Shown here in pieces: positions 1 through 64,000 of a DNA stretch of 64,000 nucleotides. The notes under the pieces were generated by a model. That model saw only the letters and a program-made list of their open reading frames with translations, had not been told where the DNA came from and ran no database searches. Source of the DNA: Dethiosulfovibrio peptidovorans (lineage in GTDB: Bacteria; Synergistota; Synergistia; Synergistales; Dethiosulfovibrionaceae); contig PDTB01000022.1 in NCBI GenBank assembly GCA_002748665.1, positions 32,579 to 96,578 of the forward strand. Reading direction: 5' to 3'. The number at the start of each line of letters is the position of its first letter. The first letter of the stretch is position 1. The translations under genes and the position numbers were made by a program.

Positions 1-690
1 GGTCCTACGTCCATCTACGTCTCGGCTCGGTTTGCTCCTCACCTGCTAGGCCCTATCTCGGTGGCGGCCTACTCGTATATGGCCATGGTCCCTTTGATTC
101 AGCCTCCGGTGATCCGGCTTTTGACCACTAAAGAGGAAAGGAGTCTTCCCATGACCTGCTCGGAAAAGCCGGTTTCCCGACGGACGAAAATTCTCTTTCC
201 CATCGTCGTCACAGTGGTCGCCGGGATGATCGCCCCACCGTCAGCGGCCCTTATCGGATTCCTCATGTTCGGCAATCTCTTACGAGAGAGTGGTGTGGTG
301 GATCGGCTGGCCCAGGGTGCTCAAAATGAATTGGCGAATATCGTGACCATTCTCCTGGGGTTGGCTATCTCGGCATCCATGACGGGCGAGCGGTTCATCC
401 AGCCTCAAACCCTGCTCATCCTGGTCATGGGGCTTTTGGCTTTCGTCCTGGATACAGCGGTGGGGGTCCTCTCGGCCAAGGCTTTGAATATCTTTCGTCT
501 CCATAAGATCAACCCCATGGTTGGTGCGGCAGGGATCTCGGCCTTTCCTATGTCGGCCCGGACGGTCCAGCAGATGGCGACCCAGGCTCATAAAGGCAAC
601 TTCATCCTCATGCAGGCCGTAGGTGCAAACGTCTCGGGGCAGATTGGCTCGGTATTGGCCGGTGGGTTGCTCCTTGCTTTCCTGGGCTAG
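1..690 (+). CDS. Na+-translocating decarboxylase beta subunit (OadB/GcdB/MmdB family), 5' end outside window
   Basis: The reading frame is open from base 1, so the start lies upstream; 229 residues remain. The family forms the membrane subunit that couples decarboxylation of oxaloacetate, methylmalonyl-CoA or glutaconyl-CoA to Na+ export. The fragment begins GPTSIYVSARFAPHLLGPIS and continues YSYMAMVPLIQPPVIRLLTT, both highly conserved in this family, followed by several hydrophobic helices and a Gly/Ala-rich C-terminus. Which substrate is used depends on the carboxyltransferase subunit, which is not in the window. It ends convergently with metK. Confidence 0.9.
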   Translation, partial: GPTSIYVSARFAPHLLGPISVAAYSYMAMVPLIQPPVIRLLTTKEERSLPMTCSEKPVSRRTKILFPIVVTVVAGMIAPPSAALIGFLMFGNLLRESGVVDRLAQGAQNELANIVTILLGLAISASMTGERFIQPQTLLILVMGLLAFVLDTAVGVLSAKALNIFRLHKINPMVGAAGISAFPMSARTVQQMATQAHKGNFILMQAVGANVSGQIGSVLAGGLLLAFLG

Positions 691-749
691 CTCAAAGAGT
701 GGAGAATCGCCAGATCGCGACAGAACCTCCCCGTCGTACTCCGTGCATC

Positions 750-780
750 GAAAAACGACGCCACCGTGAGAGGTGACGCC
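750..780 (-). terminator. Rho-independent terminator of metK
   Basis: On the minus strand a nine-pair stem (GGCGTCACC with GGTGGCGTC, two wobble pairs) closes a six-base loop and is followed by GTTTTT, 40 bases past the metK stop. Confidence 0.65.
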
Positions 781-819
781 GAAAGATCGATGATCGATCA
801 TGGAGCGAAAGCTTGAGAC

Positions 820-2013
820 CTAGGCGTCAGCCTTGAGCTTTTCCGCCCGATCCAGCCTCTCCCAGGCTGGCTGGGGGGCCAGGTCGATCCGCCCCATATG
901 ACCATAGGCGGCGATGCGGCGATACTGAGGCTTCCGAAGCTCCAGGTCACGGATCATGGCGGCGGGACGGAAATCGAAGTGGCGCCGAACCAAGGCAGTC
1001 ATCTCCTCCTGGGAGACCTTTCCGGTGCCGAAAGTCTCAACAAACACGGAGACAGGATGGGCTACGCCAATAGCGTAGGCTACCTGGATCTGACAGCGGG
1101 AGGCCAATCCTGAGGCCACGACGTTTTTGGCCGCATATCGTGCCATATAGGCCCCAGAACGGTCAACCTTGGTAGGATCCTTACCGGAGAAGGCACCGCC
1201 TCCGTGGGGGATCATGCCGCCGTAGGTGTCCACGATGATCTTGCGCCCTGTGAGCCCCGAATCGGCCATAGGACCGCCCTTGACGAAGCGCCCCGTGGGG
1301 TTCACCAGAATGCGGAAATTACCCTGGATAAACTCTCGAGGAATAACCGGGGTGATGACCTGTCTGATGAGGTCTTCCCGGATCTCTCCCAGGGAGATGT
1401 CCGGGCTGTGCTGGGTGGAGACCACCACCGTGTCTACTCGTACCGGACGATTATTTTGGTACTCCATGGTGACCTGGGTCTTGCCGTCGGGCCTGAGATA
1501 CTCCAGTGCTCCCTCTTTACGGATTTTGGTAAGCCGTCGGGCCAGGCGCTGGGCAAGGGCGAAGGGCATGGGCAGGTACTCCTCGGTCTCGTCAGTAGCG
1601 AAGCCGATCATCATCCCCTGATCGCCTGCGCCGATAGCGTTGATCTGCTCCTCGCTCATATCGCCCTCCCGAAGCTCCAGAGCCTTATTCACGCCCATGG
1701 CGATATCGGCTGACTGTTCGTCGATGGCGGTGAGGACCGCGCAGGTCTCTCCGTCAAATCCATACTTGGCCCGGGTGTAGCCGATGCCCTTGACGATCTC
1801 CCGAGCGATTTTGGGAATATCCACGTACGTGCTGGTTGAAATCTCCCCAGCCACCTGCACGAGACCGGTTGTCACCAGGGTCTCGCAGGCCACCCGGCCC
1901 ATGGGATCCTCGACCAGGATGGCGTCCAGAATGCCGTCTGAAATCTGATCGGCCACCTTGTCGGGATGTCCCTCAGTCACGGACTCGGACGAGATCAAAA
2001 TCTTCTCACTCAT
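820..2013 (-). CDS. metK: S-adenosylmethionine synthetase
   Basis: This cytosolic enzyme makes S-adenosylmethionine from methionine and ATP. It is 397 aa, the normal family length. Visible family motifs are [12 protein letters not shown] near the N-terminus, [12 protein letters not shown] in the middle, and [19 protein letters not shown] in the C-terminal third, which carries ATP/phosphate and K+ contacts. The ATG is preceded by GGAGGT at good spacing. The gene stands alone and lies behind a SAM-I riboswitch with an intrinsic terminator, so it should be switched off when SAM is abundant. Confidence 0.97.
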
Positions 2014-2045
2014 ATCTCATACCTCCATACACAGAAAAATCAGGG

Positions 2046-2081
2046 TCGAAAAACGGGACCCATCCAGAGGAAGGGTCCCGT
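2046..2081 (-). terminator. Terminator hairpin of the SAM riboswitch expression platform
   Basis: On the minus strand CGGGACCC pairs with GGGTCCCG across an 11-base loop, followed by GTTTTTCG. It lies between the SAM aptamer and metK, the position expected for ligand-dependent premature termination. Confidence 0.85.
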
Positions 2082-2105
2082 CTCGTGATCAGATTCGTGG
2101 CCTTC

Positions 2106-2212
2106 CTCTCATCATTCGACCACCGCCGGTCGCTGGTGTTGGCACCGTACACCCTTGCGGGCAGGTTGCCGGGCTTCATCGGGCCAGTCCCTCCGCCACT
2201 CTCGATAAGAGA
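2106..2212 (-). promoter_or_regulatory. SAM-I (S-box) riboswitch aptamer
   Basis: Read on the minus strand it has the S-box consensus in order: P1 strand CTCTTAT, the AGGGACTGGCCCGATGAA block, CCCGGCAACC, GGTGCCAA, and a closing ATGAGAG that pairs with the P1 5' strand. It binds S-adenosylmethionine and controls the terminator between it and metK. The order of conserved blocks and the closed P1 leave little doubt. Confidence 0.95.
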
Positions 2213-2231
2213 TTCAATTGTATCGACCCAA

Positions 2232-2260
2232 AGAGTACACCGTCGAACCGGTGGTGTCAA
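2232..2260 (-). promoter_or_regulatory. Probable metK promoter
   Basis: TTGACA (2260-2255) and TACTCT (2237-2232) are 17 bases apart, with transcription expected to start just before the riboswitch aptamer at 2212. Confidence 0.6.
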
Positions 2261-2271
2261 GAAAGGATCGC

Positions 2272-2300
2272 TTGTGGACGTATCGGAATCATGGTATGCT
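2272..2300 (+). promoter_or_regulatory. Possible promoter of the methyltransferase gene
   Basis: TTGTGG and TATGCT are separated by 17 bases, 48 bases before the start codon at 2348. The -35 match is weak. Confidence 0.4.
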
Positions 2301-2347
2301 CTCGAGAAAGTTTGTATATACTTACAAAAACGAGGAGGCAAAAGCCG

Positions 2348-2977
2348 ATGGCGACAAAAGATCACTGGGGCCACTTGGCCTCGGATTTCCACAGGCGTCA
2401 GGCCTTCATAACCGGCGAGGCCATGATTGCCCTCATCAAGAGGATCCTGGAGGAACTTACCGACCTGGGCGACCTCCTGGAGCTGGGATGTGGTGACGGC
2501 GGGTTCACCCCATCCCTGGCTGGACAGGCTCGATCCATCGTGGCGACAGACTGCTCCAGGCCCATGGTGACCGAAGCAAAAAAGATGACTGCCTCCATGG
2601 ACAACGTGACGGTCGAATTAGCGGACTGTATGGACCTTCCCTACAGCGATGGCCGTTTCGACTCGGTCTTCATGGGTAATCTGCTCCACGTGATCGGCAA
2701 TCCATCGGGTGCTCTGGTTGAGGCACATCGAGTGCTCAGGCCTGGTGGTCGGGTTATAGTTTTGAGCTTCACCATTGACGGCATGACTCCCCAGGCCCTT
2801 GAGGGCATGATCGAGCGGTACCTCAAGGCTTTTGGGCCACCGCCTGAGGTGAGAGATCCTCTCACTGTGGCCTCGACGAAGGAGCTCCTGGAGGAAGCTG
2901 GTTTCCTGGTCACTCACAGAGAGCTTCTCCAGACCGAGGAGGCCTCGGCTGTCTACCTTGTGGCCATCAAAACATAG
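2348..2977 (+). CDS. Class I SAM-dependent methyltransferase
   Basis: This 209-aa protein has a Methyltransf_11-type Rossmann fold. Motif I is LLELGCGDGG, the acidic residue ending strand 2 is in IVATDCS, and the post-motif region contains DLPYSDGRFDSVFMGNLLH followed by VLRPGGRVIV. The frame is open further upstream, but the ATG at 2348 has AGGAGG at ideal spacing and starts just before the fold begins. It is divergent from metK; a shared need for SAM is suggestive but does not identify the substrate, which could be a small molecule, lipid or quinone-like compound. A weak inverted repeat at 2978-3005 may end transcription. Confidence 0.85.
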   Translation: MATKDHWGHLASDFHRRQAFITGEAMIALIKRILEELTDLGDLLELGCGDGGFTPSLAGQARSIVATDCSRPMVTEAKKMTASMDNVTVELADCMDLPYSDGRFDSVFMGNLLHVIGNPSGALVEAHRVLRPGGRVIVLSFTIDGMTPQALEGMIERYLKAFGPPPEVRDPLTVASTKELLEEAGFLVTHRELLQTEEASAVYLVAIKT

Positions 2978-3056
2978 ATGACGAAGGGGCATCTCCCTCC
3001 GTCATTGAATTGTTCCCACCCTTGTGGATTGCTTGAAGGTTTTTGTGATGTCAAGG

Positions 3057-4955
3057 CTAGGGCTTTTTGAAGAATAAAAGAGGCATCCCCATAACGAGAA
3101 TCCAGGGAGAGAAGCCGACAGAACAGCCCCCGCTACCTATGAACGGAAGAGCTCCCTCGTAGGTCATCTTGAGAGATGTTTCCCTTCCTGTCACCACCGT
3201 GACGGTTTGAGGTTCTTCTTTTTTCCAGAAAAAAAGATCGGTGACGGTGACGGTGTATTGACCGGGGCTCAGGCCCCGAACGGTTGTCCCCGATTTGTTC
3301 CATGTCTTGCCACCGTCCAGGCTCCACTTGGCTCCGTCGTTCACGGCCTCCGCTGGCCAGAGAGTCACTGTGATGGATCCGGGCGCCGAGCTCCCAACGT
3401 GATTTCCCAGGGCCTTGAGGCAGATGCTGGCGCCGGGAGTCTCAGAGGTTATGTCGGTCCAGGTTGTACCGTCAAGGGAGACGTACCCCTGTCCCTTTGA
3501 GGAAGAGGCCTTGTCGCTGTAGCCTCGTACCCGAGTCTCGAGAGCGATGGGATAGCCGTATCCTGGTGTGGTGAGATGCACGACGACGGAGAAGGTCTCT
3601 CCTGTGGGGACTCGTACCTCCCGATCCAGCTCCACCGTATGATAGCCTGGCATTTGCAGGGTTCCCGTCTGTGCCTGAAGAGAGATCCTCCCCGAGGTCG
3701 GGCTCGACATCACTCCGGTATAGACCGAGAGGGAATAGGTTGTCCCTACGCCTCCGGTGTAGAACGAGACGGCTTTGAGGTCGAAGTCGGTGGCTGCCGT
3801 GAAGATGTTGGCCATCCAGGCGCTCTCGTTCTCGTTGGGTGCCGGGGTATACGAGTTGCACCATCCCAGAGGATCGTACTGGTAGATCGTGTTGAATTGA
3901 CGGGGCTTGCCCCCTACGTAAGCGACCCCTGTGTCCATTACTGTGTCCTCATAAGAGAGGTAAAAATATCCCCTGTCGCCCCAATCAGGCCCCCAAGAGT
4001 TCTTGACGATCCAGGCGCCATTCGAGCTTGGCTGATTGGCCAGGTTGAACCTGGTCCTGGGGTACGTGTCATCCCATCCGACCACCGTGACGCCGTGGTT
4101 GGCTCTGCCCACCGTCAATCCATCGGAGTTTCTCGGAGGTGTGTACGAGGCGAACGTCTCGGGGTTGAAATAGGGGGATCTCTCCCACTTTCCTCCCTGG
4201 GGATCATTGGCAAACATGCCCACGGAGACCGCACCGTAGGTCATGAGTGCTTCCTTTATGTTTGCCTCGTTGGCCTTTTGAAATCGTGTATTTACGCCAT
4301 TTATTTTTTCATAGTTAAAGTAAAAATTATAGGCGTGGCGCAGGCTCCACGACGCAGGGGTATCGGCTGCTGGAATGCGACCGTAGGGCGCAGCTCTCTC
4401 GGGAACGGCACCGGTTCCCCGGGCCAGGAGTGCGATGGCTTGAAAGTCATCGCCACCAAAGTTCATGAAGCGGGGGAAGTCCTCAGGATCGTGGTTCCCG
4501 AACCCCACCAGGGTCGATGTCTGGTTCACACTCCCGAAATACGCCAAATACTGTTCCGAGTAGTCGGGGTCTGGCACACCGGCTTTCAAAGCTGTCGATT
4601 CCAGAGAGCCCAGGGCGCTGAAGGCCCAGCAGGTCCCATAGGGCTCTTGGTTCCGAACGGGGGTTACAAAACCTTGCGTTCGAAGGTCGAATGAGACCGG
4701 AAAAGACGTGACAGCTTTGTTACTCTGGATATCAGGAAACAGATGAACCCCTGCCAGGTGGCTGAGATCCACAGGCGAAGGGATACGAGCACCATATGTT
4801 ATGTCGCCTGCCTTTCGTCCCGTCTGCTGCTCCAGGATGAACTCCTCAAAGGTGGGGTTCAGGGGGGCCACGCGACACCAGGCTGCAGATGCCAAGGCTA
4901 TCGTGATAATCGTTGCCATCGAAAAAACGTTCAAGAGTCTTTTGGTAGTGTTCAT
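3057..4955 (-). CDS. Secreted papain-like (C1A) cysteine protease with Synergist-CTERM-like tail
   Basis: The 632-aa protein begins with a signal peptide (hydrophobic core VFSMATIITIALASAAW). The protease domain has oxyanion Gln and catalytic Cys in NQEPYGTCWAFSA, His in ANHGVTVVGWDD and Asn in VKNSWGPDWGDRGYFYLS. A beta-rich region of about 130 residues follows, resembling the Lectin_like domain often attached to such proteases, then a repeat-like WSLDGGKTW module. The extreme C-terminus has GGCSVGFSP, a hydrophobic stretch and KKP, which matches my recollection of the Synergist-CTERM sorting signal and implies surface anchoring. RBS AAAGGAG precedes the ATG. It probably digests external peptides in an amino-acid fermenter. 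Confidence 0.88.
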   Translation of the reverse strand: MNTTKRLLNVFSMATIITIALASAAWCRVAPLNPTFEEFILEQQTGRKAGDITYGARIPSPVDLSHLAGVHLFPDIQSNKAVTSFPVSFDLRTQGFVTPVRNQEPYGTCWAFSALGSLESTALKAGVPDPDYSEQYLAYFGSVNQTSTLVGFGNHDPEDFPRFMNFGGDDFQAIALLARGTGAVPERAAPYGRIPAADTPASWSLRHAYNFYFNYEKINGVNTRFQKANEANIKEALMTYGAVSVGMFANDPQGGKWERSPYFNPETFASYTPPRNSDGLTVGRANHGVTVVGWDDTYPRTRFNLANQPSSNGAWIVKNSWGPDWGDRGYFYLSYEDTVMDTGVAYVGGKPRQFNTIYQYDPLGWCNSYTPAPNENESAWMANIFTAATDFDLKAVSFYTGGVGTTYSLSVYTGVMSSPTSGRISLQAQTGTLQMPGYHTVELDREVRVPTGETFSVVVHLTTPGYGYPIALETRVRGYSDKASSSKGQGYVSLDGTTWTDITSETPGASICLKALGNHVGSSAPGSITVTLWPAEAVNDGAKWSLDGGKTWNKSGTTVRGLSPGQYTVTVTDLFFWKKEEPQTVTVVTGRETSLKMTYEGALPFIGSGGCSVGFSPWILVMGMPLLFFKKP

Positions 4956-4969
4956 ACTCTCACTCCTTT

Positions 4970-5004
4970 AAAAAAGCGGAGACGACCGACGTGGTCGACT
5001 CCGC
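4970..5004 (-). terminator. Terminator between the DUF2000 gene and the protease gene
   Basis: On the minus strand a GCGGAGTCGACC-type arm pairs with GGTCGTCTCCGC and is followed by TTTTTT. The U-run abuts the protease ribosome binding site (AAAGGAG), so the hairpin ends the upstream transcript or attenuates read-through into the protease gene. Confidence 0.75.
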
Positions 5005-5019
5005 TCAATTCTTGAGAAA

Positions 5020-5445
5020 TTACCACCACTGGCGAAGCTTCCCGCACAGGCTTTCAACCGTGTCTCTGGGACCGTGGATAAGGATCCCGAGATATTCAAT
5101 CTCATGTTCGTCCATGGACTCCAAGCTCTCAGCCAGTTCTTGATCCCCGGCGGTCTCCATGAGAGCCGACGGACAATCGACCACCAGAAGCTCAGGGATC
5201 TCCCGGGCTTTGTTCAGAGCCTCCCGAAGCTGGGCTACCTTGGCCTTGAACACCACCAGAGGGTGACATAACATCCCACGATGCCGGATGCCCGACTTAT
5301 CGGTGAGCCATTCCTGCCCCATGTGTTCCTCTCCGTGGAATCCCATAGAAGCTCCTAATTGAGCGGCAGCCGTTAAGGCAACGCCGACTTTCAGCTTGGC
5401 GTTCAGGATGATGATTGTTTTCTTTTCACGATACCCGTTATTCAT
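5020..5445 (-). CDS. DUF2000 family protein
   Basis: A 141-aa protein with the DUF2000 pattern: an opening TIIILNAKLKVGVALTAAAQLGAS strand-helix, then HEEHMG-like and VFKAK segments, ending in a short beta-alpha unit. The ATG at 5445 has GGGGGAGGT seven bases upstream and fits the conserved start better than the longer open frame. DUF2000 proteins have a peptidyl-tRNA-hydrolase-like fold, but their function is unknown. It lies just upstream of the protease on the same strand, separated by a strong hairpin. Confidence 0.7.
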   Translation of the reverse strand: MNNGYREKKTIIILNAKLKVGVALTAAAQLGASMGFHGEEHMGQEWLTDKSGIRHRGMLCHPLVVFKAKVAQLREALNKAREIPELLVVDCPSALMETAGDQELAESLESMDEHEIEYLGILIHGPRDTVESLCGKLRQWW

Positions 5446-5567
5446 AGTTTTGACCTCCCCCATTGTACATCTTCTCGACGAGAGAAGCCCGCCGTCCAAC
5501 AGCCCCACATACAGAGCTTCGCGTTCAGTGTACCAGTTTTACCGAGTATGCACCACCGAAAGAAGAG

Positions 5568-6665
5568 CTAAGAACGCATGTGTTCCCCCAGAACATGAGC
5601 CACTCGATCAGCTGCGTGGCCGTCACCGTAAGGGTTGGGTGAGGCGGCCATTCGTCTCAGCCTGTCGTCGTCGCTGAGTAGGGACGAGATTCGGGTACCT
5701 ACGGTATCGGGATCAGTGCCGACCAGGGTCAGTATACCGGCAGCCAGCCCTTCGGGACGTTCGGTTACGTTTCGGACGACCGCCACGGGAATACCTAGGG
5801 CTGCCCCCTCTTCCTGGAGTCCTCCAGAATCCGTCACGATGAGTCGACTGGCCGCCAGCAAGGCTGCCATAGGGCCGTACTCCAGGGGAGGAAGTACTGT
5901 GATGTTGGGCTTGCCCTCAAGAGCTGGAGTGACAGCCTGGGCCACTTGGGGGTTCAGGTGAACGGGCCAGACGAACTGGTGATCTCGATGCTCTTGAGCT
6001 GTTCGTGCCAGGGCTTGAGCCAGATCGGACAGGATCGGCCAGTTTTCTCTACGATGCAGGGTTATCGTGACCAGCTTGCCCGATGCAGGCATGGGCACGG
6101 GAAGGTCCCCTTGATTGGCTGCATACAAAACGGCGTCGATACCTGTCTGTCCGGTAATCGCGATTCGCTCGTCCGGTTTCCCCTCTGCCAGAAGGTTGGC
6201 TCTCGCTCCCTCGGTAGGGGCAAAGTACAGATCGGAGACGACATCGGTGAGAATCCGGTTGGCCTCTTCTGGGAAGGGCTCCGTCATGGAGCCTGATCGG
6301 AGACCAGCCTCCACGTGCCCTACGGGGATCCGCTCCAGAAAAGCAGCCCAGGCGACGGCGAAGGTGGTCAGGGTGTCACCGTGAACCAGCACGTAGTTAG
6401 CTTCCATCTCCCTGAGGGCCGCCGCTGTACTGGGAAGTATCCGGGCGGCCAGCTCGGTCAAGGACTGCCCCTGAACAAGCACGTCCAGCTTCTTGTCAGC
6501 CGGTACGTTGAAGAGCCTGAGGACGGAAGTGATCTGGTCTCCATGCTGGCCGCTGACCAGGACCTTGGGGATCAGCCTTTCCTGACGCAGGGCTCCGTAG
6601 ACGGGAGCCATCTTTATGGCCTCAGGGCGGGTCCCGAGAGCCAGCACGACGACTGGGGAGGTCAT
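5568..6665 (-). CDS. wecB: UDP-N-acetylglucosamine 2-epimerase (non-hydrolysing)
   Basis: This enzyme interconverts UDP-GlcNAc and UDP-ManNAc for surface polysaccharide synthesis. The 365-aa protein shows LGTRPEAIKMAPV at the N-terminus, VHGDTLTTFAVA, HVEAGLRSG and, near the C-terminus, TDSGGLQEEGAALG, all typical of the family. The start ATG at 6665 overlaps the upstream stop in an ATGA junction and has AGGAGAAGG before it. It is the last gene of a three-gene leftward operon with an SDR epimerase and an HTH protein. Confidence 0.93.
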   Translation of the reverse strand: MTSPVVVLALGTRPEAIKMAPVYGALRQERLIPKVLVSGQHGDQITSVLRLFNVPADKKLDVLVQGQSLTELAARILPSTAAALREMEANYVLVHGDTLTTFAVAWAAFLERIPVGHVEAGLRSGSMTEPFPEEANRILTDVVSDLYFAPTEGARANLLAEGKPDERIAITGQTGIDAVLYAANQGDLPVPMPASGKLVTITLHRRENWPILSDLAQALARTAQEHRDHQFVWPVHLNPQVAQAVTPALEGKPNITVLPPLEYGPMAALLAASRLIVTDSGGLQEEGAALGIPVAVVRNVTERPEGLAAGILTLVGTDPDTVGTRISSLLSDDDRLRRMAASPNPYGDGHAADRVAHVLGEHMRS

Positions 6666-7615
6666 CTGTCCTTCTCCTCGTGGGATCGGTACCAATCGAG
6701 GGTTTTGACGATGCCGTCCTTTAGGGGATAAAAAGTGTCCAGGTCACATATCCTGGACAGGCGGTCGACATCCGCTATGCTGTGGCGAATGTCGCCGGGG
6801 CGTTCGTCCTGATATACAGGGAGCGTCGATGACGGGACCAATTCCGTGAGAATCTCCCGAACTCGGGTAACCGAGGTGCTTCGTCCGCATCCCACGTTGA
6901 TAACCGATCCCGCCAGGATCTCGGTCTTGCTCTCTGCCAGTACCATTACACGGGCCGCATCGCCTACGTAGACAAAGTCCCTTGTCTGTTCTCCGTCGCC
7001 GTAGATCGTCACGGGCCTTCTCCTCAGAAAAGCCGTGACAAATCGGGGGATCACAGAGGCATAAGGCCCCTCGGGGTTTTGTCTGGGACCGTAGACGTTG
7101 AAGAGTCGAAAGCCTAGCGTGGGGATACCCCAGGCGGCCGTTGATGCCGCTGCCAAAATCTCGTCCATTGCCTTGCTGGCACCGTAGGGTGACTGGGGAG
7201 CGAGGGACGAATCCTCTCTCTGAGGCCCCTTTCCTCCGGGTCCATAGACAGCCGCCGAGGTAGTATACAGCACGGGGATAGGGCGATCCCGAAGGGTCTC
7301 CAATATGTCGGCAAAAGCCCTTACGTTCACGTCGTAGCAGAGGCGAGGTTCCTGAAGGGATTGAGGCACCGATATCATGGCAGCCAGGTGAAACAGGATA
7401 TCGGCCTGGTGCAAGAGCCTGACAATGAGGTCCAGATCACGGATATCTCCATGGTGAATCGCCAGGTTCGATCCCTTCAGGTGCTCCAGATTTGTCCCAT
7501 CTGACGACGACAGGTTGTCCAGCACCGTGACAGACCATCCATCGCTGATGAGGCGATCACACAAGTGCGAGCCGATGAATCCGGCACCCCCTGTTACGAG
7601 GGCTCTACGAATCAT
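6662..7615 (-). CDS. NAD-dependent nucleotide-sugar epimerase/dehydratase (extended SDR)
   Basis: This 317-aa protein has the NAD-binding GGAGFIGSHL motif at the N-terminus and the catalytic YxxxK in SPYGASKAMDE near residue 150. RDFVYVGDAA is typical of GalE/WbpP-like UDP-sugar epimerases. It overlaps both neighbours by four bases (ATGA), so translation is coupled. With the 2-epimerase it probably makes an activated sugar for an exopolysaccharide or glycan. A UDP-GlcNAc or UDP-Glc C4-epimerase is the best guess, but substrate specificity cannot be read from the sequence. Confidence 0.88.
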   Translation of the reverse strand: MIRRALVTGGAGFIGSHLCDRLISDGWSVTVLDNLSSSDGTNLEHLKGSNLAIHHGDIRDLDLIVRLLHQADILFHLAAMISVPQSLQEPRLCYDVNVRAFADILETLRDRPIPVLYTTSAAVYGPGGKGPQREDSSLAPQSPYGASKAMDEILAAASTAAWGIPTLGFRLFNVYGPRQNPEGPYASVIPRFVTAFLRRRPVTIYGDGEQTRDFVYVGDAARVMVLAESKTEILAGSVINVGCGRSTSVTRVREILTELVPSSTLPVYQDERPGDIRHSIADVDRLSRICDLDTFYPLKDGIVKTLDWYRSHEEKDR

Positions 7616-8178
7616 AAGTCATCATCCTCTCTTTTCCAAACGACCAGGGTATTCTGAGAATCAAAGGTTTCCCGAAGTCTGGCGAACTCCTCTCTGTTCA
7701 GTATAAGCCAACGAATTTTTATGCCCAACTCGCTTTCCAGCCGGGCGATCAGGTCCTGAAGATAGTTTCGGTCCACCATTTGTCCGACTAAGACCAGGTC
7801 CATGAGTCCCGAATTGACACCTCGAGTGTCGTCGCCCGTCATGAAGGCCAGGCTCACGTCCCCCAGCTTTACCAGCACGGACTCCACAAGGTGATCAATT
7901 CCCAAAGTTTTTCGGACGACCCCCTGAATCTCAGGAAACAGGGGGTGCCGCCTATTGGCCCGATACATCTTGGTCCGGCCCTCAGACGACGATTCGAGCA
8001 GTCCGGCGTCGGTCAGACGATTGAGCTCAACTCGAATCGTGTTGGTGGACTCGCCGAATTCCTCGGCCAGCTCCCGAAGATATCCTGATACGTCGGGGTT
8101 CAGGAATAGTTTTAATAATAATCGAACTCTTGTTTTGAGGTGATCAATGAATCTGGTACGGTACTTGCTCCAATCCAC
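7612..8178 (-). CDS. Winged-helix regulator with nucleotidyltransferase-like C-terminal half
   Basis: The 188-aa protein has an N-terminal winged helix (YLRELAEEFGESTNTIRVELNRLTDAGLLESSSEGRTKMYRANRRHP, residues about 33-80, an ArsR/MarR-like fold). The C-terminal half contains VLVKLGDVSLAFMTGDDT and SGLMDLVLVGQMVDRNYLQDLIARLESELG, reminiscent of the MNT-type nucleotidyltransferase fold. Similar HTH proteins often head polysaccharide clusters. The start codon appears to be GTG at 8178; the ribosome site is unclear. An inverted repeat at 8195-8215, 17 bases upstream, is a candidate autoregulatory operator. Confidence 0.7.
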   Translation of the reverse strand: MDWSKYRTRFIDHLKTRVRLLLKLFLNPDVSGYLRELAEEFGESTNTIRVELNRLTDAGLLESSSEGRTKMYRANRRHPLFPEIQGVVRKTLGIDHLVESVLVKLGDVSLAFMTGDDTRGVNSGLMDLVLVGQMVDRNYLQDLIARLESELGIKIRWLILNREEFARLRETFDSQNTLVVWKREDDDL

Positions 8179-8194
8179 CCTTTCAAAAAACGGG

Positions 8195-8215
8195 TCGAGT
8201 CATAATATAACTCGA
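8195..8215. promoter_or_regulatory. Candidate operator of the HTH/epimerase operon
   Basis: TCGAGT-N9-ACTCGA is a perfect six-base dyad spanning an A+T-rich TATATTATG stretch that could be a -10 element for the leftward operon. The spacing suits a dimeric winged-helix regulator; the link to the adjacent gene is inference. Confidence 0.4.
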
Positions 8216-8325
8216 ACAGCTGCTAAAGAGAAGCCCTTGAGGTCCTCTTATGGTACAGTTAGCAAAATACATGTCGTTCATCGACATAACGGGAGGGACG
8301 GGACGCATCAGGCGCCGGAGAAAAT

Positions 8326-9225
8326 ATGGCTGATCGAGTGTATGATCGAAAAGAGATGTTTTTGGGGGATTTGGCGACCCTGACGTGTGCTTTCCTGTGG
8401 GGAGTCTCCTTTATGGCCACCAAGGAGGTCTTAGTATACATGGGACCTCTGTGGCTGTTGACTCTTCGCTTCGGGTTCAGTGCCTTTCTGATCGGGATCG
8501 TCTCTCCACGGCGTATTCGGCATATGACCAGACGGGATGGGGTACGCGGAGGGACTATAGGACTTCTGCTTCTGGTCGCCATGGTTCTTCAGACGATAGG
8601 ACTTCAATACACCACGACGGGGAAATCGGCCTTCATCACAGCCTGCTGTGTGGTGATGGTGCCCTTTTCCACCTGGGCAGTTGCTCGGAAGAGTCCTGGT
8701 CTTAAACCCTTTATCGCATCGGGAATATGCCTGGTCGGTATAGGGATTATCTCTTTGGATGGGGCCTTGAGGCCCGGTTTGGGGGAGATGCTGACTCTCA
8801 TGTGTGCTGTTGGGTTTGCTCTCCAGATCGTCGCGATAGATCGCTTGGCTCAGGGTCGAGATGCTTTGACCTTGAGCATGGTGGAGATGGGACTGAGCGC
8901 CGTAGCCTGCCTGATCGGTGCTCTGATCATGGAACCCCTGCCCAGGCTGGATTCACTCACAGGGCTGTGGTGGCTTGTTTATCTGTCGGTAGGATGTACA
9001 TTAATTCCATACTCCCTTCAGATAAAAGCTCAACAGCTCACATCCCCTACCCATGTCACCCTTCTCCTCATGATGGAGTCGGTTTTTGCCATGATCATCG
9101 GGGTGATCTTTCTGGGAGAGGCTTTGACGCTCCGCCTTGTGATGGGCTGTGGGCTTATTTTTGTCTCCATTCTGATCGCTGAGCTGGATTTGATAGGGTG
9201 GGCGAAGCAGCGAGGAGAAACTTGA
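8326..9225 (+). CDS. DMT superfamily transporter (two EamA domains)
   Basis: The 299-aa inner-membrane protein has about ten hydrophobic segments in two repeats, each ending in the EamA-like pattern: LWGVSFMATKEVLVYMGPLWLLTLRF near the start and TLLLMMESVFAMIIGVIFLGEAL near the end. These transporters export amino acids or other small metabolites; the substrate here is unknown. ATG is preceded by GGAG. It is divergent from the epimerase operon. Confidence 0.85.
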   Translation: MADRVYDRKEMFLGDLATLTCAFLWGVSFMATKEVLVYMGPLWLLTLRFGFSAFLIGIVSPRRIRHMTRRDGVRGGTIGLLLLVAMVLQTIGLQYTTTGKSAFITACCVVMVPFSTWAVARKSPGLKPFIASGICLVGIGIISLDGALRPGLGEMLTLMCAVGFALQIVAIDRLAQGRDALTLSMVEMGLSAVACLIGALIMEPLPRLDSLTGLWWLVYLSVGCTLIPYSLQIKAQQLTSPTHVTLLLMMESVFAMIIGVIFLGEALTLRLVMGCGLIFVSILIAELDLIGWAKQRGET

Positions 9226-9363
9226 GAAATTTTTAAGATTTTTATAAAAATTCGTAATCTAAAATGCGGCTCTGGACGAGGCCCTGGATGGTCAAGTTGG
9301 AAGCGGTTTTATTGTATTTTTGTTTGGTGATAAATCTTTGTGGTTTCTGTGGGGTTTTTTTGC

Positions 9364-9391
9364 TTTCGGAATGGCAAGAAGGATGTATAAT
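9364..9391 (+). promoter_or_regulatory. Possible promoter of the AI-2E family gene
   Basis: A perfect TATAAT (9386-9391) lies 34 bases before the start codon; the best -35 is TTTCGG at 16-base spacing, a poor match. Confidence 0.4.
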
Positions 9392-9425
9392 TGGACGACA
9401 CAGACGGTTTTTAAGGAGTGGCTTG

Positions 9426-10460
9426 ATGAAAAACGTCAATATTGTGGTTGCCTGTGTTTTTATATTGACCCTGGTCGCTGTGGGGAGTGTTTTAAAAGCT
9501 ACTCAGAGCGTTATTCTTCCCTTCGTCATCGCATGGCTTCTGTCATATATTTTCAGTCCGGTCGTCCGTGCTATGGCGCGGCGAAGAATCCCCATGGTCA
9601 TCTCCATGGCGTTAGTTCTTGCCGTGTTGTTGGGCGTCTGTTTTCTCGTGGCCGTGTTCATGAACACCAGGATCGTGGCCTTTGCCTCGGCCTACCCGAA
9701 GTACTACGATCAACTGATCGCTTTGACAAAGAGTTTTACTAACAGCAAATATCTGCCTCCTGACTTTTGGGATAGTATCAACTGGGGTGAGAGCGTGGGG
9801 CGATATCTCCTGTCCCTGTCCGGCTCCTTGGTTTCCCTTTTGTCCAAGTTGGTTTTGGTCGTGGTCTTTCTGGTCTTCATGTTATTGGGAACCCCCTATG
9901 TGGAATTCAAAATAAAAAAAGCATTTTCAATTGATTCAGGGGCTCGGGTTCTCCTGATCCTTAAGGCCGTCTCGGCCCAGATTGGTCGGTATCTGACCCT
10001 TCAGTTCCTCATAAGCATGGTCACAGGTTTGTTCGTCTGGCTTTCTCTGTCGTATCTGAAAGTGGATTTCGCAGCCACTTGGGGTGTCCTGGCATTCGCT
10101 TTGAACTTTATCCCTACCATCGGTTCCATCATGGCCTCGGTGCCCCCCATCCTTCTGGCTCTTGTCCAATACTATCCCAACACCTTTCCGGCCGTGGGAG
10201 CTGCCGTCGCTCTGCTTTTCATCCAGATGATCATCGGCAACGTGGTTACCCCGAAAATCATGGGAGATACTTTGGATCTGAGCCCGGTGGTCATATTGAT
10301 TTCCCTCTTCTTTTGGGGGTGGCTCTGGGGCGTGGTGGGTGCTTTGCTCTCCGTCCCCATCGCTGCCATCATCAAGATTATCTGTGAGAACGTTGAGTCT
10401 TTGCACGTCATCGGAGTAATGATGGGTTCGGGGCGCTCCTATCGTCGAGATCTGTGTTAG
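9426..10460 (+). CDS. AI-2E family transporter (PerM/YdjX-type membrane protein)
   Basis: The 344-aa polytopic membrane protein has the usual family layout: two N-terminal helices (SVILPFVIAWLLSYIFSPVVRAMARRRIPMVISM), a soluble central segment, then paired helices with LNFIPTIGSIMASVPP and GNVVTPKIMGDTLDLSPVVILISLFFWGWLWGVVGALLSVP. The last two blocks are diagnostic. The ATG at 9426 has AAGGAG at seven bases; the frame is open upstream but without a better start. Substrates in the family range from autoinducer-2 to Na+/H+, so none is assigned. Confidence 0.88.
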   Translation: MKNVNIVVACVFILTLVAVGSVLKATQSVILPFVIAWLLSYIFSPVVRAMARRRIPMVISMALVLAVLLGVCFLVAVFMNTRIVAFASAYPKYYDQLIALTKSFTNSKYLPPDFWDSINWGESVGRYLLSLSGSLVSLLSKLVLVVVFLVFMLLGTPYVEFKIKKAFSIDSGARVLLILKAVSAQIGRYLTLQFLISMVTGLFVWLSLSYLKVDFAATWGVLAFALNFIPTIGSIMASVPPILLALVQYYPNTFPAVGAAVALLFIQMIIGNVVTPKIMGDTLDLSPVVILISLFFWGWLWGVVGALLSVPIAAIIKIICENVESLHVIGVMMGSGRSYRRDLC

Positions 10461-10493
10461 CAAAGCTGGGGTTCTGAATTAGGGGGGGTATAC

Positions 10494-11660
10494 GTGTCGA
10501 TTCGGGTCATGGAGGTACGAAGGGAAAAAAAGAACGCTGTCTTCCTGGTGGAAGGGGCCGTCTGGCGTCCTGAGGGCGGCGGGCAGCCCGGGGACTCGGG
10601 GAGCATCTCCTGGACAGGGGGCTCTGGCTCGGTGAGCAATACCAGAAAGGCTCGGGACGGTCTGCTGTATCTGGATGTTTCGAGGCTTTCTGGTGCTATC
10701 GATGTGGGGTGCGAGATCACCCTTCAAAGAGACGAGCAGCGTCGTTGGCTGCTCTCCCGAATGCATTCGGGAGAGCATGTTCTGTCCCGTGTGATGGAAA
10801 ACATCCGTCCAGATCTCAGGGTGTATAAAGTGGCTGTGGGGGAGGAGCTCACCACGATTTTTTTCCGGTATGAGGGGGTCGTCGACTGGGATTTTCTCTT
10901 TGACGCCGAGAACCAGGCCCGCACAATCATCGACGCTCAGCTGCCCGTTGAGATTGTGAAGCTCTCGCTGGACGAGGCTAAAGCCCTACCGGGACTCAAG
11001 GCCCGGTGGGATCGGGTGTCAGACGATACTATCCGGGTGGTCCGTATTCCCGGCTTCGACCTGAACGCCTGCTCAGGCAGCCACGTCTCCGATACAGGGG
11101 AAATTGGTACCATCTCGGTCGAGTCCTTCAAAGGATCGGCTCCCGAATGGGAGGTCACCTTCTCCATATCAAGTGATCGAGATCGTGACTTGGCGAGAGG
11201 AATGCGTCGAGTGCTCTCCCAGCTTCACTGTCGTCCCGACGAGATCGTCAAGCTGGTGGAGCGTCTGGGCACCGAGAACGCCACACTTAGGAAGCAGCTT
11301 CAGAAGCTCCAGCCCTACGTATTCCTGCCTTGGGAGGAACGTCTTATCGGTTCGCTCTCCTGCGATGTGGTCCATGTCGTGGGACTTCCTCGGGAGCTCG
11401 TTGCTGCCGAGGCTCGAAAGAAAATGCGGGAAGCTGGAGATCGGTTAGTTCTGGCCATCGCCGACAACGGAGAGAGCCATGCAGTTCCCTTTATTTTATG
11501 TTGGGGAGGTTCTGTGAATGTGGATGTGAGGGCACTCTTGAACTGCGAGGCTTTAGGGGCTCGTGGAGGAGGAAAAGGTGGAATCCTCTCCGGCCAAACG
11601 AAATGTCGTTCTCTGGATGTTTGGTTAAAAGCCTGTTCTGATGCCTGTTCTGTGACGTGA
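10494..11660 (+). CDS. Alanyl-tRNA editing protein (AlaX-L-like)
   Basis: The 388-aa protein resembles the stand-alone editing half of alanyl-tRNA synthetase, which hydrolyses mischarged Ser- or Gly-tRNA(Ala). The N-terminal beta-barrel has WRPEGGGQPGDSG. The zinc site is split between HSGEH (HxxxH, near residue 87) and CSGSH (CxxxH, near residue 190). A coiled-coil-like segment and a C-terminal DHHA1-like region with LGARGGGKGG follow. GTG start at 10494 with a G-rich ribosome site. It follows the AI-2E gene after 33 bases and precedes a strong terminator. Confidence 0.85.
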   Translation: MSIRVMEVRREKKNAVFLVEGAVWRPEGGGQPGDSGSISWTGGSGSVSNTRKARDGLLYLDVSRLSGAIDVGCEITLQRDEQRRWLLSRMHSGEHVLSRVMENIRPDLRVYKVAVGEELTTIFFRYEGVVDWDFLFDAENQARTIIDAQLPVEIVKLSLDEAKALPGLKARWDRVSDDTIRVVRIPGFDLNACSGSHVSDTGEIGTISVESFKGSAPEWEVTFSISSDRDRDLARGMRRVLSQLHCRPDEIVKLVERLGTENATLRKQLQKLQPYVFLPWEERLIGSLSCDVVHVVGLPRELVAAEARKKMREAGDRLVLAIADNGESHAVPFILCWGGSVNVDVRALLNCEALGARGGGKGGILSGQTKCRSLDVWLKACSDACSVT

Positions 11661-11686
11661 ACCCTGAAATTTGTCGCAAATCCTCT

Positions 11687-11730
11687 CGGGAGAAGAAGTC
11701 CGTCCAGGACCTTTTCTCCCGTTTGTTTTT
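11687..11730 (+). terminator. Rho-independent terminator after the alaX-like gene
   Basis: CGGGAGAAG pairs with CTTTTCTCCCG through an inner GTCC/GGAC stem, followed by TTTGTTTTT. Confidence 0.85.
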
Positions 11731-11757
11731 GAAGGGCTATGCTATGCTTGATATGGT
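11729..11757 (+). promoter_or_regulatory. Probable promoter of the DUF134-NifX operon
   Basis: TTGAAG and TATGGT with a 17-base spacer, directly after the terminator and 70 bases before the operon's first start codon. Confidence 0.5.
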
Positions 11758-11826
11758 TATTGATATATGTCAAAAACTCGGGTAAGATGACTGAAGGAGA
11801 TAACGAAATGATTTGGAGGTGTGTCG

Positions 11827-12585
11827 ATGGTTCGACCTATAAAATCCAGAACGGTGTGTGCTTTGCCGAAAAATAAGGTCTTTGGACCTCTTGGATGGTA
11901 TCGAGGGCGTGGACTTGTCGTTATAACAGTAGACGAGTACGAGACTCTTCGGCTTATCGACGACGAGGGATTGACACAGCAGGAATGCTGCGAACATATT
12001 GGCGTAGGGCGAACGACCGTACAGGCCATGTACGACCGGGCGAGAGGAAAGCTGGCCGATTGTCTGGTTAATGGGAAGCGCCTACTCATTGAGGGGGGAG
12101 AGTTTACCCTCTGTTCGGGCAATCATGGGAGATCTCGAAGACGGGCGTGTTGTTGGGCTCGAGAAAAGAGAGACGAGCTCTGTCTTATGCACCAGAGCGA
12201 TAGACGAGAAGGGAGTTGGAGAATGAGCGTTGCTATCCCGGTCAATGACGACCGAGTTACCGTAGCCGGAACCTTGGGGAGAGCTCCATTGTTTGCCTTG
12301 ATTGACCTGGAAGCTGATCAGGTTCAATTCAAAATCAACCCTGGAGCCGATAGTCAGGGTGGCACTGGAATCAAGGTTGCCCAGACCCTTTTGGATTGGG
12401 GCGTTCAGGCTGTGGTGACGCCTCAGTGCGGTGAAAATGCCGCCAACGTGCTTCAGGCTGGAGAGGTGGAGCTGTTTCTGGCCCGAGGAGGCGATCTCTC
12501 GGACAACGTGTCGGCTTATCGGGAAGGGACGTTGCAAAAACTCAGTGAGGTTCATGAGGGATATCATGGTCGCGGGGGAGATTGA
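11827..12585 (+). CDS. DUF134 HTH - NifX/NifB-type FeMo-cofactor domain fusion
   Basis: The 252-aa protein opens with a DUF134 sigma-like HTH (MVRPIKSRTVCALP, then TVDEYETLRLIDDEGLTQQECCEHIGVGRTTVQAMYDRARGKLA). After a Cys/Arg-rich linker comes a Nitro_FeMo-Co domain (VAIPVNDD, GRAPLFALIDLE, GGTGIKVAQTLLDWGVQAVVTPQCGENAANVL). The ATG at 11827 has GGAGG at seven bases; a GTG six bases earlier is too close. Such fusions head small operons in anaerobes containing MinD-like 4Fe-4S ATPases. A metallocluster-linked regulator or carrier is likely, but there are no nitrogenase genes here. Confidence 0.88.
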   Translation: MVRPIKSRTVCALPKNKVFGPLGWYRGRGLVVITVDEYETLRLIDDEGLTQQECCEHIGVGRTTVQAMYDRARGKLADCLVNGKRLLIEGGEFTLCSGNHGRSRRRACCWAREKRDELCLMHQSDRREGSWRMSVAIPVNDDRVTVAGTLGRAPLFALIDLEADQVQFKINPGADSQGGTGIKVAQTLLDWGVQAVVTPQCGENAANVLQAGEVELFLARGGDLSDNVSAYREGTLQKLSEVHEGYHGRGGD

Positions 12586-12587
12586 CC

Positions 12588-12896
12588 ATGCAGACTCGAT
12601 TCATAAAAAACGTGTCGGCTGGGACGTGGAATATCATTCTCCGAAAGGTTCCCGATCAGGCCATCCGGGAACGCATAAAGCGGGGGGAGTTCAGTGCTCT
12701 CGGGGTCTGTCAGGGCTTGTTGGCCGATATTCTGGTTGCCGGGGACATGGCGGAGAAGAGTTCGAACGTTTGGGTGGCTGAGATCCAGGGAACTTGCCCT
12801 CAACATATAGTATGTCTGGGGATTTTTGGGGATACCAGTGCCGTCGAAAACGCTCTTGAGGCCGTTACATGCTATGGAGCTTCGGAAAAAAATTGA
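12588..12896 (+). CDS. Small protein resembling a circularly permuted BMC (EutS/PduU-like) domain
   Basis: A 102-aa protein starting at ATG 12588 with GGGGGAG seven bases upstream. The segment SALGVCQGLLADILVAGDMA, then SSNVWVAEIQG and CLGIFGDTSAVENALEAV, aligns by eye with EutS/PduU ([20 protein letters not shown] ... VIYGSVGAVEEAL). That is a bacterial microcompartment shell fold in the permuted order. No other shell or encapsulated-enzyme genes are nearby; the neighbours are NifX-type and MinD-ferredoxin proteins. If the fold is right it may be a free-standing BMC-fold protein with a non-shell role. The homology call is from memory, not a search. Confidence 0.6.
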   Translation: MQTRFIKNVSAGTWNIILRKVPDQAIRERIKRGEFSALGVCQGLLADILVAGDMAEKSSNVWVAEIQGTCPQHIVCLGIFGDTSAVENALEAVTCYGASEKN

Positions 12897-13738
12897 AGAT
12901 CGCTGTGCTCAGCGGAAAAGGAGGAACCGGTAAGACCTTTGTCTCGGTGAATCTCTCGGCTGCAGCCGATCGGTCTGTGTACGTGGATTGCGATGTGGAG
13001 GAGCCTAACGGTCATCTGTTCTTTCGGCCCGATCCGGAGGGACGGAGCGTCGTCACCGTGCCCCTGCCTCAATTCGACCAGAGCCGATGCACCGGTTGTC
13101 GGATCTGTGTTGACTTCTGTGCCTTTAACGCCCTGGCTTTTGTGGGGGCGAAACCCCGTCTTTTCCCGGATCTTTGTCATTCCTGCGGCGGTTGTCTGAG
13201 CCTCTGTCCCCACGGAGCCGTGACGGAGGTCCCTCACGTGGTTGGAGAGGTCCGAAAAGGCCGGTCCGGCAACGTAACCGTCCTGAGCGGGTTCATGAAG
13301 ACAGGAACAGTATCGGGAACGCCTGTTATCCGAGAGCTCTATCATCAGGTGGCGAAGGAGGTAGACGATCTCGTCGTGCTGGACTGCCCGCCTGGAAGCG
13401 CCTGTTTAGTCATGGAGAGCATCAGGGACGCCGATGTCTGCGTGTTGGTGGCAGAGTCCACGGTTTTCGGGGCCCATAACCTGGTTATGGTCCGTGAGTT
13501 AGTGGAAAAGTTCGGGAAACCCTTCGGCGTCGTGCTGAACAAATGCGACGGCAAAGTAAACCCATCGGAAAATATCTGTGTCCGTGATCGACTGCCTGTC
13601 CTTGCTCGAATTCCCTTTGACGCCGATCTGGGGAGCCTGAACTCCGACGGTGGTATCGCCGTTCGGGAACTTCCAGACTACAGGGACCGGTTTGCGGCGA
13701 TCCTGGAAGCTGTCGAGACGGTTGGGATGAACAGATGA
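12869..13738 (+). CDS. MinD/Mrp-like P-loop ATPase with two inserted 4Fe-4S motifs (1)
   Basis: The 289-aa protein has a deviant Walker A SGKGGTGKTF, then CTGCRICVDFC and CHSCGGCLSLCP, each CxxCxxCxxxC, then VVLDCPPGS (Walker B-like) and VLNKCD. This family binds Fe-S clusters and ATP and is often paired with NifX-like proteins in anaerobes. The start could be ATG 12869, overlapping the previous gene by 28 bases behind a weak TGAGG, or TTG 12893 overlapping its stop; both leave the P-loop intact. It overlaps the next, paralogous gene by four bases. Confidence 0.9.
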   Translation: MLWSFGKKLKIAVLSGKGGTGKTFVSVNLSAAADRSVYVDCDVEEPNGHLFFRPDPEGRSVVTVPLPQFDQSRCTGCRICVDFCAFNALAFVGAKPRLFPDLCHSCGGCLSLCPHGAVTEVPHVVGEVRKGRSGNVTVLSGFMKTGTVSGTPVIRELYHQVAKEVDDLVVLDCPPGSACLVMESIRDADVCVLVAESTVFGAHNLVMVRELVEKFGKPFGVVLNKCDGKVNPSENICVRDRLPVLARIPFDADLGSLNSDGGIAVRELPDYRDRFAAILEAVETVGMNR

Positions 13739-14613
13739 AACAGCTGCTCATCATAAGTGGAAAAGGCGGTACGGGAAAGACGACCATTGCCGGAGCCTTC
13801 ATCCGTCTCTCCGAGGCCAGAGCGTTTGCTGACTGTGACGTCGACGCTCCTAACCTTCATCTGATGTACCCTGGGATGAGCTCCGAGATGAGCGATTTTT
13901 ACGGAATGCCCACGGCCGTTATTTACGAAGATAGGTGTGTGGGATGTGACGTCTGTCGGGAGAGCTGTCGCTTTGATGCGATCAGGGAAACCGATGGAAA
14001 ATGGGTGGTCGATCCATACGCCTGCGAAGGATGTGGACTTTGCGCAGCCCTCTGTCCAGAGGGTGCTGTCCGTATGGAGCCGTCTGTCGCTGGCGATCTA
14101 ACGCTATACCGAGACAACGACAGGGTTTTTTCCAGCGCTCGGCTTCGGATGGGTAGCGGAACCTCGGGGAAATTGGTCTCTCGGGTCAAGAGGCGGATGA
14201 TCGAGGAGGCTCCTCGGACCGATCTGGCCGTGATCGATGGCTCGCCGGGAATCGGTTGTCCTGTCGTCGCCTCCATGAGTGGTGTCCACATGGCTCTTGT
14301 TGTCACCGAGCCGTCCATCTCGGGGCTCAGTGATCTGGAGCGTATCGTACGAACCGGTCAGCATTTTGGTATCGCCATGGCTGTCTGTGTCAATCGATGG
14401 GATATCAATGAAAAGAATACCGAACGGATCGAGAGATACTGTGAAAAGAGAGGACTCCTCTGTCTTGGGCGAATTCCCTTCGATGAGGCGGCGGGAGAAG
14501 CTATAAACAGAGGGATAACGCTGGTGGACGTGGATTGTCCTGCAGGTATGGCTGTGAGATGTCTGTTCGATCGAGTCCTCCGTCTCTTGATGAGGGATTC
14601 GGATGGAAAATAA
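13735..14613 (+). CDS. MinD/Mrp-like P-loop ATPase with two inserted 4Fe-4S motifs (2)
   Basis: The 292-aa paralogue of the preceding gene has SGKGGTGKTT, CVGCDVCRESC and CEGCGLCAALCP, then LAVIDGSPGIGCP and VCVNRWD. The two genes overlap as ATGA, so they are translated together and probably work as a pair. The conserved arrangement with a DUF134-NifX protein upstream and a NifX protein downstream suggests handling of an iron-sulfur or iron-molybdenum-like cluster, or redox-dependent control. The exact role is not established. Confidence 0.9.
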   Translation: MKQLLIISGKGGTGKTTIAGAFIRLSEARAFADCDVDAPNLHLMYPGMSSEMSDFYGMPTAVIYEDRCVGCDVCRESCRFDAIRETDGKWVVDPYACEGCGLCAALCPEGAVRMEPSVAGDLTLYRDNDRVFSSARLRMGSGTSGKLVSRVKRRMIEEAPRTDLAVIDGSPGIGCPVVASMSGVHMALVVTEPSISGLSDLERIVRTGQHFGIAMAVCVNRWDINEKNTERIERYCEKRGLLCLGRIPFDEAAGEAINRGITLVDVDCPAGMAVRCLFDRVLRLLMRDSDGK

Positions 14614-14632
14614 CGATGAGAGGGAGAGTGTT

Positions 14633-14992
14633 ATGAAAAAAATTGCCGTGGCGTGTCAGGAGAAAAAAGTAGCCCAACATTTCGGCCACTGTGAGGGCTT
14701 TTGGATTTTCACCGTGGAGGGCGATCACTTCAGATCGGAGGAGTTGGTCAGCAATCCCGGCCACAAGCCAGGATTCCTGCCCAACTTTCTGGCTGATCGG
14801 GGTGTGGACGTGATCATCAGCGGCGGTATGGGGAGGGGAGCCGTGGAAATTTTTGAGGGACGTGGCATAAAGGTTGTTGTGGGTGCCTCAGGTGATTGTA
14901 GAGAATCGGTCGAAGCGTATCTCAAAGGCGAGCTCGTCTCGACAGGGGCGGTCTGTCAGGAGCATTCCTACTCTGATGAATGTGGAGATTGA
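14633..14992 (+). CDS. NifX/NifB-type dinitrogenase iron-molybdenum cofactor family protein
   Basis: This 119-aa single-domain protein reads MKKIAVACQEKKVAQHFGHCEGFWIFTVE, then PNFLADRGVDVIISGGMGRGAVEIFEGRGIKVVVGASGD, the typical Nitro_FeMo-Co fold. ATG 14633 has GGGAG six bases upstream and fits the domain start; an in-frame ATG at 14603 is possible but overlaps the previous gene and lacks a site. The C-terminus has Cys and His residues (CQEHSYSDECGD). It closes the operon begun at 11827 and may be the partner of the NifX domain fused to DUF134. Confidence 0.88.
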   Translation: MKKIAVACQEKKVAQHFGHCEGFWIFTVEGDHFRSEELVSNPGHKPGFLPNFLADRGVDVIISGGMGRGAVEIFEGRGIKVVVGASGDCRESVEAYLKGELVSTGAVCQEHSYSDECGD

Positions 14993-15107
14993 GGTTTTCG
15001 TGACACCCTTGCTGGTTTGAGCCTCCAACGTCCACCTTTTTGTGAAAGGGCTGTATACTCACTTTGACAAAGAGCCTTTACTAGAGAGAAAATGTGTATG
15101 GGGGGGT

Positions 15108-15731
15108 ATGCGTATGGGAAGATGGCTGGCGGGTGCATGCCGGCTTTTGGGCGCGGTCTACGTTCCAGAGGAGGTGATGGATCGTCCGGGGGAGTTCCTT
15201 CTTCACATCTCGGATACGCCGTCGCCCTTTTTTTCGGATTTGGCTCGGATCATTGCTAAGGTGAAACCGGCTTGGGTGGTCCACACCGGAGATCTGGTGG
15301 ACCAAATCAAGCTGGAGATCTATCCTGCTCGGATTGAAGGATATCGGACCAAGCTTCGCCGACTGGCTAAACTGTTGGATGGTGGTTCGGCTCGGGGGGC
15401 TTTCCAGGCTGTTATTGTGCTGGGAAACCACGATCATGGGCCGACGGTTCAGGATTTTTTCCCTCACTGTCATGTGGTGAACGATGTGGGGGCTTTTCAG
15501 GTTTACGGTTGGGATTTTGTCGTGAGTCACTACGCCTGGAAACTGCCCGACCGTCCTGAGGCGGTAGGGCTCTTCGGCCACGATCTCTCAGTTCCGTCGG
15601 GTGATATTCGAGGATTGAACGGCCTGACCGATATCAACCTTTTTTCCCTTAAGACCGGAGGAGTCTATCGCATCAAATACCCGGGGTATCTCGACGATAT
15701 GCGTCAGCTCAAGAGACGAGTCAGTTTGTAA
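15108..15731 (+). CDS. Calcineurin-like metallophosphoesterase
   Basis: The protein (207 aa from ATG 15108) carries the metallophosphoesterase motifs in order: HISDTP, VVHTGDLVDQ, VLGNHDHG and VSHYAW. The GNHD/E block and dinuclear-metal Asp/His residues are intact. A GTG at 15042 would add 22 residues, but ATG 15108 follows a G-rich site and starts close to the fold. Family members hydrolyse phosphomonoesters, cyclic nucleotides or nucleotide diesters; no clue to substrate is visible. It lies 42 bases upstream of an unknown gene on the same strand. Confidence 0.82.
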   Translation: MRMGRWLAGACRLLGAVYVPEEVMDRPGEFLLHISDTPSPFFSDLARIIAKVKPAWVVHTGDLVDQIKLEIYPARIEGYRTKLRRLAKLLDGGSARGAFQAVIVLGNHDHGPTVQDFFPHCHVVNDVGAFQVYGWDFVVSHYAWKLPDRPEAVGLFGHDLSVPSGDIRGLNGLTDINLFSLKTGGVYRIKYPGYLDDMRQLKRRVSL

Positions 15732-15773
15732 TCGTTCGTAAGGGATGGAGACGAACGAAAGGAGGTCTCGGCT

Positions 15774-16778
15774 ATGTTGTCCATAGTCAGAAGCGGCCCG
15801 AGGGTTGTTCAAATAGAGGGAGATGAGGATGCCATTCTGAAATGGTTGGAGCCTCGTTTTTCCTGTCGTCAGGCTCCGAAGGAACATGTATTCGACGGTA
15901 TGGGGGAAGACAGTACCGTGTTGATCCTTGGGGCAAAGGAACCCCAGAGATATGTGGCTGTTGATAGTTTCCCTGACGTGATCATGGCAACCATGTTAAC
16001 CGAGAGGGCTTGCTCCATGGTGTCGTCAGTCCGGCGTTTCCCGAGAAGCATCCTGTTTCGGGTTCACGGCGACTACCGACCGGTTATGGAGGACATCGCT
16101 AAGGACTTTCACGGCGAGATCGCTCCTCTGGATAGACTCTGGGACTGGAGCTCGGATCACGGTGTGCTCATCTGTTTTACGGAAAAGTCTCTGACGAAGT
16201 CCCTGGTCACCAGCGATGTAGCGGACCACGTCGTATGCATACCTATGCCTCACGAGGCTTTGAGGACCAGGCTTCGTCGACGGGCGCTCTATCTCTTCAA
16301 CCGAAGTATGGATAAATCCGAGTGGCGGTATCTGGAGATCCGTATCTACGATGCCTACGGACGGTACCGTCTTCACGTGGAACGTCTGACCAAGGCTTTG
16401 GAGGACCTGGAGCTTGGGTTACTTGTGGGAGAGGGATGGGGGAAGGATTACGCACATATCCTTATGCCGGTCTCGGTCTACTGCCTCCGCCTCTTCTCCT
16501 ATTTTGATCCCAAAATCGTCAAAAAAGTCTTGATCGGTCTTGAGTACGTTGAGGGTGATCAACGATTTGCTGACTTCGACCTGTACGAGACCAAGCGCAA
16601 GATCAGCTGGACTGACGTCAACTCCGGGGGGAAAATAGATAGAATGGCGCTAGGGGCCGCCATGAGGGAGGAAATCAGGCGGACTATGGACCCCGATCAG
16701 CTTGAAGATCTGGATCGGCTGGAAGCAGAGATCCTGGCTAAGGCCAGGCGCTCTCCTGGGGAGACCCGGTGGAACTGA
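15774..16778 (+). CDS. Uncharacterised protein
   Basis: I do not recognise this 334-aa protein. It has no signal peptide, membrane helix or familiar motif. It is mixed alpha/beta with a basic stretch near the middle (ALRTRLRRRALYLFNRSMDKSEWRYLEIR) and a charged, helical C-terminus (REEIRRTMDPDQLEDLDRLEAEILAKARR). AAGGAGG precedes the ATG at good spacing, so it is certainly translated. It follows the metallophosphoesterase gene by 42 bases and probably shares its transcript, ending at a long hairpin. Confidence 0.75.
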   Translation: MLSIVRSGPRVVQIEGDEDAILKWLEPRFSCRQAPKEHVFDGMGEDSTVLILGAKEPQRYVAVDSFPDVIMATMLTERACSMVSSVRRFPRSILFRVHGDYRPVMEDIAKDFHGEIAPLDRLWDWSSDHGVLICFTEKSLTKSLVTSDVADHVVCIPMPHEALRTRLRRRALYLFNRSMDKSEWRYLEIRIYDAYGRYRLHVERLTKALEDLELGLLVGEGWGKDYAHILMPVSVYCLRLFSYFDPKIVKKVLIGLEYVEGDQRFADFDLYETKRKISWTDVNSGGKIDRMALGAAMREEIRRTMDPDQLEDLDRLEAEILAKARRSPGETRWN

Positions 16779-16792
16779 GCGTATAGAGGCGT

Positions 16793-16838
16793 ACTGACTG
16801 AACCGGAGGCGTGTGAACATGCCTCCGGTTCAGTCAGT
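16793..16838. terminator. Bidirectional hairpin between convergent genes
   Basis: A perfect 18-base-pair stem (ACTGACTGAACCGGAGGC with its complement) closes a 10-base loop between the stop codons of convergent genes. No clear U-run follows on either side, so it may act as a transcript-end stabiliser. Confidence 0.7.
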
Positions 16839-16854
16839 GTGGTTATGAAGTGAT

Positions 16855-17472
16855 CTATTCCACAAGGTGCCCCGAGGTCTCCAGGTAGACCTCTTTTCTC
16901 TTGGTCCAGAAGGTGGTCTCTCCGTCGGAGAATCGGGCTCCCGAGGCAGAAACGGCAAGGGGCAAAGTTTTGGTCCCCTCGGGCATGTACAGCGTTACCG
17001 AGTCGTCACCGAAGCGGGCCAGGATGCGAAATCCGTCGAAGACATAGGTGAGGACTTCCGCAGTTTCAGCTGTTGGATCCACCTCGACCAAGGGCACGGT
17101 TACGTTCGAGGTCGAGGTGCCCTTTTGGGGTAACGGTACGCTGCCGATCCAGCGAAGTCGTCCATTCATAGCCGATATTGTAGCGGTCACCTCGTAGGCC
17201 TTGTCGTCCTTCAGGCTGGCTGGGTCGTACTCGATGGAGAAGGGCAGCGGAACCTGGCTCTCGGCGCACATTACCGACTGGGAGACAAGACGCTCATCTG
17301 ACTGAGACGAATTTTCCCAAACGGCGAGCTGAACCGTAGCCTGATTCAGGATCATAGCCTTTCCGTTGGACATGACCAATGTCCCTGAGATAGTCGCTGC
17401 CGAGGCCATAGAGCCCATTACGACGGCCAGAAGCGATGCGGCGATCCCCGCAAACAAACTTTTTCCGGTCAT
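16855..17472 (-). CDS. Exported YbaY-like / MliC-like lysozyme-inhibitor fusion
   Basis: This 205-aa protein has a signal peptide (LFAGIAASLLAVVMGSMASA). The middle part, ATISGTLVMSNGKAMILNQATVQLAVWE with VPLPFSIEYDPASL, matches the YbaY/YscW pilotin-like beta fold. The C-terminal part, FDGFRILARFGDDSVTLYMP then SASGARFSDGETTFWTKRKEVYLE, matches the MliC family, which inhibits C-type lysozyme. There is no lipobox Cys, so it is probably soluble in the periplasm or secreted. ATG 17472 is chosen because AAGGAG is ten bases upstream; a GTG nine bases earlier lies inside that site. Confidence 0.75.
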   Translation of the reverse strand: MTGKSLFAGIAASLLAVVMGSMASAATISGTLVMSNGKAMILNQATVQLAVWENSSQSDERLVSQSVMCAESQVPLPFSIEYDPASLKDDKAYEVTATISAMNGRLRWIGSVPLPQKGTSTSNVTVPLVEVDPTAETAEVLTYVFDGFRILARFGDDSVTLYMPEGTKTLPLAVSASGARFSDGETTFWTKRKEVYLETSGHLVE

Positions 17473-17660
17473 ATTAAACACTCTCCTTTTAAAGTTAAAA
17501 TAGACCCCTTAGAGCCATCAATTTTTGAGATAGATCATATCATAGGGGTTCTCGCATCAGTATGCAAGGGCTTTTCCGGATTTTAAGTATTTTATGGTAT
17601 GGTGTACCTGATCTTGGATTTTGGCCGACTCAATTCAGGTGAACAGAGAGGGTGGTCCTG

Positions 17661-18749
17661 TTGTCCAGTGAGATCTTCGTCATCAACCCCGGATCGACCA
17701 GTACCAAGATAGCCTGGTTCGACGGTGATCGGGAGCGATGGTCCGAGACCGTTCGTCACGATCCCAGTCGGATCGCTTCTTTCCCGAGTACCGTAGCCCA
17801 ATACCGTTTTCGAATGGATACCATTGAAGATGCCGTGCAAACCAAGGGATACTCCCTGGATAGTCTGGATATCGTGGTCGGTCGGGGTGGGATCGTCGAT
17901 CCCATTCCCGGGGGAACGTACTCCGTTGATCAGGCTCTTCTTCAGCGGCTTCGGAGTGGTAAGCCCTGGGATCATGCCTCCAATTTAGGCGGCATCATCG
18001 CTGAGGCTATCGCATCCCCCAGAGGGATTCCCGCTGTGATCGTGGACCCCGTTTCGGTGGACGAGCTGGACGATGTCGTCCGGCTCAGTGGATTGCCCGA
18101 ACTGCCCCGTATATCCCTGAATCACGCTTTGAACGTCAAAGCCACTGTGCGAAAGGCGGCCAGGGATCTGGAGAAGGACTGGAGGAAGACGAGATTCGTG
18201 GTGGCTCACATCGGCGGAGGGCTCTCCGTCTGTGCCCTTCGAAACGGTCGATTGGCCGAGTTCTACAGCGGCAACGACGGTGGTCCCTTTTCGCCTGAGA
18301 GGGCCGGAGGACTTCCCGCGGAGGGGTTGATGTCCTTGTGCTTTGATGGCTCCACCGATCTACCCAGCCTGAAAAAACGTCTGGTCGGTCAGGGGGGAGT
18401 TATGGCTTATTTGGGAACCAGCGATATGAGAACCGTGTCTGAGCGTGCCCGATCAGGAGACGACAAGGCCAGGCTGGTTTGGAAGAGTCTCGTATTCCAG
18501 ATAGCAGGAGCTATTGGTGCTATGGCGGTTTTTCTGGAAGGACGGCTTGATGGGATACTTTTCACCGGTGGTGTCGTCTACGATGAGAATTTTGTGGCGT
18601 CCATTCAAAAAAAAGTGCAGTGGATCGCTCCATGTTTTATCTATCCGGGCGAGGGAGAGATGGAGGCTCTGGCCCAAGGAGCTTTCCGGGTGCTCAAAGG
18701 CCAGGAACGACCGTTGTCCTACGGGGATACGGTGAGAGGAGAGCGGTGA
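17661..18749 (+). CDS. buk: Butyrate kinase (copy 1)
   Basis: A 362-aa acetokinase-family enzyme that transfers phosphate from acyl-phosphate to ADP, yielding ATP. Motifs: FVINPGSTSTKIAWFDGD at the N-terminus, VGRGGIVDPIPGGTY, VVAHIGGGLSVCA, and DGILFTGGVVYDENF. TTG 17661 has AGAGGG eight bases upstream; a GTG at 17652 is an alternative. It is followed by its partner phosphotransacylase. In amino-acid fermenters such enzymes often act on branched-chain or aryl acyl-CoAs rather than butyryl-CoA. A second copy lies at 20784-21857. Confidence 0.92.
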   Translation: MSSEIFVINPGSTSTKIAWFDGDRERWSETVRHDPSRIASFPSTVAQYRFRMDTIEDAVQTKGYSLDSLDIVVGRGGIVDPIPGGTYSVDQALLQRLRSGKPWDHASNLGGIIAEAIASPRGIPAVIVDPVSVDELDDVVRLSGLPELPRISLNHALNVKATVRKAARDLEKDWRKTRFVVAHIGGGLSVCALRNGRLAEFYSGNDGGPFSPERAGGLPAEGLMSLCFDGSTDLPSLKKRLVGQGGVMAYLGTSDMRTVSERARSGDDKARLVWKSLVFQIAGAIGAMAVFLEGRLDGILFTGGVVYDENFVASIQKKVQWIAPCFIYPGEGEMEALAQGAFRVLKGQERPLSYGDTVRGER

Positions 18750-18755
18750 TCAGAG

Positions 18756-19649
18756 GTGAAGGATCTTTCGTTTTTGCTCGATCGGTGTTCATCCCGGGAA
18801 AAAAAGAGAATTGCTGTTGCCTGTCCATACGGCCATGACGTACTTGAGGCTGTACGGGTGGCCCATCAACAGGATATTGTGACGGCGATTCTTGTCGGAG
18901 AGCCCGAAAAAATTGCTGACAAGGCTCAGGCGTTGGGGCTCTCCCTGGAGGGTATGGAGATGGTAGAGGCCTCCGATGACTATGCAGCCATCGAGGCCAC
19001 CGTTCGGTTGGTCTCTTCCGGTGAGGCTGATCTGATCATGAAAGGGCTTGTCAAGACGGCGACTTTGCTCAAAGCCGTGCTGAACAAGGAATGGGGCCTT
19101 CGGTCAGGCTCTCTCCTGTCTCACCTGGTTCTGGTTGAGGTCCCGACTCTGGGGCGGGTGCTGGGGATTACCGACGGTGGCATGAATATGTATCCCGATT
19201 TGACGGCCAAGGTGGGGATCATCAAAAACGCTGTGGTCTGCTATCACAGGCTGGGTATCGATTGCCCTAAAGTCGCTGTCTTGGCCGCTGTGGAGTCGGT
19301 GAACCCTGATATGGTCTGCTCCTTAGATGCCGCAGCTCTGACGATCATGGGCGCTCGGGGGCAGATCAGAGGTTGTCTCATCGATGGGCCCCTGACTCTG
19401 GATAACGCCGTGAGCCCCGAGGCAGCTGCCATCAAAGGCATTCGGTCGCCTGTAGCCGGGCAGGCAGATTTGCTCGTGATGCCCCATATTGAGGCGGGAA
19501 ACCTGGTGGGCAAGACAGCGATGTTTCTTGCTCAATGCCGAATTGCCGGTGTCCTCCTGGGTGCTCGTTGCCCTGTTGTCATGACCAGTCGCTTCGACTC
19601 CATGGATACGAAGTTACTGTCCATCGCTCTGGGGGCCTCCATCTCCTGA
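18756..19649 (+). CDS. ptb: Phosphate butyryltransferase (copy 1)
   Basis: A 297-aa PTA/PTB-family enzyme converting acyl-CoA plus phosphate to acyl-phosphate, feeding the kinase encoded just upstream. Conserved blocks: LIMKGLVKTATLLKAVLN, ITDGGMNMYPDLTAKV, VAVLAAVESVNPDM, GCLIDGPLTLDNAVSPEAA and GQADLLVMPHIEAGN. GTG start; GAGGAGAG lies 13 bases upstream, somewhat distant. It lies six bases after buk, clearly one transcript. Its paralogue at 19778 is in the opposite order relative to its own kinase. Confidence 0.92.
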   Translation: MKDLSFLLDRCSSREKKRIAVACPYGHDVLEAVRVAHQQDIVTAILVGEPEKIADKAQALGLSLEGMEMVEASDDYAAIEATVRLVSSGEADLIMKGLVKTATLLKAVLNKEWGLRSGSLLSHLVLVEVPTLGRVLGITDGGMNMYPDLTAKVGIIKNAVVCYHRLGIDCPKVAVLAAVESVNPDMVCSLDAAALTIMGARGQIRGCLIDGPLTLDNAVSPEAAAIKGIRSPVAGQADLLVMPHIEAGNLVGKTAMFLAQCRIAGVLLGARCPVVMTSRFDSMDTKLLSIALGASIS

Positions 19650-19663
19650 GTCGCTTGTGCGCG

Positions 19664-19690
19664 TTGTCATACGATTCTTCGTTGTATAAT
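19664..19690 (+). promoter_or_regulatory. Possible promoter of the second ptb-buk unit
   Basis: A perfect TATAAT (19685-19690) is preceded by TTGTCA, but at only 15 bases. It lies in the only sizeable gap between the two kinase/transferase pairs. Confidence 0.4.
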
Positions 19691-19777
19691 GTACGAAGAG
19701 TTGCTCTCGTTTTGGTTAAACGGGAGGGCGTTGAGGACGGCAGCGGATATATACTAATCTATAGGGGGTTATTTTTT

Positions 19778-20707
19778 ATGGAACAGCTTCGTTCGTTGAG
19801 CGCTTTGTTGGAATATGCAAAGAAGATCGGTGTCGAGAAGGGCAGGAAGAAAATCAGCGTCGCCAAGGCTGATGATCCGGGGCTGTTGGGGGCTCTTGAG
19901 GAGGCCCGGACGGCAGGTATTGCGGACTTCTACCTGGTTGGTGAGGCGTCGGCTATCGAGGGAGCTGCAAAAGAGGCTGGTGTGGATTTGGCGAACTATA
20001 AGATGGTGGATGTTGCCAGTGAGCCCGAGATGGCCCTTGAGGCCGTCAAGCTCGTTTCCTCCGGTCAAGCTGACGTCTACATGAAAGGTCAGATCCACAC
20101 GAATCATTTCCTCCGGGGCATGCTCAACAAGGAAGTCGGGCTTCGTAGGGGCAAGAACGTTATCTCCCATTGCTATTTTCATAAAATTGAGGGGTTTGAC
20201 AGGATATTCTTCATCACCGATGCTGCCTTCAACATGTATCCCGACCTGAACCAGAAGGCTCAGATCATCCAGAACACCGTAAACCTGGCGCGAGCCTTCG
20301 GGGTGGAGTGCCCTAAGGTGGCCGTTCTGGCGGCTGTGGAGGTCGTGAACCCCGATATGCCCGCTACGTTGGATGCCTCAGCCTTAGCTCAGATGAACGT
20401 TCGGGGCCAGATCAAAAACTGCATCGTCGACGGTCCCTTCGCTTTGGACAACGCCGTCAGCGAAGAATCGGCCAAAACCAAGGGCATATCCTCTCCTGTG
20501 GCTGGGAAAGCCGATATTTTCCTGGTTCCCAACATCGATGCAGGTAACATGCTGGCCAAGGCCGTTGTCTATTTTTCAAAGAACGAGACGGCCGGCATGA
20601 TCCTGGGGGCGGCGGCACCCATCATCCTCACAAGCCGGGCCGACTCTCCGAGGGCCAAGCTCATCTCCATAGCCGCTGCGGTCGTTCACGCTGATTTCAG
20701 TAAATAA
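19778..20707 (+). CDS. ptb: Phosphate butyryltransferase (copy 2)
   Basis: A 309-aa paralogue of the previous gene: VYMKGQIHTNHFLRGMLN, ITDAAFNMYPDLNQKAQIIQN, VAVLAAVEVVNPDM, CIVDGPFALDNAVSEESAKTKG, ADIFLVPNIDAGNMLAK. ATG 19778 has AGGGGG nine bases upstream; an open frame further upstream overlaps copy 1 and is not the start. Several substrate-side residues differ from copy 1 (ITDAAFN against ITDGGMN), so the two may prefer different acyl-CoAs. It probably begins a separate transcript that continues into buk copy 2. Confidence 0.93.
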   Translation: MEQLRSLSALLEYAKKIGVEKGRKKISVAKADDPGLLGALEEARTAGIADFYLVGEASAIEGAAKEAGVDLANYKMVDVASEPEMALEAVKLVSSGQADVYMKGQIHTNHFLRGMLNKEVGLRRGKNVISHCYFHKIEGFDRIFFITDAAFNMYPDLNQKAQIIQNTVNLARAFGVECPKVAVLAAVEVVNPDMPATLDASALAQMNVRGQIKNCIVDGPFALDNAVSEESAKTKGISSPVAGKADIFLVPNIDAGNMLAKAVVYFSKNETAGMILGAAAPIILTSRADSPRAKLISIAAAVVHADFSK

Positions 20708-20783
20708 AATGGTAGGCAGATGTAGAAAGTGATCTACATAAAAGAAAGCTCGAACTTAACTGACTGAAGGAGGTGTTGTTTCA

Positions 20784-21857
20784 GTGCAACTACTGGCTAT
20801 CAACCCCGGTTCCACCAGTACTAAAATAGCTTTGTTCGAGGATGAGAATCAACTCTGGGAGAATACCCAGAGATACGATTTGGACGTGATCGGGCAGTTC
20901 GCCTCGGTGACAGCTCAGGAGGACTTTCGACTCAAGAAAATTGAAAAAGCCCTGGAGAGTAAGGGCGTCACTGCCGCCGATCTGGACGGTGTCGTGGGCC
21001 GAGGCGGCCTTCTTCGCCCTATTCCAGGAGGCACCTATCGGGTGAACGATGCTATGTTGGAGGATCTGGCGTTGGCATCGTATGGTTCTCACGCCAGTAA
21101 CTTGGGAGCCCCTTTGGCTCTTCGTCTGGCCACCCAGGCAGGGCATCCGGAAAATGCGTTTATAGTGGATCCCGTGGTGGTGGACGAACTCATAGAGGAG
21201 ACTCGCTTGTCAGGGTTGCCGGAAATTCCCCGGCGTTCTGTCTTTCATGCTCTGAACCAAAAGGCCATTGCCCGTCGGGCCTCAAACGAGATGGGAAAAC
21301 CCTACGAGGATATGTCGTTCGTGGTCGCTCATATGGGAGGCGGAATTTCCGTCGGTGCCCACCGTAAGGGACGGGTTATTGACGTCAATAACGCCCTGGA
21401 CGGTGAAGGCCCGTTCTCACCGGATCGGGCAGGCTCTCTTCCAACTGGTGCCCTGGTCAAGCTCTGCTTCAGCGGTTCGGTCACCTTGCCCGAGATGAGG
21501 AAGAAAATAAATGGCAAGGGTGGTTTAGTGGCTCATCTGGGAACCAATGACCTTCGAGAGGTTGAGCGTCGCATCGCCGATGGTGACGGTAAGGCCGACC
21601 TTGTCTTTCGGAGTATGGCGTATCAGGTGGCCAAGGAAATAGGTTTGAGGTCTGTCGCTCTCGATGGAGCTGTCGACGCTATTCTCCTTACCGGTGGGTT
21701 GGCCTACTCGGATCGGTTTGTCGAGGAGATTCGGCGTCGGGTGGCCTTTATCGCTCCTGTGCGGGTATACCCTGGCGAGGACGAGCTCAAGGCTCTGGCT
21801 GAAGGGGCTCTTCGAGTCCTGTCTGGTCAGGAAGAGCCTAAGGTCTACACACGATGA
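20784..21857 (+). CDS. buk: Butyrate kinase (copy 2)
   Basis: A 357-aa acetokinase-family protein: LAINPGSTSTKIALFEDE, VGRGGLLRPIPGGTYRV, VVAHMGGGISVGAHRKG, AILLTGGLAYSDRF. GTG start with GAAGGAGGTG eight bases upstream. A small dyad (ATGTAG/CTACAT) lies in the leader at about 20722-20741. It overlaps the following dehydrogenase gene as ATGA, so the kinase and dehydrogenase are translationally coupled, consistent with one amino-acid-derived carbon pathway. Confidence 0.93.
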   Translation: MQLLAINPGSTSTKIALFEDENQLWENTQRYDLDVIGQFASVTAQEDFRLKKIEKALESKGVTAADLDGVVGRGGLLRPIPGGTYRVNDAMLEDLALASYGSHASNLGAPLALRLATQAGHPENAFIVDPVVVDELIEETRLSGLPEIPRRSVFHALNQKAIARRASNEMGKPYEDMSFVVAHMGGGISVGAHRKGRVIDVNNALDGEGPFSPDRAGSLPTGALVKLCFSGSVTLPEMRKKINGKGGLVAHLGTNDLREVERRIADGDGKADLVFRSMAYQVAKEIGLRSVALDGAVDAILLTGGLAYSDRFVEEIRRRVAFIAPVRVYPGEDELKALAEGALRVLSGQEEPKVYTR

Positions 21858-22804
21858 AGGTCGTTCTCCTCCAGCCTCTTGGGATTCATCAGACCTCTCT
21901 GGATGACTTGGCTGCTCCTCTGATCGAACAGGGACACGAGTTCGTCATCCACGAGCGGAACGACGATCCTGATGAGAGCATTCGTCGCTTATCCGATGCC
22001 GACGTGGCCATGATCGCCGACATGCCTCTGCCCGGGGTGGTCATAGAGAGTTCAGCCTGTCTCAAGATGATATCAGTTGCCTTCACGGGCTATGACCACG
22101 TGGATATGGAGGCGTGTGATCACAGGAATATCGTGGTCTCTAACTGCGCCGGATACTCGACCGACTCGGTTGCGGAACTCACGCTGGGTTTGACCCTGGC
22201 AGTGCTGAGGAAAATCGTCCCAGCTGACGGGGCAGTGCGCAGCGGCGGTACCAGGATGGGGTTGCCGGGACGGGAGCTGGCGGGTAAGACTGTGGGCGTC
22301 GTTGGGACGGGAGCTATAGGCTCCCGGGTGGCTCAGCTGTTCAGAGCTTTTGGGTGCTCCGTGGTGGCCTTCAGCCGGACGGAGCGACCCGAGCTGATCG
22401 ATGAGGGGATACGGTATGCTTCTCTGGAAGAGCTTCTTGCTGTCAGCGACGTGGTCACTCTTCACCTGCCTGGCACCGAGCGGACTAAAGGCCTTCTTGA
22501 TGCGAAAAAACTGGCTATCATGAAATCGTCGTCGGTACTCATCAACACCGCCCGCGGTGTCGTGGTGGATACCCAGGCTCTGGCTGACCGACTTCGTTCC
22601 GGCGACTTGGCCGGTGCCGGGATCGACGTATTCGATGTGGAGCCGCCCCTTCCGGAGGGACACTCCCTTCTGGATGCTCCTAACTGCGTTCTCACCCCTC
22701 ACGTGGCATTCGCCACGGCGGAGGCGTTGGAGAAGCGCGCAGCCATGGCCTTCTCTAACGTGATCAACTGGCTTTCGGGGACACCGATCAACGTGGTTAT
22801 ATAG
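21854..22804 (+). CDS. D-isomer-specific 2-hydroxyacid dehydrogenase
   Basis: This 316-aa NAD-dependent enzyme has VVGTGAIGSRVA (Rossmann motif, about residue 150), then the catalytic triad: Arg in INTARGVVVD, Glu in DVFDVEPPLPEG and His in LTPHVAFAT. The family reduces 2-oxoacids or oxidises D-2-hydroxyacids (phosphoglycerate, lactate, 2-hydroxyisocaproate). Coupling to butyrate kinase suggests reduction of 2-oxoacids from amino-acid deamination, recycling NADH. It ends inside a perfect 32-bp hairpin. Confidence 0.9.
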   Translation: MKVVLLQPLGIHQTSLDDLAAPLIEQGHEFVIHERNDDPDESIRRLSDADVAMIADMPLPGVVIESSACLKMISVAFTGYDHVDMEACDHRNIVVSNCAGYSTDSVAELTLGLTLAVLRKIVPADGAVRSGGTRMGLPGRELAGKTVGVVGTGAIGSRVAQLFRAFGCSVVAFSRTERPELIDEGIRYASLEELLAVSDVVTLHLPGTERTKGLLDAKKLAIMKSSSVLINTARGVVVDTQALADRLRSGDLAGAGIDVFDVEPPLPEGHSLLDAPNCVLTPHVAFATAEALEKRAAMAFSNVINWLSGTPINVVI

Positions 22805-22873
22805 TGAATATAATCAACATAAACGAGGGGGCCTGGTTCTTCAGGCCCCCTCGTTTATGTTGATTATATTCAC
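22804..22873. terminator. Perfect 32-bp stem hairpin ending the dehydrogenase operon
   Basis: Bases 22804-22835 are exactly complementary to 22842-22873 with a six-base loop. The inner part (ACGAGGGGGCCTG/CAGGCCCCCTCGT) resembles a terminator and the outer part is A+T-rich, giving U-rich tails in both directions. A close relative occurs at 26246-26279. Confidence 0.85.
22807..22856 (+). repeat. Direct repeat A1 (left flank of the symporter/ammonia-lyase cassette)
   Basis: Fifty bases, 43 identical to 26231-26280 in the same orientation without gaps. It contains the stem-loop core of the terminator hairpin. With A2 it brackets an A+T-rich cassette of about 3.4 kb. Confidence 0.8.
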
Positions 22874-23115
22874 AGAGCAATTTGTTGGAACGACTAAACC
22901 GGGAAATTCATCACACGAGAGCGAAAAAACCGCTGTCGTACACTGGTATAGATGTCTTTAAAATGAGCCTGTTGGCTTGAGGTATTAAAGTTCAAAATTG
23001 CTGAACAGTGCCTCGTTTTTCCCCTATTTTTTGACGATTTTTTGACGTCTTATGTGCATGATATAAAACATAAGCTTGTTACTAGCAAAATATATAGAGA
23101 AGGGAGATGGTTTAC

Positions 23116-24408
23116 ATGGCATCCAAAGAAAATTGGGGCACCAAACTAGGTTTTGTTCTTGCAACTATGGGAGCAGCTATTGGTTGTGGTAATTTATGGC
23201 GTTTTCCATACATGGTGGGCAAGTATGGTGAAGCAGCGTTTCTTTTTGTATACGTTGCTATTGTAGCTTTTATCAGCTTCCCCCTCTTGACCGCCGAGGT
23301 CGCTATGGGACGCAAAACACGCAAAGATCCTGTGGGAGCGTTTCAAACACTTGCTCCCGGCACACGATGGTTTTTGGGAGGATATCTGAATGTGGCTGTG
23401 TCCTTTATGTGGCTTGCATACCTGACCCCTATTTTCGGATGGTTTTTAGGGTATTTCTTTAAAATTGCTATGGGTACGTTCAAATCCATGCCTCCAGAAA
23501 AAATTGCAGTACATTTCCCATCATTTATTGCCCAGGGTAATATAGTATTTTTGCTCTCTCTCTCATTGGTTGCGTTGATTGTTTTTATCGTGAGAAAAGG
23601 AGTTCGCCAGGGAGTTGAGAAGACAAACAATATTCTTATGCCTATTTTGTTTGTGATCCTCGTAGTTTTAATTATTCGGGCCCTTACGCTTCCTGGGGCC
23701 GCTAAGGGGCTGGAGTTCTACCTGAAACCAGATTTCTCTAAACTCTCTCTTGAGGCCGTACTCGGTGCTTTAGGACAAGCTCTTTTTTCTGTTGGTGTTG
23801 CTGTGGGAGTTGGAATTGTATTTGGTAGTTACTTACCAGAAGACAATTCCTCCATCACTCGTAAAACCGCTGTTGTTTGTGTCGGTGATACGCTAGTAGC
23901 CTTTCTGGCAGGGCTTATGATATTCCCCAGTGTCTTTGCTTTTGGCCTGGAACCTAACTCTGGTGGTGGGCTGCTTTTTGTCACTCTCCCCAATGTTTTC
24001 AACCAACTTCCGATGGGCACTATGATTGGTTGTGCAACTGTTCTCCTTTTTATGATTGCCATGCTCACATCCCAAGTAGCTTGTTTTGAAACGGTTGTTT
24101 GCTTTATGGAAGAGACGCTTAAAGTAGCAAGAGAAAGAGCTATTTGGATTCTAGCTGCGCTGTTATGTGTGCTCATTTACATCAACGCAAACTTTATGAA
24201 GATATTTAGTATATTTGATTATGTTACAAGTAATATCTTTTTGACCGGAGGTGCTTTGCTGCTAGCACTCTTTGTTGGCTGGAAGTGGAAGGTTCCTGCT
24301 ATGATGAAAGCTGCGTCTATCGAGAGCGGACACAAAACATGGATTATCCTTTTAAAATACTTTGTGCCAGTAGCGATTTTACTTGTATGGGCATCATGGA
24401 TTTTTTAA
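23116..24408 (+). CDS. Neurotransmitter:sodium symporter (NSS/SNF) family transporter
   Basis: The 430-aa membrane protein has about eleven helices. The family signature lies at the N-terminus: LGFVLATMGAAIGCGNLWRFPYMVGKYGEAAFLFVY, containing the unwound TM1 Na+/substrate site. Bacterial NSS proteins import amino acids with Na+. ATG 23116 has GGGAG at nine bases; an ATG nine bases earlier abuts that site. It precedes an ammonia-lyase gene by 25 bases, so the amino acid taken up is probably the lyase substrate (histidine or an aromatic amino acid; inference). It is markedly more A+T-rich than the flanking genes and framed by direct repeats, suggesting acquisition. Confidence 0.9.
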   Translation: MASKENWGTKLGFVLATMGAAIGCGNLWRFPYMVGKYGEAAFLFVYVAIVAFISFPLLTAEVAMGRKTRKDPVGAFQTLAPGTRWFLGGYLNVAVSFMWLAYLTPIFGWFLGYFFKIAMGTFKSMPPEKIAVHFPSFIAQGNIVFLLSLSLVALIVFIVRKGVRQGVEKTNNILMPILFVILVVLIIRALTLPGAAKGLEFYLKPDFSKLSLEAVLGALGQALFSVGVAVGVGIVFGSYLPEDNSSITRKTAVVCVGDTLVAFLAGLMIFPSVFAFGLEPNSGGGLLFVTLPNVFNQLPMGTMIGCATVLLFMIAMLTSQVACFETVVCFMEETLKVARERAIWILAALLCVLIYINANFMKIFSIFDYVTSNIFLTGGALLLALFVGWKWKVPAMMKAASIESGHKTWIILLKYFVPVAILLVWASWIF

Positions 24409-24433
24409 AGTTTAAGCCTAAGGGGTGAGAAAA

Positions 24434-26023
24434 TTGTTGCCTAAGACGGTAACGTTAAACGGTCGAGACTTAACTATTCCTGATGTTGTTGCGGTTGCAC
24501 GCCATAATGTACCTGTGGAAATTGCTCCAGAAGCGCGGGCTGAAATTTGCCGTGTGCGAAATTATATCGAGGAGAATTGGCTTTCCCCTGAAGCCCCTCC
24601 GGTATATGGGTTTAATACTGGAGTTGGAAAACTTAAAGACTTCAATATCGACATGGATCAAAAGGATATTTTTCAAAACAATATTGTGATGAGTCATTGT
24701 GGTTGTGTAGGAGAGCCTGCCCCGGAAGAAGTTGTTCGTGCCACAATGCTTGTGCGGCTTAATGCATTTTGCTTAGGTTTTTCAGGCCTGCGCATACAAG
24801 TTGTTGACAGGCTGTTGGAAATGCTCAACAAAGGGGTTCATCCTGTTATCCCTTATCAGGGCTCTGTTGGTGCGTGCGGTGACTTAGGGCCTCTTGCGCA
24901 TATGACGTCAGTGCTCATCGGATACGAGAAAGCAGAGGCTTTTTACAGGGGACGAAGGCTTTCGGCACCTGATGCACTCCAACAAGCAGGGATTTTCCCT
25001 TCTGTTTTTCAACTTAAAGCTAAAGATTGCCTTGCTCTAATAAATGGAACAACCATGTTTACAGGATTAGGAGCACTTAACTGCTATGATGCTCTCGAAC
25101 TTGCTAGAACGTGTGATGTTGCGGGGGCAATGAGCTTGGAAGCAGTGCGTGGAGAAACGGCAGCTTTTGACCCTCGGGTTCACAAAGCCCGTCTCCATAA
25201 AGGGCAGGAAATCGTAGCCTCGAATATTCTCAAAATTACAAGCGGTAGCACTCGTGTTTCTGAAGATGCCCGTAAAATTCACCTGCCTCATGATATTATG
25301 CACCCAAGCTATCAACCGCGAGTGCAGGATCTTTACTCTTTACGATGTATTCCTCAGGTACATGGAGCTGTAAGAGATAATTTGCAATATGCCTGGGAGA
25401 CAATAGAAAGAGAGATTAACGCTGCGACGGATAATCCCCTCGTGTTTTGGGACGAAAGTGGGGAAAAGCTGGATTTTTTGAGCTGTGGTAATTTTCACGG
25501 TGAACCAGTAGCATTTGCTATGGATATTGTGGCTATATCTCTTGCAGAATTAGGCAATATTTCTGAACGTCGCTCTTTCTTTCTCTGCGATCCCACTTTG
25601 AATTATGGGTTAAGTCCTATGCTTGCAGGAAAGCCTGTGGGACTTAACTGTGGCTACCCAGTTATTTCTTGTGCAGCCGCAGCGCTTGCATCAGAAAATA
25701 AAGGGCTTTGTTTTCCCGCCAGTGTGGATACAATACCTACAAAGAGCAACCAGGAAGACCATGTCTCAATTCTTAAGAATCTTGAAAAAATTATCGGTAT
25801 CGAGTTTTTACTTGCCAGTCATGCAATCTCATCTACAGAAGAATTGCTTGGTGAATTTAAACTTGGAGTGAGGACAGCAGCTGTTATTAATCGTATTCGG
25901 CAAGATCTCCGCTTTGTTCAGGAAGACCATTACATGCCGGGACAATCTGAGCCTTGTATTCTTCTTACAGAAAAAAGAGAGCTCCTTGTTGCTGTTGAAA
26001 GTGCTATTGGTAATTTAGCGTAG
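24434..26023 (+). CDS. hutH: Histidine/aromatic amino-acid ammonia-lyase (HAL family), Ala-Cys-Gly MIO triad
   Basis: The 529-aa enzyme eliminates ammonia from histidine (to urocanate) or a related amino acid. Family blocks: VYGFNTGVGKL, NNIVMSHCGCVGEPAP, GSVGACGDLGPLAHM, NGTTMFTGLGAL, DNPLVFWDE, GNFHGEPVAFAMD, ISERR and NQEDHVSI. The MIO cofactor normally forms from Ala-Ser-Gly; here the codons are GCG TGC GGT (Ala-Cys148-Gly). The TTG at 24434 fits AAGGGGTGA as its site; a GTG at 24425 lies within it. The urocanase, imidazolonepropionase and formiminotransferase genes of the Hut pathway are not adjacent, so substrate specificity is uncertain. Low G+C, like its neighbour. Confidence 0.88.
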   Translation: MLPKTVTLNGRDLTIPDVVAVARHNVPVEIAPEARAEICRVRNYIEENWLSPEAPPVYGFNTGVGKLKDFNIDMDQKDIFQNNIVMSHCGCVGEPAPEEVVRATMLVRLNAFCLGFSGLRIQVVDRLLEMLNKGVHPVIPYQGSVGACGDLGPLAHMTSVLIGYEKAEAFYRGRRLSAPDALQQAGIFPSVFQLKAKDCLALINGTTMFTGLGALNCYDALELARTCDVAGAMSLEAVRGETAAFDPRVHKARLHKGQEIVASNILKITSGSTRVSEDARKIHLPHDIMHPSYQPRVQDLYSLRCIPQVHGAVRDNLQYAWETIEREINAATDNPLVFWDESGEKLDFLSCGNFHGEPVAFAMDIVAISLAELGNISERRSFFLCDPTLNYGLSPMLAGKPVGLNCGYPVISCAAAALASENKGLCFPASVDTIPTKSNQEDHVSILKNLEKIIGIEFLLASHAISSTEELLGEFKLGVRTAAVINRIRQDLRFVQEDHYMPGQSEPCILLTEKRELLVAVESAIGNLA

Positions 26024-26135
26024 CCGTCTATTGTAGAGTTATGATCATTTCTGGTGTGTGGTGATAGGGGATGAAAATGACCAATACTTTTGATTGGGTC
26101 AAGCAAAATCATAACCCAAATAGGGGAGGGGTGCT

Positions 26136-26231
26136 GTGTCTAGGCCTACATTATTTTTTGTATCTAATATAATTATTTTCCTACTTCCTCTTAATTTTAT
26201 AAACTTGATGCTGTCTAATAATAGGGGTTGA
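26136..26231 (+). CDS. Possible 31-aa hydrophobic peptide
   Basis: A GTG at 26136 follows GGGGAGGGG at about six bases and opens a 31-codon frame with one hydrophobic stretch (LFFVSNIIIFLLPLNFINLM). It lies between the ammonia-lyase gene and repeat A2 inside the A+T-rich cassette. It could be a membrane micropeptide or chance. The rest of 26024-26230 holds nothing else recognisable. Confidence 0.25.
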   Translation: MSRPTLFFVSNIIIFLLPLNFINLMLSNNRG

Positions 26232-26280
26232 ATAAAATCAACGTAAACGAAGGGACCTGGTTTTTCAGGTCCCCTTGTTT
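26231..26280 (+). repeat. Direct repeat A2 (right flank of the symporter/ammonia-lyase cassette)
   Basis: Partner of 22807-22856: 43 of 50 positions identical, same orientation. The outer arms of the A1 hairpin are not preserved here. Confidence 0.8.
26246..26279. terminator. Bidirectional terminator between the ammonia-lyase and hsp20 genes
   Basis: AACGAAGGGACCTG pairs with CAGGTCCCCTTGTT across GTTTTT (one mismatch, one wobble), with GTTTTAG after it on the plus strand. It serves the convergent hsp20 gene as well. Confidence 0.75.
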
Positions 26281-26296
26281 TAGCGCGTTTTGTTCG

Positions 26297-26755
26297 TTAC
26301 ACTCCGTCACCGATGGCAACCGTTCTGCCCTCGCCGCCGGAGCGAATCTCTCTGGCCTCAACCCTCAGAACACCGTCGGTGTAGCCTGCCTGTACGGAGT
26401 CGCAGTCAATTTCCGCCGGCAGGGAAACTGTCCGGGAGATGGAGCCGTACGCCCTCTCGCTGTGGAGACAGTCCCCTTCGTTACACTGGCTTTCCGAGTG
26501 CCTCTCGGCTCGGATCTCGATCTGATTACGGTACACTTTCAGGTCGATATCCTCCTTGGATACCCCTGGTAGATCGACCACCAACGTCACCACGCCGTCT
26601 TTTCGGAACACGTCCATACTTGGGGAATGCAGTCGATCATCTTCGTCGCTCAAAGGTTCTCCAAAACCGTGAAACGCCGTCCTCATGGCATTGTCCATCA
26701 ACGTGAAAGGATCTATCCAGTTTCTGCCTCTGTGGGGAATCAAATATCGTCTCAT
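26297..26755 (-). CDS. Hsp20 / alpha-crystallin family small heat shock protein
   Basis: This 152-aa holdase chaperone has the alpha-crystallin domain at about residues 45-145: MDVFRKDGVVTLVVDLPGVSKEDIDLKVYRNQIEIRAE, then SERAYGSISRTVSLPAEIDCDSVQAGYTDGVLRVEARE. The A-x-x-x-n-G-v-L signature (AGYTDGVLRVE) is intact. ATG 26755 follows GGAGGTG at six bases; the open frame extends five codons further. No CIRCE element was seen upstream. It was probably the original convergent neighbour of the 2-hydroxyacid dehydrogenase before the cassette at 22.9-26.2 kb inserted. Confidence 0.9.
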   Translation of the reverse strand: MRRYLIPHRGRNWIDPFTLMDNAMRTAFHGFGEPLSDEDDRLHSPSMDVFRKDGVVTLVVDLPGVSKEDIDLKVYRNQIEIRAERHSESQCNEGDCLHSERAYGSISRTVSLPAEIDCDSVQAGYTDGVLRVEAREIRSGGEGRTVAIGDGV

Positions 26756-26799
26756 TCTTTGCACCTCCATTGTCTGATGTTTGTTGACCTTATGCCACC

Positions 26800-26827
26800 A
26801 GTATATACGTCAATATTGGTCAGGCAA
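26800..26827 (-). promoter_or_regulatory. Probable hsp20 promoter
   Basis: TTGCCT (26827-26822) and TATACT (26805-26800) with a 16-base spacer, 45 bases before the start codon. Confidence 0.5.
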
Positions 26828-26994
26828 CATCGAGAAAATAGGATAAGAGACGTTTATGCGAGTTTATGTCATATTTTGTGGTCTTTCCTCATCAAAACGT
26901 AGCAAATAGTCGTGTTGCATATTTCAGTATGGACGAAGTTTTAGAAAAAGAGCTGTCATTTTCAAACGAGGGCCCTCTTATTCGGAGAAGGCCC

Positions 26995-27023
26995 TTGTAA
27001 ACCCTGTATTCGTCTGATACAAT
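26995..27023 (+). promoter_or_regulatory. Promoter of the tRNA operon
   Basis: TTGTAA and TACAAT separated by exactly 17 bases, 30 bases before the first tRNA. Confidence 0.7.
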
Positions 27024-27053
27024 ATGCCAGTCTTCATAAAGAAGGGCACGTAT

Positions 27054-27129
<76 letters not shown>

Positions 27130-27135
27130 AACTTT

Positions 27136-27212
27136 GGCGGTGTAGCTCAGTTGGCTAGAGCATACGGTTCATACCCGTAGTGTCACTGGTTCGATTCCAG
27201 TCACCGCCACCA
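27136..27212 (+). tRNA. Elongator tRNA-Met (CAT)
   Basis: A 77-base cloverleaf with encoded CCA: acceptor GGCGGTG/CACCGCC, D-loop AGCTCAGTTGGCTAGAGC, anticodon arm TACGG-TTCATAC-CCGTA, T-arm CTGG-TTCGATT-CCAG. The anticodon arm fits elongator Met better than the lysidine-modified Ile tRNA. It follows the initiator by six bases and shares its promoter. Confidence 0.92.
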
Positions 27213-27252
27213 ACACAGAATTGAGCCTCTATCGTGAGATTGATACGGTAAC

Positions 27253-27293
27253 GATAAGAGAAAACCCCGTTAAGATCGGGGTTTTCTCTTATC
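27253..27293 (+). terminator. Terminator of the tRNA operon
   Basis: A 17-bp perfect stem (GATAAGAGAAAACCCCG and its complement) with a seven-base loop; its 3' arm includes GGGGTTTTCTCTT. Confidence 0.85.
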
Positions 27294-27352
27294 TGGAAGA
27301 GCGATCGTTACGTACGGAAGAGGAATAAACCTGAAGCTCTGCGGACGAACAG

Positions 27353-27388
27353 GAAAAATCAGGAGAGGGGGTATCATCCCCCTCTCCT
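27353..27388 (-). terminator. Terminator of the glutaredoxin-like gene
   Basis: On the minus strand AGGAGAGGGGG pairs with CCCCCTCTCCT across a six-base loop, followed by GATTTTTCC. Confidence 0.9.
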
Positions 27389-27392
27389 TGCT

Positions 27393-27623
27393 TTAGAGCC
27401 CCAGAGCTTCATCTAAGGCGGTTTTGTCGAATCCCACGATATATCGACCATCGATGTCGATGACGGGCACGCCCATCTGGCCGGTTTCGGCGATCATTTT
27501 TTTGCCAGCCTCTCGGTTTGCTCCCACATCGATGGAGTTGAATTCAACACCTTTGTCCGTGAGATATTGTTTGACCTTTTTGCACCAAATGCAGGTTGAG
27601 GTTGAGTACACTGTGACGGTCAT
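27393..27623 (-). CDS. Glutaredoxin-like (NrdH/Grx family) thiol-disulfide protein
   Basis: A 76-aa single thioredoxin-fold protein: VTVYSTSTCIWCKKVKQYL with active-site CxxC (Cys-Ile-Trp-Cys), then the cis-Pro block GVPVIDIDGRYIVGFDK. ATG 27623 has GGAGGG upstream. Monocistronic with its own terminator. It probably reduces protein disulfides with thioredoxin reductase or another NAD(P)H donor. Confidence 0.9.
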   Translation of the reverse strand: MTVTVYSTSTCIWCKKVKQYLTDKGVEFNSIDVGANREAGKKMIAETGQMGVPVIDIDGRYIVGFDKTALDEALGL

Positions 27624-27892
27624 AGCGTTCCCTCCTTCCACAAAAAGTATAGCATGACGGCTCGGAAGCACGATACCAGTCAGTCCATCGGGCCTGGCAG
27701 AGGAAGGCTGGATACGAGCCCAAGAGCGTCGCTGCCTACGGTACAGCCATCATCCGAGGAACTATGGTTTTCAGGTTCAGGTAAGTTTTTGCGAGCCTTA
27801 GAAACAGCCGAGGTAACGTAGCTTCAGCGTTCTTCTTGATCAGTGTGGTGACCTTAAGCAGCGATGGCTTGGGATACGCTGTATGGATGGTA

Positions 27893-27979
27893 TTAGTCGT
27901 TCTCTGAGTTCTTGACGATGTCTGAAGGAGCGTCCTTGACGAAAGAGATTCCTGGGGCTGCAGATGTGCCCTTGTACAT
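27893..27979 (-). pseudogene. Possible remnant of a PTS enzyme I (ptsI) N-terminus
   Basis: A 28-codon frame starts MYKGTSAAPGISFVKD, which resembles the conserved N-terminus of PEP-protein phosphotransferase (M-x-KG-ia-aSPGIA-igka), and then stops. There is no ribosome site and no recognisable continuation. The surrounding 27624-28054 gap (430 bases) contains no intact gene. Either a decayed gene or a chance match. Confidence 0.3.
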
Positions 27980-28054
27980 CCATAGATGGATAGACGAACT
28001 GTCTTATTGCCCCCCTGAAGGCACATTTTTGAATCTCAGCCATGGGAGGAATCG

Positions 28055-29503
28055 TCAGAGCTGAAAACGCCCCTCCATCTCTCGGTTCAATCCAGTAAAA
28101 AAGGCATCCCGACCTTGAGGTGGAGCTGTTACCAGACTCACGGTCACAAAGACCGCTCCAGAGGCTGTAAGGCCCCAGATGGCAGGCCACTGCCCCAGGG
28201 GCTTGAGTCCAGCCAGACTGAGCCAGGTCACCACGGTCCCACCGACGATCAGACTCGACAGGGCGCCCCAGGCTGTGCTCCGCCTCCAGAAAAAGGCCCC
28301 CAGAACGGCGGGAAGCTGCATGAGGAGCCCGCCGGATGCCAAGGACGAGAGGACGACGATCAAATCGAACCGAAACTGGGCAAAGACAAAGCACGCGAGA
28401 GAGACCGCCGGAATCATCGCTCGTCCCATCCGCAGCTCATCCTCCTCTGAGAGCCCGGGATGCAGAGGACGGATCACGTCCCGACCGAACATGGATCCCA
28501 GGGTGAGGACGATGGAGTTCAGCGTCGAGACCGCTGCGGCCACTATGCTCACGGTCACGATCAAGGCCAGTGGGGTCGGGACCATGGACAGAAGGACTGG
28601 CATGGCGTTATCGGCGTTGTCCAGCCCAGGCCGAAGCAGGGCCACGGCCAGCCCCAGAAGACCGCAGATCAGGGTGTAGGCCAGGCCGAAACCGGAAAAT
28701 CCCAGAATCATCCGCCTCAGGCTTTTGGGGCCTTCAGGGGTGTAGAGCCGTTGGACAACCTGAGGGTTGGTGACGGCGAAAAAAGCCCAGGGCAGGGTGA
28801 GTCCCAGATACAGAGAGGGGGACCAGTTCACCGTTAAAAGCTCGGGCACCTGAGATACGGCATCGACGAATCCCTGAGGCAAAAGACGGGAGCTCACGAA
28901 TCCCACCAGCACGACGCTGGCGACGAGCATGATCGTGGACTGAAGGCTGTCTGTCCAGGCTACAGATCGCATCCCCGCCAGGCAGAAAACCATGCCGATC
29001 AGGGTTCCAGCCCCGGCCCCCACGCAGAAAGGGACGCTCCCTCCGGAGAGGATCTCGAGGAGATACCCCACCCCCATGAGCTGTACCGAGGCGTAGGGAA
29101 TGAGCATGACCATACAGAGACAGGTTGCCACGAATCCCACGGAGGATCGACTATACCGAAAAGACAGGAACTCACTGGGGCTCACCAGGTTGAACGCGCG
29201 TCCTGCAGCCCAGTACCGGGGGGCGAAAAGGACCAGCAGGAACACGGTAAAGATAAGGTACGTCAGCTCAAACCCCAGAGCTGCCACCCCCGTCTTGTAG
29301 GTAAGTCCTACCAGGCCGACCATCATGAAGGCGCTATAGGTTGTGGCGCTGTAGCTCAGGGCCGATACCAGTCCTCCGACGGTTCTGTTTGCCAGAAAAT
29401 ACTCGGGGACGCCCGCCCCCGTCCGTCTTCTGGCATACCATGACAGGAGAGAGCCCAGGGCGAACCACAGGAAAATACCCGAGGATAAAAGGGTTCCTGA
29501 CAT
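28055..29503 (-). CDS. Sodium:solute symporter (SSS family), possibly niacin-related
   Basis: The 482-aa protein has about thirteen membrane helices. The SSS pattern is visible: an N-terminal helix followed by PEYFLANRTVGGLVSALSYSATTYSAFMMVGLVGLTYKTG, then YWAAGRAFNLVSPSEFLSFRYSR, MRSVAWTDSLQSTIML and SIVAAAVSTLNSIVLTLGSMFGRDV, which carries the Na2-site Ser/Thr. ATG with GGGAGACGG upstream, four bases after a small membrane-protein gene. The upstream gene encodes a NiaR-type niacin repressor in the same orientation, so a nicotinate-type substrate is possible (inference). Confidence 0.88.
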   Translation of the reverse strand: MSGTLLSSGIFLWFALGSLLSWYARRRTGAGVPEYFLANRTVGGLVSALSYSATTYSAFMMVGLVGLTYKTGVAALGFELTYLIFTVFLLVLFAPRYWAAGRAFNLVSPSEFLSFRYSRSSVGFVATCLCMVMLIPYASVQLMGVGYLLEILSGGSVPFCVGAGAGTLIGMVFCLAGMRSVAWTDSLQSTIMLVASVVLVGFVSSRLLPQGFVDAVSQVPELLTVNWSPSLYLGLTLPWAFFAVTNPQVVQRLYTPEGPKSLRRMILGFSGFGLAYTLICGLLGLAVALLRPGLDNADNAMPVLLSMVPTPLALIVTVSIVAAAVSTLNSIVLTLGSMFGRDVIRPLHPGLSEEDELRMGRAMIPAVSLACFVFAQFRFDLIVVLSSLASGGLLMQLPAVLGAFFWRRSTAWGALSSLIVGGTVVTWLSLAGLKPLGQWPAIWGLTASGAVFVTVSLVTAPPQGRDAFFTGLNREMEGRFQL

Positions 29504-29506
29504 GGT

Positions 29507-29701
29507 TTACCGTCTCCCTCTCATGCCCCACGAGGCTGTGACGACTGCCCCTGAGATGACGACGATCACGGTCAGAGCCAGCCAGAAAGCGAAAGCGCCG
29601 GAGAGGCTTCCCACGGACCGAACTATCCCAAAGGGCACGACAACGTCAAAAACGGCCGCTACAGCTGCCCATAGACACCACAGTTTTTCCTTCCGTCTCA
29701 C
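29507..29701 (-). CDS. Small two-helix membrane protein paired with the symporter
   Basis: A 64-aa protein with two hydrophobic segments (LWCLWAAVAAVFDVVVPFGIV and AFAFWLALTVIVVISGAVVTASW) and basic ends. GTG start with TGGAGAC just upstream. SSS symporters are often preceded by small membrane partners (DUF997/YhdT next to PanF, DUF3311-like), and the position and size fit. The family itself is not certain. Confidence 0.65.
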   Translation of the reverse strand: MRRKEKLWCLWAAVAAVFDVVVPFGIVRSVGSLSGAFAFWLALTVIVVISGAVVTASWGMRGRR

Positions 29702-29751
29702 GTCTCCAGAACTCCTTTCATAGCCCGTACCCCATCGTGAATCGACAGGGC

Positions 29752-30267
29752 TTAAAACTGAACGAGAAACCCGGCCTCACGCAGTCCGTCCTCGACGGCC
29801 TGAAGAATCTCTTCGTCGGGGGCCTCCATCGTGTGGAGATGGAACCCGCCGGAAAGGCTCAGCAGAGGATGACGACCTGTGGTCTCCATCAAGGTCAGAA
29901 ATCGTCGAACCTCCTCCTGAGTTCCCACGTCAATATTGCCTCGAAGCTCACCGTAGATGGGATGGTCGATGAACACATCAACCATCCGGGCTCCCATGGA
30001 TACCACCAGAGACAGCTCTCTGTAGAGGTCGTCAGCCTGGTGACAGACCGCCATGACTCGCCGAACAGCAGCGATTCCCTGATCCAACCGGTACCCCCGG
30101 GACGTTGAAACGATGGGCACTCCCTCCTCCCGAAGGATGGCGATGTCCTGGACGATGGCCTGGCGACTCACCGCAAAACGATCGGCCAGATCTGCGCCAC
30201 TGACGGGATCGTATCCCTTCCGGAGTATCTCGATCAAAAACTTCAGCCGTTTTCGCCTGTCGACCAT
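29752..30267 (-). CDS. niaR: NiaR-type niacin-responsive transcriptional repressor (HTH_11 + 3H domain)
   Basis: The 171-aa protein has an N-terminal HTH (PVSGADLADRFAVSRQAIVQDIAILREEG, residues about 21-49) and a C-terminal 3H domain. The 3H histidines are visible in AVCHQADDLYREL, FIDHPIYGEL and GGFHLHTMEAPDEE. NiaR binds nicotinate and represses niacin uptake or NAD genes. ATG with AGAGGTG upstream; TATAAT lies at 30294-30289 with no good -35. The next genes on the strand are a small membrane protein and an SSS symporter, plausible targets. Confidence 0.85.
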   Translation of the reverse strand: MVDRRKRLKFLIEILRKGYDPVSGADLADRFAVSRQAIVQDIAILREEGVPIVSTSRGYRLDQGIAAVRRVMAVCHQADDLYRELSLVVSMGARMVDVFIDHPIYGELRGNIDVGTQEEVRRFLTLMETTGRHPLLSLSGGFHLHTMEAPDEEILQAVEDGLREAGFLVQF

Positions 30268-30364
30268 ATTTTCACCTCTTTTAGTCAGATTATAGCAGCT
30301 ACTAGCATAAAGATATATTCGCTCCGAAGCCCGCCTTTATTTGGTAGCATGTTGGGGCACGAGC

Positions 30365-30393
30365 TTGACACGCCTGTGAGGGGGGACTAACAT
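30365..30393 (+). promoter_or_regulatory. Promoter of the nik operon
   Basis: A perfect TTGACA and TAACAT are separated by 17 bases, 65 bases before the nikA start. Confidence 0.7.
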
Positions 30394-30394
30394 G

Positions 30395-30407
30395 TTGTTA
30401 TGAACAA
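30395..30407. promoter_or_regulatory. Candidate operator at the nik transcription start
   Basis: A TTGTT-N3-AACAA dyad lies immediately downstream of the -10 element, where a repressor would block initiation. It does not resemble the long NikR dyad. Confidence 0.3.
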
Positions 30408-30457
30408 AGAAACGTGAGCTGCATTTCTTTACAAAAACTTTGAATGGAGGGCTTATC

Positions 30458-32041
30458 TTGAAGAATATCCTTCGTATGACGTTGGGACTGTGCTTGTCCA
30501 CGTTGCTTGCTCTCTCAGCAACAGCTCATGCCCCGGATACACTGGTCTATTCATGGAGCGGAAACGCTGGAGGAGATTTGAATCCCCACCTCTATTCCCC
30601 TAACCAGATGTACGCTCAGAATATGATTTTCGAATCTCTGGTGAGATACAGTTCTCGGGGAACTATTGAACCTTGTCTGGCGGAGAGCTGGGACATTTCT
30701 GATGATGGCCTCCGGTACACCTTCCATCTCCGCAAGGGAGTGACCTTTTCCGACGGCTCTCCATGGAATTCCAAGGCGGCCAAGGCCAATATGGACGCTG
30801 TCATGGAGAATGCCAAGCGTCACGCATGGCTTGGTCTGGTAGGGCAGATCGACTCCACTGAGGTCTCTGACGAACACACTATGGTGCTTGTTCTGAAGGC
30901 TCCCTACGCCGCCACTCTCTGGGATCTCTCCCTGATCCGTCCCTTCAGGTTCCTCAGTCCTTCGGCGTTTGGTGAGGATGGAGGCACGGCCAAGGGCATT
31001 AAAAAACCCATAGGTACCGGTCCCTGGATCCACGCGGAGGAGAAGAAGGGCGAATACGATCTCTTTGTCCGAAACGACGGATACTGGGGCCCCAAACCGA
31101 CCATAGCCAAGATCCTGGTCAAGGTGATCCCCGAGAGCGAGTCCCGGGTGGTGGCCCTGGAGACCGGCGAGATCGACCTGATCTTTGGTGCCAGCGGTCA
31201 GGGGGCTGCTCAGATCAGCATAGAGGCTTTTAGGCGCCTGGAGGCCATGGGACGATACGAGACAGGTATCTCAGGCCCTCGGGCTACGCGGCTGTTAGCC
31301 ATCAACTCGGGCTGCGGTGTCACTGCGGATCTGGCAGTTCGAAAAGCCATTCTTCACGCTGTGGACAAGGATGCTCTCGTCAAGGGAGTCTTCCTGGGTA
31401 TGGAGAAACGAGCTGATTTCCTCTTCAGTCCTCAGATGCCTTTCTGTAACCTGGGGCTGCCTCCTTACGAGTACGATCTGGATAAGGCCAATTCTCTTCT
31501 GGACAAGGCCGGTTGGGTTCGGGATGGAGAATATAGGGCAAAGGACGGAAAAGAGCTCCGTCTGGATATCTGTTTCATCGGTACCGATACCGTACAGAAA
31601 GCCATCGCCGAGGTGCTTCAGTCGAACCTGAAAAGAATTGGTATGAAGCTTGATCTGACCGGCGTTGAAAAAGACGCATACTACAAGAGGCAGAAGAACG
31701 GAACCTTCGGCCTTATCTTCAGCGACACTTGGGGAGCGCCCTATGAACCTCACGCTATGGTGAGTTCGATGCGGGTGCCCTCCCACGCTGACTACCAGGC
31801 TCAGTCTGGTCTGCCCATGAAAAAAGAGCTGGACAAAAAGATCGCTCAGGTTCTGATAGCCGTCGGTGATGATCGTTGCCAGAGGCTGTACCGGGAGATC
31901 CTGACCACCCTCCACGACCAGGCTGTTTATCTGCCCCTATCCTATAGGACCCTGGTTAAAGTCCATGTCAATGAGCTTCAGGGCGTCGTTTTCCCGGCCT
32001 TTATAACCGAGGTGCCCTTCGAGAGCATGTCCTGGAAATAG
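30458..32041 (+). CDS. nikA: Nickel ABC transporter substrate-binding protein
   Basis: The 527-aa SBP_bac_5 protein has a signal peptide (NILRMTLGLCLSTLLALSATAHA). It is strongly NikA-like: DLNPHLYSPNQMYAQNMIFESLVRY, AKRHAWLGLVGQI, RPFRFLSPSAF, KPIGTGPW, CFIGTD, and WGAPYEPHAMVSSMRVPSHADYQAQ, which contains the histidine equivalent to the Ni-chelate ligand of E. coli NikA. TTG 30458 has GGAGGG six bases upstream. It heads a complete nikABCDE operon. Peptide or other chelates remain possible, but the residue-level resemblance favours nickel, needed for hydrogenase or CODH-type enzymes. Confidence 0.88.
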   Translation: MKNILRMTLGLCLSTLLALSATAHAPDTLVYSWSGNAGGDLNPHLYSPNQMYAQNMIFESLVRYSSRGTIEPCLAESWDISDDGLRYTFHLRKGVTFSDGSPWNSKAAKANMDAVMENAKRHAWLGLVGQIDSTEVSDEHTMVLVLKAPYAATLWDLSLIRPFRFLSPSAFGEDGGTAKGIKKPIGTGPWIHAEEKKGEYDLFVRNDGYWGPKPTIAKILVKVIPESESRVVALETGEIDLIFGASGQGAAQISIEAFRRLEAMGRYETGISGPRATRLLAINSGCGVTADLAVRKAILHAVDKDALVKGVFLGMEKRADFLFSPQMPFCNLGLPPYEYDLDKANSLLDKAGWVRDGEYRAKDGKELRLDICFIGTDTVQKAIAEVLQSNLKRIGMKLDLTGVEKDAYYKRQKNGTFGLIFSDTWGAPYEPHAMVSSMRVPSHADYQAQSGLPMKKELDKKIAQVLIAVGDDRCQRLYREILTTLHDQAVYLPLSYRTLVKVHVNELQGVVFPAFITEVPFESMSWK

Positions 32042-32059
32042 GCTTATTCTGAGGTCACC

Positions 32060-33001
32060 GTGTTTCGATTTATCGTCAAGCGCATCCTGGTATTGATACC
32101 GATCCTGTTTTTCGTCTCCATCATGGTTTTTCTCATCCTCCGGCTTGCCGAAGGCGATCCGGCTATGGCCTATCTTCGTATGTCAAATATCCCCCCTACG
32201 GATGAGGCTCTGGCCCAGACCCGCCACGACCTGGGGTTGGATAAACCCATAGCGGAGCAGTATGTTTTGTGGGTATCCCGGGCTATGCGCTTTGATTTCG
32301 GCCGTTCCTACGTCACGGGTAAGCCGGTTCTTCAGGAGGTACTCTACTACCTGCCGGCTACCTTGACCCTGGCCGGCCTCGGGTTGCTCTTTACCATCCT
32401 GGTCAGCGTCCCCCTGGGGGTGACCGCCGCTCTCCATAAGGATCGGTTTCAGGATCACCTCACCAGGGTCCTGGCTTTTGTCGGAGTCTCCATGCCCAGC
32501 TTCTGGTTGGGCTATCTCCTGCTCTTTCTCCTCTCCGTGAAGCTTCGCTGGCTGCCGCCCATGGGACGAGGGGGGATAGCCCACATGATAATGCCGGTGC
32601 TCACGCTCTCGGCCATGTCCATCGCCATCAACGTTCGGTTTCTCCGGGCCAACCTGCTGGAGAACATGAACTCCCGGTCGATTTTCTTCGCCCGCGCCAG
32701 AGGATTGTCGGAAAAGAGGGTCCTCTGGGCCCATGTGATGAAGAACTCGCTGATCCCGGTCATCACAATGACGGGTATGCACCTGGGCGAGATGCTGGGG
32801 GGGGCCGTCATCGTTGAGAACATTTTTTCATGGCCTGGTCTGGGACGATATGCCGTTCAGTCAGTGCTCAATCGGGATTATCCTGTGCTTCAGTGCTTTA
32901 TTCTGATGATGACGGTCATATTCGTGCTCTGTAACCTGGTGGTGGACATCGTTTATGCCTTGGTGGATCCCCGAATCCGGTTTGAGGGTGACGCCCGATG
33001 A
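32060..33001 (+). CDS. nikB: Nickel ABC transporter permease NikB
   Basis: The 313-aa inner-membrane permease of the DppB/NikB family has the typical N-terminal helix (FIVKRILVLIPILFFVSIMVFLILRL), GDPA, a membrane core with SMPSFWLGYLLLFLLSV, and the EAA loop ARARGLSEKRVLWAHVMKNSLIPV that contacts the ATPase. GTG start behind a weak GAGG. It ends overlapping nikC by four bases. Confidence 0.88.
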   Translation: MFRFIVKRILVLIPILFFVSIMVFLILRLAEGDPAMAYLRMSNIPPTDEALAQTRHDLGLDKPIAEQYVLWVSRAMRFDFGRSYVTGKPVLQEVLYYLPATLTLAGLGLLFTILVSVPLGVTAALHKDRFQDHLTRVLAFVGVSMPSFWLGYLLLFLLSVKLRWLPPMGRGGIAHMIMPVLTLSAMSIAINVRFLRANLLENMNSRSIFFARARGLSEKRVLWAHVMKNSLIPVITMTGMHLGEMLGGAVIVENIFSWPGLGRYAVQSVLNRDYPVLQCFILMMTVIFVLCNLVVDIVYALVDPRIRFEGDAR

Positions 33002-33834
33002 TAGCCCGCCTGAAAATTAACCCTGTATTTTGGGTGGCGGTTGTCCTGCTGAGCGTCATCGCTATCGTCGCCTTGTTCTTCCCGTTTATGGGCCTGCCGG
33101 ATCCTTCGGCGGTGGACTTGGCCTCCAGGTTGCAGCCTCCCAGCGTTGATCACCTTTTGGGGACCGACCACCTGGGACGGGATCTCCTGGCACGTCTCTT
33201 TGCCGGCACCCGGGTCTCACTGGGCTCGGTTTTTGCCATCCTTGCCATGATCGTGGTCTTCAGCACCCTGGCGGGTGGTGCTGCCGGCTTCCTGGGAGGT
33301 GTGGTGGACTCGGCCATCATGAGGACCTGCGACGTGTTTCTGACCTTCCCCACCATCATCCTGGCGATGTTCTTCATCGCCGTTCTGGGGACCGGTCTGA
33401 TGAACGTTATCATCGCCATATTCTTTACCCATTGGGCATGGTACGCTCGAATCGTCCGGGGCATGGTGATATCCCTGAAAAACCGGGAATATATCCTGGC
33501 AGCCAAGGTGGCTGGCACCAGCCGTTTTCGGACGGTGGTCCGCCACATACTTCCATCTCTGGCTCCCCAGATCCTGGTTTTGTCCACCTTGGATATCGGC
33601 CATATGATGCTCCACGTGGCGGGGCTCTCCTTTTTGGGGCTGGGCGTCCAACCGCCAACTCCCGAGTGGGGGAGCATGATCAACGATGCCCGACAGTATA
33701 TCTGGACCGAGCCTCAGCTGCTTCTGTATCCTGGTTTGTGCATATTCGTGACGGTCATGGCCTTTAATCTCTTGGGAGATGCTCTCCGAGACGGTCTGGA
33801 TCGCTCCCTGATTCCCGAGGAGATGGAGCCATGA
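32998..33834 (+). CDS. nikC: Nickel ABC transporter permease NikC
   Basis: A 278-aa DppC/NikC permease: LLGTDHLGRDLLARLFAGTRVSLG near residue 50, then five helices, the EAA loop AAKVAGTSRFRTVVRHILPSLAPQ and the closing LGLGVQPPTPEWGSMINDAR block. It overlaps both neighbours by four bases (ATGA), giving tight translational coupling and heterodimer formation with NikB. Confidence 0.9.
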   Translation: MIARLKINPVFWVAVVLLSVIAIVALFFPFMGLPDPSAVDLASRLQPPSVDHLLGTDHLGRDLLARLFAGTRVSLGSVFAILAMIVVFSTLAGGAAGFLGGVVDSAIMRTCDVFLTFPTIILAMFFIAVLGTGLMNVIIAIFFTHWAWYARIVRGMVISLKNREYILAAKVAGTSRFRTVVRHILPSLAPQILVLSTLDIGHMMLHVAGLSFLGLGVQPPTPEWGSMINDARQYIWTEPQLLLYPGLCIFVTVMAFNLLGDALRDGLDRSLIPEEMEP

Positions 33835-34649
33835 GCGCTCATCTGCTGACCGCCCGGGAGCTCTCCATTGAGACGACCACGAATTCACCCCTGTCGCTGG
33901 TTCGGGATGTCTCCTTCTCGGTTCATCCGGGAGAGGTCACCTGTCTCGTAGGCGAAAGTGGATCGGGCAAGTCCCTGTCCTGTATGGCGGCTCTTTCTCT
34001 TCTCCCCCGAGGTGTCCGACGGACCTCCGGCACTGTGACCTTTCAGGATAGGGTGCTGGATGAACTCTCGCCGAGAGAGCTCCAGACCTTGCGAGGTGGG
34101 AGAATTGCCGTGGTGCTTCAGAATCCCTCAAGCTGTTTCGATCCGGTTTTCTCCATCGGGACTCACTTCGACGAGACCATGGTAGCCCATGGAGGGCAGA
34201 CCTCTCTCGGTCGAGACGACCGTATCGCCACGGCGTTGGGGGAGGTCGGTCTGGATGACTGGGCGGAGATCTGCCGTGCATACCCCTTTCAGCTCAGCGG
34301 TGGGATGCTTCAGCGGGTGATGCTGGCCCTGGCCCTGATCAACGATCCGGTGCTCCTCGTCGCTGACGAGCCCACCACAGACCTGGACACGATCTCGCAG
34401 AAACGGGTTCTCGATCTGATTGACGAGGCCAGGGAACGGCGGGGTATGGGTGTGCTTCTCGTCACCCACGATCTGGGCGTGGTGGCCCGGATGGCCCATC
34501 ACGTGGTGGTTCTGGATCAGGGCTCTCTCATCGAGTCCGGGCCAGTTCGGCAGATATTTGAGCAGCCGCAGCATCCCACAACTCAGGCCCTCGTCTCCAC
34601 TCATAAACATCTGTCGTCCAACCTGAACTTCAAGGAGGCTCGCTCATGA
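33831..34649 (+). CDS. nikD: Nickel ABC transporter ATP-binding protein NikD
   Basis: A 272-aa ABC ATPase: Walker A GESGSGKSLS, Q-loop VLQNPSSCFDP, signature LSGGMLQRV, Walker B VLLVADEPTTDLD, H-loop VTHDLG. It lacks the long OppD C-terminal extension, fitting NikD. Its short region after the H-loop (LIESGPVRQIFEQPQHPTTQAL) matches the family. Confidence 0.9.
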   Translation: MSAHLLTARELSIETTTNSPLSLVRDVSFSVHPGEVTCLVGESGSGKSLSCMAALSLLPRGVRRTSGTVTFQDRVLDELSPRELQTLRGGRIAVVLQNPSSCFDPVFSIGTHFDETMVAHGGQTSLGRDDRIATALGEVGLDDWAEICRAYPFQLSGGMLQRVMLALALINDPVLLVADEPTTDLDTISQKRVLDLIDEARERRGMGVLLVTHDLGVVARMAHHVVVLDQGSLIESGPVRQIFEQPQHPTTQALVSTHKHLSSNLNFKEARS

Positions 34650-35437
34650 GCGCTCTTCTCTCCGTTCGTGATCTGCACCGCATCTACCGTCGAGGTGGCT
34701 TTTTTACACATGCAGAGGAACTTCACGTTCTGCAGGGTATTGACCTGGATCTTGAGGAAGGCTCCACTCTCGGCCTGGTGGGGCAAAGTGGCTGCGGCAA
34801 GAGCACCCTGGGCAGGATGATCCTGGGGATTGAACGGCCAAGTTGCGGAACCGTCTGCTTTCGGGGAACGGATATCAGAACCATGGCTGCCGATGAGTTC
34901 AGGGAGTTTCGACGGAACGTTCAGGTGGTGTTTCAGAACGTTCACAATTCCGTCAATCCCCGAATGACCGCCGGTGAGATCGTGGCTGAGCCCCTGCGGA
35001 ATTTCCTGAACATCTCTAAAAAAGAGGCCATCCGACGAAGTCGTCCCCTTCTGGAACAGGTGGGGCTTAAGGCATCCGACGCTGACAAACTTCCGGGACA
35101 GTTTAGTGGCGGTGAGCTTCAGCGAGTCTGCATCGCCCGGGCTTTGGCTCCGGATCCCGAGGTGATCGTCTTCGACGAGGCTGTCAGCAGCTTAGATATG
35201 CTTATCCAGACCCGTATCCTGAGCCTGATAAAGGATATCCGACGGGAACGAGGCCTGAGCGCCCTGTTCATCTCTCACGACCTGCGCGTGGTGGCTGACC
35301 TTTGCGACGAGGTTGCCCTTATAAAAGACGGAGTCATCGTCCTTCGGGAACGCTCCATCGCTGATCTGGCATCCTCCGGCGACAGCGCCGTTCGGGAAAT
35401 GGTGAATTCCCTCCCTCCTGCCACTCCGATTCGATAG
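34646..35437 (+). CDS. nikE: Nickel ABC transporter ATP-binding protein NikE
   Basis: A 263-aa ABC ATPase: Walker A GQSGCGKSTL, Q-loop VFQNVHNSVNPR (the NikE/OppF-type NS-x-NPR), signature FSGGELQRV, Walker B VIVFDEAVSSLD, H-loop ISHDLR. It overlaps nikD by four bases and ends the operon at the terminator hairpin at 35446. Confidence 0.9.
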   Translation: MSALLSVRDLHRIYRRGGFFTHAEELHVLQGIDLDLEEGSTLGLVGQSGCGKSTLGRMILGIERPSCGTVCFRGTDIRTMAADEFREFRRNVQVVFQNVHNSVNPRMTAGEIVAEPLRNFLNISKKEAIRRSRPLLEQVGLKASDADKLPGQFSGGELQRVCIARALAPDPEVIVFDEAVSSLDMLIQTRILSLIKDIRRERGLSALFISHDLRVVADLCDEVALIKDGVIVLRERSIADLASSGDSAVREMVNSLPPATPIR

Positions 35438-35444
35438 GTAGCAG

Positions 35445-35514
35445 ACGAAAGGGCCGGTTGGGAACATACCGAACCGGCCCTTTCGCAAACTCGATCAGAC
35501 CTCAAGTATGGACG
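35445..35514 (+). repeat. Direct repeat B1 (left flank of the exopolysaccharide cassette)
   Basis: This stretch aligns in the same orientation with 45636-45719. Both contain an AAGGGCCGGTT/AACCGGCCCTT hairpin, then CGC..A..TCG.TCAG and CTCAAG.ATGGACG; the left copy lacks about a dozen bases. In the right copy the last part encodes the C-terminus of the ABC transporter gene, so the left copy looks like a decayed duplicate of that gene end. Confidence 0.7.
35446..35485. terminator. Terminator of the nik operon
   Basis: CGAAAGGGCCGGTT pairs perfectly with AACCGGCCCTTTCG (14 bp) across a 12-base loop, eight bases past the nikE stop. Confidence 0.85.
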
Positions 35515-35529
35515 AATAAGGAGAGGGAC

Positions 35530-36630
35530 GTGTACAATAGAGCCATGAAAAAAACTTTATTAATTTTTTGGAGAGTGAGAAGGTCCCTTGGGTACATTTT
35601 TCTTCTGATGGTACTCCCTATTCATTCCGCTCAGGGAGCTCTTCCCGAATGGGTTACAGAGGTTGAGGAGGCTCTTGAAAAGCATCTTCAGGGCCCCGAG
35701 GGACTTTACCACACCAATACCTCGGATCCCAGTTATCTTTCGGAAACCTTGACTCTGCGTATGGAGCTGGCGCTACTTCGAAAGGATAAGGAAAAATTCG
35801 ATCTTCTCTGTGGCTATATGAGGAAGTATTTTCTCTCCCCCCTGGGGCTTTTATATTGGAAACTGGATTTTCTGGGAAAGCCTGTGGAGTTTTCCAATGC
35901 CAGCATCGATGATCTCAGGGCCCTTCGAGTGCTGAAAAAAGCCTTCTCTCTTTGGGAGGATGAGAAGTATCGAAATCTGTACGCCCTACTTCAGGATGGG
36001 CTTTTTCTTTATAACGTACGGGACGGACGGCTTCTTAATGGTTGTAGTTGGGAGAAACGGGGATTGCTTCAGGTCTACCGAACATTTCCTCTTTCTGACG
36101 AATTTACTCTCTCCTATGGAGACCTTGAAACCCTCCGTACCCTCGGGTTGGAGGATCCCCGCTGGCTTCCGGTCTATATGGGTACCCTCGGGATTATGAG
36201 TGGAGGGCTCTCTCTTGGGAAAGGGATTCCCTGGACATTTAACATCCCCTCAGAAGTTTTTTCTTGGGATAAAGAAAATCCCATCAACTCTCTCATTTAC
36301 ATTCTCTCGCTTTTACGGGTAGGCTTCCTTCCCCGGGAGGCTCTTGATACGTACCGTGAGGAGTTTGGAATCTTTGGATCTATACGGGACTCTCGGGGGT
36401 CCGAGAATATTGCGGTCTATGCCCTTTTTTCTCTGGCTCTCAATGAGGCGGGATATCCTCAAGAGTCCCGTCGGGTTTTGGATCGCCTGGAGTCGTTTCT
36501 TCTTACGTTTCAAGGTTATGAAGGGCTTCTGGGGTATCTTCGTGAAGATGAAGAAGGAATCTCCTGTCAAGCTTGGGTTTTCGACAATCTTCTGGCTTTG
36601 ATTGCCGCTCTTTCCGCAGAGCTCCCATAA
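35530..36630 (+). CDS. Glycoside hydrolase family 8 (BcsZ-like) exported hydrolase
   Basis: The 366-aa protein has an N-terminal signal/anchor helix (LGYIFLLMVLPIHSAQGA). SYLSETLTLRMELALLRKDKEKFDLL aligns with the GH8 block around the proton-donor Glu (SEGQSYGLFFALVAND in BcsZ). NASIDDLRALRVLKKAFSLWEDEKY aligns with [21 protein letters not shown], and LSYGDLETLRTLGLEDPRW resembles the NPSY block. GTG 35530 has AAGGAGAG; ATG 35545 lacks a site. BcsZ trims cellulose during export, and a similar editing role for this locus's polymer is likely. A+T-rich, starting just after repeat B1. Confidence 0.72.
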   Translation: MYNRAMKKTLLIFWRVRRSLGYIFLLMVLPIHSAQGALPEWVTEVEEALEKHLQGPEGLYHTNTSDPSYLSETLTLRMELALLRKDKEKFDLLCGYMRKYFLSPLGLLYWKLDFLGKPVEFSNASIDDLRALRVLKKAFSLWEDEKYRNLYALLQDGLFLYNVRDGRLLNGCSWEKRGLLQVYRTFPLSDEFTLSYGDLETLRTLGLEDPRWLPVYMGTLGIMSGGLSLGKGIPWTFNIPSEVFSWDKENPINSLIYILSLLRVGFLPREALDTYREEFGIFGSIRDSRGSENIAVYALFSLALNEAGYPQESRRVLDRLESFLLTFQGYEGLLGYLREDEEGISCQAWVFDNLLALIAALSAELP

Positions 36631-36650
36631 AAACTATTTGAATAAAAAAA

Positions 36651-36968
36651 TCACTCCTGGGGGAAGTAGAGCGTTATCTGGTTTCGAAGATCCTTGGCTC
36701 CTTTGGGGTGAAGCTGCTCCAAGACTTCATCCCTTTTCCGAGCTGTTACGATGTTTTCCTCTCTCAGGGATAGAAGTTCCAGATTATAAAGAGCTTCTGG
36801 ATCCTGGGGGTTCAAAGGGAGAGCCCGTTGAAAAGCTTCCCCGGTGCCGGGAAGAAGTCCGAGATTGAGGCAGATGAAACAGAAATCCCCGTAAGTCTGA
36901 GAAGCCCCTTCTAGGATAAGGGCTTGCCGGGAGGCTTCGAAAGCTTGCCGAGACTTCTTCTCTTCCAT
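36651..36968 (-). pseudogene. 5'-truncated TPR protein
   Basis: 105 codons with tetratricopeptide character (EEKKSRQAFEASRQALILEG, GEAFQRALPLNPQDPEALYNLELL). The frame upstream of the first Met still reads CLGYAL, the end of another TPR helix, before a stop created at the junction with an IS5-type fragment. There is no ribosome site. It therefore looks like the C-terminal end of a larger TPR protein whose 5' part was lost. It faces the GH8 gene convergently. A BcsC/PgaA-like export TPR is one possible origin (speculative). Confidence 0.6.
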
Positions 36969-37003
36969 GAGGGCATATCCTAGACAGTGTCGTCACGATA
37001 TAT

Positions 37004-37189
37004 TTACCCGCAGTCGGGAGGGAGGTCTCGCCACGGAGTGCCAGTACGCAGAATCCAGAAGACCGCATTAATAAAAAGACGGTTGTCTTGAGTCTTGCCT
37101 CCCCACGAACCCTTTCTGCCGGGAAGCTGAGGTTTCAGTAGCTTCCAGACTCTATCCGAAATGTCGTGTCTTCTATGCGATGCTTCCAT
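37004..37189 (-). mobile_element. IS5-family transposase fragment (N-terminal only)
   Basis: 61 codons with the DUF4096/IS5 start: HDISDRVWKLLKPQLPGRKGSWGG, then DNRLFINAVFWILRTGTPWRDLPPDCG, followed directly by TAA. An intact transposase continues for about 200 more residues, so this is a deletion remnant. ATG with GGGAGG upstream. The sequence just past the stop (36973-36995, GACAGTGTCGTCACGATA on the plus strand) may be the element's terminus, implying an internal deletion. Confidence 0.85.
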
Positions 37190-37722
37190 GGTACATTCCT
37201 CCCGATTCTCTATTCTGATAAGGGCCGATTGCGGTGAAAGGCTGAATTGTAACGTTATTCGTGATACACTTGCAACGATACTCTACAAGCTTCCTTCTGT
37301 TTGCTGTAGAAAATAACAGGGTTGTTGGTACATCGAGTGTGATTGGAGGTGAAAAGACCGGGAAGGAAGAACTCAGAACGAACATTCACAAACATACCTA
37401 AAAATAGCTTGCCAGTAGTGGGTAGAAAAGACAGGCGTAGTTAAAAAACAATTGCAAGACCAAAGGTTTTATGCGCACCTTGAAAGAAAAATGGTTTCGT
37501 AAGGAGAAAATCGAGTCTCCAGAGCTTTGTAGTAAACCTATGGCTCGTTTCGTTGGTTTCTGAAGCAGGAGTAATCCTCACAGATCTCTTGGTAACTTGC
37601 TTCCTGGCGCATTTCTCAACTTGTTCCTTATCAGATGGTGTCTTGTGGTCAAAACCGTGACTTTGTTGTGTGATGATACGGATTTATTTTTTATTTTATC
37701 TTTTACAGGGGAGGGTTCGTTT
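37190..37722. other. Non-coding stretch inside the exopolysaccharide locus
   Basis: 533 A+T-rich bases between the IS5 fragment and the GGDEF gene. No convincing gene, RNA or strong promoter was seen. The last 60 bases are very T-rich and lead to the AGGGGAGGG site of the next gene, so the promoter of the downstream five-gene operon is probably here. Confidence 0.5.
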
Positions 37723-38589
37723 TTGGCAAAAGAATTGCAAAAAAAGAAAAGACGCATATATATTTTAAGCTTCGGAGTGGTTGTCTTTTTTTTGGTTCTT
37801 CTTACATGGTATTTCATCAATCAATATCTTTCCTTCGCAGCCTACCTCCTCGGTTTTCTTGCCGTACTAACTTTTGCTACGGGAATTCTCTTCGGCGAGA
37901 TTCCCGCTTTGGTGCTTTCCCTTTTTGTGGTCTTCGCGTACGGATCTCTGAAAATCGGTGTTGCCTTATGGGAACCTTCCTCCTCCCCGGTTGGAGCAGG
38001 GGATCTCTTCTGGCTGTTTTTTCTACCTGCGGGAGGATTCCTTGGGGGCAGTATGTACAGGGCTCTTTCTCCTCTCTATGAAAAGCTAGAAACTTTTACA
38101 ACAGAGATTTCGGAGCTAATAGTGTGCAATGAAGTAACCTTTCTGGAAACGGGGAAGCGGTTTGCTTTCCGAGTAAGCGAGGAAATTTCCCGAGTGCGTC
38201 GTTATGGAGGAGATTTTTCTCTGCTGCTTCTGAAGATACGTTTTTTGAAGGAGCTTGAGGAAGTACATGGAGCCCGAAATCGTGACGGAGTACTCCGGAT
38301 CGTGGCAAATATTCTGCGAGGGGCGAAACGGGAAGAGGATTTCGTCGCTCAGCTTGATACGGGGGAGTTCGCTCTGCTCCTTCCCAGCACCAGTAAGGAG
38401 GGGGCTGAGGGTTTTCGGGATCGTCTCCGGAGTCAGCTTCGTTATGTTGATCTTTCGGTGGCGGATGAGGATTTTCGTCGTATCCGGCTTACCGTCCTTT
38501 TCGGGCTTTCCCATTTCCCGGGAGATGGAGAGGAGTATATTCCTCTTCTTGGCGTGGCTCGCAAGGAATACGAGTATGACATGGGGTAG
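37723..38589 (+). CDS. Membrane protein with degenerate GGDEF domain and intact c-di-GMP I-site
   Basis: The 288-aa protein has four N-terminal helices (IYILSFGVVVFFLVLLTWYF, YLLGFLAVLTFATGILFG, ALVLSLFVVFAYGSLKIG, FWLFFLPAGGFLGGSMY) and a C-terminal GGDEF fold. The active-site loop reads DTGEF (residues 212-216) instead of GGDEF, which should abolish diguanylate cyclase activity. The inhibitory site RxxD is intact as REED (203-206) at canonical spacing. TTG 37723 has AGGGGAGGG at seven bases. Domain type and site status parallel PelD, the c-di-GMP receptor of Pel systems; a receptor role is inferred. It overlaps the next gene by 14 bases. Confidence 0.82.
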   Translation: MAKELQKKKRRIYILSFGVVVFFLVLLTWYFINQYLSFAAYLLGFLAVLTFATGILFGEIPALVLSLFVVFAYGSLKIGVALWEPSSSPVGAGDLFWLFFLPAGGFLGGSMYRALSPLYEKLETFTTEISELIVCNEVTFLETGKRFAFRVSEEISRVRRYGGDFSLLLLKIRFLKELEEVHGARNRDGVLRIVANILRGAKREEDFVAQLDTGEFALLLPSTSKEGAEGFRDRLRSQLRYVDLSVADEDFRRIRLTVLFGLSHFPGDGEEYIPLLGVARKEYEYDMG

Positions 38590-40111
38590 AAGAGCAAAAA
38601 AACTTTCCCTTTTCTGGTTGGCGGTATGGGGAATCCTGGTGTTCTTTTGGGATTCTGGAGCTGCCCAGGGTTTTTTCGAAGCTCCCCGGTGCATCAAGAA
38701 AGCATTGCTTGTTCTGGGAGAAGGAGATTTGAGGCCTTCCAGCCTTGCGGAGCCCGAGATGATGGGGCGTCTTCTTCTCTCATCCTTCACTGACGATATT
38801 GAAATATGTTCCCTTGAAGAGTATCTTCCCGAAAAAAGTCGGAGTAAGGATTTTACCCTTTTTATGGCTCCCGCAAGGAGGGATTATCTCGTGTCCCTGC
38901 CCCAAAAAGGTTGTCCCTTTATGTGGATAGGTCCGGGGCTGCCTCAGCCCAATCCGCTGGAGGGGTTGGTCTCCTACGATTCCCGAGAGCAATGTCCTTT
39001 TGATCACCTTCTTTATAAAGGTATGCAATCCTTTGTGGGAACCAAGGAAACTCTCCCCTCGGTGGAAATTCTCCGAAGCAAGGATATGACGGTGTATGCC
39101 TATGCCACGAATCTCCAGAAAAAATATCCCTATGTTTTCGGAAGATCTTCTCGTCAGGAGTGGTATGTTTGCACTAACCCTTACTGGGGCAAGCACCTGA
39201 TTCCCCTTTTGGGTGTTTTGACCGTTTTTTTTAAAGATTTCAATGATTTGCCTTTGCGTCTTTTCGTACGACTTGAGGGGGTCACGCCTTTTACCTCTCC
39301 TGAACAGCTTCGGCAAATTGGTGAGTGGCTCTGGAAGCGCAAGATTCTCTTCGGCATAGCCTACCATCCCCGGAGTAAGGAATACCGGGGGGAAAGAGAG
39401 ATCCTTCTGAAGGATGCTCCCCGGCTGGTAGAGGTTCTCAATGATCTTGCCCAAAAAGGAGCTCTTCTGATTTTGGTTCACCGATTCGACTCCTCTGCCG
39501 ACGGAAAGGAGCACTTTTCCGAGGGGCTCCGAGAAGTGCTTGGTCTTTCCTGCCGGGCGGGGGTTTGCCCTTCCGCTCTCCAGATGGAAAACTACGCCCT
39601 TCCCCCGGCCTGTCTTGAGGTGGTTTCCCGTTTTTTTCCTCTTCTCTTCGGTCGTATTCAGGTAAGCCATGCGGATCCCCGGGGCACCTTCATGGTGCCC
39701 TTTCCGAGTACGATTGAGTCGATGGATTATTTCCCGGAAACTCTCGGATATGTTCGAAAAGAGGACCCCCAGGGTAGTGCCCTCGAAATTATAGGGAAAG
39801 CCAGGGATTTATCCCTTATTAGGGGAAGTGTGGGTTCCTTTGGATATGCTCCAGAATTCGGATTGGAGCTTTTGGATTTCATTGTACGCTCTCTGGAGCA
39901 CCTGGGCTATGCGGCAGCTGAGGAAAGGGAAGTCTATCCCAAGTTGGCGGATCCCGGGAAGGGGGATGTTCGGGAAAAGGGTGGGAATATTCAGCCCTGG
40001 GTATCGTCTTTGGTGGCCCTTTTTATAATCTTGGGGCTCTTTTCGGCTCTTTTGGGGGGCGTTTTCTATTTTCGTGCTTCCCGAAGAAGAAAAAAAAGGC
40101 TTTTCCGGTGA
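38576..40111 (+). CDS. DUF2334-like (polysaccharide deacetylase fold) protein lacking catalytic residues
   Basis: The 511-aa exported protein has a signal peptide (LSLFWLAVWGILVFFWDSGAA) and a C-terminal anchor (SLVALFIILGLFSALLGGVFYF). The central part mirrors the next gene's DUF2334 domain but the key motifs are altered. RLEDLNP is RLEGVTP (Gly235 for the metal Asp), HHGTSH is replaced by LVHRFDSS, APHYNFP by MENYALP, and FYHP by FGYAP. It is therefore probably a catalytically dead partner, perhaps binding polysaccharide or the active paralogue. ATG 38576 overlaps the GGDEF gene; AAGGAA is upstream. Confidence 0.72.
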   Translation: MTWGRRAKKLSLFWLAVWGILVFFWDSGAAQGFFEAPRCIKKALLVLGEGDLRPSSLAEPEMMGRLLLSSFTDDIEICSLEEYLPEKSRSKDFTLFMAPARRDYLVSLPQKGCPFMWIGPGLPQPNPLEGLVSYDSREQCPFDHLLYKGMQSFVGTKETLPSVEILRSKDMTVYAYATNLQKKYPYVFGRSSRQEWYVCTNPYWGKHLIPLLGVLTVFFKDFNDLPLRLFVRLEGVTPFTSPEQLRQIGEWLWKRKILFGIAYHPRSKEYRGEREILLKDAPRLVEVLNDLAQKGALLILVHRFDSSADGKEHFSEGLREVLGLSCRAGVCPSALQMENYALPPACLEVVSRFFPLLFGRIQVSHADPRGTFMVPFPSTIESMDYFPETLGYVRKEDPQGSALEIIGKARDLSLIRGSVGSFGYAPEFGLELLDFIVRSLEHLGYAAAEEREVYPKLADPGKGDVREKGGNIQPWVSSLVALFIILGLFSALLGGVFYFRASRRRKKRLFR

Positions 40112-41649
40112 GAAGAATTTTGTTGGGAGGATGGCTATGCGTGATGCTCCTTCTTTCCACGTCCTCTTCCCCGGGAGCTCCGCGAAAAGGCCTGGTACTG
40201 TATCATCAGTCTCTTGAGGAGTATGCAGTGGGACTGACCAACCTTCTCGGACATTTTGAAGAATATTCTTTCATGATGGTCTCGCTGGACCGTTGTTCCG
40301 AACGTCTTTTTCAGGATATCCGGAACGCCGAGGCGGTTTTTCTTCTAGGAGAAATGAAACTGGGCTCTCCAGAAAAAGCCCTCCAAAAGGTTCTTTTGGA
40401 GCGAACAAAATGTACCTGTTTTGTGGGAAATCATGAATGGCTTGACATTTTGCCTGTTCCCAAAGAAGCGACCTATGCCCTTTACAAAGGTGGAAAGTAT
40501 TGGGTGGATGGGCATTTGTTCTATCCCTTTGAAAAAACTTCTCTTTCCCGGGTATACGCATCTCTGGAAGCGGATGGAACGACCTTCCCCTTTATTTTCC
40601 AAACCCTTCGGAAAAACTGCTTTTACGTCCTGGGTTTCCCTTTTTTCGGCAAGGGGGGGCTTATACTTGCCGATTCTCTGCATGAGATCCTGGGGGTTTC
40701 TCATGAAGCAAAACGGCTTGCTATGATCCGTCTGGAAGACCTGAATCCTTCCTATGAGGGGGAGCGTCTCGAAAAACTTCGGGAGTGCATCGATTATCTG
40801 CATGGTGAAGGAATTCCTTTTGCCATGGCGGTGTATCCTGTTTTCAAGTTGGAGAGGAATCGGAAGGCCTTACGGATTCTGGAGAATGAGCCCTTTATGG
40901 AAACTTTGCGAAAGGCGGAGAAATATGGAGGAACCGTCATTCATCACGGCACTTCCCATCAGTACCGTCAGGCTTCTGGAGAGGGGTCGGAATTCTGGGA
41001 TATGAAATACGATCGTCCTGTCCCTGGGGAAAAAGAATATTTTCATGAGCATATGCGTTACGGTCTCTGGCTTTTTCGAAAGGCAGGGCTGCATCCAAAG
41101 CTTTTTGAAGCTCCTCACTATAACTTTCCCCTTTCCCTTCAAAAGGAGCTTCCCCGTTATTTTGACACTTTGGCGGGTTCCCTTATGCTTAACAACAAAA
41201 GTTATAAACTGACCCAGGATATTCCGTACTTCCTTTATCGGAGTGCCGCAGGACTTAGGGTGCTCCCAGAACAATTAGGCTATATCGAATACGATGATCG
41301 CGTGCTCTCTCACCTGAACATCGAAAAGAAATTGGAAGTATTGGATGCCATTGTACGTGATCCCTTGGCGTGTTTCTTTTACCATCCCTATGTGGAGGGG
41401 GCAAGGTATCTTCAGGAATTGGTCCCTTTCCTTCTTCAGCGGGGATATTCTTTTGTGGATGCCTCGGCCTATGCGGGGGGACTCCGCTATGATCCAGAGC
41501 CTGTGGAAGATTTATGGCCTTTGGTCAGGGGAAGAAGGGATGGGAAAATCGGTTTTGGGATTGTTACAGTTGCGGGATTGGTGGTGTTACTCTTCATCCT
41601 TATCTACGGAACCCGAAGAGTAAAACGCAGAAAGGAAATGTTTCGTTAG
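40108..41649 (+). CDS. DUF2334 family polysaccharide deacetylase-like protein (motifs intact)
   Basis: The 513-aa protein has a signal peptide (RILLGGWLCVMLLLSTSSSPGA), an N-terminal alpha/beta region, the DUF2334 domain and a C-terminal membrane helix (FGIVTVAGLVVLLFILIYG). Predicted metal and catalytic residues are all present: Asp211 in IRLEDLNP, His279/280 and His284 in HHGTSHQ, His337 in EAPHYNFP and His426 in FYHP. DUF2334 has the NodB-like deacetylase fold. It overlaps the previous gene by four bases. I infer periplasmic de-N- or de-O-acetylation of the polymer made by the GT2 protein encoded next. Confidence 0.78.
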   Translation: MRRILLGGWLCVMLLLSTSSSPGAPRKGLVLYHQSLEEYAVGLTNLLGHFEEYSFMMVSLDRCSERLFQDIRNAEAVFLLGEMKLGSPEKALQKVLLERTKCTCFVGNHEWLDILPVPKEATYALYKGGKYWVDGHLFYPFEKTSLSRVYASLEADGTTFPFIFQTLRKNCFYVLGFPFFGKGGLILADSLHEILGVSHEAKRLAMIRLEDLNPSYEGERLEKLRECIDYLHGEGIPFAMAVYPVFKLERNRKALRILENEPFMETLRKAEKYGGTVIHHGTSHQYRQASGEGSEFWDMKYDRPVPGEKEYFHEHMRYGLWLFRKAGLHPKLFEAPHYNFPLSLQKELPRYFDTLAGSLMLNNKSYKLTQDIPYFLYRSAAGLRVLPEQLGYIEYDDRVLSHLNIEKKLEVLDAIVRDPLACFFYHPYVEGARYLQELVPFLLQRGYSFVDASAYAGGLRYDPEPVEDLWPLVRGRRDGKIGFGIVTVAGLVVLLFILIYGTRRVKRRKEMFR

Positions 41650-41651
41650 TC

Positions 41652-42917
41652 ATGGTCGCTATACAAATTGATGACGTTTTTTTAGCCTGTCTGACAGTTA
41701 TATGGGTAATGCTGCTTTATCACGTGATACTTTGCTATGGAGGATATCGGTATTCCGTTAGGATGGAGCAGGAAATTGCCCAAATGGCTGAGCTTTCTTC
41801 AGAAAACTTACCCCAGGTAACGGTATTGATTCCGGCTCATAACGAAGCGTTGGTCATTGATCGGACTCTTCGCGCGGTGGCTTGCATGGATTATCCAGAA
41901 AAGAAACTGACGGTTTTATGCCTCAACGATAATTCCACCGACGGTACCGGAGAGATTGCTCGTAAGACCGCAGCATCCTTGGGGGCCCATGTTCAGGTGG
42001 TGGATGTTCCTCCTTCCCGAGGGGGTCGGGGGAAATCCGCAGTGCTCAACTATGGACTCGAAATTGCCCAGGGAGAAGTTCTTGCGGTGTACGATGCGGA
42101 TAATACCCCTGAAAGGAGTGCTCTCCTCTATCTGGTACATAATCTTGTGAAACGGGAAGATTTGGGAGCAGTAATCGGAAAGTTTAGGACTCGCAATCGT
42201 TATGTAAATTTACTTACTCGATTCATTAATCTTGAAACTATCTTTTTTCAGTGGTCCACCCAGGCTGGACGGTGGCATCTTTACAGTCTTGCCACGATTC
42301 CTGGTACTAATTTCGTGGTCTGGAAAGAACTTGTCCAGCGTATTGGAGGCTGGGATGAAAAAGCCCTTACCGAAGACACGGAGCTCTCCATACGGATATA
42401 CCTGCAGAATCAATTTATTAAGATGGTTCCCTATTCCGTGACCTGGGAGGAAGAACCTTCGAGCTGGAAGGTCTGGTTCAAACAGAGAACCCGCTGGGCC
42501 CGGGGAAATTTGTACGTTCTCAAAAAGTATTTTTTCCCCCTCCTTCTTAGGGGAAAATGGCGGCTTTTTCTCGATATGTTCTATCTCATGGGAGTGTACT
42601 TTCTTTTTCTCTCTAGCGTTTCCATTTCGCTCCTCATCTTTATTGCCGGGAGCCTTGGGGTCACCTATGTGAGTCTCCAGGGGCCCTTTAACTTTCTCTG
42701 GGTTCTGGCAGCCCTTCTTTTTGTTGTCGAATTGGGAATCAGCCTCACTGCGGAACCTGGAGAGGATCGGGGCAAAAATCTTCTTGTGGGGTTCCTGATG
42801 TATTTTTCCTACACTCAGATGTGGCTCCTGGTGATGTTCAACGCCGTGTGGCAGGGAATAGCAAGTTATTTCCAGAATGAAAAAACCTTTTGGCATAAAA
42901 CAGAACGAACGGGGTGA
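41652..42917 (+). CDS. Processive family 2 glycosyltransferase (BcsA-like, no PilZ)
   Basis: The 421-aa membrane glycosyltransferase has one N-terminal helix and the catalytic GT-A domain with NDNSTD, DAD (148-150), TED (240-242) and QRTRW (278-282), all needed for processive beta-linked synthesis. Four C-terminal helices follow. The chain stops about 30 residues after the last helix, so the PilZ c-di-GMP domain of BcsA is absent. The product could be a glucan or an N-acetylhexosamine polymer; the linked deacetylase-like gene favours an acetylated sugar. ATG 41652 has a distant AAAGGAAA. Confidence 0.88.
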   Translation: MVAIQIDDVFLACLTVIWVMLLYHVILCYGGYRYSVRMEQEIAQMAELSSENLPQVTVLIPAHNEALVIDRTLRAVACMDYPEKKLTVLCLNDNSTDGTGEIARKTAASLGAHVQVVDVPPSRGGRGKSAVLNYGLEIAQGEVLAVYDADNTPERSALLYLVHNLVKREDLGAVIGKFRTRNRYVNLLTRFINLETIFFQWSTQAGRWHLYSLATIPGTNFVVWKELVQRIGGWDEKALTEDTELSIRIYLQNQFIKMVPYSVTWEEEPSSWKVWFKQRTRWARGNLYVLKKYFFPLLLRGKWRLFLDMFYLMGVYFLFLSSVSISLLIFIAGSLGVTYVSLQGPFNFLWVLAALLFVVELGISLTAEPGEDRGKNLLVGFLMYFSYTQMWLLVMFNAVWQGIASYFQNEKTFWHKTERTG

Positions 42918-45424
42918 GCAAGGTGCAAACGAGAAGGGTACGTTTTTTATGTGCGGTCTCATTATCTTTATTTTTGTCTTTTTTCGGAGTCTCTCTGTCT
43001 TTGGGAGCCGTAACAAATGTGCGAATTGCTAAAAAAGACGGCGGTTTCCGGTTAGTCCTTGATATGAACGAGATGGCTGCCTATAGGCTGGTCAATAAAA
43101 ATTCTGTCGTGGAGGTGAACATTGATACTCTTTGTCGCAATCCTAGGAAAGGAAGGCTGCCTTCTCCAGGTAAAAGCTACTCTCTGGTGAATCAGGGGGC
43201 TTCGTGTAAGCTCCTCATTGAGTTGGATAGGGAGGATGTATCCGTATCTTCCTTCAAGCTGAAAAACCCTGCCCGTTTCGTGGTGGATGGAAAGCCCGGG
43301 AAAAGTGCTCAAAAACAACCTCTTCCTTCCTCCTTGAAAGCCAGAGAGCCTATACTCACGCCGGAACCTGAAACAACTTCTTCGGAGGGCTCCCAGCTTG
43401 TGAAAAATCACGGACTCCTCCCACTTAAAAAAATGCCTCGGGTGGTGCAGTCTGTCAATGTCCGGCTAACCCCACAGGATATACCCCTTCGTCAGCTTTT
43501 AAGCTCTAGGGTGTTTTATTTTGATATATCTCCCACGTGGAAACCCTTGGAAGGAGGATATGTGGAGCTTGTGCTGAGCCATTCGGAGCTGTTGAATCCT
43601 AGGGTTTCCAATGTGACCGTGGAGATTAATGGGGTCCCCATGAGGAGTATTCCTCTGGATAAACAGAATCTCTGGAAGGGGCATATCTCTATTCCTCTGG
43701 ATCCGGGAGCATTGCGGCCCGGGACCAATGAAATCAAACTCACCGCTCTTACGAGAACTTTCGAAGAACGGTGTTCGGATATCGATAGTCCGGGTAATTG
43801 GTACCGTCTTCACAAAGAAAGTCTCGTTCATCTACGCTATATCCAGAAGGAAGCTTTGAAACTAGAGGATTTCCCCTCTCCCTATTTTGAAACGAATCAC
43901 TATCGTGTGGATAATACCGTGCTGGTTTTGCCTGACCAAGCAACTCCACAAGAACTCTCCGCTGCGTATGCGTTGCTTCTTCAGTGGAGTTTGGATGCTC
44001 CGGGGAAGGATATTCAGGTGGGGGTACGGCATTTTGGAGAAATTTCCTCTTCACTTGCCCATCGTATGAACCTCATTTATATAGGACGGAGAGACGCCTT
44101 TCCTGAAGATTTTATGAGAGTTTTCGGGGTTCCGGAGAACCTTTCCGGGGAGGTTTATTACAAAACCTTTCTCAATGACCTGGGATTGGGGCGTATGTGT
44201 GTTACCGGGAGTACTGCTCAAGATGTCCTCTTTGGAGTACGGAGTTTGCTGGCCCGGGAGATTCGGAAGCAAATGCCCTTTAGCAAGGCCTTTCTTGCGC
44301 TGGATACCCCCCTGCCCCAGAAGAAATCCTCCAAAGAAATGGGGACGGATATTCCTTTGGACCGGCTTTTCCTGCCGGATATAGTAATGCGGGGAATTTC
44401 CCTGCATCACGAAGAAAACTTCAGCTTCCGTATTCCTCCTCAATGGGATGTTTACGGTCATCCTAAGTTGGTTCTGCTTTTCCGGCATTCCCCGAATCTT
44501 GACAAGGTCAAGTCCACTCTTGAAGTGGATATCAACGAAGTTCCCCAAAGGGGTACGTCCCTTACTCCTGAAAATGCTGCGGAGGGAATTTTGACCGTGC
44601 CTCTCGAAAAAGAAGCGGTAAAAAAAGACTATGTCAATGTGTGTCTCCGGGGGTATCTTGATATCAATGTCCCCGACTGCTCCCGTTTTTATACTGAATC
44701 TGCCTGGATGGTTGTGGATAAAAAATCTTATTTTCATCTTCCTCACAGAGTGCGAAGATTAAAACCCCTTTTGGAAAACCTTCCCCATGCTTTTCTGGAT
44801 CCAAACCTGAACATCTACATGGATCCCGGGGTTGGAGGGGAGGAGCTTTCCGCTTTGGGGAGGGTGCTTCAACGCTGGCAGGCTCAGATGTTCCTCCCCT
44901 TGTCTGTAGAGGTCTTTTCGCTTCCGAAAAACGTGGATTCCTTCTCAGAAGGAAATAGGCTCATTTTTGCTCCCATGAACAAATTGACTGGTCGGGGACT
45001 TGATCTCTCGGTAGGGTATGATGACTCCAAAAAAACGCTGCTCTCAGGAACTCGGGTTCCTGTTGTAGCTCCCTTTGGGGAGGATGCGATCTTTTTTCAG
45101 GTTATTTCCGAAAAAACGGGGGTTACTGTGGTCATGAGCTGGGCGAATCAAGCTCCCCGGGAAGCTTTTTTGACGAAAATGCTTCTTCGGCGAAAACTTC
45201 GGGGAGACACCTGCCTGGTCTCTCCTGCAGGCGAAGTAGTCCCTTTTTATCTCAGGGAAGAAGCGGAGAAAACGAGAGAGGAGGAAAGTTCCATACTTTC
45301 CTGGTCCAATATACTGGATTCCCTTCGAGGAAGTAAGCGTTCCCTGGGGATCTTCTCTTTTGTGGTACTTCTCATCATGAGTGTCATTGTCTTTTCTCTC
45401 TTTCGATCTTTCCGAAAAAGATAA
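42914..45424 (+). CDS. BcsB-like periplasmic polysaccharide synthase subunit
   Basis: The 836-aa protein has a signal peptide (FLCAVSLSLFLSFFGVSLSLGA), an AMIN-like region (TNVRIAKKDGGFRLVLDMNE), then two BcsB-type units. The first is at about residues 195-470, with YVELVLSHSELLNPRVSNVTVEINGVPMRSIPL and TFEERCSDIDSPGNWYRLHKES; the second is at about 500-790, with PKLVLLFRHSPNLDKVKSTLEVDINEVPQRG. A C-terminal anchor helix (IFSFVVLLIMSVIVFSLF) follows. BcsB guides the nascent chain and its anchor activates BcsA. It overlaps the GT2 gene by four bases, confirming a synthase pair. The last intact gene of the cassette. Confidence 0.87.
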   Translation: MSKVQTRRVRFLCAVSLSLFLSFFGVSLSLGAVTNVRIAKKDGGFRLVLDMNEMAAYRLVNKNSVVEVNIDTLCRNPRKGRLPSPGKSYSLVNQGASCKLLIELDREDVSVSSFKLKNPARFVVDGKPGKSAQKQPLPSSLKAREPILTPEPETTSSEGSQLVKNHGLLPLKKMPRVVQSVNVRLTPQDIPLRQLLSSRVFYFDISPTWKPLEGGYVELVLSHSELLNPRVSNVTVEINGVPMRSIPLDKQNLWKGHISIPLDPGALRPGTNEIKLTALTRTFEERCSDIDSPGNWYRLHKESLVHLRYIQKEALKLEDFPSPYFETNHYRVDNTVLVLPDQATPQELSAAYALLLQWSLDAPGKDIQVGVRHFGEISSSLAHRMNLIYIGRRDAFPEDFMRVFGVPENLSGEVYYKTFLNDLGLGRMCVTGSTAQDVLFGVRSLLAREIRKQMPFSKAFLALDTPLPQKKSSKEMGTDIPLDRLFLPDIVMRGISLHHEENFSFRIPPQWDVYGHPKLVLLFRHSPNLDKVKSTLEVDINEVPQRGTSLTPENAAEGILTVPLEKEAVKKDYVNVCLRGYLDINVPDCSRFYTESAWMVVDKKSYFHLPHRVRRLKPLLENLPHAFLDPNLNIYMDPGVGGEELSALGRVLQRWQAQMFLPLSVEVFSLPKNVDSFSEGNRLIFAPMNKLTGRGLDLSVGYDDSKKTLLSGTRVPVVAPFGEDAIFFQVISEKTGVTVVMSWANQAPREAFLTKMLLRRKLRGDTCLVSPAGEVVPFYLREEAEKTREEESSILSWSNILDSLRGSKRSLGIFSFVVLLIMSVIVFSLFRSFRKR

Positions 45425-45635
45425 GTTGTTGGAGACAAGGAGAAGGGAAAAGAAAAGTTCAAAAATATTTTACGGGGGATATGGAGGACTTCCTGAACAA
45501 CAGTGCTTGAGTAACCCGAGAAAGAGATCGTCAAGTTTATCCTCAGGGAAGATCTGTATCCGTATGAACACAAAATCTGCAAGCGAGCGCTTCTGCAGGT
45601 TATTCAGGAGCCCCAGCACATCCTGTTTAATAGAA

Positions 45636-45719
45636 ACGAGAAGGGCCGGTTTGTACTATCCCAAACCGGCCCTTTGCGCGAATTCGCTCAGGCTCCCATC
45701 TGAGCCTCAAGCATGGACG
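45636..45719 (+). repeat. Direct repeat B2 (right flank of the exopolysaccharide cassette)
   Basis: Partner of 35445-35514. It comprises the terminator hairpin and the last ~30 bases of the ABC transporter gene on the minus strand (encoding SMLEAQMGA and stop). The rest of 45425-45635 holds no recognisable gene. Confidence 0.7.
45641..45674. terminator. Bidirectional terminator between bcsB-like and ABC transporter genes
   Basis: AAGGGCCGGTTTG pairs perfectly with CAAACCGGCCCTT (13 bp) across an eight-base loop. It resembles the nik terminator at 35446-35485. Confidence 0.8.
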
Positions 45720-47418
45720 CGAAGAAGCCCTGCTTGTCCCGGAGCTCCTGTGGAGAGCCGCTCTCCACGACAGCGCCGTCTTTTATCACAACGATTTTGT
45801 CGGCTCCAGCAACGGTCCGCATCCGATGGGCGATAACCAGGACGGTTTTCTCCCTGATAAGCTCCCCCAAGGCCCTTTGAATTCGGCTCTCGTTCTCGGT
45901 GTCGAGCGATGCCGTGGCCTCGTCGAGCAGGATGATGGGGGCGTCCTTCAGGATGGCCCGGGCGATGGAGATGCGCTGTCTCTCCCCTCCGGAGAGGCGC
46001 TCTCCGTTCTCTCCGATCATCGTCCCATACCCTTCGGGCAGCCGCTCCACAAACTCGTCGCACTGAGCGAGCCGTGCCGCCCTGAGTACCTCCTCGTCGG
46101 TTCCGTCCTTTTTCCCAAGGCGGATGTTCTCCATCACGCTGGCGTTGAAGAGGGTCACATCCTGAAACACGATGGAGTAGGATTTCAGCAGGGTCTCTGG
46201 ATCGATCTTGGAGATGTCCTGACCACCCAGGGTGACGACTCCTCCGTCTATGTCCCAGAACCGCGCCGACAGCTTGGCCACGGTGCTCTTTCCTCCGCCC
46301 GAGGGGCCGACAAGGGCCGTCACCTCCCCCTGTTTTGCCGTGAAGCTGACGTTCCTCAGGGTTTGCACCTCCTTCTGGTAGGAGAAGTCCACGTTCTTGA
46401 ACTCGATGTCGTAGTTCCCGGGATTGAATTTATCCCGTCCGCTCTGCCTTGGCATGGCGTCCATCTCCTTCATTCGGTCGATCCGCACCCCGAGATACAG
46501 CAGCAGAGCGAAGTGGCCGAGCACATCGATGATGGGGTTGTAGATCCGTCCTGCTATGATGAGGAAGGCCAGGTATGAGAAGACGGTCACCTCGCCCTTC
46601 AGCAGGAGATAGGCACCACAGAGCAAAGCCGTCGGCACCCCCAGCTTCAGAAAAGTGAATGACAGGTTTATCAGGGAGCCACTCAGGAGCTCGGTCCGAA
46701 TGAGATATCGTTCGTAGCTGTCCAGTCGGCGGTCCAGATCGTCGGAGTAGGCGGCCTCGTTGTTGTAGGAACGTATTTCCTGGGCGGAGTCGAGCCCCTC
46801 CTGGATCTTGTCGGAGATATCCCGCTTTATGCCGTAGATATCGATGTGTCCCTGTCGTTGAATTTTTCTGGACATCCAGAAGACCAGAGCCGCCGCCGGA
46901 ACGACCCAGAACACCCCGAGGGCGAGCCGCCAGTCGTAGGCAAACATCATGGCCGCCACGATGGCCATGGATGCCAAAGAGGCGTAGATCTGGGGCACCG
47001 CGTGGGAGAAGAGCTGCTCTATCTGGGTGACGTCCTCCATGATGGTGGCGCTGAGATCGGCCACGTCCTTTTTGCCGAAGAAGGCGAGAGGAAGCTGCCT
47101 CAGGGTTTCGGCAAGGCTGATCCGTCTCTTGGCGCTCTCCTTGTAGATTCGGGTATAGGTCGAGTCGTACTGGCAATATGCGATGATGTATATACATGCG
47201 AAAATCGCCGAAGCGACCACGCCATAATGGACGAGCCCGTGAGGTGCCGCGCCTGATGCGCCCATATCGGTCCCCAGTCTCTCGTCAAGAAACACGAATG
47301 CCAGCATCGCCGGCGCCATGAAGCTCAGGTGCAAGACCGTGGTCCACAGAACCGAACGCAGAAAATCCCTGGCCCCTTCAGGGGACAACGCGAGCTTATC
47401 CTGAAAATAGTGTATCAC
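45688..47418 (-). CDS. ABC exporter-type half transporter, permease-ATPase fusion (2)
   Basis: The 576-aa protein has six membrane helices (residues about 15-310) and a C-terminal ATPase: Walker A GPSGGGKSTV, Q-loop VFQDVTLF, signature LSGGERQRIS, Walker B PIILLDEATASLD, H-loop IAHRM. GTG 47418 overlaps the upstream stop as GTGA; a longer open frame lacks a ribosome site. Tandem fused half-transporters of this kind form heterodimers, either drug or lipid exporters or YbtPQ/IrtAB-type siderophore importers. Nothing here decides between them. Confidence 0.9.
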   Translation of the reverse strand: MIHYFQDKLALSPEGARDFLRSVLWTTVLHLSFMAPAMLAFVFLDERLGTDMGASGAAPHGLVHYGVVASAIFACIYIIAYCQYDSTYTRIYKESAKRRISLAETLRQLPLAFFGKKDVADLSATIMEDVTQIEQLFSHAVPQIYASLASMAIVAAMMFAYDWRLALGVFWVVPAAALVFWMSRKIQRQGHIDIYGIKRDISDKIQEGLDSAQEIRSYNNEAAYSDDLDRRLDSYERYLIRTELLSGSLINLSFTFLKLGVPTALLCGAYLLLKGEVTVFSYLAFLIIAGRIYNPIIDVLGHFALLLYLGVRIDRMKEMDAMPRQSGRDKFNPGNYDIEFKNVDFSYQKEVQTLRNVSFTAKQGEVTALVGPSGGGKSTVAKLSARFWDIDGGVVTLGGQDISKIDPETLLKSYSIVFQDVTLFNASVMENIRLGKKDGTDEEVLRAARLAQCDEFVERLPEGYGTMIGENGERLSGGERQRISIARAILKDAPIILLDEATASLDTENESRIQRALGELIREKTVLVIAHRMRTVAGADKIVVIKDGAVVESGSPQELRDKQGFFASMLEAQMGA

Positions 47419-49223
47419 TGGAGGTCCCTCCCCTCTTTGTCGGCAGGAGACGCTATTTTCCAATCGACCGTCTGTTGATATTCCTCCCACATGGCCGCAT
47501 ACAGGCCTCCTTTTTTCAGAAGTTCATCGTGGCTTCCAACCTCGACGATCTTGCCTCGGTCAACGACCAGAATTCTGTCCACGCCTTGAACGCTGCTCAG
47601 ACGATGGGCGATCATAAGGGTGGTCTTTCCCCGGCTGAGCTCGCCCAGAGCCTTGCGTATCAGGTGCTCGTTTTCCGGATCGGCAAAGGCGGTGGCCTCG
47701 TCCAGTAAGACGATGGGAGCGTCCTTCACCATGGCCCTCGCCAGGGCGATGCGCTGCTGCTCACCGCCGGACAGATAGGTTCCCTTGGAGCCCATAACGG
47801 TCTCAAGCCCGTCAGGGAGTGCGTCCACGATATCCCTGGACTGTGATGCATCGACGGCCCTGTCCAGGGCCTCCTGGCTTACCCCCTTTTTTCCGAAAAG
47901 GATGTTCTCCCTCAAGGTCCCCTTGAAGAGCCTGGTGTTTTGAAACACGAAGGAGATGTGCTCCATAAGCTCTTTTTTCGGGATATCCCTGACGTTCACG
48001 CCACCGACCAGGACCTCGCCCTGGTCGACGTCCCAGAACCGGGCAGCCAGACGGGCGATGGTCGTCTTCCCTCCGCCTGAGGGGCCAACCAGCGCCACGG
48101 TCTCTCCCTCGTGTACCCGAAAACTGACATCCTGCACAGCGGGAGAGGGGCTCCCTTCGTAGGAGAAAACCACGCCTCGGAACTCCAGGCTGTTTTCTCG
48201 GATAGCGTCTTCCTTTGTTCCGTCGACCATGACGGGATAGTCCAGCAGACCGTCCAGCCGATCGATAGCCTGTTCGGCGATGAGGATGTAGTGCCGAAAA
48301 TTTGCTGACCTCATCATGAGCGTGGAGAACCCCGGGGTGATCAGAAGGTAGAAGATGAAATCGGCCAGAACCGTGGGAACGTCGCCCCCTCGTCCGATCA
48401 GGAGGATCGTCGCCGGGATCAGGAAGAAGACGGCTGCCTGCATGGTCACGGTGTACAGGGAAAAGGGCTTCCTCCACATGAGGGTAAAGGCATATACCAT
48501 TTCCCTATACTTTATGATGCTGTCGTAGAACCTTTTGAACGAGTGGATGCTCTGCCCGAACGTCTTGACCACGGGGATACCCCGGACGTACTCCACCGAC
48601 TCGGAGCTCATCTCCTCCAGGGAATCATAATATAACTGCTGGAATCGCCGCCCCTCGGCGTTCATCATGGACTGCATGATGACGAACCCCATGAGGATGG
48701 GTATCAGCGAGGCGATCCCCATGCGCCAGTCCACCAGAAACAGCAGGACCAGGAGAATCACCGGAGAGACCACGGTACCAGCCAGATCGGGAAGCTGATG
48801 GGCCAAAAAGGTGTGGGTCGTACCGGCGCCGTCGTTCACGATCTTGCGCATTTTCCCGCTGGCGTGTCTGTCAAAAAAGCCCAGTGGCATGGACATGATT
48901 TTTCGCATGCCCACCTTCTGTAACCCTACCTCCACATGGAAGGCAGCCAGGTGGGAGCTCAGCAGAGCTCCGAAATACGTGAGTAAGGCAGCGAGGGCAC
49001 TGATAAAGGCGAACCAGGTATATCGCCCGACCATCGTCATGTCCAGCCCCCCGTAGCTTCGAAGGATCTCCCGAGCCACAAGCCACACAAACACGAAGGG
49101 CAACACGTTGAGCGCTGCCGATACGGCCGACAGAAGCAGAGAGATTGGTAGAAGGATCGCTTTCCCCTCCATGTATGGGACAAACCTCCTGATGATAAAG
49201 GGCTTTTTTGTATCGTTCGGCAT
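47415..49223 (-). CDS. ABC exporter-type half transporter, permease-ATPase fusion (1)
   Basis: The 602-aa protein has six helices followed by an ATPase: Walker A GPSGGGKTTI, Q-loop VFQNTRLF, signature LSGGEQQRIA, Walker B PIVLLDEATAFAD, H-loop IAHRL. ATG 49223 has AGGAGG at nine bases; an ATG nine bases earlier is too close to that site. It overlaps the partner gene and lies behind a promoter with a large dyad at its start point. The AraC regulator and VOC protein upstream on the same strand may belong to the same response. Confidence 0.9.
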   Translation of the reverse strand: MPNDTKKPFIIRRFVPYMEGKAILLPISLLLSAVSAALNVLPFVFVWLVAREILRSYGGLDMTMVGRYTWFAFISALAALLTYFGALLSSHLAAFHVEVGLQKVGMRKIMSMPLGFFDRHASGKMRKIVNDGAGTTHTFLAHQLPDLAGTVVSPVILLVLLFLVDWRMGIASLIPILMGFVIMQSMMNAEGRRFQQLYYDSLEEMSSESVEYVRGIPVVKTFGQSIHSFKRFYDSIIKYREMVYAFTLMWRKPFSLYTVTMQAAVFFLIPATILLIGRGGDVPTVLADFIFYLLITPGFSTLMMRSANFRHYILIAEQAIDRLDGLLDYPVMVDGTKEDAIRENSLEFRGVVFSYEGSPSPAVQDVSFRVHEGETVALVGPSGGGKTTIARLAARFWDVDQGEVLVGGVNVRDIPKKELMEHISFVFQNTRLFKGTLRENILFGKKGVSQEALDRAVDASQSRDIVDALPDGLETVMGSKGTYLSGGEQQRIALARAMVKDAPIVLLDEATAFADPENEHLIRKALGELSRGKTTLMIAHRLSSVQGVDRILVVDRGKIVEVGSHDELLKKGGLYAAMWEEYQQTVDWKIASPADKEGRDLQ

Positions 49224-49273
49224 ACTGATCATCCTCCTGACGGACCGGGGGGTCCTTTATAGAGATAAAGATG

Positions 49274-49315
49274 AGCGGCGTCAAAAGTTTGCATAGACGA
49301 ACTTTTGACGCCGCT
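49274..49315. promoter_or_regulatory. Large inverted repeat at the ABC exporter transcription start
   Basis: AGCGGCGTCAAAAGT and its perfect complement are separated by 12 bases, immediately downstream of the -10 element. It could be an operator, a 5' leader hairpin or the terminator of the VOC gene 210 bases upstream. Confidence 0.55.
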
Positions 49316-49345
49316 ATTATACACCTGTTCAGCAATAAACATCAA
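49316..49345 (-). promoter_or_regulatory. Promoter of the ABC exporter operon
   Basis: TTGATG (49345-49340) and a perfect TATAAT (49321-49316) with an 18-base spacer, about 93 bases upstream of the start codon. Confidence 0.6.
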
Positions 49346-49524
49346 CCCCGGTCAGGCAGAAATGAGTACAATAACTACATGGTGCCTCCTGTGCCCTCTC
49401 GGTTGGGGGCGACGTCCACCTCGCCCCAGTCGATACTTCACGACGGCAGGTTAAAAATACGTTTGGGCGAGACAGGGCTCCGTCGAAACGACCTGAGGCG
49501 AGTTTCTGAGTTTTTGGAGGTTCC

Positions 49525-49950
49525 CTACAGTCCTTTCGAAGGTTCGGCCAGGGCCAGGATATATCCGTCTCTGTCCCGAACGTACAATTCCTTCATTCCA
49601 TACCATGAGACCTCCAGGTCCTTTACGATCTCCACCCGCTCCCGGATGCGTCCGTGCAGGGCCTCCAGGTTCTCAGTTTCCAGGTAGACGGTGGCGGAAG
49701 CTCCTATAGGAGTCTGGGCGAGGGCGCTTATGTCCTCCCTCAGGCTTTTTTCTTCCTGAAGCATGATCTCGACCGGTCCACTTCTGATCAGAGCCCAGAC
49801 GTAGTGCCTCCCAGGAGACAGGTTCGTCTCTGTCTCGTGGGTCTCGGTGACCAGAGCAACCACCTCGAATCCCAGAGCGTCCGCGTAGAAGGTTACCGAG
49901 TCTCGGATATCCCTCACCATAAGGTTTGGGGTCAGTTTTTTCATCGTCAT
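49525..49950 (-). CDS. VOC (glyoxalase/bleomycin resistance) family protein
   Basis: A 141-aa VOC fold: KLTPNLMVRDIRDSVTFYADALGFEVVALV (first beta-alpha-beta unit), then ATVYLETENLEALHGRIRERVEI and MKELYVRDRDGYILALAEP (second unit, with the metal-ligand-like Glu near the end). Two ATGs six bases apart are both reachable from the GGAGATTGGGAG region. Such proteins can bind toxins or act as small-molecule isomerases and dioxygenases; no specific role is visible. It lies 53 bases downstream of an AraC-type regulator. Confidence 0.82.
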   Translation of the reverse strand: MTMKKLTPNLMVRDIRDSVTFYADALGFEVVALVTETHETETNLSPGRHYVWALIRSGPVEIMLQEEKSLREDISALAQTPIGASATVYLETENLEALHGRIRERVEIVKDLEVSWYGMKELYVRDRDGYILALAEPSKGL

Positions 49951-50003
49951 CTCCCAATCTCCTCTCTTTGGCGATTCCAGATCGCCTCACCCTTCATGAT
50001 AGA

Positions 50004-50729
50004 TCATCGTTCCTTTCTATTCTTGGACAAATACGACAGCCTCTCTCCCTCGGGATGGAGTCGGCGATATTCCCGGTTCATGTGGGACTGATCTCCGTAG
50101 CCCATGTCCAGGGCTAGATGAGCCAACGAAACATTTCCTTTCTTGAGAGCTTTGTGAAGACGGCGGAATCGGATAATTTGAAGAAATCTTTTGGGCGAGA
50201 TTCCTACGTGCCTGGAGAAGAGGCGTTCAAGCTGCCGAACGCCCAGGCCCAACGACGAAGCGAGGGAACGCACGGAGAGGTGTGGGGAGAAGAGGGAGTA
50301 CGGTCGCAGATCCAGGGAAAGGTCACGTAACTCCTCTGCCAGAAGATGGGCACAGAAAGCTCTCATCTCCTTTGATGAGCTCATAAGTTGAAGGGAGGAA
50401 AAACGGCAAGACAGATATGGCGAGACCGTCACAAGATCGACGACTTCGTCACGAAAACGGGATGCCGCCTCGTCGAGCAACGTGGGCAAAACGCCGGGCC
50501 TGAAGCGGATTCCGAAAAGGCCCTGCCCCGGCTCGATTCGAACCATGCGGGAATGGGACATAGTTCCGCAGACGACGCCCCGACCCCCTGAGGTTGTATC
50601 GAAGATAAGGTCCATACAGCCGTCGGGAAGGATGGGGACAGGAGCTCCGGCAAGAGTGTCCCGATAAAACCAGAAGGAGTCTACATACTTTGAAAGGTCG
50701 TCATCCGGTCTCAGCTCATCGTAGGACAT
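50004..50729 (-). CDS. AraC family transcriptional regulator with DUF6597-like sensor half
   Basis: The 241-aa protein has an N-terminal DUF6597-type region (DDDLSKYVDSFWFYRD, PILPDGCMDLIFDT, FGIRFRPGVLPTLL). The C-terminal HTH_18 DNA-binding region reads SVRSLASSLGLGVRQLERLFSRHVGISPKRFLQIIRFRRLH, then LAHLALDMGYGDQSHMNREYRR. AAAGGAG precedes the ATG. It probably controls the co-directional VOC and exporter genes. Confidence 0.85.
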   Translation of the reverse strand: MSYDELRPDDDLSKYVDSFWFYRDTLAGAPVPILPDGCMDLIFDTTSGGRGVVCGTMSHSRMVRIEPGQGLFGIRFRPGVLPTLLDEAASRFRDEVVDLVTVSPYLSCRFSSLQLMSSSKEMRAFCAHLLAEELRDLSLDLRPYSLFSPHLSVRSLASSLGLGVRQLERLFSRHVGISPKRFLQIIRFRRLHKALKKGNVSLAHLALDMGYGDQSHMNREYRRLHPEGERLSYLSKNRKER

Positions 50730-51292
50730 AGAGCTCCTTTCCCGTTTTGAACGACACCGTCGATCGGTTGAAGGGTAATCTCGACCAGGCGAATTCTGAT
50801 CAAGATGCAGACAGGGAACGTCAATGATTCTCGGACATTTCCCGGCGTAGTGTGTGGCATAACGATATTTCTCCTGAGGCTTCGGTTATTATATGGTTAC
50901 TCAACAAAAAAGGCTAAGCGTATTACAGGGCTTCTGTGTCATGTTGGCGTTAAGTATACATCTTCGATACATACTAACGCTACAAGGGAGGCGTGCTTGT
51001 AGCAATGACAAAGCTTTTTGAGGACGAACGAAATCAGGCTGTCTGTCAATTTACCGAAGAAGTTCCGTTGTATCGGCGATGAGGTTTTCGTTACCAGGCT
51101 GGGGGGCTCGGATGTGGGTTTTTAGAGGTGCTCTCTATCCCACTGGATGCAATATGTCACCCTATTCAAAGTCCTTTATGGATACGTATGAGGCCTTTTC
51201 CAAAATTCCCAGTGGTGGTATAGTCGCCAATAGACTTTGGCGATAAAATGCGGGTTGTCTCTCTCCTTTGGAGAATATGAGGGAGGTCTTGT
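50730..51292. other. Intergenic region with hairpins and a possible 25-aa frame
   Basis: 563 bases without a clear gene. An imperfect hairpin (GCGTTAAGTAT/ATACTAACGC) lies at 50947-50980, followed by GGGAGG and a 25-codon frame at 51005-51082 (starts MTKLFEDERN). A TCGCCA/TGGCGA stem lies at 51224-51243 after TATAGT (51219-51224), a possible -10 for the next gene. None of these is firm. Confidence 0.35.
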
Positions 51293-52015
51293 GTGGTGAA
51301 AGCCCTTGTGACGGTAATCTTGGATGCCTGGAGAGATCGGGTGGTCCCTCTTCTGTGGGTGGCTTTCTTTGCAGGTGTGTTTCTGGCCCTGGCTCGCCAA
51401 TTGGACGATGGGCTTGTTTCTTTGTCTCTAGGGGGACTGGATGAGACTGCCCGAGAGGTCATTCGTTCAGATCTGACGCATCGATCCAACTCAAGCTTGG
51501 CCGGGTTCGATGCATGGCTTATGACCGAGATTGCACCAGGAGAGGGCCAAGGGGATCGAGCCGTTGCTGGAGCCCTTATCCGGTACTTTCGTTTCGATCG
51601 CCGAACTTTGAAAAACTTGGGATCTCCAGAAGCCTGGAGGCTCATCTCTTGGGCTGCAGGGCTTCGTCGTCGAACAATGGCGCCTTTGTCGATTCCTTTC
51701 CTCTTTGTTGTTCTGGTTATCTGCACGATCATCATGATTTTTCAGCAGGGAAAGCGGCCCTGGAGGTCCCTGTGCTACTTCACGTCCCGACTTCTGGTCA
51801 TCGTGGCGTCCGTCTGGAGCCTTTTCGGCATAGTCGAGGGAGTTGGGCATTCGTGGGCCCTTGGAACGGCTGCTTCTCAGCTCACCTCCCTTCCGGCTAC
51901 AGTGACCTTGTGGGTGCCTCTCCTCTCGGCTGGTTCGGCCCTCTCGTGGCTCTGCGGTGTGATGATTGTTGCCTGTGTCTCCGAGTGCTTTGGTGCGCTC
52001 TACCCCGACCCGTGA
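51293..52015 (+). CDS. Uncharacterised membrane protein
   Basis: This 240-aa protein is not recognised. It has a helix near the N-terminus (VVPLLWVAFFAGVFLALAR), a soluble segment of about 90 residues, then three or four C-terminal helices (PLSIPFLFVVLVICTIIMIF, LLVIVASVWSLFGIVEG, SALSWLCGVMIVACVSECF). GTG start with GGGAGG six bases upstream. It is a single gene ending at the bidirectional hairpin at 52030-52062. Confidence 0.75.
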   Translation: MVKALVTVILDAWRDRVVPLLWVAFFAGVFLALARQLDDGLVSLSLGGLDETAREVIRSDLTHRSNSSLAGFDAWLMTEIAPGEGQGDRAVAGALIRYFRFDRRTLKNLGSPEAWRLISWAAGLRRRTMAPLSIPFLFVVLVICTIIMIFQQGKRPWRSLCYFTSRLLVIVASVWSLFGIVEGVGHSWALGTAASQLTSLPATVTLWVPLLSAGSALSWLCGVMIVACVSECFGALYPDP

Positions 52016-52017
52016 AA

Positions 52018-52062
52018 AAATCGAGAAAAATGAAGGGCCTCGGATATCCCGAAGCCCTTCAT
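52018..52062 (-). terminator. Terminator of the dehydrogenase gene
   Basis: On the minus strand ATGAAGGGC...GCCCTTCAT, with an inner CGG/CCG, is followed by TTTTTCTCGATTTTTTC. The stem also faces the end of the convergent membrane-protein gene. Confidence 0.88.
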
Positions 52063-52078
52063 GATTAAGGAAACAGCT

Positions 52079-53155
52079 TTAGCGGACGTACTCGTTCAAA
52101 GGACGAAGTCGGTAGGCATTGGTGGGCATCTCGTTGGTTGTACTATAGCCCGGTTGGGCGTTTATCAGGTCTGGCAGCCGATTGACGATGGTGGCGCAGG
52201 TGAGCTCCACGGTGGCCGGCCGGTTAATCGTCACTTGGGTATCGGGCTCACCGTAGATGGTCCAGTCGTTGCAGTCGAACTCATCCGGTGCATACACTTT
52301 GCCGATACACTCGGTTTCTACCGTGACGCCTTGGGCAGTCTCGGTCGTTACCAGAGCTGACATGCCGGTGGCATACCCCGCTGGGATCGTCATGCCCAGG
52401 GTGGAGGAGCAGAGCTCATTTTCGTGCGTCTGGGGAATGCACTTTTGAGTCTGGGAGGTAACGGTGAGCCCCAGCTTAGCACAGAGCCAGCCATTGACGT
52501 TCCACATATACGATGGCAGGAACTCGCCTTTGTCGATAAGGGCCTGTCGCTCAGCCGGAGAAATATCATCAGCGGCGGCTATCTCCCGGGCGAAGGTCTT
52601 TAAGTCGAGACCGGCTCCATGTACCTGGGCCAGAGCGATGCCGTAATCTTCTACGTTGTAGCTTGATCTCCCCTTAATTTTTTTGATCGTGTGAGTTGCC
52701 CCGGCCAAGGTGGCAATAAGGTTTCCCCAAAAGACATCCTGATACCCGGCACCACAGATCGTGCAGTTGTTCTTCTTCGCAAGATCGTCGATTTCCTTCG
52801 TTATGGCGAGGGAGGAGTTCCAGGGATAGAAGGCCTCCTCGCAGGTGCTGATGGCGTTAATGCCGTTTTTGGCACAGGTCAGGAAGGGATTTTTAAGGTC
52901 GCTCATGAGGCTCATCGTGGTGATGATGCAGGCGTCAGGCTTGAGCTCTGCCAAGGTCTTGTCGGCTTCGGTTCCATCCAGAATCATGATGCCCTTGGGT
53001 CCGGTCTTCATGATCTCCCCGATATCTTTGCCTACTACCGCAGGATTTTGGTCGAAGGCGGCCACGATCTCCCCACCTTTTTCGTATACGTACCTCATCG
53101 TGTAGGCTGACATCTTTCCGCAACCAAACTGGGCTATGCGCATTTTCCTGTCCAT
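52079..53155 (-). CDS. NAD(P)-dependent dehydrogenase of the 2,4-diaminopentanoate dehydrogenase-like family
   Basis: The 358-aa protein has an N-terminal Rossmann fold (MRIAQFGCGKMSAYTMRYVYEKGGEIVAAFDQNPAVVGKDIGE) like dihydrodipicolinate reductase, and a C-terminal region resembling the diaminopentanoate/amine dehydrogenase family (NNCTICGAGYQDVFWGNL, EFDCNDWTIYGEPDTQVTINRPATVELTCATIVNRLPDLI). The ornithine/lysine fermentation enzyme Ord is the best-known relative; the substrate here is uncertain. ATG 53155 follows AGGAGGTG. Transcription starts from a MerR-type promoter directly upstream. Confidence 0.8.
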   Translation of the reverse strand: MDRKMRIAQFGCGKMSAYTMRYVYEKGGEIVAAFDQNPAVVGKDIGEIMKTGPKGIMILDGTEADKTLAELKPDACIITTMSLMSDLKNPFLTCAKNGINAISTCEEAFYPWNSSLAITKEIDDLAKKNNCTICGAGYQDVFWGNLIATLAGATHTIKKIKGRSSYNVEDYGIALAQVHGAGLDLKTFAREIAAADDISPAERQALIDKGEFLPSYMWNVNGWLCAKLGLTVTSQTQKCIPQTHENELCSSTLGMTIPAGYATGMSALVTTETAQGVTVETECIGKVYAPDEFDCNDWTIYGEPDTQVTINRPATVELTCATIVNRLPDLINAQPGYSTTNEMPTNAYRLRPLNEYVR

Positions 53156-53204
53156 GTATGACACCTCCTGAAGAAGTATGTGATATATTGCACTATCTGT
53201 CATC

Positions 53205-53235
53205 ATTTTAGACTCTATGGCATGTATAGAGTCAA
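53205..53235 (-). promoter_or_regulatory. MerR-type promoter/operator with 19-base spacer
   Basis: TTGACT (53235-53230) and TAAAAT (53210-53205) are 19 bases apart, the over-long spacing typical of MerR-activated promoters. The spacer contains the dyad GACTCTA-N9-TAGAGTC (53211-53233). It lies between the merR-like gene and the dehydrogenase gene. Confidence 0.8.
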
Positions 53236-53241
53236 GGCTGG

Positions 53242-54069
53242 CTATAAGTTCACTGGAATTTGAAGCTTGATAAACATGCCTCGCTCGTTATCAACAAACA
53301 CGGGCAGGTCAGCGATGACCTCACAGACATAGTCTCCAGCTATGAAATAGCCTTGCTCTTCCGCATGGGCGAGAAGCTTCTGGGCATAGTCCTTTTCTTT
53401 ATGGAAGTTGTCACAGGAGATACACAGGTATGTGTGGGAGGGGAGGGTCTCTACCTGGGGGGAGGGCTTAAAGTCGTGATCCACGAAGACGAAGACCTCG
53501 GTGGAGACGAAGTTCCTCGCGAGGAGGCTTTCTTGACGCATAATGCTCCCTACGTTGCAGAAATAGGCCATGGGGAGGTGACTGAGGGAGATATGTTTTT
53601 TGAGCTCTCGAAGGATGGACTCGTATGTCTCGATACCGTAATCGTAAAAGTTGATACCGCTGTCGTATCGATAGATATGCCGTTCGTCCATAAACTCGGT
53701 GAAGATCGTTCCGTCCTTGGGGGCGAGGTTATATCTTCGGTAGTTGGTCAACGTGCGGTCCACGCATTTTCTTGCGGCCGTGAGCCCATCGATCTCCTCG
53801 TCAAGTTTTTTTCGCTGAAGCTCAAGGAGATCCTGGATCACAGAGACATCTTGGCGGTCAAGTTGTTCCTTGATTTGGCGGAGAGTCATGCCCAGGAGTT
53901 GGAGATTTTGAATCATATCGAGTCGAGCGCATTGCTTCATGCTGTAGTAGCGATATCGGTTGGTGCCTACAAACTGAGGCTTAAGAAGTCCTAATTTATC
54001 ATAAAGCCGAAGGGTTTGAACCGATATCCCGTTGATCCTGGCCATGGTTCCTATTGGCATCCTGTCCAT
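53242..54069 (-). CDS. MerR family regulator with GyrI-like effector domain
   Basis: This 275-aa protein has an N-terminal MerR HTH (MPIGTMARINGISVQTLRLYDKLGLLKPQFVGTNRYRYYSMKQCARLDMI), a dimerisation coiled coil (VIQDLLELQRKKLDEEIDGLTAARK) and a C-terminal GyrI/BmrR-like small-molecule-binding domain of about 150 residues. A TTG three bases upstream of the ATG is an alternative start. Its target is almost certainly the dehydrogenase gene downstream, through the 19-base-spacer promoter. Confidence 0.88.
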   Translation of the reverse strand: MDRMPIGTMARINGISVQTLRLYDKLGLLKPQFVGTNRYRYYSMKQCARLDMIQNLQLLGMTLRQIKEQLDRQDVSVIQDLLELQRKKLDEEIDGLTAARKCVDRTLTNYRRYNLAPKDGTIFTEFMDERHIYRYDSGINFYDYGIETYESILRELKKHISLSHLPMAYFCNVGSIMRQESLLARNFVSTEVFVFVDHDFKPSPQVETLPSHTYLCISCDNFHKEKDYAQKLLAHAEEQGYFIAGDYVCEVIADLPVFVDNERGMFIKLQIPVNL

Positions 54070-54107
54070 CAATATGGTTTATCCTTTCCTCTGGAGGATA
54101 GGTCCCA

Positions 54108-54128
54108 GGATATGATATAGTTATATCC
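54108..54128. promoter_or_regulatory. Dyad in the merR / small-gene divergent region
   Basis: GGATAT-N9-ATATCC lies between the divergent merR-like gene and the gene at 54178. The half-site spacing equals that of the MerR dyad but the sequence differs. A possible operator. Confidence 0.3.
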
Positions 54129-54177
54129 ATAAATTAGTATAGTAAAAATGGTGGCGTTTTGAAAGGAGATCCTGGCC

Positions 54178-54360
54178 GTGGGTAAACTGATCACACCGGA
54201 TCCTGATCTCTGGGAAAATCCCGATCACCGAGCGGCTTTGGAGGAAAAAGCTGAGCGGCGGCGTGTTGAGGCCAAGAGGAACTACCGCCGCATGATTCTT
54301 ACGATCACGGTAGTAGTCGTCTTTCTGCTGCCTTTTATCCTTGCTCTCCTGAAACTCTGA
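54178..54360 (+). CDS. Small single-pass membrane protein
   Basis: A 60-aa protein with a charged N-terminal half (NPDHRAALEEKAERRRVEAKRNYRR) and one C-terminal transmembrane helix (MILTITVVVVFLLPFILALL), probably N-in. GTG start with GAAAGGAG about nine bases upstream. Not recognised. It lies 26 bases before another small gene, probably one transcript. Confidence 0.65.
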   Translation: MGKLITPDPDLWENPDHRAALEEKAERRRVEAKRNYRRMILTITVVVVFLLPFILALLKL

Positions 54361-54386
54361 ACGTATATGAAAGAAGGTGCCCCGAC

Positions 54387-54629
54387 GTGGTAGCAAAAGG
54401 TTTTCAGATGATGATGCAGGTCCATATCCCGTTGACCGAACACAATGTAGTCTCTCGGCAGATCGTTCGGAACTACGCTGATCGGGAAGAGATGGAGATG
54501 AACATGATCAACTATATCAACAATATTCGGGAGAACGACCAAATAGGTTTTGGCGATGATATTATCTTTCTTCCGACAGGGATGGGGCGAAGGACTGTTG
54601 TAGAGTTTACCTACAAGGTAGTGGATTGA
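54387..54629 (+). CDS. Small uncharacterised protein
   Basis: An 80-aa soluble protein (VHIPLTEHNVVSRQIVRNYADREEMEMNMINYINNIRENDQIGFGDDIIFLPTG) with no motif I can place. GTG start preceded by AAGAAGGTG. The transcript ends at a clear terminator 33 bases later, supporting it as real. Confidence 0.6.
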   Translation: MVAKGFQMMMQVHIPLTEHNVVSRQIVRNYADREEMEMNMINYINNIRENDQIGFGDDIIFLPTGMGRRTVVEFTYKVVD

Positions 54630-54661
54630 TCTTCTTGATTGTATTGGCTGGGAGAGAAGAT

Positions 54662-54690
54662 ACAGGCGAGGGAGCTCTCTCGCCTGTTTG
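54662..54690 (+). terminator. Terminator of the two small genes
   Basis: ACAGGCGAG pairs with CTCGCCTGT across an eight-base loop; TTGTCGTT follows. Confidence 0.75.
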
Positions 54691-54727
54691 TCGTTGAGAC
54701 GGATACCTTTTGAAAAAGGAGGACGCT

Positions 54728-55975
54728 ATGGGATTGGTCAGCACCTCCCATCTGGCCGAGGGCATGATCTTGGCTGATAATCTGATGACACCTTCCGGTC
54801 GATTGATCCTCAGTAAGGGCGTTTCCTTGACGGGAAAGCATATCTCCATGATGAAAGTCTGGGGGATTTCCTTTGCAGACGTGGAGGGTGTGGACCAGGA
54901 GGACATTCGTCGACGGGAGCAAGCCGTTCAGGAGACCATGGACCAAAGTGACCTGCTTCTTCGAAGCTTCTTCCCCTCGCTTTCTGATGAAGGCCCCACC
55001 TCCGAGCTCTTTGATCTCTGTCGGCGTAGATGCGCCAGGCTGATCGATAAAGGGGAAAACGAGATGATCGAGGAGATGGCCGATGATCGTCGCCCGGAAA
55101 CAATACCGTTTCGCTCTGATCTCCCGACCGAACGTCCTCGTCTCTCCGAATTGGTCTCTGAAGAGATTCCTCTGGCGTCCTTATCGGACATCCATTTCAA
55201 AATCCGGGAAGTTGTTCAGTCACCGGTGAGCTCGGCTGCTTCTATCGCCCGAGTGGTGAGTACTGACCCAAATCTCAGTCTTCGACTTCTGCGACTTGTC
55301 AATAGCGCCTTTTACGCCTTTCCGACGCCTATTCGTTCCATCCCAAGAGCAATCGCCATTGTTGGAGTACGAGAGCTTTCGTCTTTAGCCTTGGCGGTTT
55401 CGACAATGAACGTCTTTACCGAGATCCCCTCAGAATATGCTGACATGAAATCTTTCTGGAAACATGCGGTTGCCTGTGGGGTACTCGCTCGAATCCTGGC
55501 CGTTCAGAAAAAAATCCGTCGGGACGAACAATACTTTCTGGCCGGCTTGCTTCATGATATCGGTCGGGCTGTTCTCTATATTCAAGAACCTCGGTGGATG
55601 GCTCATGCATTGGGACTTTCCCGCTACCTTCGCTTGCCCCTTCTGGAAGTTGAACGTCGACTCTTAGGTTTCGACCACGCCGTTGTCACCCATCGGCTTT
55701 TGAGTGCCTGGAAAATCCCGGAACCTATACTGGGACTGGCATCGTGGCATCACGAGCCTGAGCGGGCCGAGTACCCAGAGGCTGCATCCTTGATCTGGCT
55801 GGCGGACTGGATAGCCAATGCCATGAAAGTGGGCACCAGCGGTGCGTTCTTCCTTCCACCTCTGGATGATCATCGCTGGGAGCTCACAGGGCTTCACAGC
55901 GAGGCACTCCGATCGGTATTTGGCCAAGCGGAGCGTCAGATCCAAGAGGTCCTCCGTATCTTTTTGATAAAATAA
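54728..55975 (+). CDS. HDOD domain signalling protein
   Basis: The 415-aa protein has an N-terminal region resembling the start of HD-GYP proteins (STSHLAEGMILADNLMTPSGRLILSKGVSLTGKHISMMKVWGI). An HDOD domain follows at about residues 150-350 (ASLSDIHFKIREVVQSPVSSAASIARVVSTDPNLSLRLLRLVNSAFYAFPTPIRSIPRAIAIVGVREL). It retains an HD pair in AGLLHDIGRAVL and a later HH (ASWHHEPE), so hydrolase activity is not excluded. ATG 54728 has AAGGAGG at five bases. It heads a signalling operon with a hybrid kinase and a diguanylate cyclase. Confidence 0.88.
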   Translation: MGLVSTSHLAEGMILADNLMTPSGRLILSKGVSLTGKHISMMKVWGISFADVEGVDQEDIRRREQAVQETMDQSDLLLRSFFPSLSDEGPTSELFDLCRRRCARLIDKGENEMIEEMADDRRPETIPFRSDLPTERPRLSELVSEEIPLASLSDIHFKIREVVQSPVSSAASIARVVSTDPNLSLRLLRLVNSAFYAFPTPIRSIPRAIAIVGVRELSSLALAVSTMNVFTEIPSEYADMKSFWKHAVACGVLARILAVQKKIRRDEQYFLAGLLHDIGRAVLYIQEPRWMAHALGLSRYLRLPLLEVERRLLGFDHAVVTHRLLSAWKIPEPILGLASWHHEPERAEYPEAASLIWLADWIANAMKVGTSGAFFLPPLDDHRWELTGLHSEALRSVFGQAERQIQEVLRIFLIK

Positions 55976-55984
55976 GAGGTTTTG

Positions 55985-58087
55985 ATGAAATTTGATGAAT
56001 TAGAGGTTCGCCTTCAAGAGTTGGAAGAGCGCCTCTCTCTGCTCACTACAGAACGGGAGCGGGCACGATGGATATTGGACAACGCCGTTGAGGCCCTGAG
56101 TTTGCCCGCATTTTTGGGAGAAACGGGAAATCCTGCAGATGTCTTGGAACGGACAGCTCAGCGTGTTCGAACCCTTATCTCCTTGAAAGGGCTGGCGTTT
56201 TACCTTCTCTCGGAGGACGGATTGGACTTTACCTGCCAATGGCATGCTCCTCCGGATTTCTTGGAAAGCTTTGAGCCGGAACGTCAGGCCCTTATAGAGG
56301 ATGGTACCGTTGCCTGGGCGTTGAGTCGAAACAAGCCGGTGATGGTCACCGGCGAACGGAGAGAAGGGCTTTTGCTTCACGCTCTCATGGCTCACGACGA
56401 ACCTCTGGGGATCATGGCTGCACGTTTGGACGAAGACCCCTCGGCCATCATGGACATCTCTCTGGCCTTTCTCACAGTGGTTTTAGGATCGACTGCTGGA
56501 ATATTAAAAAATAGCAGGCTCTATCGGGTCATCAACGACCTGAACGACGAACTTCGGGCCAAAATTGAACGGCTTGAGGAATCGGAGAAAGCCCTTGCCT
56601 TGGCCAACGAGGCCAAAAATCGTTTTTTAGCCAACGTCAGTCACGAAATACGAACCCCCCTGAATGCCATCCTTGGTATCGTCTCGGTTGCGAGGGGCGA
56701 AGATCGCCAGGCTCTGGACCGAGCTATGGATGTCGTGTCGGAAGAGGGCCAAGCCCTTCTCAGTCTTATTAACGACCTTCTGGATCTCTCCAAAATTGAG
56801 GCGGGGCATATGGAGCTGGAACGAATACCATTTAACTTGAGGGATCTGTTGAAAGCTCTGGAAGATTCGTATAGGGAGACCGCACGGGCAAAATCACTTG
56901 ATTTTAACATTACGTACTCTCAAGCTCTCCCACAATGGGTTCTTGGAGATTCAATAAGGCTTCGTCAGGTTTTAGGGAACCTTTTGGGCAATGCTGTTAA
57001 GTTTACCGATCAGGGATATATTTCATTAACTGTCGAGGGGAACTGTCATCCAGATGAGCCCTGTAGGCTTCGTTTCGCTGTCTCCGACTCAGGAATAGGT
57101 ATAGCTTCAGAGGGGCAAAGCAAGCTTTTTCAGGCTTTCAGCCAGGTCGATAGCTCGACCAGTCGACGGTATGGCGGAACCGGTCTGGGACTTGCCATCT
57201 CTCAGCAAATCGTTCGAGCCATGGGAGGAGAGATCGAAGTATACAGCGCCTTGGGTGAGGGAGCGATCTTCTCCTTCTCCGTCTTGATGGTTCCCTGTGC
57301 CCCACCGTCACAGGGTGAAATAGTTGAACAGCAGGCAGGGTCCCCTTTATCCATTCTCTTGGTTGAGGACAACGCCACCAATCGAGTTGTGGCAGGAGCT
57401 CTTCTGAAGAAGCTTGGACACAGGGTGACCATGGCCGAATCGGGACGAGATGCTTTAATTGCTCTGTCACAAGAGAGTTTTGACGTCGTGCTCATGGACA
57501 TACAGATGCCTGGAATGGACGGGCTGGAGCTTACGGATATCATTCGTTCAAAGGGTAGTCCTGTTCGGGATCAAACTATCCCTATCATCGCCTTGACGGC
57601 CAACGTTATGAAAGGAGACAGGGAGCGGTATCTCGATGCCGGTATGGATGGGTATCTCGCAAAACCCGTTCGCTCCGACGACATAAAAAACATGCTGAAT
57701 CGCTTCTCTCCCAGAGAAAAGCTGCCGCCGGCTCCTGAGCGATATGTCCTTGATACACGGGGTCTTCTTGAACGCTCTGAGGGGGACGAGGCATTGGCCC
57801 AGATGGTTCTGGATGTCTTCGTTGAGGATCTTCCATCCATGACAAAGAAGATTCAAAAAGCTCTGTACGATCAAGATAAAAGCGCCCTGGCTCTTCATGC
57901 ACATGCTCTGAAAGGAGCCTCGGTGAGCGTTGGAGCTTTAGGATTAAGCGTCGTGGGGTATCGACTCCAAAAGGCCTCCGAGAGGGAAGATGAAAAATGG
58001 CATCGAATTCGGGACGTGGTAGATCGGGTATTGCCCGACGAAATAGCTCGGTTTCGGGCTCGATTAGACAAGGAGGCGATCTGGTGA
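55985..58087 (+). CDS. Hybrid histidine kinase (GAF-HisKA-HATPase-REC-HPt)
   Basis: The 700-aa cytosolic protein begins with a coiled coil, then a GAF-like sensor domain (about 30-180) and HisKA with phospho-acceptor His220 in SHEIRTPLN. HATPase_c follows (LGNLLGNAVKFTD, SDSGIGI, YGGTGLGLAIS), then a receiver with Asp505 in VLMDIQMPGMDG and an HPt domain with His640 in HAHALKGAS. No transmembrane helix, so it senses a cytoplasmic signal. ATG 55985 behind AGAGG. The full phosphorelay ends in HPt, and the response regulator encoded next is the obvious acceptor. Confidence 0.92.
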   Translation: MKFDELEVRLQELEERLSLLTTERERARWILDNAVEALSLPAFLGETGNPADVLERTAQRVRTLISLKGLAFYLLSEDGLDFTCQWHAPPDFLESFEPERQALIEDGTVAWALSRNKPVMVTGERREGLLLHALMAHDEPLGIMAARLDEDPSAIMDISLAFLTVVLGSTAGILKNSRLYRVINDLNDELRAKIERLEESEKALALANEAKNRFLANVSHEIRTPLNAILGIVSVARGEDRQALDRAMDVVSEEGQALLSLINDLLDLSKIEAGHMELERIPFNLRDLLKALEDSYRETARAKSLDFNITYSQALPQWVLGDSIRLRQVLGNLLGNAVKFTDQGYISLTVEGNCHPDEPCRLRFAVSDSGIGIASEGQSKLFQAFSQVDSSTSRRYGGTGLGLAISQQIVRAMGGEIEVYSALGEGAIFSFSVLMVPCAPPSQGEIVEQQAGSPLSILLVEDNATNRVVAGALLKKLGHRVTMAESGRDALIALSQESFDVVLMDIQMPGMDGLELTDIIRSKGSPVRDQTIPIIALTANVMKGDRERYLDAGMDGYLAKPVRSDDIKNMLNRFSPREKLPPAPERYVLDTRGLLERSEGDEALAQMVLDVFVEDLPSMTKKIQKALYDQDKSALALHAHALKGASVSVGALGLSVVGYRLQKASEREDEKWHRIRDVVDRVLPDEIARFRARLDKEAIW

Positions 58088-58968
58088 GGATCCTTATTGC
58101 CGAGGATGACAGGACAACCCGGGTCTTGTTGGAATCGTCTTTCAAAAAATGGGGGTACGAGACGGTCGTTGTCTCTGACGGCGATGAAGCTTGGCGCATC
58201 CTCTCCGAAGAGGGGGCTCCCGCTTTAGCCGTGCTCGACTGGCTGATGCCGGGATTGCAGGGAACCGACATCTGTCGACGGGTTCGTGAACGGAACAAAA
58301 AGCAGGGAACCTATCAATATATTCTGCTCCTTACGGTCCAAAACGCCAGAGGAGACGTTATTCGGGGACTGGAGGCTGGAGCAGACGACTACATTGTCAA
58401 ACCCTTCGACCCTCAGGAACTGCGAATGCGTCTCTCCGTAGGTAAAAGAATCCTGGAGCTCCAAGAACGGTTGGCCTTCTCGGCGAATCACGACCAGCTT
58501 ACGAAGTTACCCAATCGATATGCCCTGTTTGACAGGCTGAATGCCGAGATGGCCCGAGCTGACCGTGATGGTGGAGGCTTGATCGTGTCGATGGTCGATC
58601 TCGATTTCTTCAAAAAAGTCAACGATACATACGGACACATGGTGGGAGATCAGGTCCTCTGTTCTGTTGCCCGAAGGCTGAGAAAAGCCCTGAGGCCATA
58701 CGACATCGTTGGGCGATACGGCGGAGAGGAGTTCCTGCTCATTCTGCCGGGGGATGGGATGGAAGACGGAATCCGAACTGTGGAGCGGGTCAGGTTGTTG
58801 GTCGAGGAGACGCCCATTAAACTTAACGATGATACGGCTATCCCCGTCACTATATCAGCGGGCGTTGCCCTCTATCAAGGAGGAATGACTATGGACACAC
58901 TCGTTCGTCAGGCCGATCAGGCCCTCTATCGAGCCAAAGAATCAGGCCGAAACCGGGTTAGTCGATGA
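58084..58968 (+). CDS. Response regulator diguanylate cyclase (REC-GGDEF)
   Basis: A 294-aa protein: receiver domain with Asp52 in VLDWLMPG, then GGDEF domain with active-site GGEEF (213-217) and inhibitory RxxD (RPYD, 204-207). Both sites are intact, so it should make c-di-GMP with feedback inhibition. GTG 58084 overlaps the kinase stop and has AAGGAGG at seven bases; the longer open frame upstream is inside the kinase gene. It is probably phosphorylated by the hybrid kinase. A candidate source of c-di-GMP for the polysaccharide locus at 37-45 kb. Confidence 0.92.
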   Translation: MRILIAEDDRTTRVLLESSFKKWGYETVVVSDGDEAWRILSEEGAPALAVLDWLMPGLQGTDICRRVRERNKKQGTYQYILLLTVQNARGDVIRGLEAGADDYIVKPFDPQELRMRLSVGKRILELQERLAFSANHDQLTKLPNRYALFDRLNAEMARADRDGGGLIVSMVDLDFFKKVNDTYGHMVGDQVLCSVARRLRKALRPYDIVGRYGGEEFLLILPGDGMEDGIRTVERVRLLVEETPIKLNDDTAIPVTISAGVALYQGGMTMDTLVRQADQALYRAKESGRNRVSR

Positions 58969-59011
58969 AGTCCATTGAGCGTAGTCGAAAAAAGATCGCA
59001 CAGGAGACGAT

Positions 59012-59140
59012 GTGAAAGGCCTTAGCGTCACCTCCGATTTTTTTGTCGTCCCTGAAATGGCCCTCTTGCAGGGGTGGGCGGAGACCTTTCAGTTTTCAAG
59101 GCAGCACATGGTTGACCTAGAGAAGCGAAATTCGCCGTAG
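59012..59140 (+). CDS. Possible 42-aa protein after the diguanylate cyclase
   Basis: GTG 59012 follows AGGAG at five bases and opens a 42-codon frame (begins MKGLSVTSDFFVVPEMALL, ends VDLEKRNSP). It lies 43 bases after the cyclase gene and upstream of the operon terminator. It resembles no family I know and could be the remnant of a longer gene. The rest of 58969-59351 contains only the terminator. Confidence 0.4.
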   Translation: MKGLSVTSDFFVVPEMALLQGWAETFQFSRQHMVDLEKRNSP

Positions 59141-59177
59141 TCGTAACAATAAAATCGTATTCTGTTCGTTAGAGAAA

Positions 59178-59213
59178 GAGGAGGGGGCCAGAGGGATCGC
59201 CCCCTCTCTTTTT
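59178..59213 (+). terminator. Terminator of the HDOD-kinase-cyclase operon
   Basis: GAGGGGGC pairs with GCCCCCTC across about ten bases, followed by TCTTTTTAG. Confidence 0.85.
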
Positions 59214-59351
59214 AGTCGGAGAGGCACGCTTTGTCTGACTATGCTAAAAAGTCAGAATAAGAGTATGGTGTTCCTTTTCCCAGAGAAAATCAAGTACTTG
59301 CTGGTACAATTGGTCGTGTCAGATCTATCTTTCTGAAGGAGGGGAGCTTGT

Positions 59352-60500
59352 ATGAAAGCAGTGATACACGCTCAAGTGTGGACTGTGTCTCATGGCGTTG
59401 TGGACGATGGAACGGTCGTGTTCAAGGAGGGGAAGATTCTGTCGGTGGAGGCTGGAGGGGCTGTCCCCCAGGGGGCTTCCGTGGTGAATGGATATGGAAA
59501 GATCGTGACGCCAGGTTTTATCGATGCCCACGTACACATAGGCATCTGCGAGGAAGGTATTCCCGGGGCAATGAACGCCGTCAACGAGGATACCTCGCCG
59601 ATCACGCCCGATGTTCGAGCTCTTGACGGCATCAACCCTGCGGATGAAGGTTTTCAAAAAGCTCTGTCAGCTGGGGTTACCTGCATGCAAATTCTTCCTG
59701 GGAGTGCCAACATCATCGGGGGAATCGGAACCATCGTCAAACCCGTTGGTAACGTTATCGATCGTATGATACTTCGGGCTCATTCGGGGATGAAAGCCGC
59801 ATTGGGGGAAAATCCCATTACCTGGCAGGGAGGGAAGGGGCGTTTCCCTTCAACCAGAATGGGCAACGCTGCCTGTATGAGAAAAGCTCTACAGGATGCT
59901 AGAGACTACAGGGCAAAAAAAGAGGAGGCGGAGAAAAAGGGGGAATACTTTGCTCTCAATCAAGGTATGGAGCACTTCCTGCCTGTCCTGGATAAAACCG
60001 TCCCCATGCGAATCCACAGCCATCGAGCCGACGATATCTGCACAGCCATACGGATCTGCGAGGAATTTGACGTGCGCTACACCCTGGAACACTGTACAGA
60101 AGGCCAGTTCATCGTCGACTACCTGGCAGATCGAAAGGTTCATGCTGCTGTGGGGCCGACAGCGACCAGTAAGACCAAAGTGGAGGTCAAAAACAAGGGT
60201 TGGGAGACCCTCATAGCCCTTCATAATGCGGGAATATCTTTCTGCATCATCACTGACCATCCTGTAATCCCTATCGAGAACTTACCGGTGGCTGCTGCCC
60301 TGGCCATCAGAGCCGGATTGCCTCATCAGGCGGCGTTGGAGGCCCTGACGATAAACGCTGCCCGTCACCTGGAGGTGGAGGAGCGCATGGGATCCATCGA
60401 GCCCGGCAAAGACGCCGACCTCGTCATATGGCCCGGCGATCCCTTCGACATTCGCAACGCTCCAGAGCAGGTCTTCGTCGACGGGCAACCCCAACTTTGA
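59352..60500 (+). CDS. Metal-dependent amidohydrolase (imidazolonepropionase-like)
   Basis: The 382-aa protein has the urease-like amidohydrolase fold: TPGFIDAHVHIG (metal HxH near residue 59), His in MRIHSHRADD and TLEHCTEG, Asp in FCIITDHPV, and the closing GSIEPGKDADLVIWPGDPF. GAAGGAGGGG precedes the ATG. Relatives include imidazolonepropionase, prolidase-like and uncharacterised amidohydrolases. A link to the ammonia-lyase 33 kb away is possible but not shown. It is followed by a peptide-transporter operon with a 102-base gap. Confidence 0.87.
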   Translation: MKAVIHAQVWTVSHGVVDDGTVVFKEGKILSVEAGGAVPQGASVVNGYGKIVTPGFIDAHVHIGICEEGIPGAMNAVNEDTSPITPDVRALDGINPADEGFQKALSAGVTCMQILPGSANIIGGIGTIVKPVGNVIDRMILRAHSGMKAALGENPITWQGGKGRFPSTRMGNAACMRKALQDARDYRAKKEEAEKKGEYFALNQGMEHFLPVLDKTVPMRIHSHRADDICTAIRICEEFDVRYTLEHCTEGQFIVDYLADRKVHAAVGPTATSKTKVEVKNKGWETLIALHNAGISFCIITDHPVIPIENLPVAAALAIRAGLPHQAALEALTINAARHLEVEERMGSIEPGKDADLVIWPGDPFDIRNAPEQVFVDGQPQL

Positions 60501-60602
60501 GCCTCGGTCGTATTGACGGGACAGGCGTATTCGAGTAAATTATTTAAGCTACAGAGTCGTAATAAAAACGTATCTTATAATATATGAGGAGGAATGAATA
60601 CG

Positions 60603-62135
60603 ATGAACGTTCGAAAGCTCAGGTTTGTAGCGGTCCTGTGTGCTTTGGCCCTTGTGGCGGTTCCCGCATTTGCAAGAGAGAAGGCCGATCCTGATACTCT
60701 TGTCGTGGCGAACATCTACGACGCAAAAACCCTGGATCCTCACGCAACGAACGATGTCGCTTCGTCGGGTGCAATGTTGCACATCTATAACTGCCTGGTC
60801 AAGCTGAACGATAAAAATGAGGTCGTCGGTGATTTGGCTGAAAAAGTGGAGAAGGTAGATGACACTACCTATCGCTTCACCCTCAAGAAGGGCGTCAAAT
60901 TCCACAACGGTGAGGAGCTTAAAGCTTCTGACGTTGTCTTCACCCTCAAGAGAGCAGTGGCTCCTGAAAGCGGTGCAATCAAGCACATCGTCGGAGCTAT
61001 TGATCCTGACAGCATCGTTGCTCTTGACGACTACACCGTCGAGCTCAAGACGAAGTTCCCCTTCTCGGCTTTCCTACCCTCCATGACCCACATGGGTGGC
61101 GGTGCCATCCTCAACGAAAAAGCCGTTACCGAAGCCGGGGACAACTACGGTATGAATCCCGTGGGAACCGGTCCCTTCAAGCTTGCCAAGTGGAACCGTG
61201 GTGACAGGATCGTCATGGAGCGCTTCGACGGCTACTTTGGCCCAAAGCCCGCCTTCAAAAACCTGATTATCCGGGCCATCCCCGAGGGCACCAACCGCAC
61301 CATCGAGCTTGAGAGCGGCAACGTCGATATCGCTTACGGCATCACCACGAACGACATCAGCCGTGTGAAGTCGAACAAAGCCCTCAAGCTCATCAGGACG
61401 CTCGACAACTCGACCAACTACCTGGGCTTCAACTGTGAAAAAAAACCATTTGACGACGTTCGCGTCCGTCAGGCCATCACCATGGCCCTGCCGGTGCCTC
61501 AGATGATCAAAGCTGTTAAACGCGGTGTTGGAGCGCCTGCCGTTGGCCCCATCGCACCCAACGTCAAATACGCCAACAAAGCCCTCAAGCCCATCCCGTA
61601 CGATGTGAAAAAAGCCAAAAAGCTTTTGGCCGAGGCTGGCTATCCTGACGGATTCAAGACCTCCATCTGGACCAACGACAAAAAGGTTCGTATTGACCTT
61701 GCCACCATCGCTCAGAACCAGCTGAAGAAGATCGGTATAGATGTCGAGATCAAGGTTCTGGAGTGGGGCGCCTATCTTGAAGGCCTGACCCAGAAAAAAC
61801 AGGATATGTTCATCGTCGGCTGGACCTGCCAGACCCCCGACCCCGACATGGCTGTCTACGCTCCCTTCCATTCGTCCATGAAGGGCAACAACAACTTCAC
61901 CTTCTTCGGCGATGACGAGGTCGACAAGCTCCTGGACAGGGGCCGGGTCATGCAGGACGGCGACGAGCGTCGGGATGTATACTATCGGATACAGGACATC
62001 CTCAGGGAAAGGGGACCCTGGGTCTTCCTGTTGAACGATGAGGTCGTTGTGGGTACTCAGGCCTACGTCAAAGGTTTTGTCCCCAGTCCTTTCGGTTTTC
62101 ACCCCCTGTATAACATCACCTTCGATGGACAGTAA
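60603..62135 (+). CDS. Peptide ABC transporter substrate-binding protein (SBP_bac_5)
   Basis: The 510-aa protein has a signal peptide (RFVAVLCALALVAVPAFA) and SBP_bac_5 blocks: TLVVANIYDAKTLDPH, YRFTLKKGVKFHNGEELKASDVVFTLKRA, NPVGTGPFKLAKWNRGDRIVMERFDGYFG, RVRQAITMALP. No lipobox Cys, so it is a free periplasmic protein in a diderm. ATG 60603 is ten bases from GGAGG; an ATG at 60594 is too close. DppA/OppA-like; peptides are likely ligands, matching a proteolytic lifestyle. Confidence 0.9.
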   Translation: MNVRKLRFVAVLCALALVAVPAFAREKADPDTLVVANIYDAKTLDPHATNDVASSGAMLHIYNCLVKLNDKNEVVGDLAEKVEKVDDTTYRFTLKKGVKFHNGEELKASDVVFTLKRAVAPESGAIKHIVGAIDPDSIVALDDYTVELKTKFPFSAFLPSMTHMGGGAILNEKAVTEAGDNYGMNPVGTGPFKLAKWNRGDRIVMERFDGYFGPKPAFKNLIIRAIPEGTNRTIELESGNVDIAYGITTNDISRVKSNKALKLIRTLDNSTNYLGFNCEKKPFDDVRVRQAITMALPVPQMIKAVKRGVGAPAVGPIAPNVKYANKALKPIPYDVKKAKKLLAEAGYPDGFKTSIWTNDKKVRIDLATIAQNQLKKIGIDVEIKVLEWGAYLEGLTQKKQDMFIVGWTCQTPDPDMAVYAPFHSSMKGNNNFTFFGDDEVDKLLDRGRVMQDGDERRDVYYRIQDILRERGPWVFLLNDEVVVGTQAYVKGFVPSPFGFHPLYNITFDGQ

Positions 62136-62161
62136 TATATAGAACACCCGTACACAACGAC

Positions 62162-62190
62162 GCAGGAGCACGGATTTGTGCTCCTGCTTT
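62162..62190 (+). terminator. Intercistronic hairpin between binding protein and permease genes
   Basis: GCAGGAGCAC pairs perfectly with GTGCTCCTGC across a six-base loop, followed by TTTCCTT. It would reduce read-through so that binding protein exceeds permease. Confidence 0.75.
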
Positions 62191-62214
62191 CCTTATGGCA
62201 TTGGGAGGGGCAAC

Positions 62215-63147
62215 ATGTTTACATACATTTTCAGGCGGGTTCTCATGCTGATTCCTGTCCTTATCGGCGTGACGTTCATCGTCTTTTCCATGCTCTTTAT
62301 CACCCCGGGCGATCCTGCCCGGATGGTTCTGGGGGATCAGGCGCCTCAGGAGGCCGTTGACAAATTACGCAGCGAAATGGGGCTGAACGATCCCTTCTTT
62401 GTGCAATTTGGCCGCTATGTGTATAAGGCCGTCGTCCATGGTGACATCGGCCGCTCCTACATCACCAAGCGTCCTGTCGTGCAGGAGATCATGGCCGCCT
62501 TTCCTGTCACCCTCAAACTCTCGGCCCTGGCGATGATCATAGCTATGATCGTGGGCATCCCCTGCGGCATAGTCTCGGCCATCAGACAGTATTCTCTCTT
62601 CGACAACCTCGTCACCATCTTCGCCATGATCGGTATCTCCATGCCCGTCTTCTGGCTGGGAATCCTGCTCATCCTTCTCTTCTCCGTCCGGCTGGGCTGG
62701 GTACCTCCGTCGGGATTTGACTCACTCTCGACCATAATTTTGCCGTCCATCACCCTCGGTGCTCAGTCCGTGGCCATCATCACAAGGATGACTCGTTCCA
62801 GCATGCTGGAGGTTATCCGCCAGGACTACATCCGAACGGTTCGAGCGAAAGGTCAAAAAGAGAGAATCGTCATATGGAAACATGCCCTGGGAAACGCTCT
62901 TATCCCCGTCATCACGATCAGCGGCATCCAGTTTGGTATCCTCCTGGGCGGGGCTGTCCTCACGGAGCTTATCTTCTCCATTCCTGGAGTCGGGCGGCTC
63001 ATGGTCGAATCCATCAAAATGCGGGATTTCCCCGTCGTGCAGGGTGGCGTTCTCTTCATAGCCGTGGCTTTCTGCATAGTCAACCTTATGGTGGATCTCA
63101 TCTATGCCTGGCTTGATCCGCGGATCAAAGCTCAGTACGTTTCCTGA
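62215..63147 (+). CDS. Peptide ABC transporter permease (DppB-like)
   Basis: A 310-aa membrane protein: MFTYIFRRVLMLIPVLIGVTFIVFSML at the N-terminus, GDPARMVLG, SMPVFWLGILLILLFSV, and the EAA loop TVRAKGQKERIVIWKHALGNALIPV. ATG 62215 has GGGAGGGG at about five bases. It forms the channel with the DppC-like protein encoded next. Confidence 0.9.
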   Translation: MFTYIFRRVLMLIPVLIGVTFIVFSMLFITPGDPARMVLGDQAPQEAVDKLRSEMGLNDPFFVQFGRYVYKAVVHGDIGRSYITKRPVVQEIMAAFPVTLKLSALAMIIAMIVGIPCGIVSAIRQYSLFDNLVTIFAMIGISMPVFWLGILLILLFSVRLGWVPPSGFDSLSTIILPSITLGAQSVAIITRMTRSSMLEVIRQDYIRTVRAKGQKERIVIWKHALGNALIPVITISGIQFGILLGGAVLTELIFSIPGVGRLMVESIKMRDFPVVQGGVLFIAVAFCIVNLMVDLIYAWLDPRIKAQYVS

Positions 63148-63159
63148 GGGGGGATCGGC

Positions 63160-64000
63160 ATGAGCGAACCGAAAAAGAAAAATCCCTGGCTGGAAGTGTT
63201 CCGCCGCCTCAAGAAGAACAGACTCGCCATGGTGGGGCTCTTCGTCGTCATCGTCCTCATCTGCACAGCTATCTTTGCGGGAGTGATCGCCCCATACACC
63301 TACGAGGAACAGGATCTCATGGCGGCCTTTCAGGGGCCGTCGATGGAGCACTGGTTCGGCACCGACGAGTTCGGCCGGGATATCTTCAGCCGAATCATCT
63401 ACGGTAGTCGGATATCCCTTCAGGTGGGATTTGTGGCCGTCAGTTTCTCCATCCTCGTCGGTGGATTTCTGGGGGCCCTGGCTGGCTACTATGGCGGTCG
63501 CATTGACAACCTCATCATGAGATTTATGGACATTCTCTTCTCCGTCCCTCAGCTGCTTCTCGCTATTTCCGTGGCTGCGTCGCTGGGGCCGGGGCTCTTT
63601 AACCTCATGATTGCCGTTGGTATCTCGTCCGTGCCCCAATACGCACGGCTTGTTCGAGCTTCCGTTCTCTCCATCCGGGAGCAGGAATTTATCGAGGCCG
63701 CTAAATCCGTGGGAGCTAAAGACCTCAAGATCATCTTTCGGCATATTCTGCCCAACTGCATGGCACCGATCATCGTTCAGGGAACCCTGGGTGTTGCCTT
63801 CGCTATCCTGACAGCTGCGGGGCTCAGCTTCATCGGCCTTGGCATTCAGCCGCCCATTCCCGAATGGGGGGCCATGCTCTCGGGGGGGCGAGAATATATC
63901 CGGGACTATGCTTACATGACGATGTTCCCCGGCCTTGCCATCATGATCACCATTCTGGCGCTGAATTTTCTGGGAGACGGCCTTCGGGACGCCCTGGATC
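63160..64000 (+). CDS. Peptide ABC transporter permease (DppC-like), 3' end outside window
   Basis: From ATG 63160 (TGAGGGGGG upstream) the frame stays open to the last base, giving 280 residues. It shows the DppC N-terminal helix (NRLAMVGLFVVIVLICTAIFAG), HWFGTDEFGRDIFSRIIYGSRISLQVG, the EAA loop AAKSVGAKDLKIIFRHILPN and GLGIQPPIPEWGAMLSGGR. Only the last few residues are missing; ATPase genes are expected to follow. Confidence 0.92.
   Translation, partial: MSEPKKKNPWLEVFRRLKKNRLAMVGLFVVIVLICTAIFAGVIAPYTYEEQDLMAAFQGPSMEHWFGTDEFGRDIFSRIIYGSRISLQVGFVAVSFSILVGGFLGALAGYYGGRIDNLIMRFMDILFSVPQLLLAISVAASLGPGLFNLMIAVGISSVPQYARLVRASVLSIREQEFIEAAKSVGAKDLKIIFRHILPNCMAPIIVQGTLGVAFAILTAAGLSFIGLGIQPPIPEWGAMLSGGREYIRDYAYMTMFPGLAIMITILALNFLGDGLRDALD

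Follow-up and report, generated by a model that had tools for sequence, protein, structure and literature searches.

The window analysed here is a stretch of 64,000 nucleotides from Dethiosulfovibrio peptidovorans (C22:32579-96578; genome size 2.06 Mb). Its open reading frames and Pfam searches reveal six genes, all on the + strand, which encode in this order a GH126 glycosidase-like protein, a degenerate GGDEF membrane protein, two DUF2334 proteins (D1 and D2), a GT2 polymerase and a BcsB-like protein. Such a block had been proposed in an earlier note made from the sequence alone, and its last five genes are indeed tightly packed, with overlaps of 14, 4 and 4 nt or a spacing of 2 nt at their junctions; because relatives repeat the same order, the array is not a chance one. 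The gap between the GH126 and GGDEF genes measures 1092 nt, as against 4-54 nt in four relatives (judged by the limits of the open reading frames). It holds a transposase-like fragment (36982..37219, - strand), which is a ~70-residue open translation in one frame and IS5-type by eye, as well as a small antisense open reading frame (36651..36968, - strand) that appears TPR-like by eye.

The operon is bracketed by two near-identical hairpins with a common 11-nt stem half. The left one (35448..35483; stem AAGGGCCGGTT-loop-AACCGGCCCTT; fold z -6.3) starts 10 nt past the stop codon of a gene that reads by eye as an oppF-like ABC ATPase, and a convergent ABC exporter gene ends at a distance of 12 nt from the right one (45640..45675; fold z -5.2). 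The whole 2.06 Mb genome contains exactly two exact copies of the hairpin pattern, both of them bracketing the operon, and the segment between them is AT-richer than its surroundings (GC 0.478, compared with 0.56 on both sides). The hairpins may be the terminators of the two convergent neighbours, or they may mark a duplicated insertion site. The six other genomes of the genus revealed no empty site; under the E-value limits applied, their best matches to the flanking genes are 47% (oppF-like) and 39% (exporter). In G026, which has the best exporter match in the phylum (65%), neither an oppF-like end nor such a hairpin lies beside the exporter gene, so insertion of the segment was not demonstrated. 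Elsewhere in the window, a SAM riboswitch (2106-2211) is found upstream of a gene that reads by eye as S-adenosylmethionine synthetase (820-2013, - strand).

The six encoded proteins

The first gene (35545..36630, + strand) encodes a protein of 361 aa, the YdaJ/PssZ counterpart, which the earlier note had taken for a GH8 hydrolase. It gave no Pfam or NCBIfam match. In a PDB search, a profile of six Synergistota hydrolase copies found two GH126 chains first (3ren, 4e-34; 6r2m, 3e-27), followed from 2e-5 down by chains of the glucanase/cellulase type, which we take to be GH8. As the GH126 chains score far better, GH8 membership was rejected. 3REN is CPF_2247 and 6R2M is Listeria PssZ, both described as GH126 in PMC7479077, which also lists one Synergistetes GH126 protein and relates that PssZ was at first named GH8 by its authors. 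The CPF_2247 residues E84, D136, R139 and Y194 have counterparts, located by counting along the alignment by hand, that do not vary among the six Synergistota copies; the counterpart of Y307 is kept in four of them, the window copy included (for the roles of these residues, see PMC7479077).

The second gene (37723..38589, + strand; Pfam GGDEF, 54.4 bits) starts with TTG after AGGGGAGGG and is preceded by a good ribosome site. Its product, the YdaK/PssE counterpart and a putative c-di-GMP receptor, is a membrane protein of 288 aa (288-289 aa in relatives) with N-terminal hydrophobic stretches as judged by hydropathy. The GGDEF motif is broken (DTGEF) and the I-site is intact (REED, R203-D206). 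Five of the six D2-bearing Synergistota loci yielded a copy; in every one of the five the motif is broken (DTGEF, GRDEF, DEAEF, SEGEY and SEGEY) and RxxD stands intact five residues before it. The genome has five further GGDEF domains, and the four that were inspected, one of them within the window near 58.5 kb, all have an intact GG(D/E)EF. In YdaK of B. subtilis, RxxD at 202-205 is followed by SDERI, and a change of either I-site residue abolishes polymer production (PMC5422440). Listeria PssE binds c-di-GMP with a Kd of 0.79 uM and is required for the polymer (PMC4125290); c-di-GMP binding, the need for the I-site protein and polymer production have in this way been demonstrated by others in relatives.

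Both DUF2334 proteins, which the earlier note had read beside a GGDEF receptor-like protein, pass the Pfam cut-off of 26 and carry a C-terminal TM stretch: D1 (38576..40111, + strand) with 29.1 bits and D2 (40108..41649, + strand), the YdaL counterpart and a putative deacetylase, with 129.9 bits. D2 keeps D211, H280, H284, H337 and H426 (in RLED, HGTSH, PHY and YHP), an Asp/His set common to one Comamonadaceae and one Streptomyces DUF2334 protein, the former with FHP in place of YHP. We take these conserved residues to be metal ligands like those of CE4 deacetylases, in which case those of D2 would bind metal. D1 of the window has lost four of the five and retains a His at the H284 position; D1 of G060, a genome of the same taxonomic order, has lost all five, and the DUF2334 protein Da of G065, the start of which is cut off, has lost H280, H284 and H337 and kept H426. 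The deacetylated polymer envisaged in the earlier note is plausible as far as D2 is concerned, but not as the work of D1.

Across 306 aligned positions, D1 and D2 share 24% identity; D1 is full length in both the window genome (G000) and G060. A tree of 11 rows separates the two D1s, grouped with 100/99 support, from the five D2s, so D1 does not seem to stem from a recent duplication; a shorter tree of 12 rows left the D1 pair unresolved. D2 of G061, which is cut by a contig end, was omitted from both trees, and Da of G065 from the first. Against solved structures, D2 gave E-values of 0.39 and worse only, and against phage records no match at E 1e-3. Listeria PssB is listed as a deacetylase, and the cell-wall-bound polymer needs it (PMC6307706). 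As in that system, DUF2334/PssB-like secreted proteins precede the GT2 of the window (D1 and D2), and the match to PssB itself is weak, with an E-value of 5e-4 over 92 residues. However, D2 has HGxxH, whereas the L. innocua PssB (L016:5470-6978) keeps the Asp, lacks HGxxH and aligns with the DUF2334 model (203 positions) at positions 6-71 only, which makes the link between D2 and PssB a weak one.

The GT2 polymerase (41652..42917, + strand; 421 aa; Pfam GT2, 104.2 bits) is the YdaM/PssC counterpart. DAD, D243 and QRxRW are invariant in 8/8 aligned rows, and the identity to the GT2 of L. innocua is 43.7% and to that of E. faecalis 43.5%, in each case over 98% of the length. The adjoining gene, which overlaps it by 4 nt (42914..45424, + strand), encodes the YdaN/PssD counterpart, with a Pfam BcsB match of 120.8 bits, an N-terminal AMIN-like stretch and a C-terminal TM stretch. 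PilZ gave no Pfam match in the GT2 or in the rest of the six genes, in agreement with the synthase-dependent exopolysaccharide locus lacking PilZ that had been proposed. A profile of four Synergistota BcsB-like proteins and one from L. innocua found BcsB chains at 1e-10 and PilQ at 6e-5, the latter at positions 27-76. The Pfam AMIN model (cut-off 20.5) passes in G060 (23.2) and G072 (25.3) and stays below its cut-off in the window (13.3) and in G065 (15.5), so the AMIN reading is firm for G060 and G072 and by homology only for the window. The window protein shares an identity of ~20% with the BcsB of L. innocua, which, unlike the window protein with its AMIN-like stretch, has no AMIN match.

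Distribution in Synergistota and beyond

Relatives of D2 are present in 6/185 Synergistota genomes searched, and in 3/115 of the genomes with a completeness of 90% or more and a contamination of 5% or less. A BcsB match occurs in 11 of the 185, all six D2-bearing ones included. The complete order GH126-GGDEF-D1-D2-GT2-BcsB is found in the window and G060, and G072 has the same order without D1. In G063 and G061 the order agrees as far as the contig ends, with BcsB beginning another contig; GT2 was not seen in G061. G065 is rearranged, and its 13.5 kb contig, which starts within a DUF2334 gene, has no GGDEF. The earlier note had set conserved co-occurrence against a scatter of single genes in close relatives: wider relatives do carry the block, but the six other genomes of the genus, one of which has a completeness of 66%, yielded no D2 relative. 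Composition and spread together suggest a transfer of the operon into this genus, and we infer that it arrived as one block.

In G072, genes for an SLH beta-barrel porin-like protein (L019:3750-5210) and a 562-aa secreted protein (L019:2059-3747) lie behind BcsB with spacings of 43 and 2 nt. The porin is perhaps a candidate for the outer-membrane exit; since relatives of it occur in five of the six D2-bearing genomes, it may instead be a general porin. The 562-aa protein had no Pfam match, and the profile of the DUF2334 set reached it only at E 0.42. Two of the five BcsB-bearing genomes without D2, G027 and G059, encode a GT2 of greater length close to a weak match for BcsB, which probably represents another system; the G027 protein (L061:2508-4343) is 611 aa long with an extra N-terminal domain, somewhat reminiscent of NfrB-type synthases. 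Outside the phylum, BcsB matches among 14 control genomes were confined to E. coli and B. subtilis, while seven had DUF2334 matches, B. subtilis being the sole one to have both families. In the Leptolinea record H47, a BcsB-like stretch lies amid other polysaccharide genes, with no DUF2334 annotated. A Comamonadaceae plasmid locus (L071:1269-10215) has the order wecB-GT-hypothetical-DUF2334-TPR-DUF4434 with no annotated BcsB, and with its TPR protein it is a possible proteobacterial relative.

The other three of these five, from the family of G060 (G054, G050 and G045), have a BcsB-like gene at 25-27% identity without a synthase (L058:7075-9537, L062:1574-4096 and L060:6819-8867, respectively), and no GT2, GGDEF, DUF2334 or GH126 match was found in the 12-17 kb around it. 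All three genes sit between a ligase-like and a tadA-like gene (named by eye), the same pair that flanks the whole operon in G060. The ligase-like gene matches that of G060 at 78% in two genomes; in G045 the match is a piece of 69 residues at 90%. The tadA-like gene matches at 71-74%. This suggests that the rest of the operon was lost in place, and therefore an old presence of the operon in the family of G060.

As the BcsB-like gene stands alone in these genomes, such operons do erode, and the operon could likewise be decaying in the window, with the transposase-like fragment having severed GH126, D1 being a dying duplicate and little or no polymer being made. The 1092-nt gap with its fragment would fit, as would the lone genes between the flanks of the G060 operon. 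However, all six reading frames are open and five are tightly packed, the GGDEF gene has its ribosome site, and D1 is full length in both genomes, where the D1s group together in one of the two trees. We therefore regard decay as improbable.

Comparison with known synthase systems

Polymer synthases of the Yda/Pss class that are gated by c-di-GMP are known from Firmicutes. The earlier note had held that the combination of genes matches no standard system; this proved incorrect, as it parallels both ydaJKLMN of B. subtilis and pssA-E/pssZ of Listeria. By published gene names and order and by the domains ascribed to its proteins, the window resembles ydaJKLMN in content, in order, in its degenerate GGDEF membrane receptor and in the RxxD before the broken motif. 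Here we take YdaL to be a DUF2334 protein and YdaN to be BcsB-like, in keeping with the finding that, of the control genomes, B. subtilis alone has both families. The B. subtilis operon consists of the glycosyl hydrolase gene ydaJ and the c-di-GMP receptor gene ydaK, followed by ydaLMN, which are reported to be essential (PMC13274460, PMC5422440). The window differs in its second DUF2334 protein (D1), its Synergistota host and the transposase-like fragment after the GH gene; we also list the AMIN-like stretch on BcsB as a difference, in this case without comparison to YdaN.

The Listeria system shares with the window the GT2, a BcsB-like protein (PssD), a GGDEF I-site receptor (PssE) and a GH126 protein (PssZ). 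In the window, by contrast, the PssA-like protein is absent, the GGDEF gene comes first rather than last and the GH gene lies inside the block. A tblastn search of the window with the E. faecalis copy found no PssA-like membrane protein at E up to 10, and none is named in the yda operon as published (PMC13274460). E. faecalis NZ_CP143580 has a row of genes for a GH126-like protein (E 4e-6), a membrane protein, a PssB-like protein, the GT2 with 43.5% identity, BcsB (60 bits, frame split) and a PssE-like protein (E 6e-39 to L. innocua); it differs in that its PssB-like protein has no DUF2334 match and its PssE-like protein no RxxD. Given the ydaJKLMN parallel and the distribution of BcsB and DUF2334 in the control genomes, the six-gene locus is best assigned to the Yda/Pss class, as a member from one more phylum that varies from the others in D1 and the AMIN-like stretch. 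The gene set has thus been described before, as the earlier note had allowed for, although as neither of the two variants, cellulose and PNAG, that it had named.

We consider it highly improbable that the locus is a PNAG (Pga/Ica) variant, in which the GT2 would make poly-beta-1,6-GlcNAc and D2 would be the counterpart of PgaB/IcaB. PgaC_IcaA is indeed the best NCBIfam model for the GT2, but its 146.9 bits fall far under the cut-off of 422.3; the porin-like gene and the further secreted protein behind BcsB in G072 are loosely like PgaA and PgaB. To our knowledge, neither a BcsB-like protein nor a GGDEF receptor is a part of pga/ica systems. For the pss operon, both are stated to be foreign to pga/ica (PMC4125290). 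In addition, the GT2 has its 43.7% identity to a Listeria protein, and the Listeria Pss polymer is reported to consist of ManNAc and galactose 2:1 (PMC7479077).

Even less credible is a cellulose synthase variant, with GT2 and BcsB making and exporting beta-1,4-glucan and GH126 replacing BcsZ: the window does have GT2 plus BcsB as in cellulose Bcs operons, with 120.8 bits for the BcsB family and cellulose synthase chains at 2e-24 in the GT2 profile search (slightly behind chondroitin synthase, 1e-26), but the CelA model gives 73.3 bits against a cut-off of 699.1 and scores below PgaC_IcaA, the GT2 has no PilZ, the six genes include nothing BcsC- or BcsZ-like, the hydrolase is GH126 in the place of GH8, and a deacetylase-like protein would be of no evident use on glucan.

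Relative to the Yda/Pss kind as described, what is new here is the Synergistota host, a D1 with lost residues, the N-terminal AMIN-like stretch on BcsB, the AT-richer segment bracketed by hairpins and the transposase-like fragment after GH126. Among the articles listed in a literature search, none treats this Synergistota locus, as judged by titles or the starts of abstracts; DUF2334 occurs in a single one of the articles searched, by its title a marine metagenomic survey of unknown domains. The main text of PMC7112194, a survey of such operons, does not contain "Synergist", "Listeria" or "ydaK".

Proposed mechanism and implications

From its gene content, gene order, homology and residue patterns, the locus is very probably a Yda/Pss-type exopolysaccharide synthase operon that works along the following lines. 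Its product machine would most likely be a c-di-GMP-gated poly-HexNAc synthase, with a polymer that D2 partly deacetylates. The GT2 would polymerise a nucleotide sugar, most likely UDP-HexNAc and possibly UDP-ManNAc, and thread the chain across the inner membrane; on the periplasmic face, the BcsB-like protein would guide it. We infer that c-di-GMP made by the other cyclases of the cell would bind the inactive GGDEF membrane protein at its I-site; this protein may then activate the synthase by contact and so replace PilZ. In the periplasm, D2 would remove some of the acetyl groups, D1, without most of the conserved residues, may act as a binding or assembly partner, and GH126 may trim or release the polymer, which would finally leave through the outer membrane.

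As to the sugar, the yda polymer is reported, by lectin, to contain alpha-Gal and/or GalNAc (PMC13274460), and members may therefore differ in their sugar. A relative of the GT2 on an A. variabilis plasmid lies two genes from wecB, among neighbours without a BcsB or DUF2334 match, and the Comamonadaceae DUF2334 locus starts with wecB. The only wecB-like (UDP-GlcNAc 2-epimerase) gene found in the D. peptidovorans genome is located in the window itself (5589-6650, - strand). These occurrences of wecB are no more than suggestive of ManNAc.

Counted against the Yda/Pss-type operon are the missing PssA match, the weak link between D2 and PssB, the ~20% identity of BcsB, the rearrangement in G065, the lack of an outer-membrane exit (the six genes include no outer-membrane exporter) and the fragment after GH126. 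A more specific form of this reading, which we regard as rather unlikely, is a double-membrane Yda/Pss machine in which the pseudo-deacetylase D1 would pair with active D2, and an AMIN-bearing (peptidoglycan-type) BcsB would pass a partly deacetylated, cationic polymer through the wall to a barrel in the outer membrane whose gene lies elsewhere.

With the assignment to the Yda/Pss kind, a class of c-di-GMP-gated polymer synthases that is still poorly understood now reaches into Synergistota. Synergistota are diderm, and if this holds for the host, there is a second membrane for the polymer to cross. Two roles are conceivable for the DUF2334 component, with D2 keeping the conserved residues and D1 having lost most of them. 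As Listeria PssB is listed as a deacetylase and its L. innocua copy has no HGxxH, the question "enzyme or scaffold?" is now testable for DUF2334.
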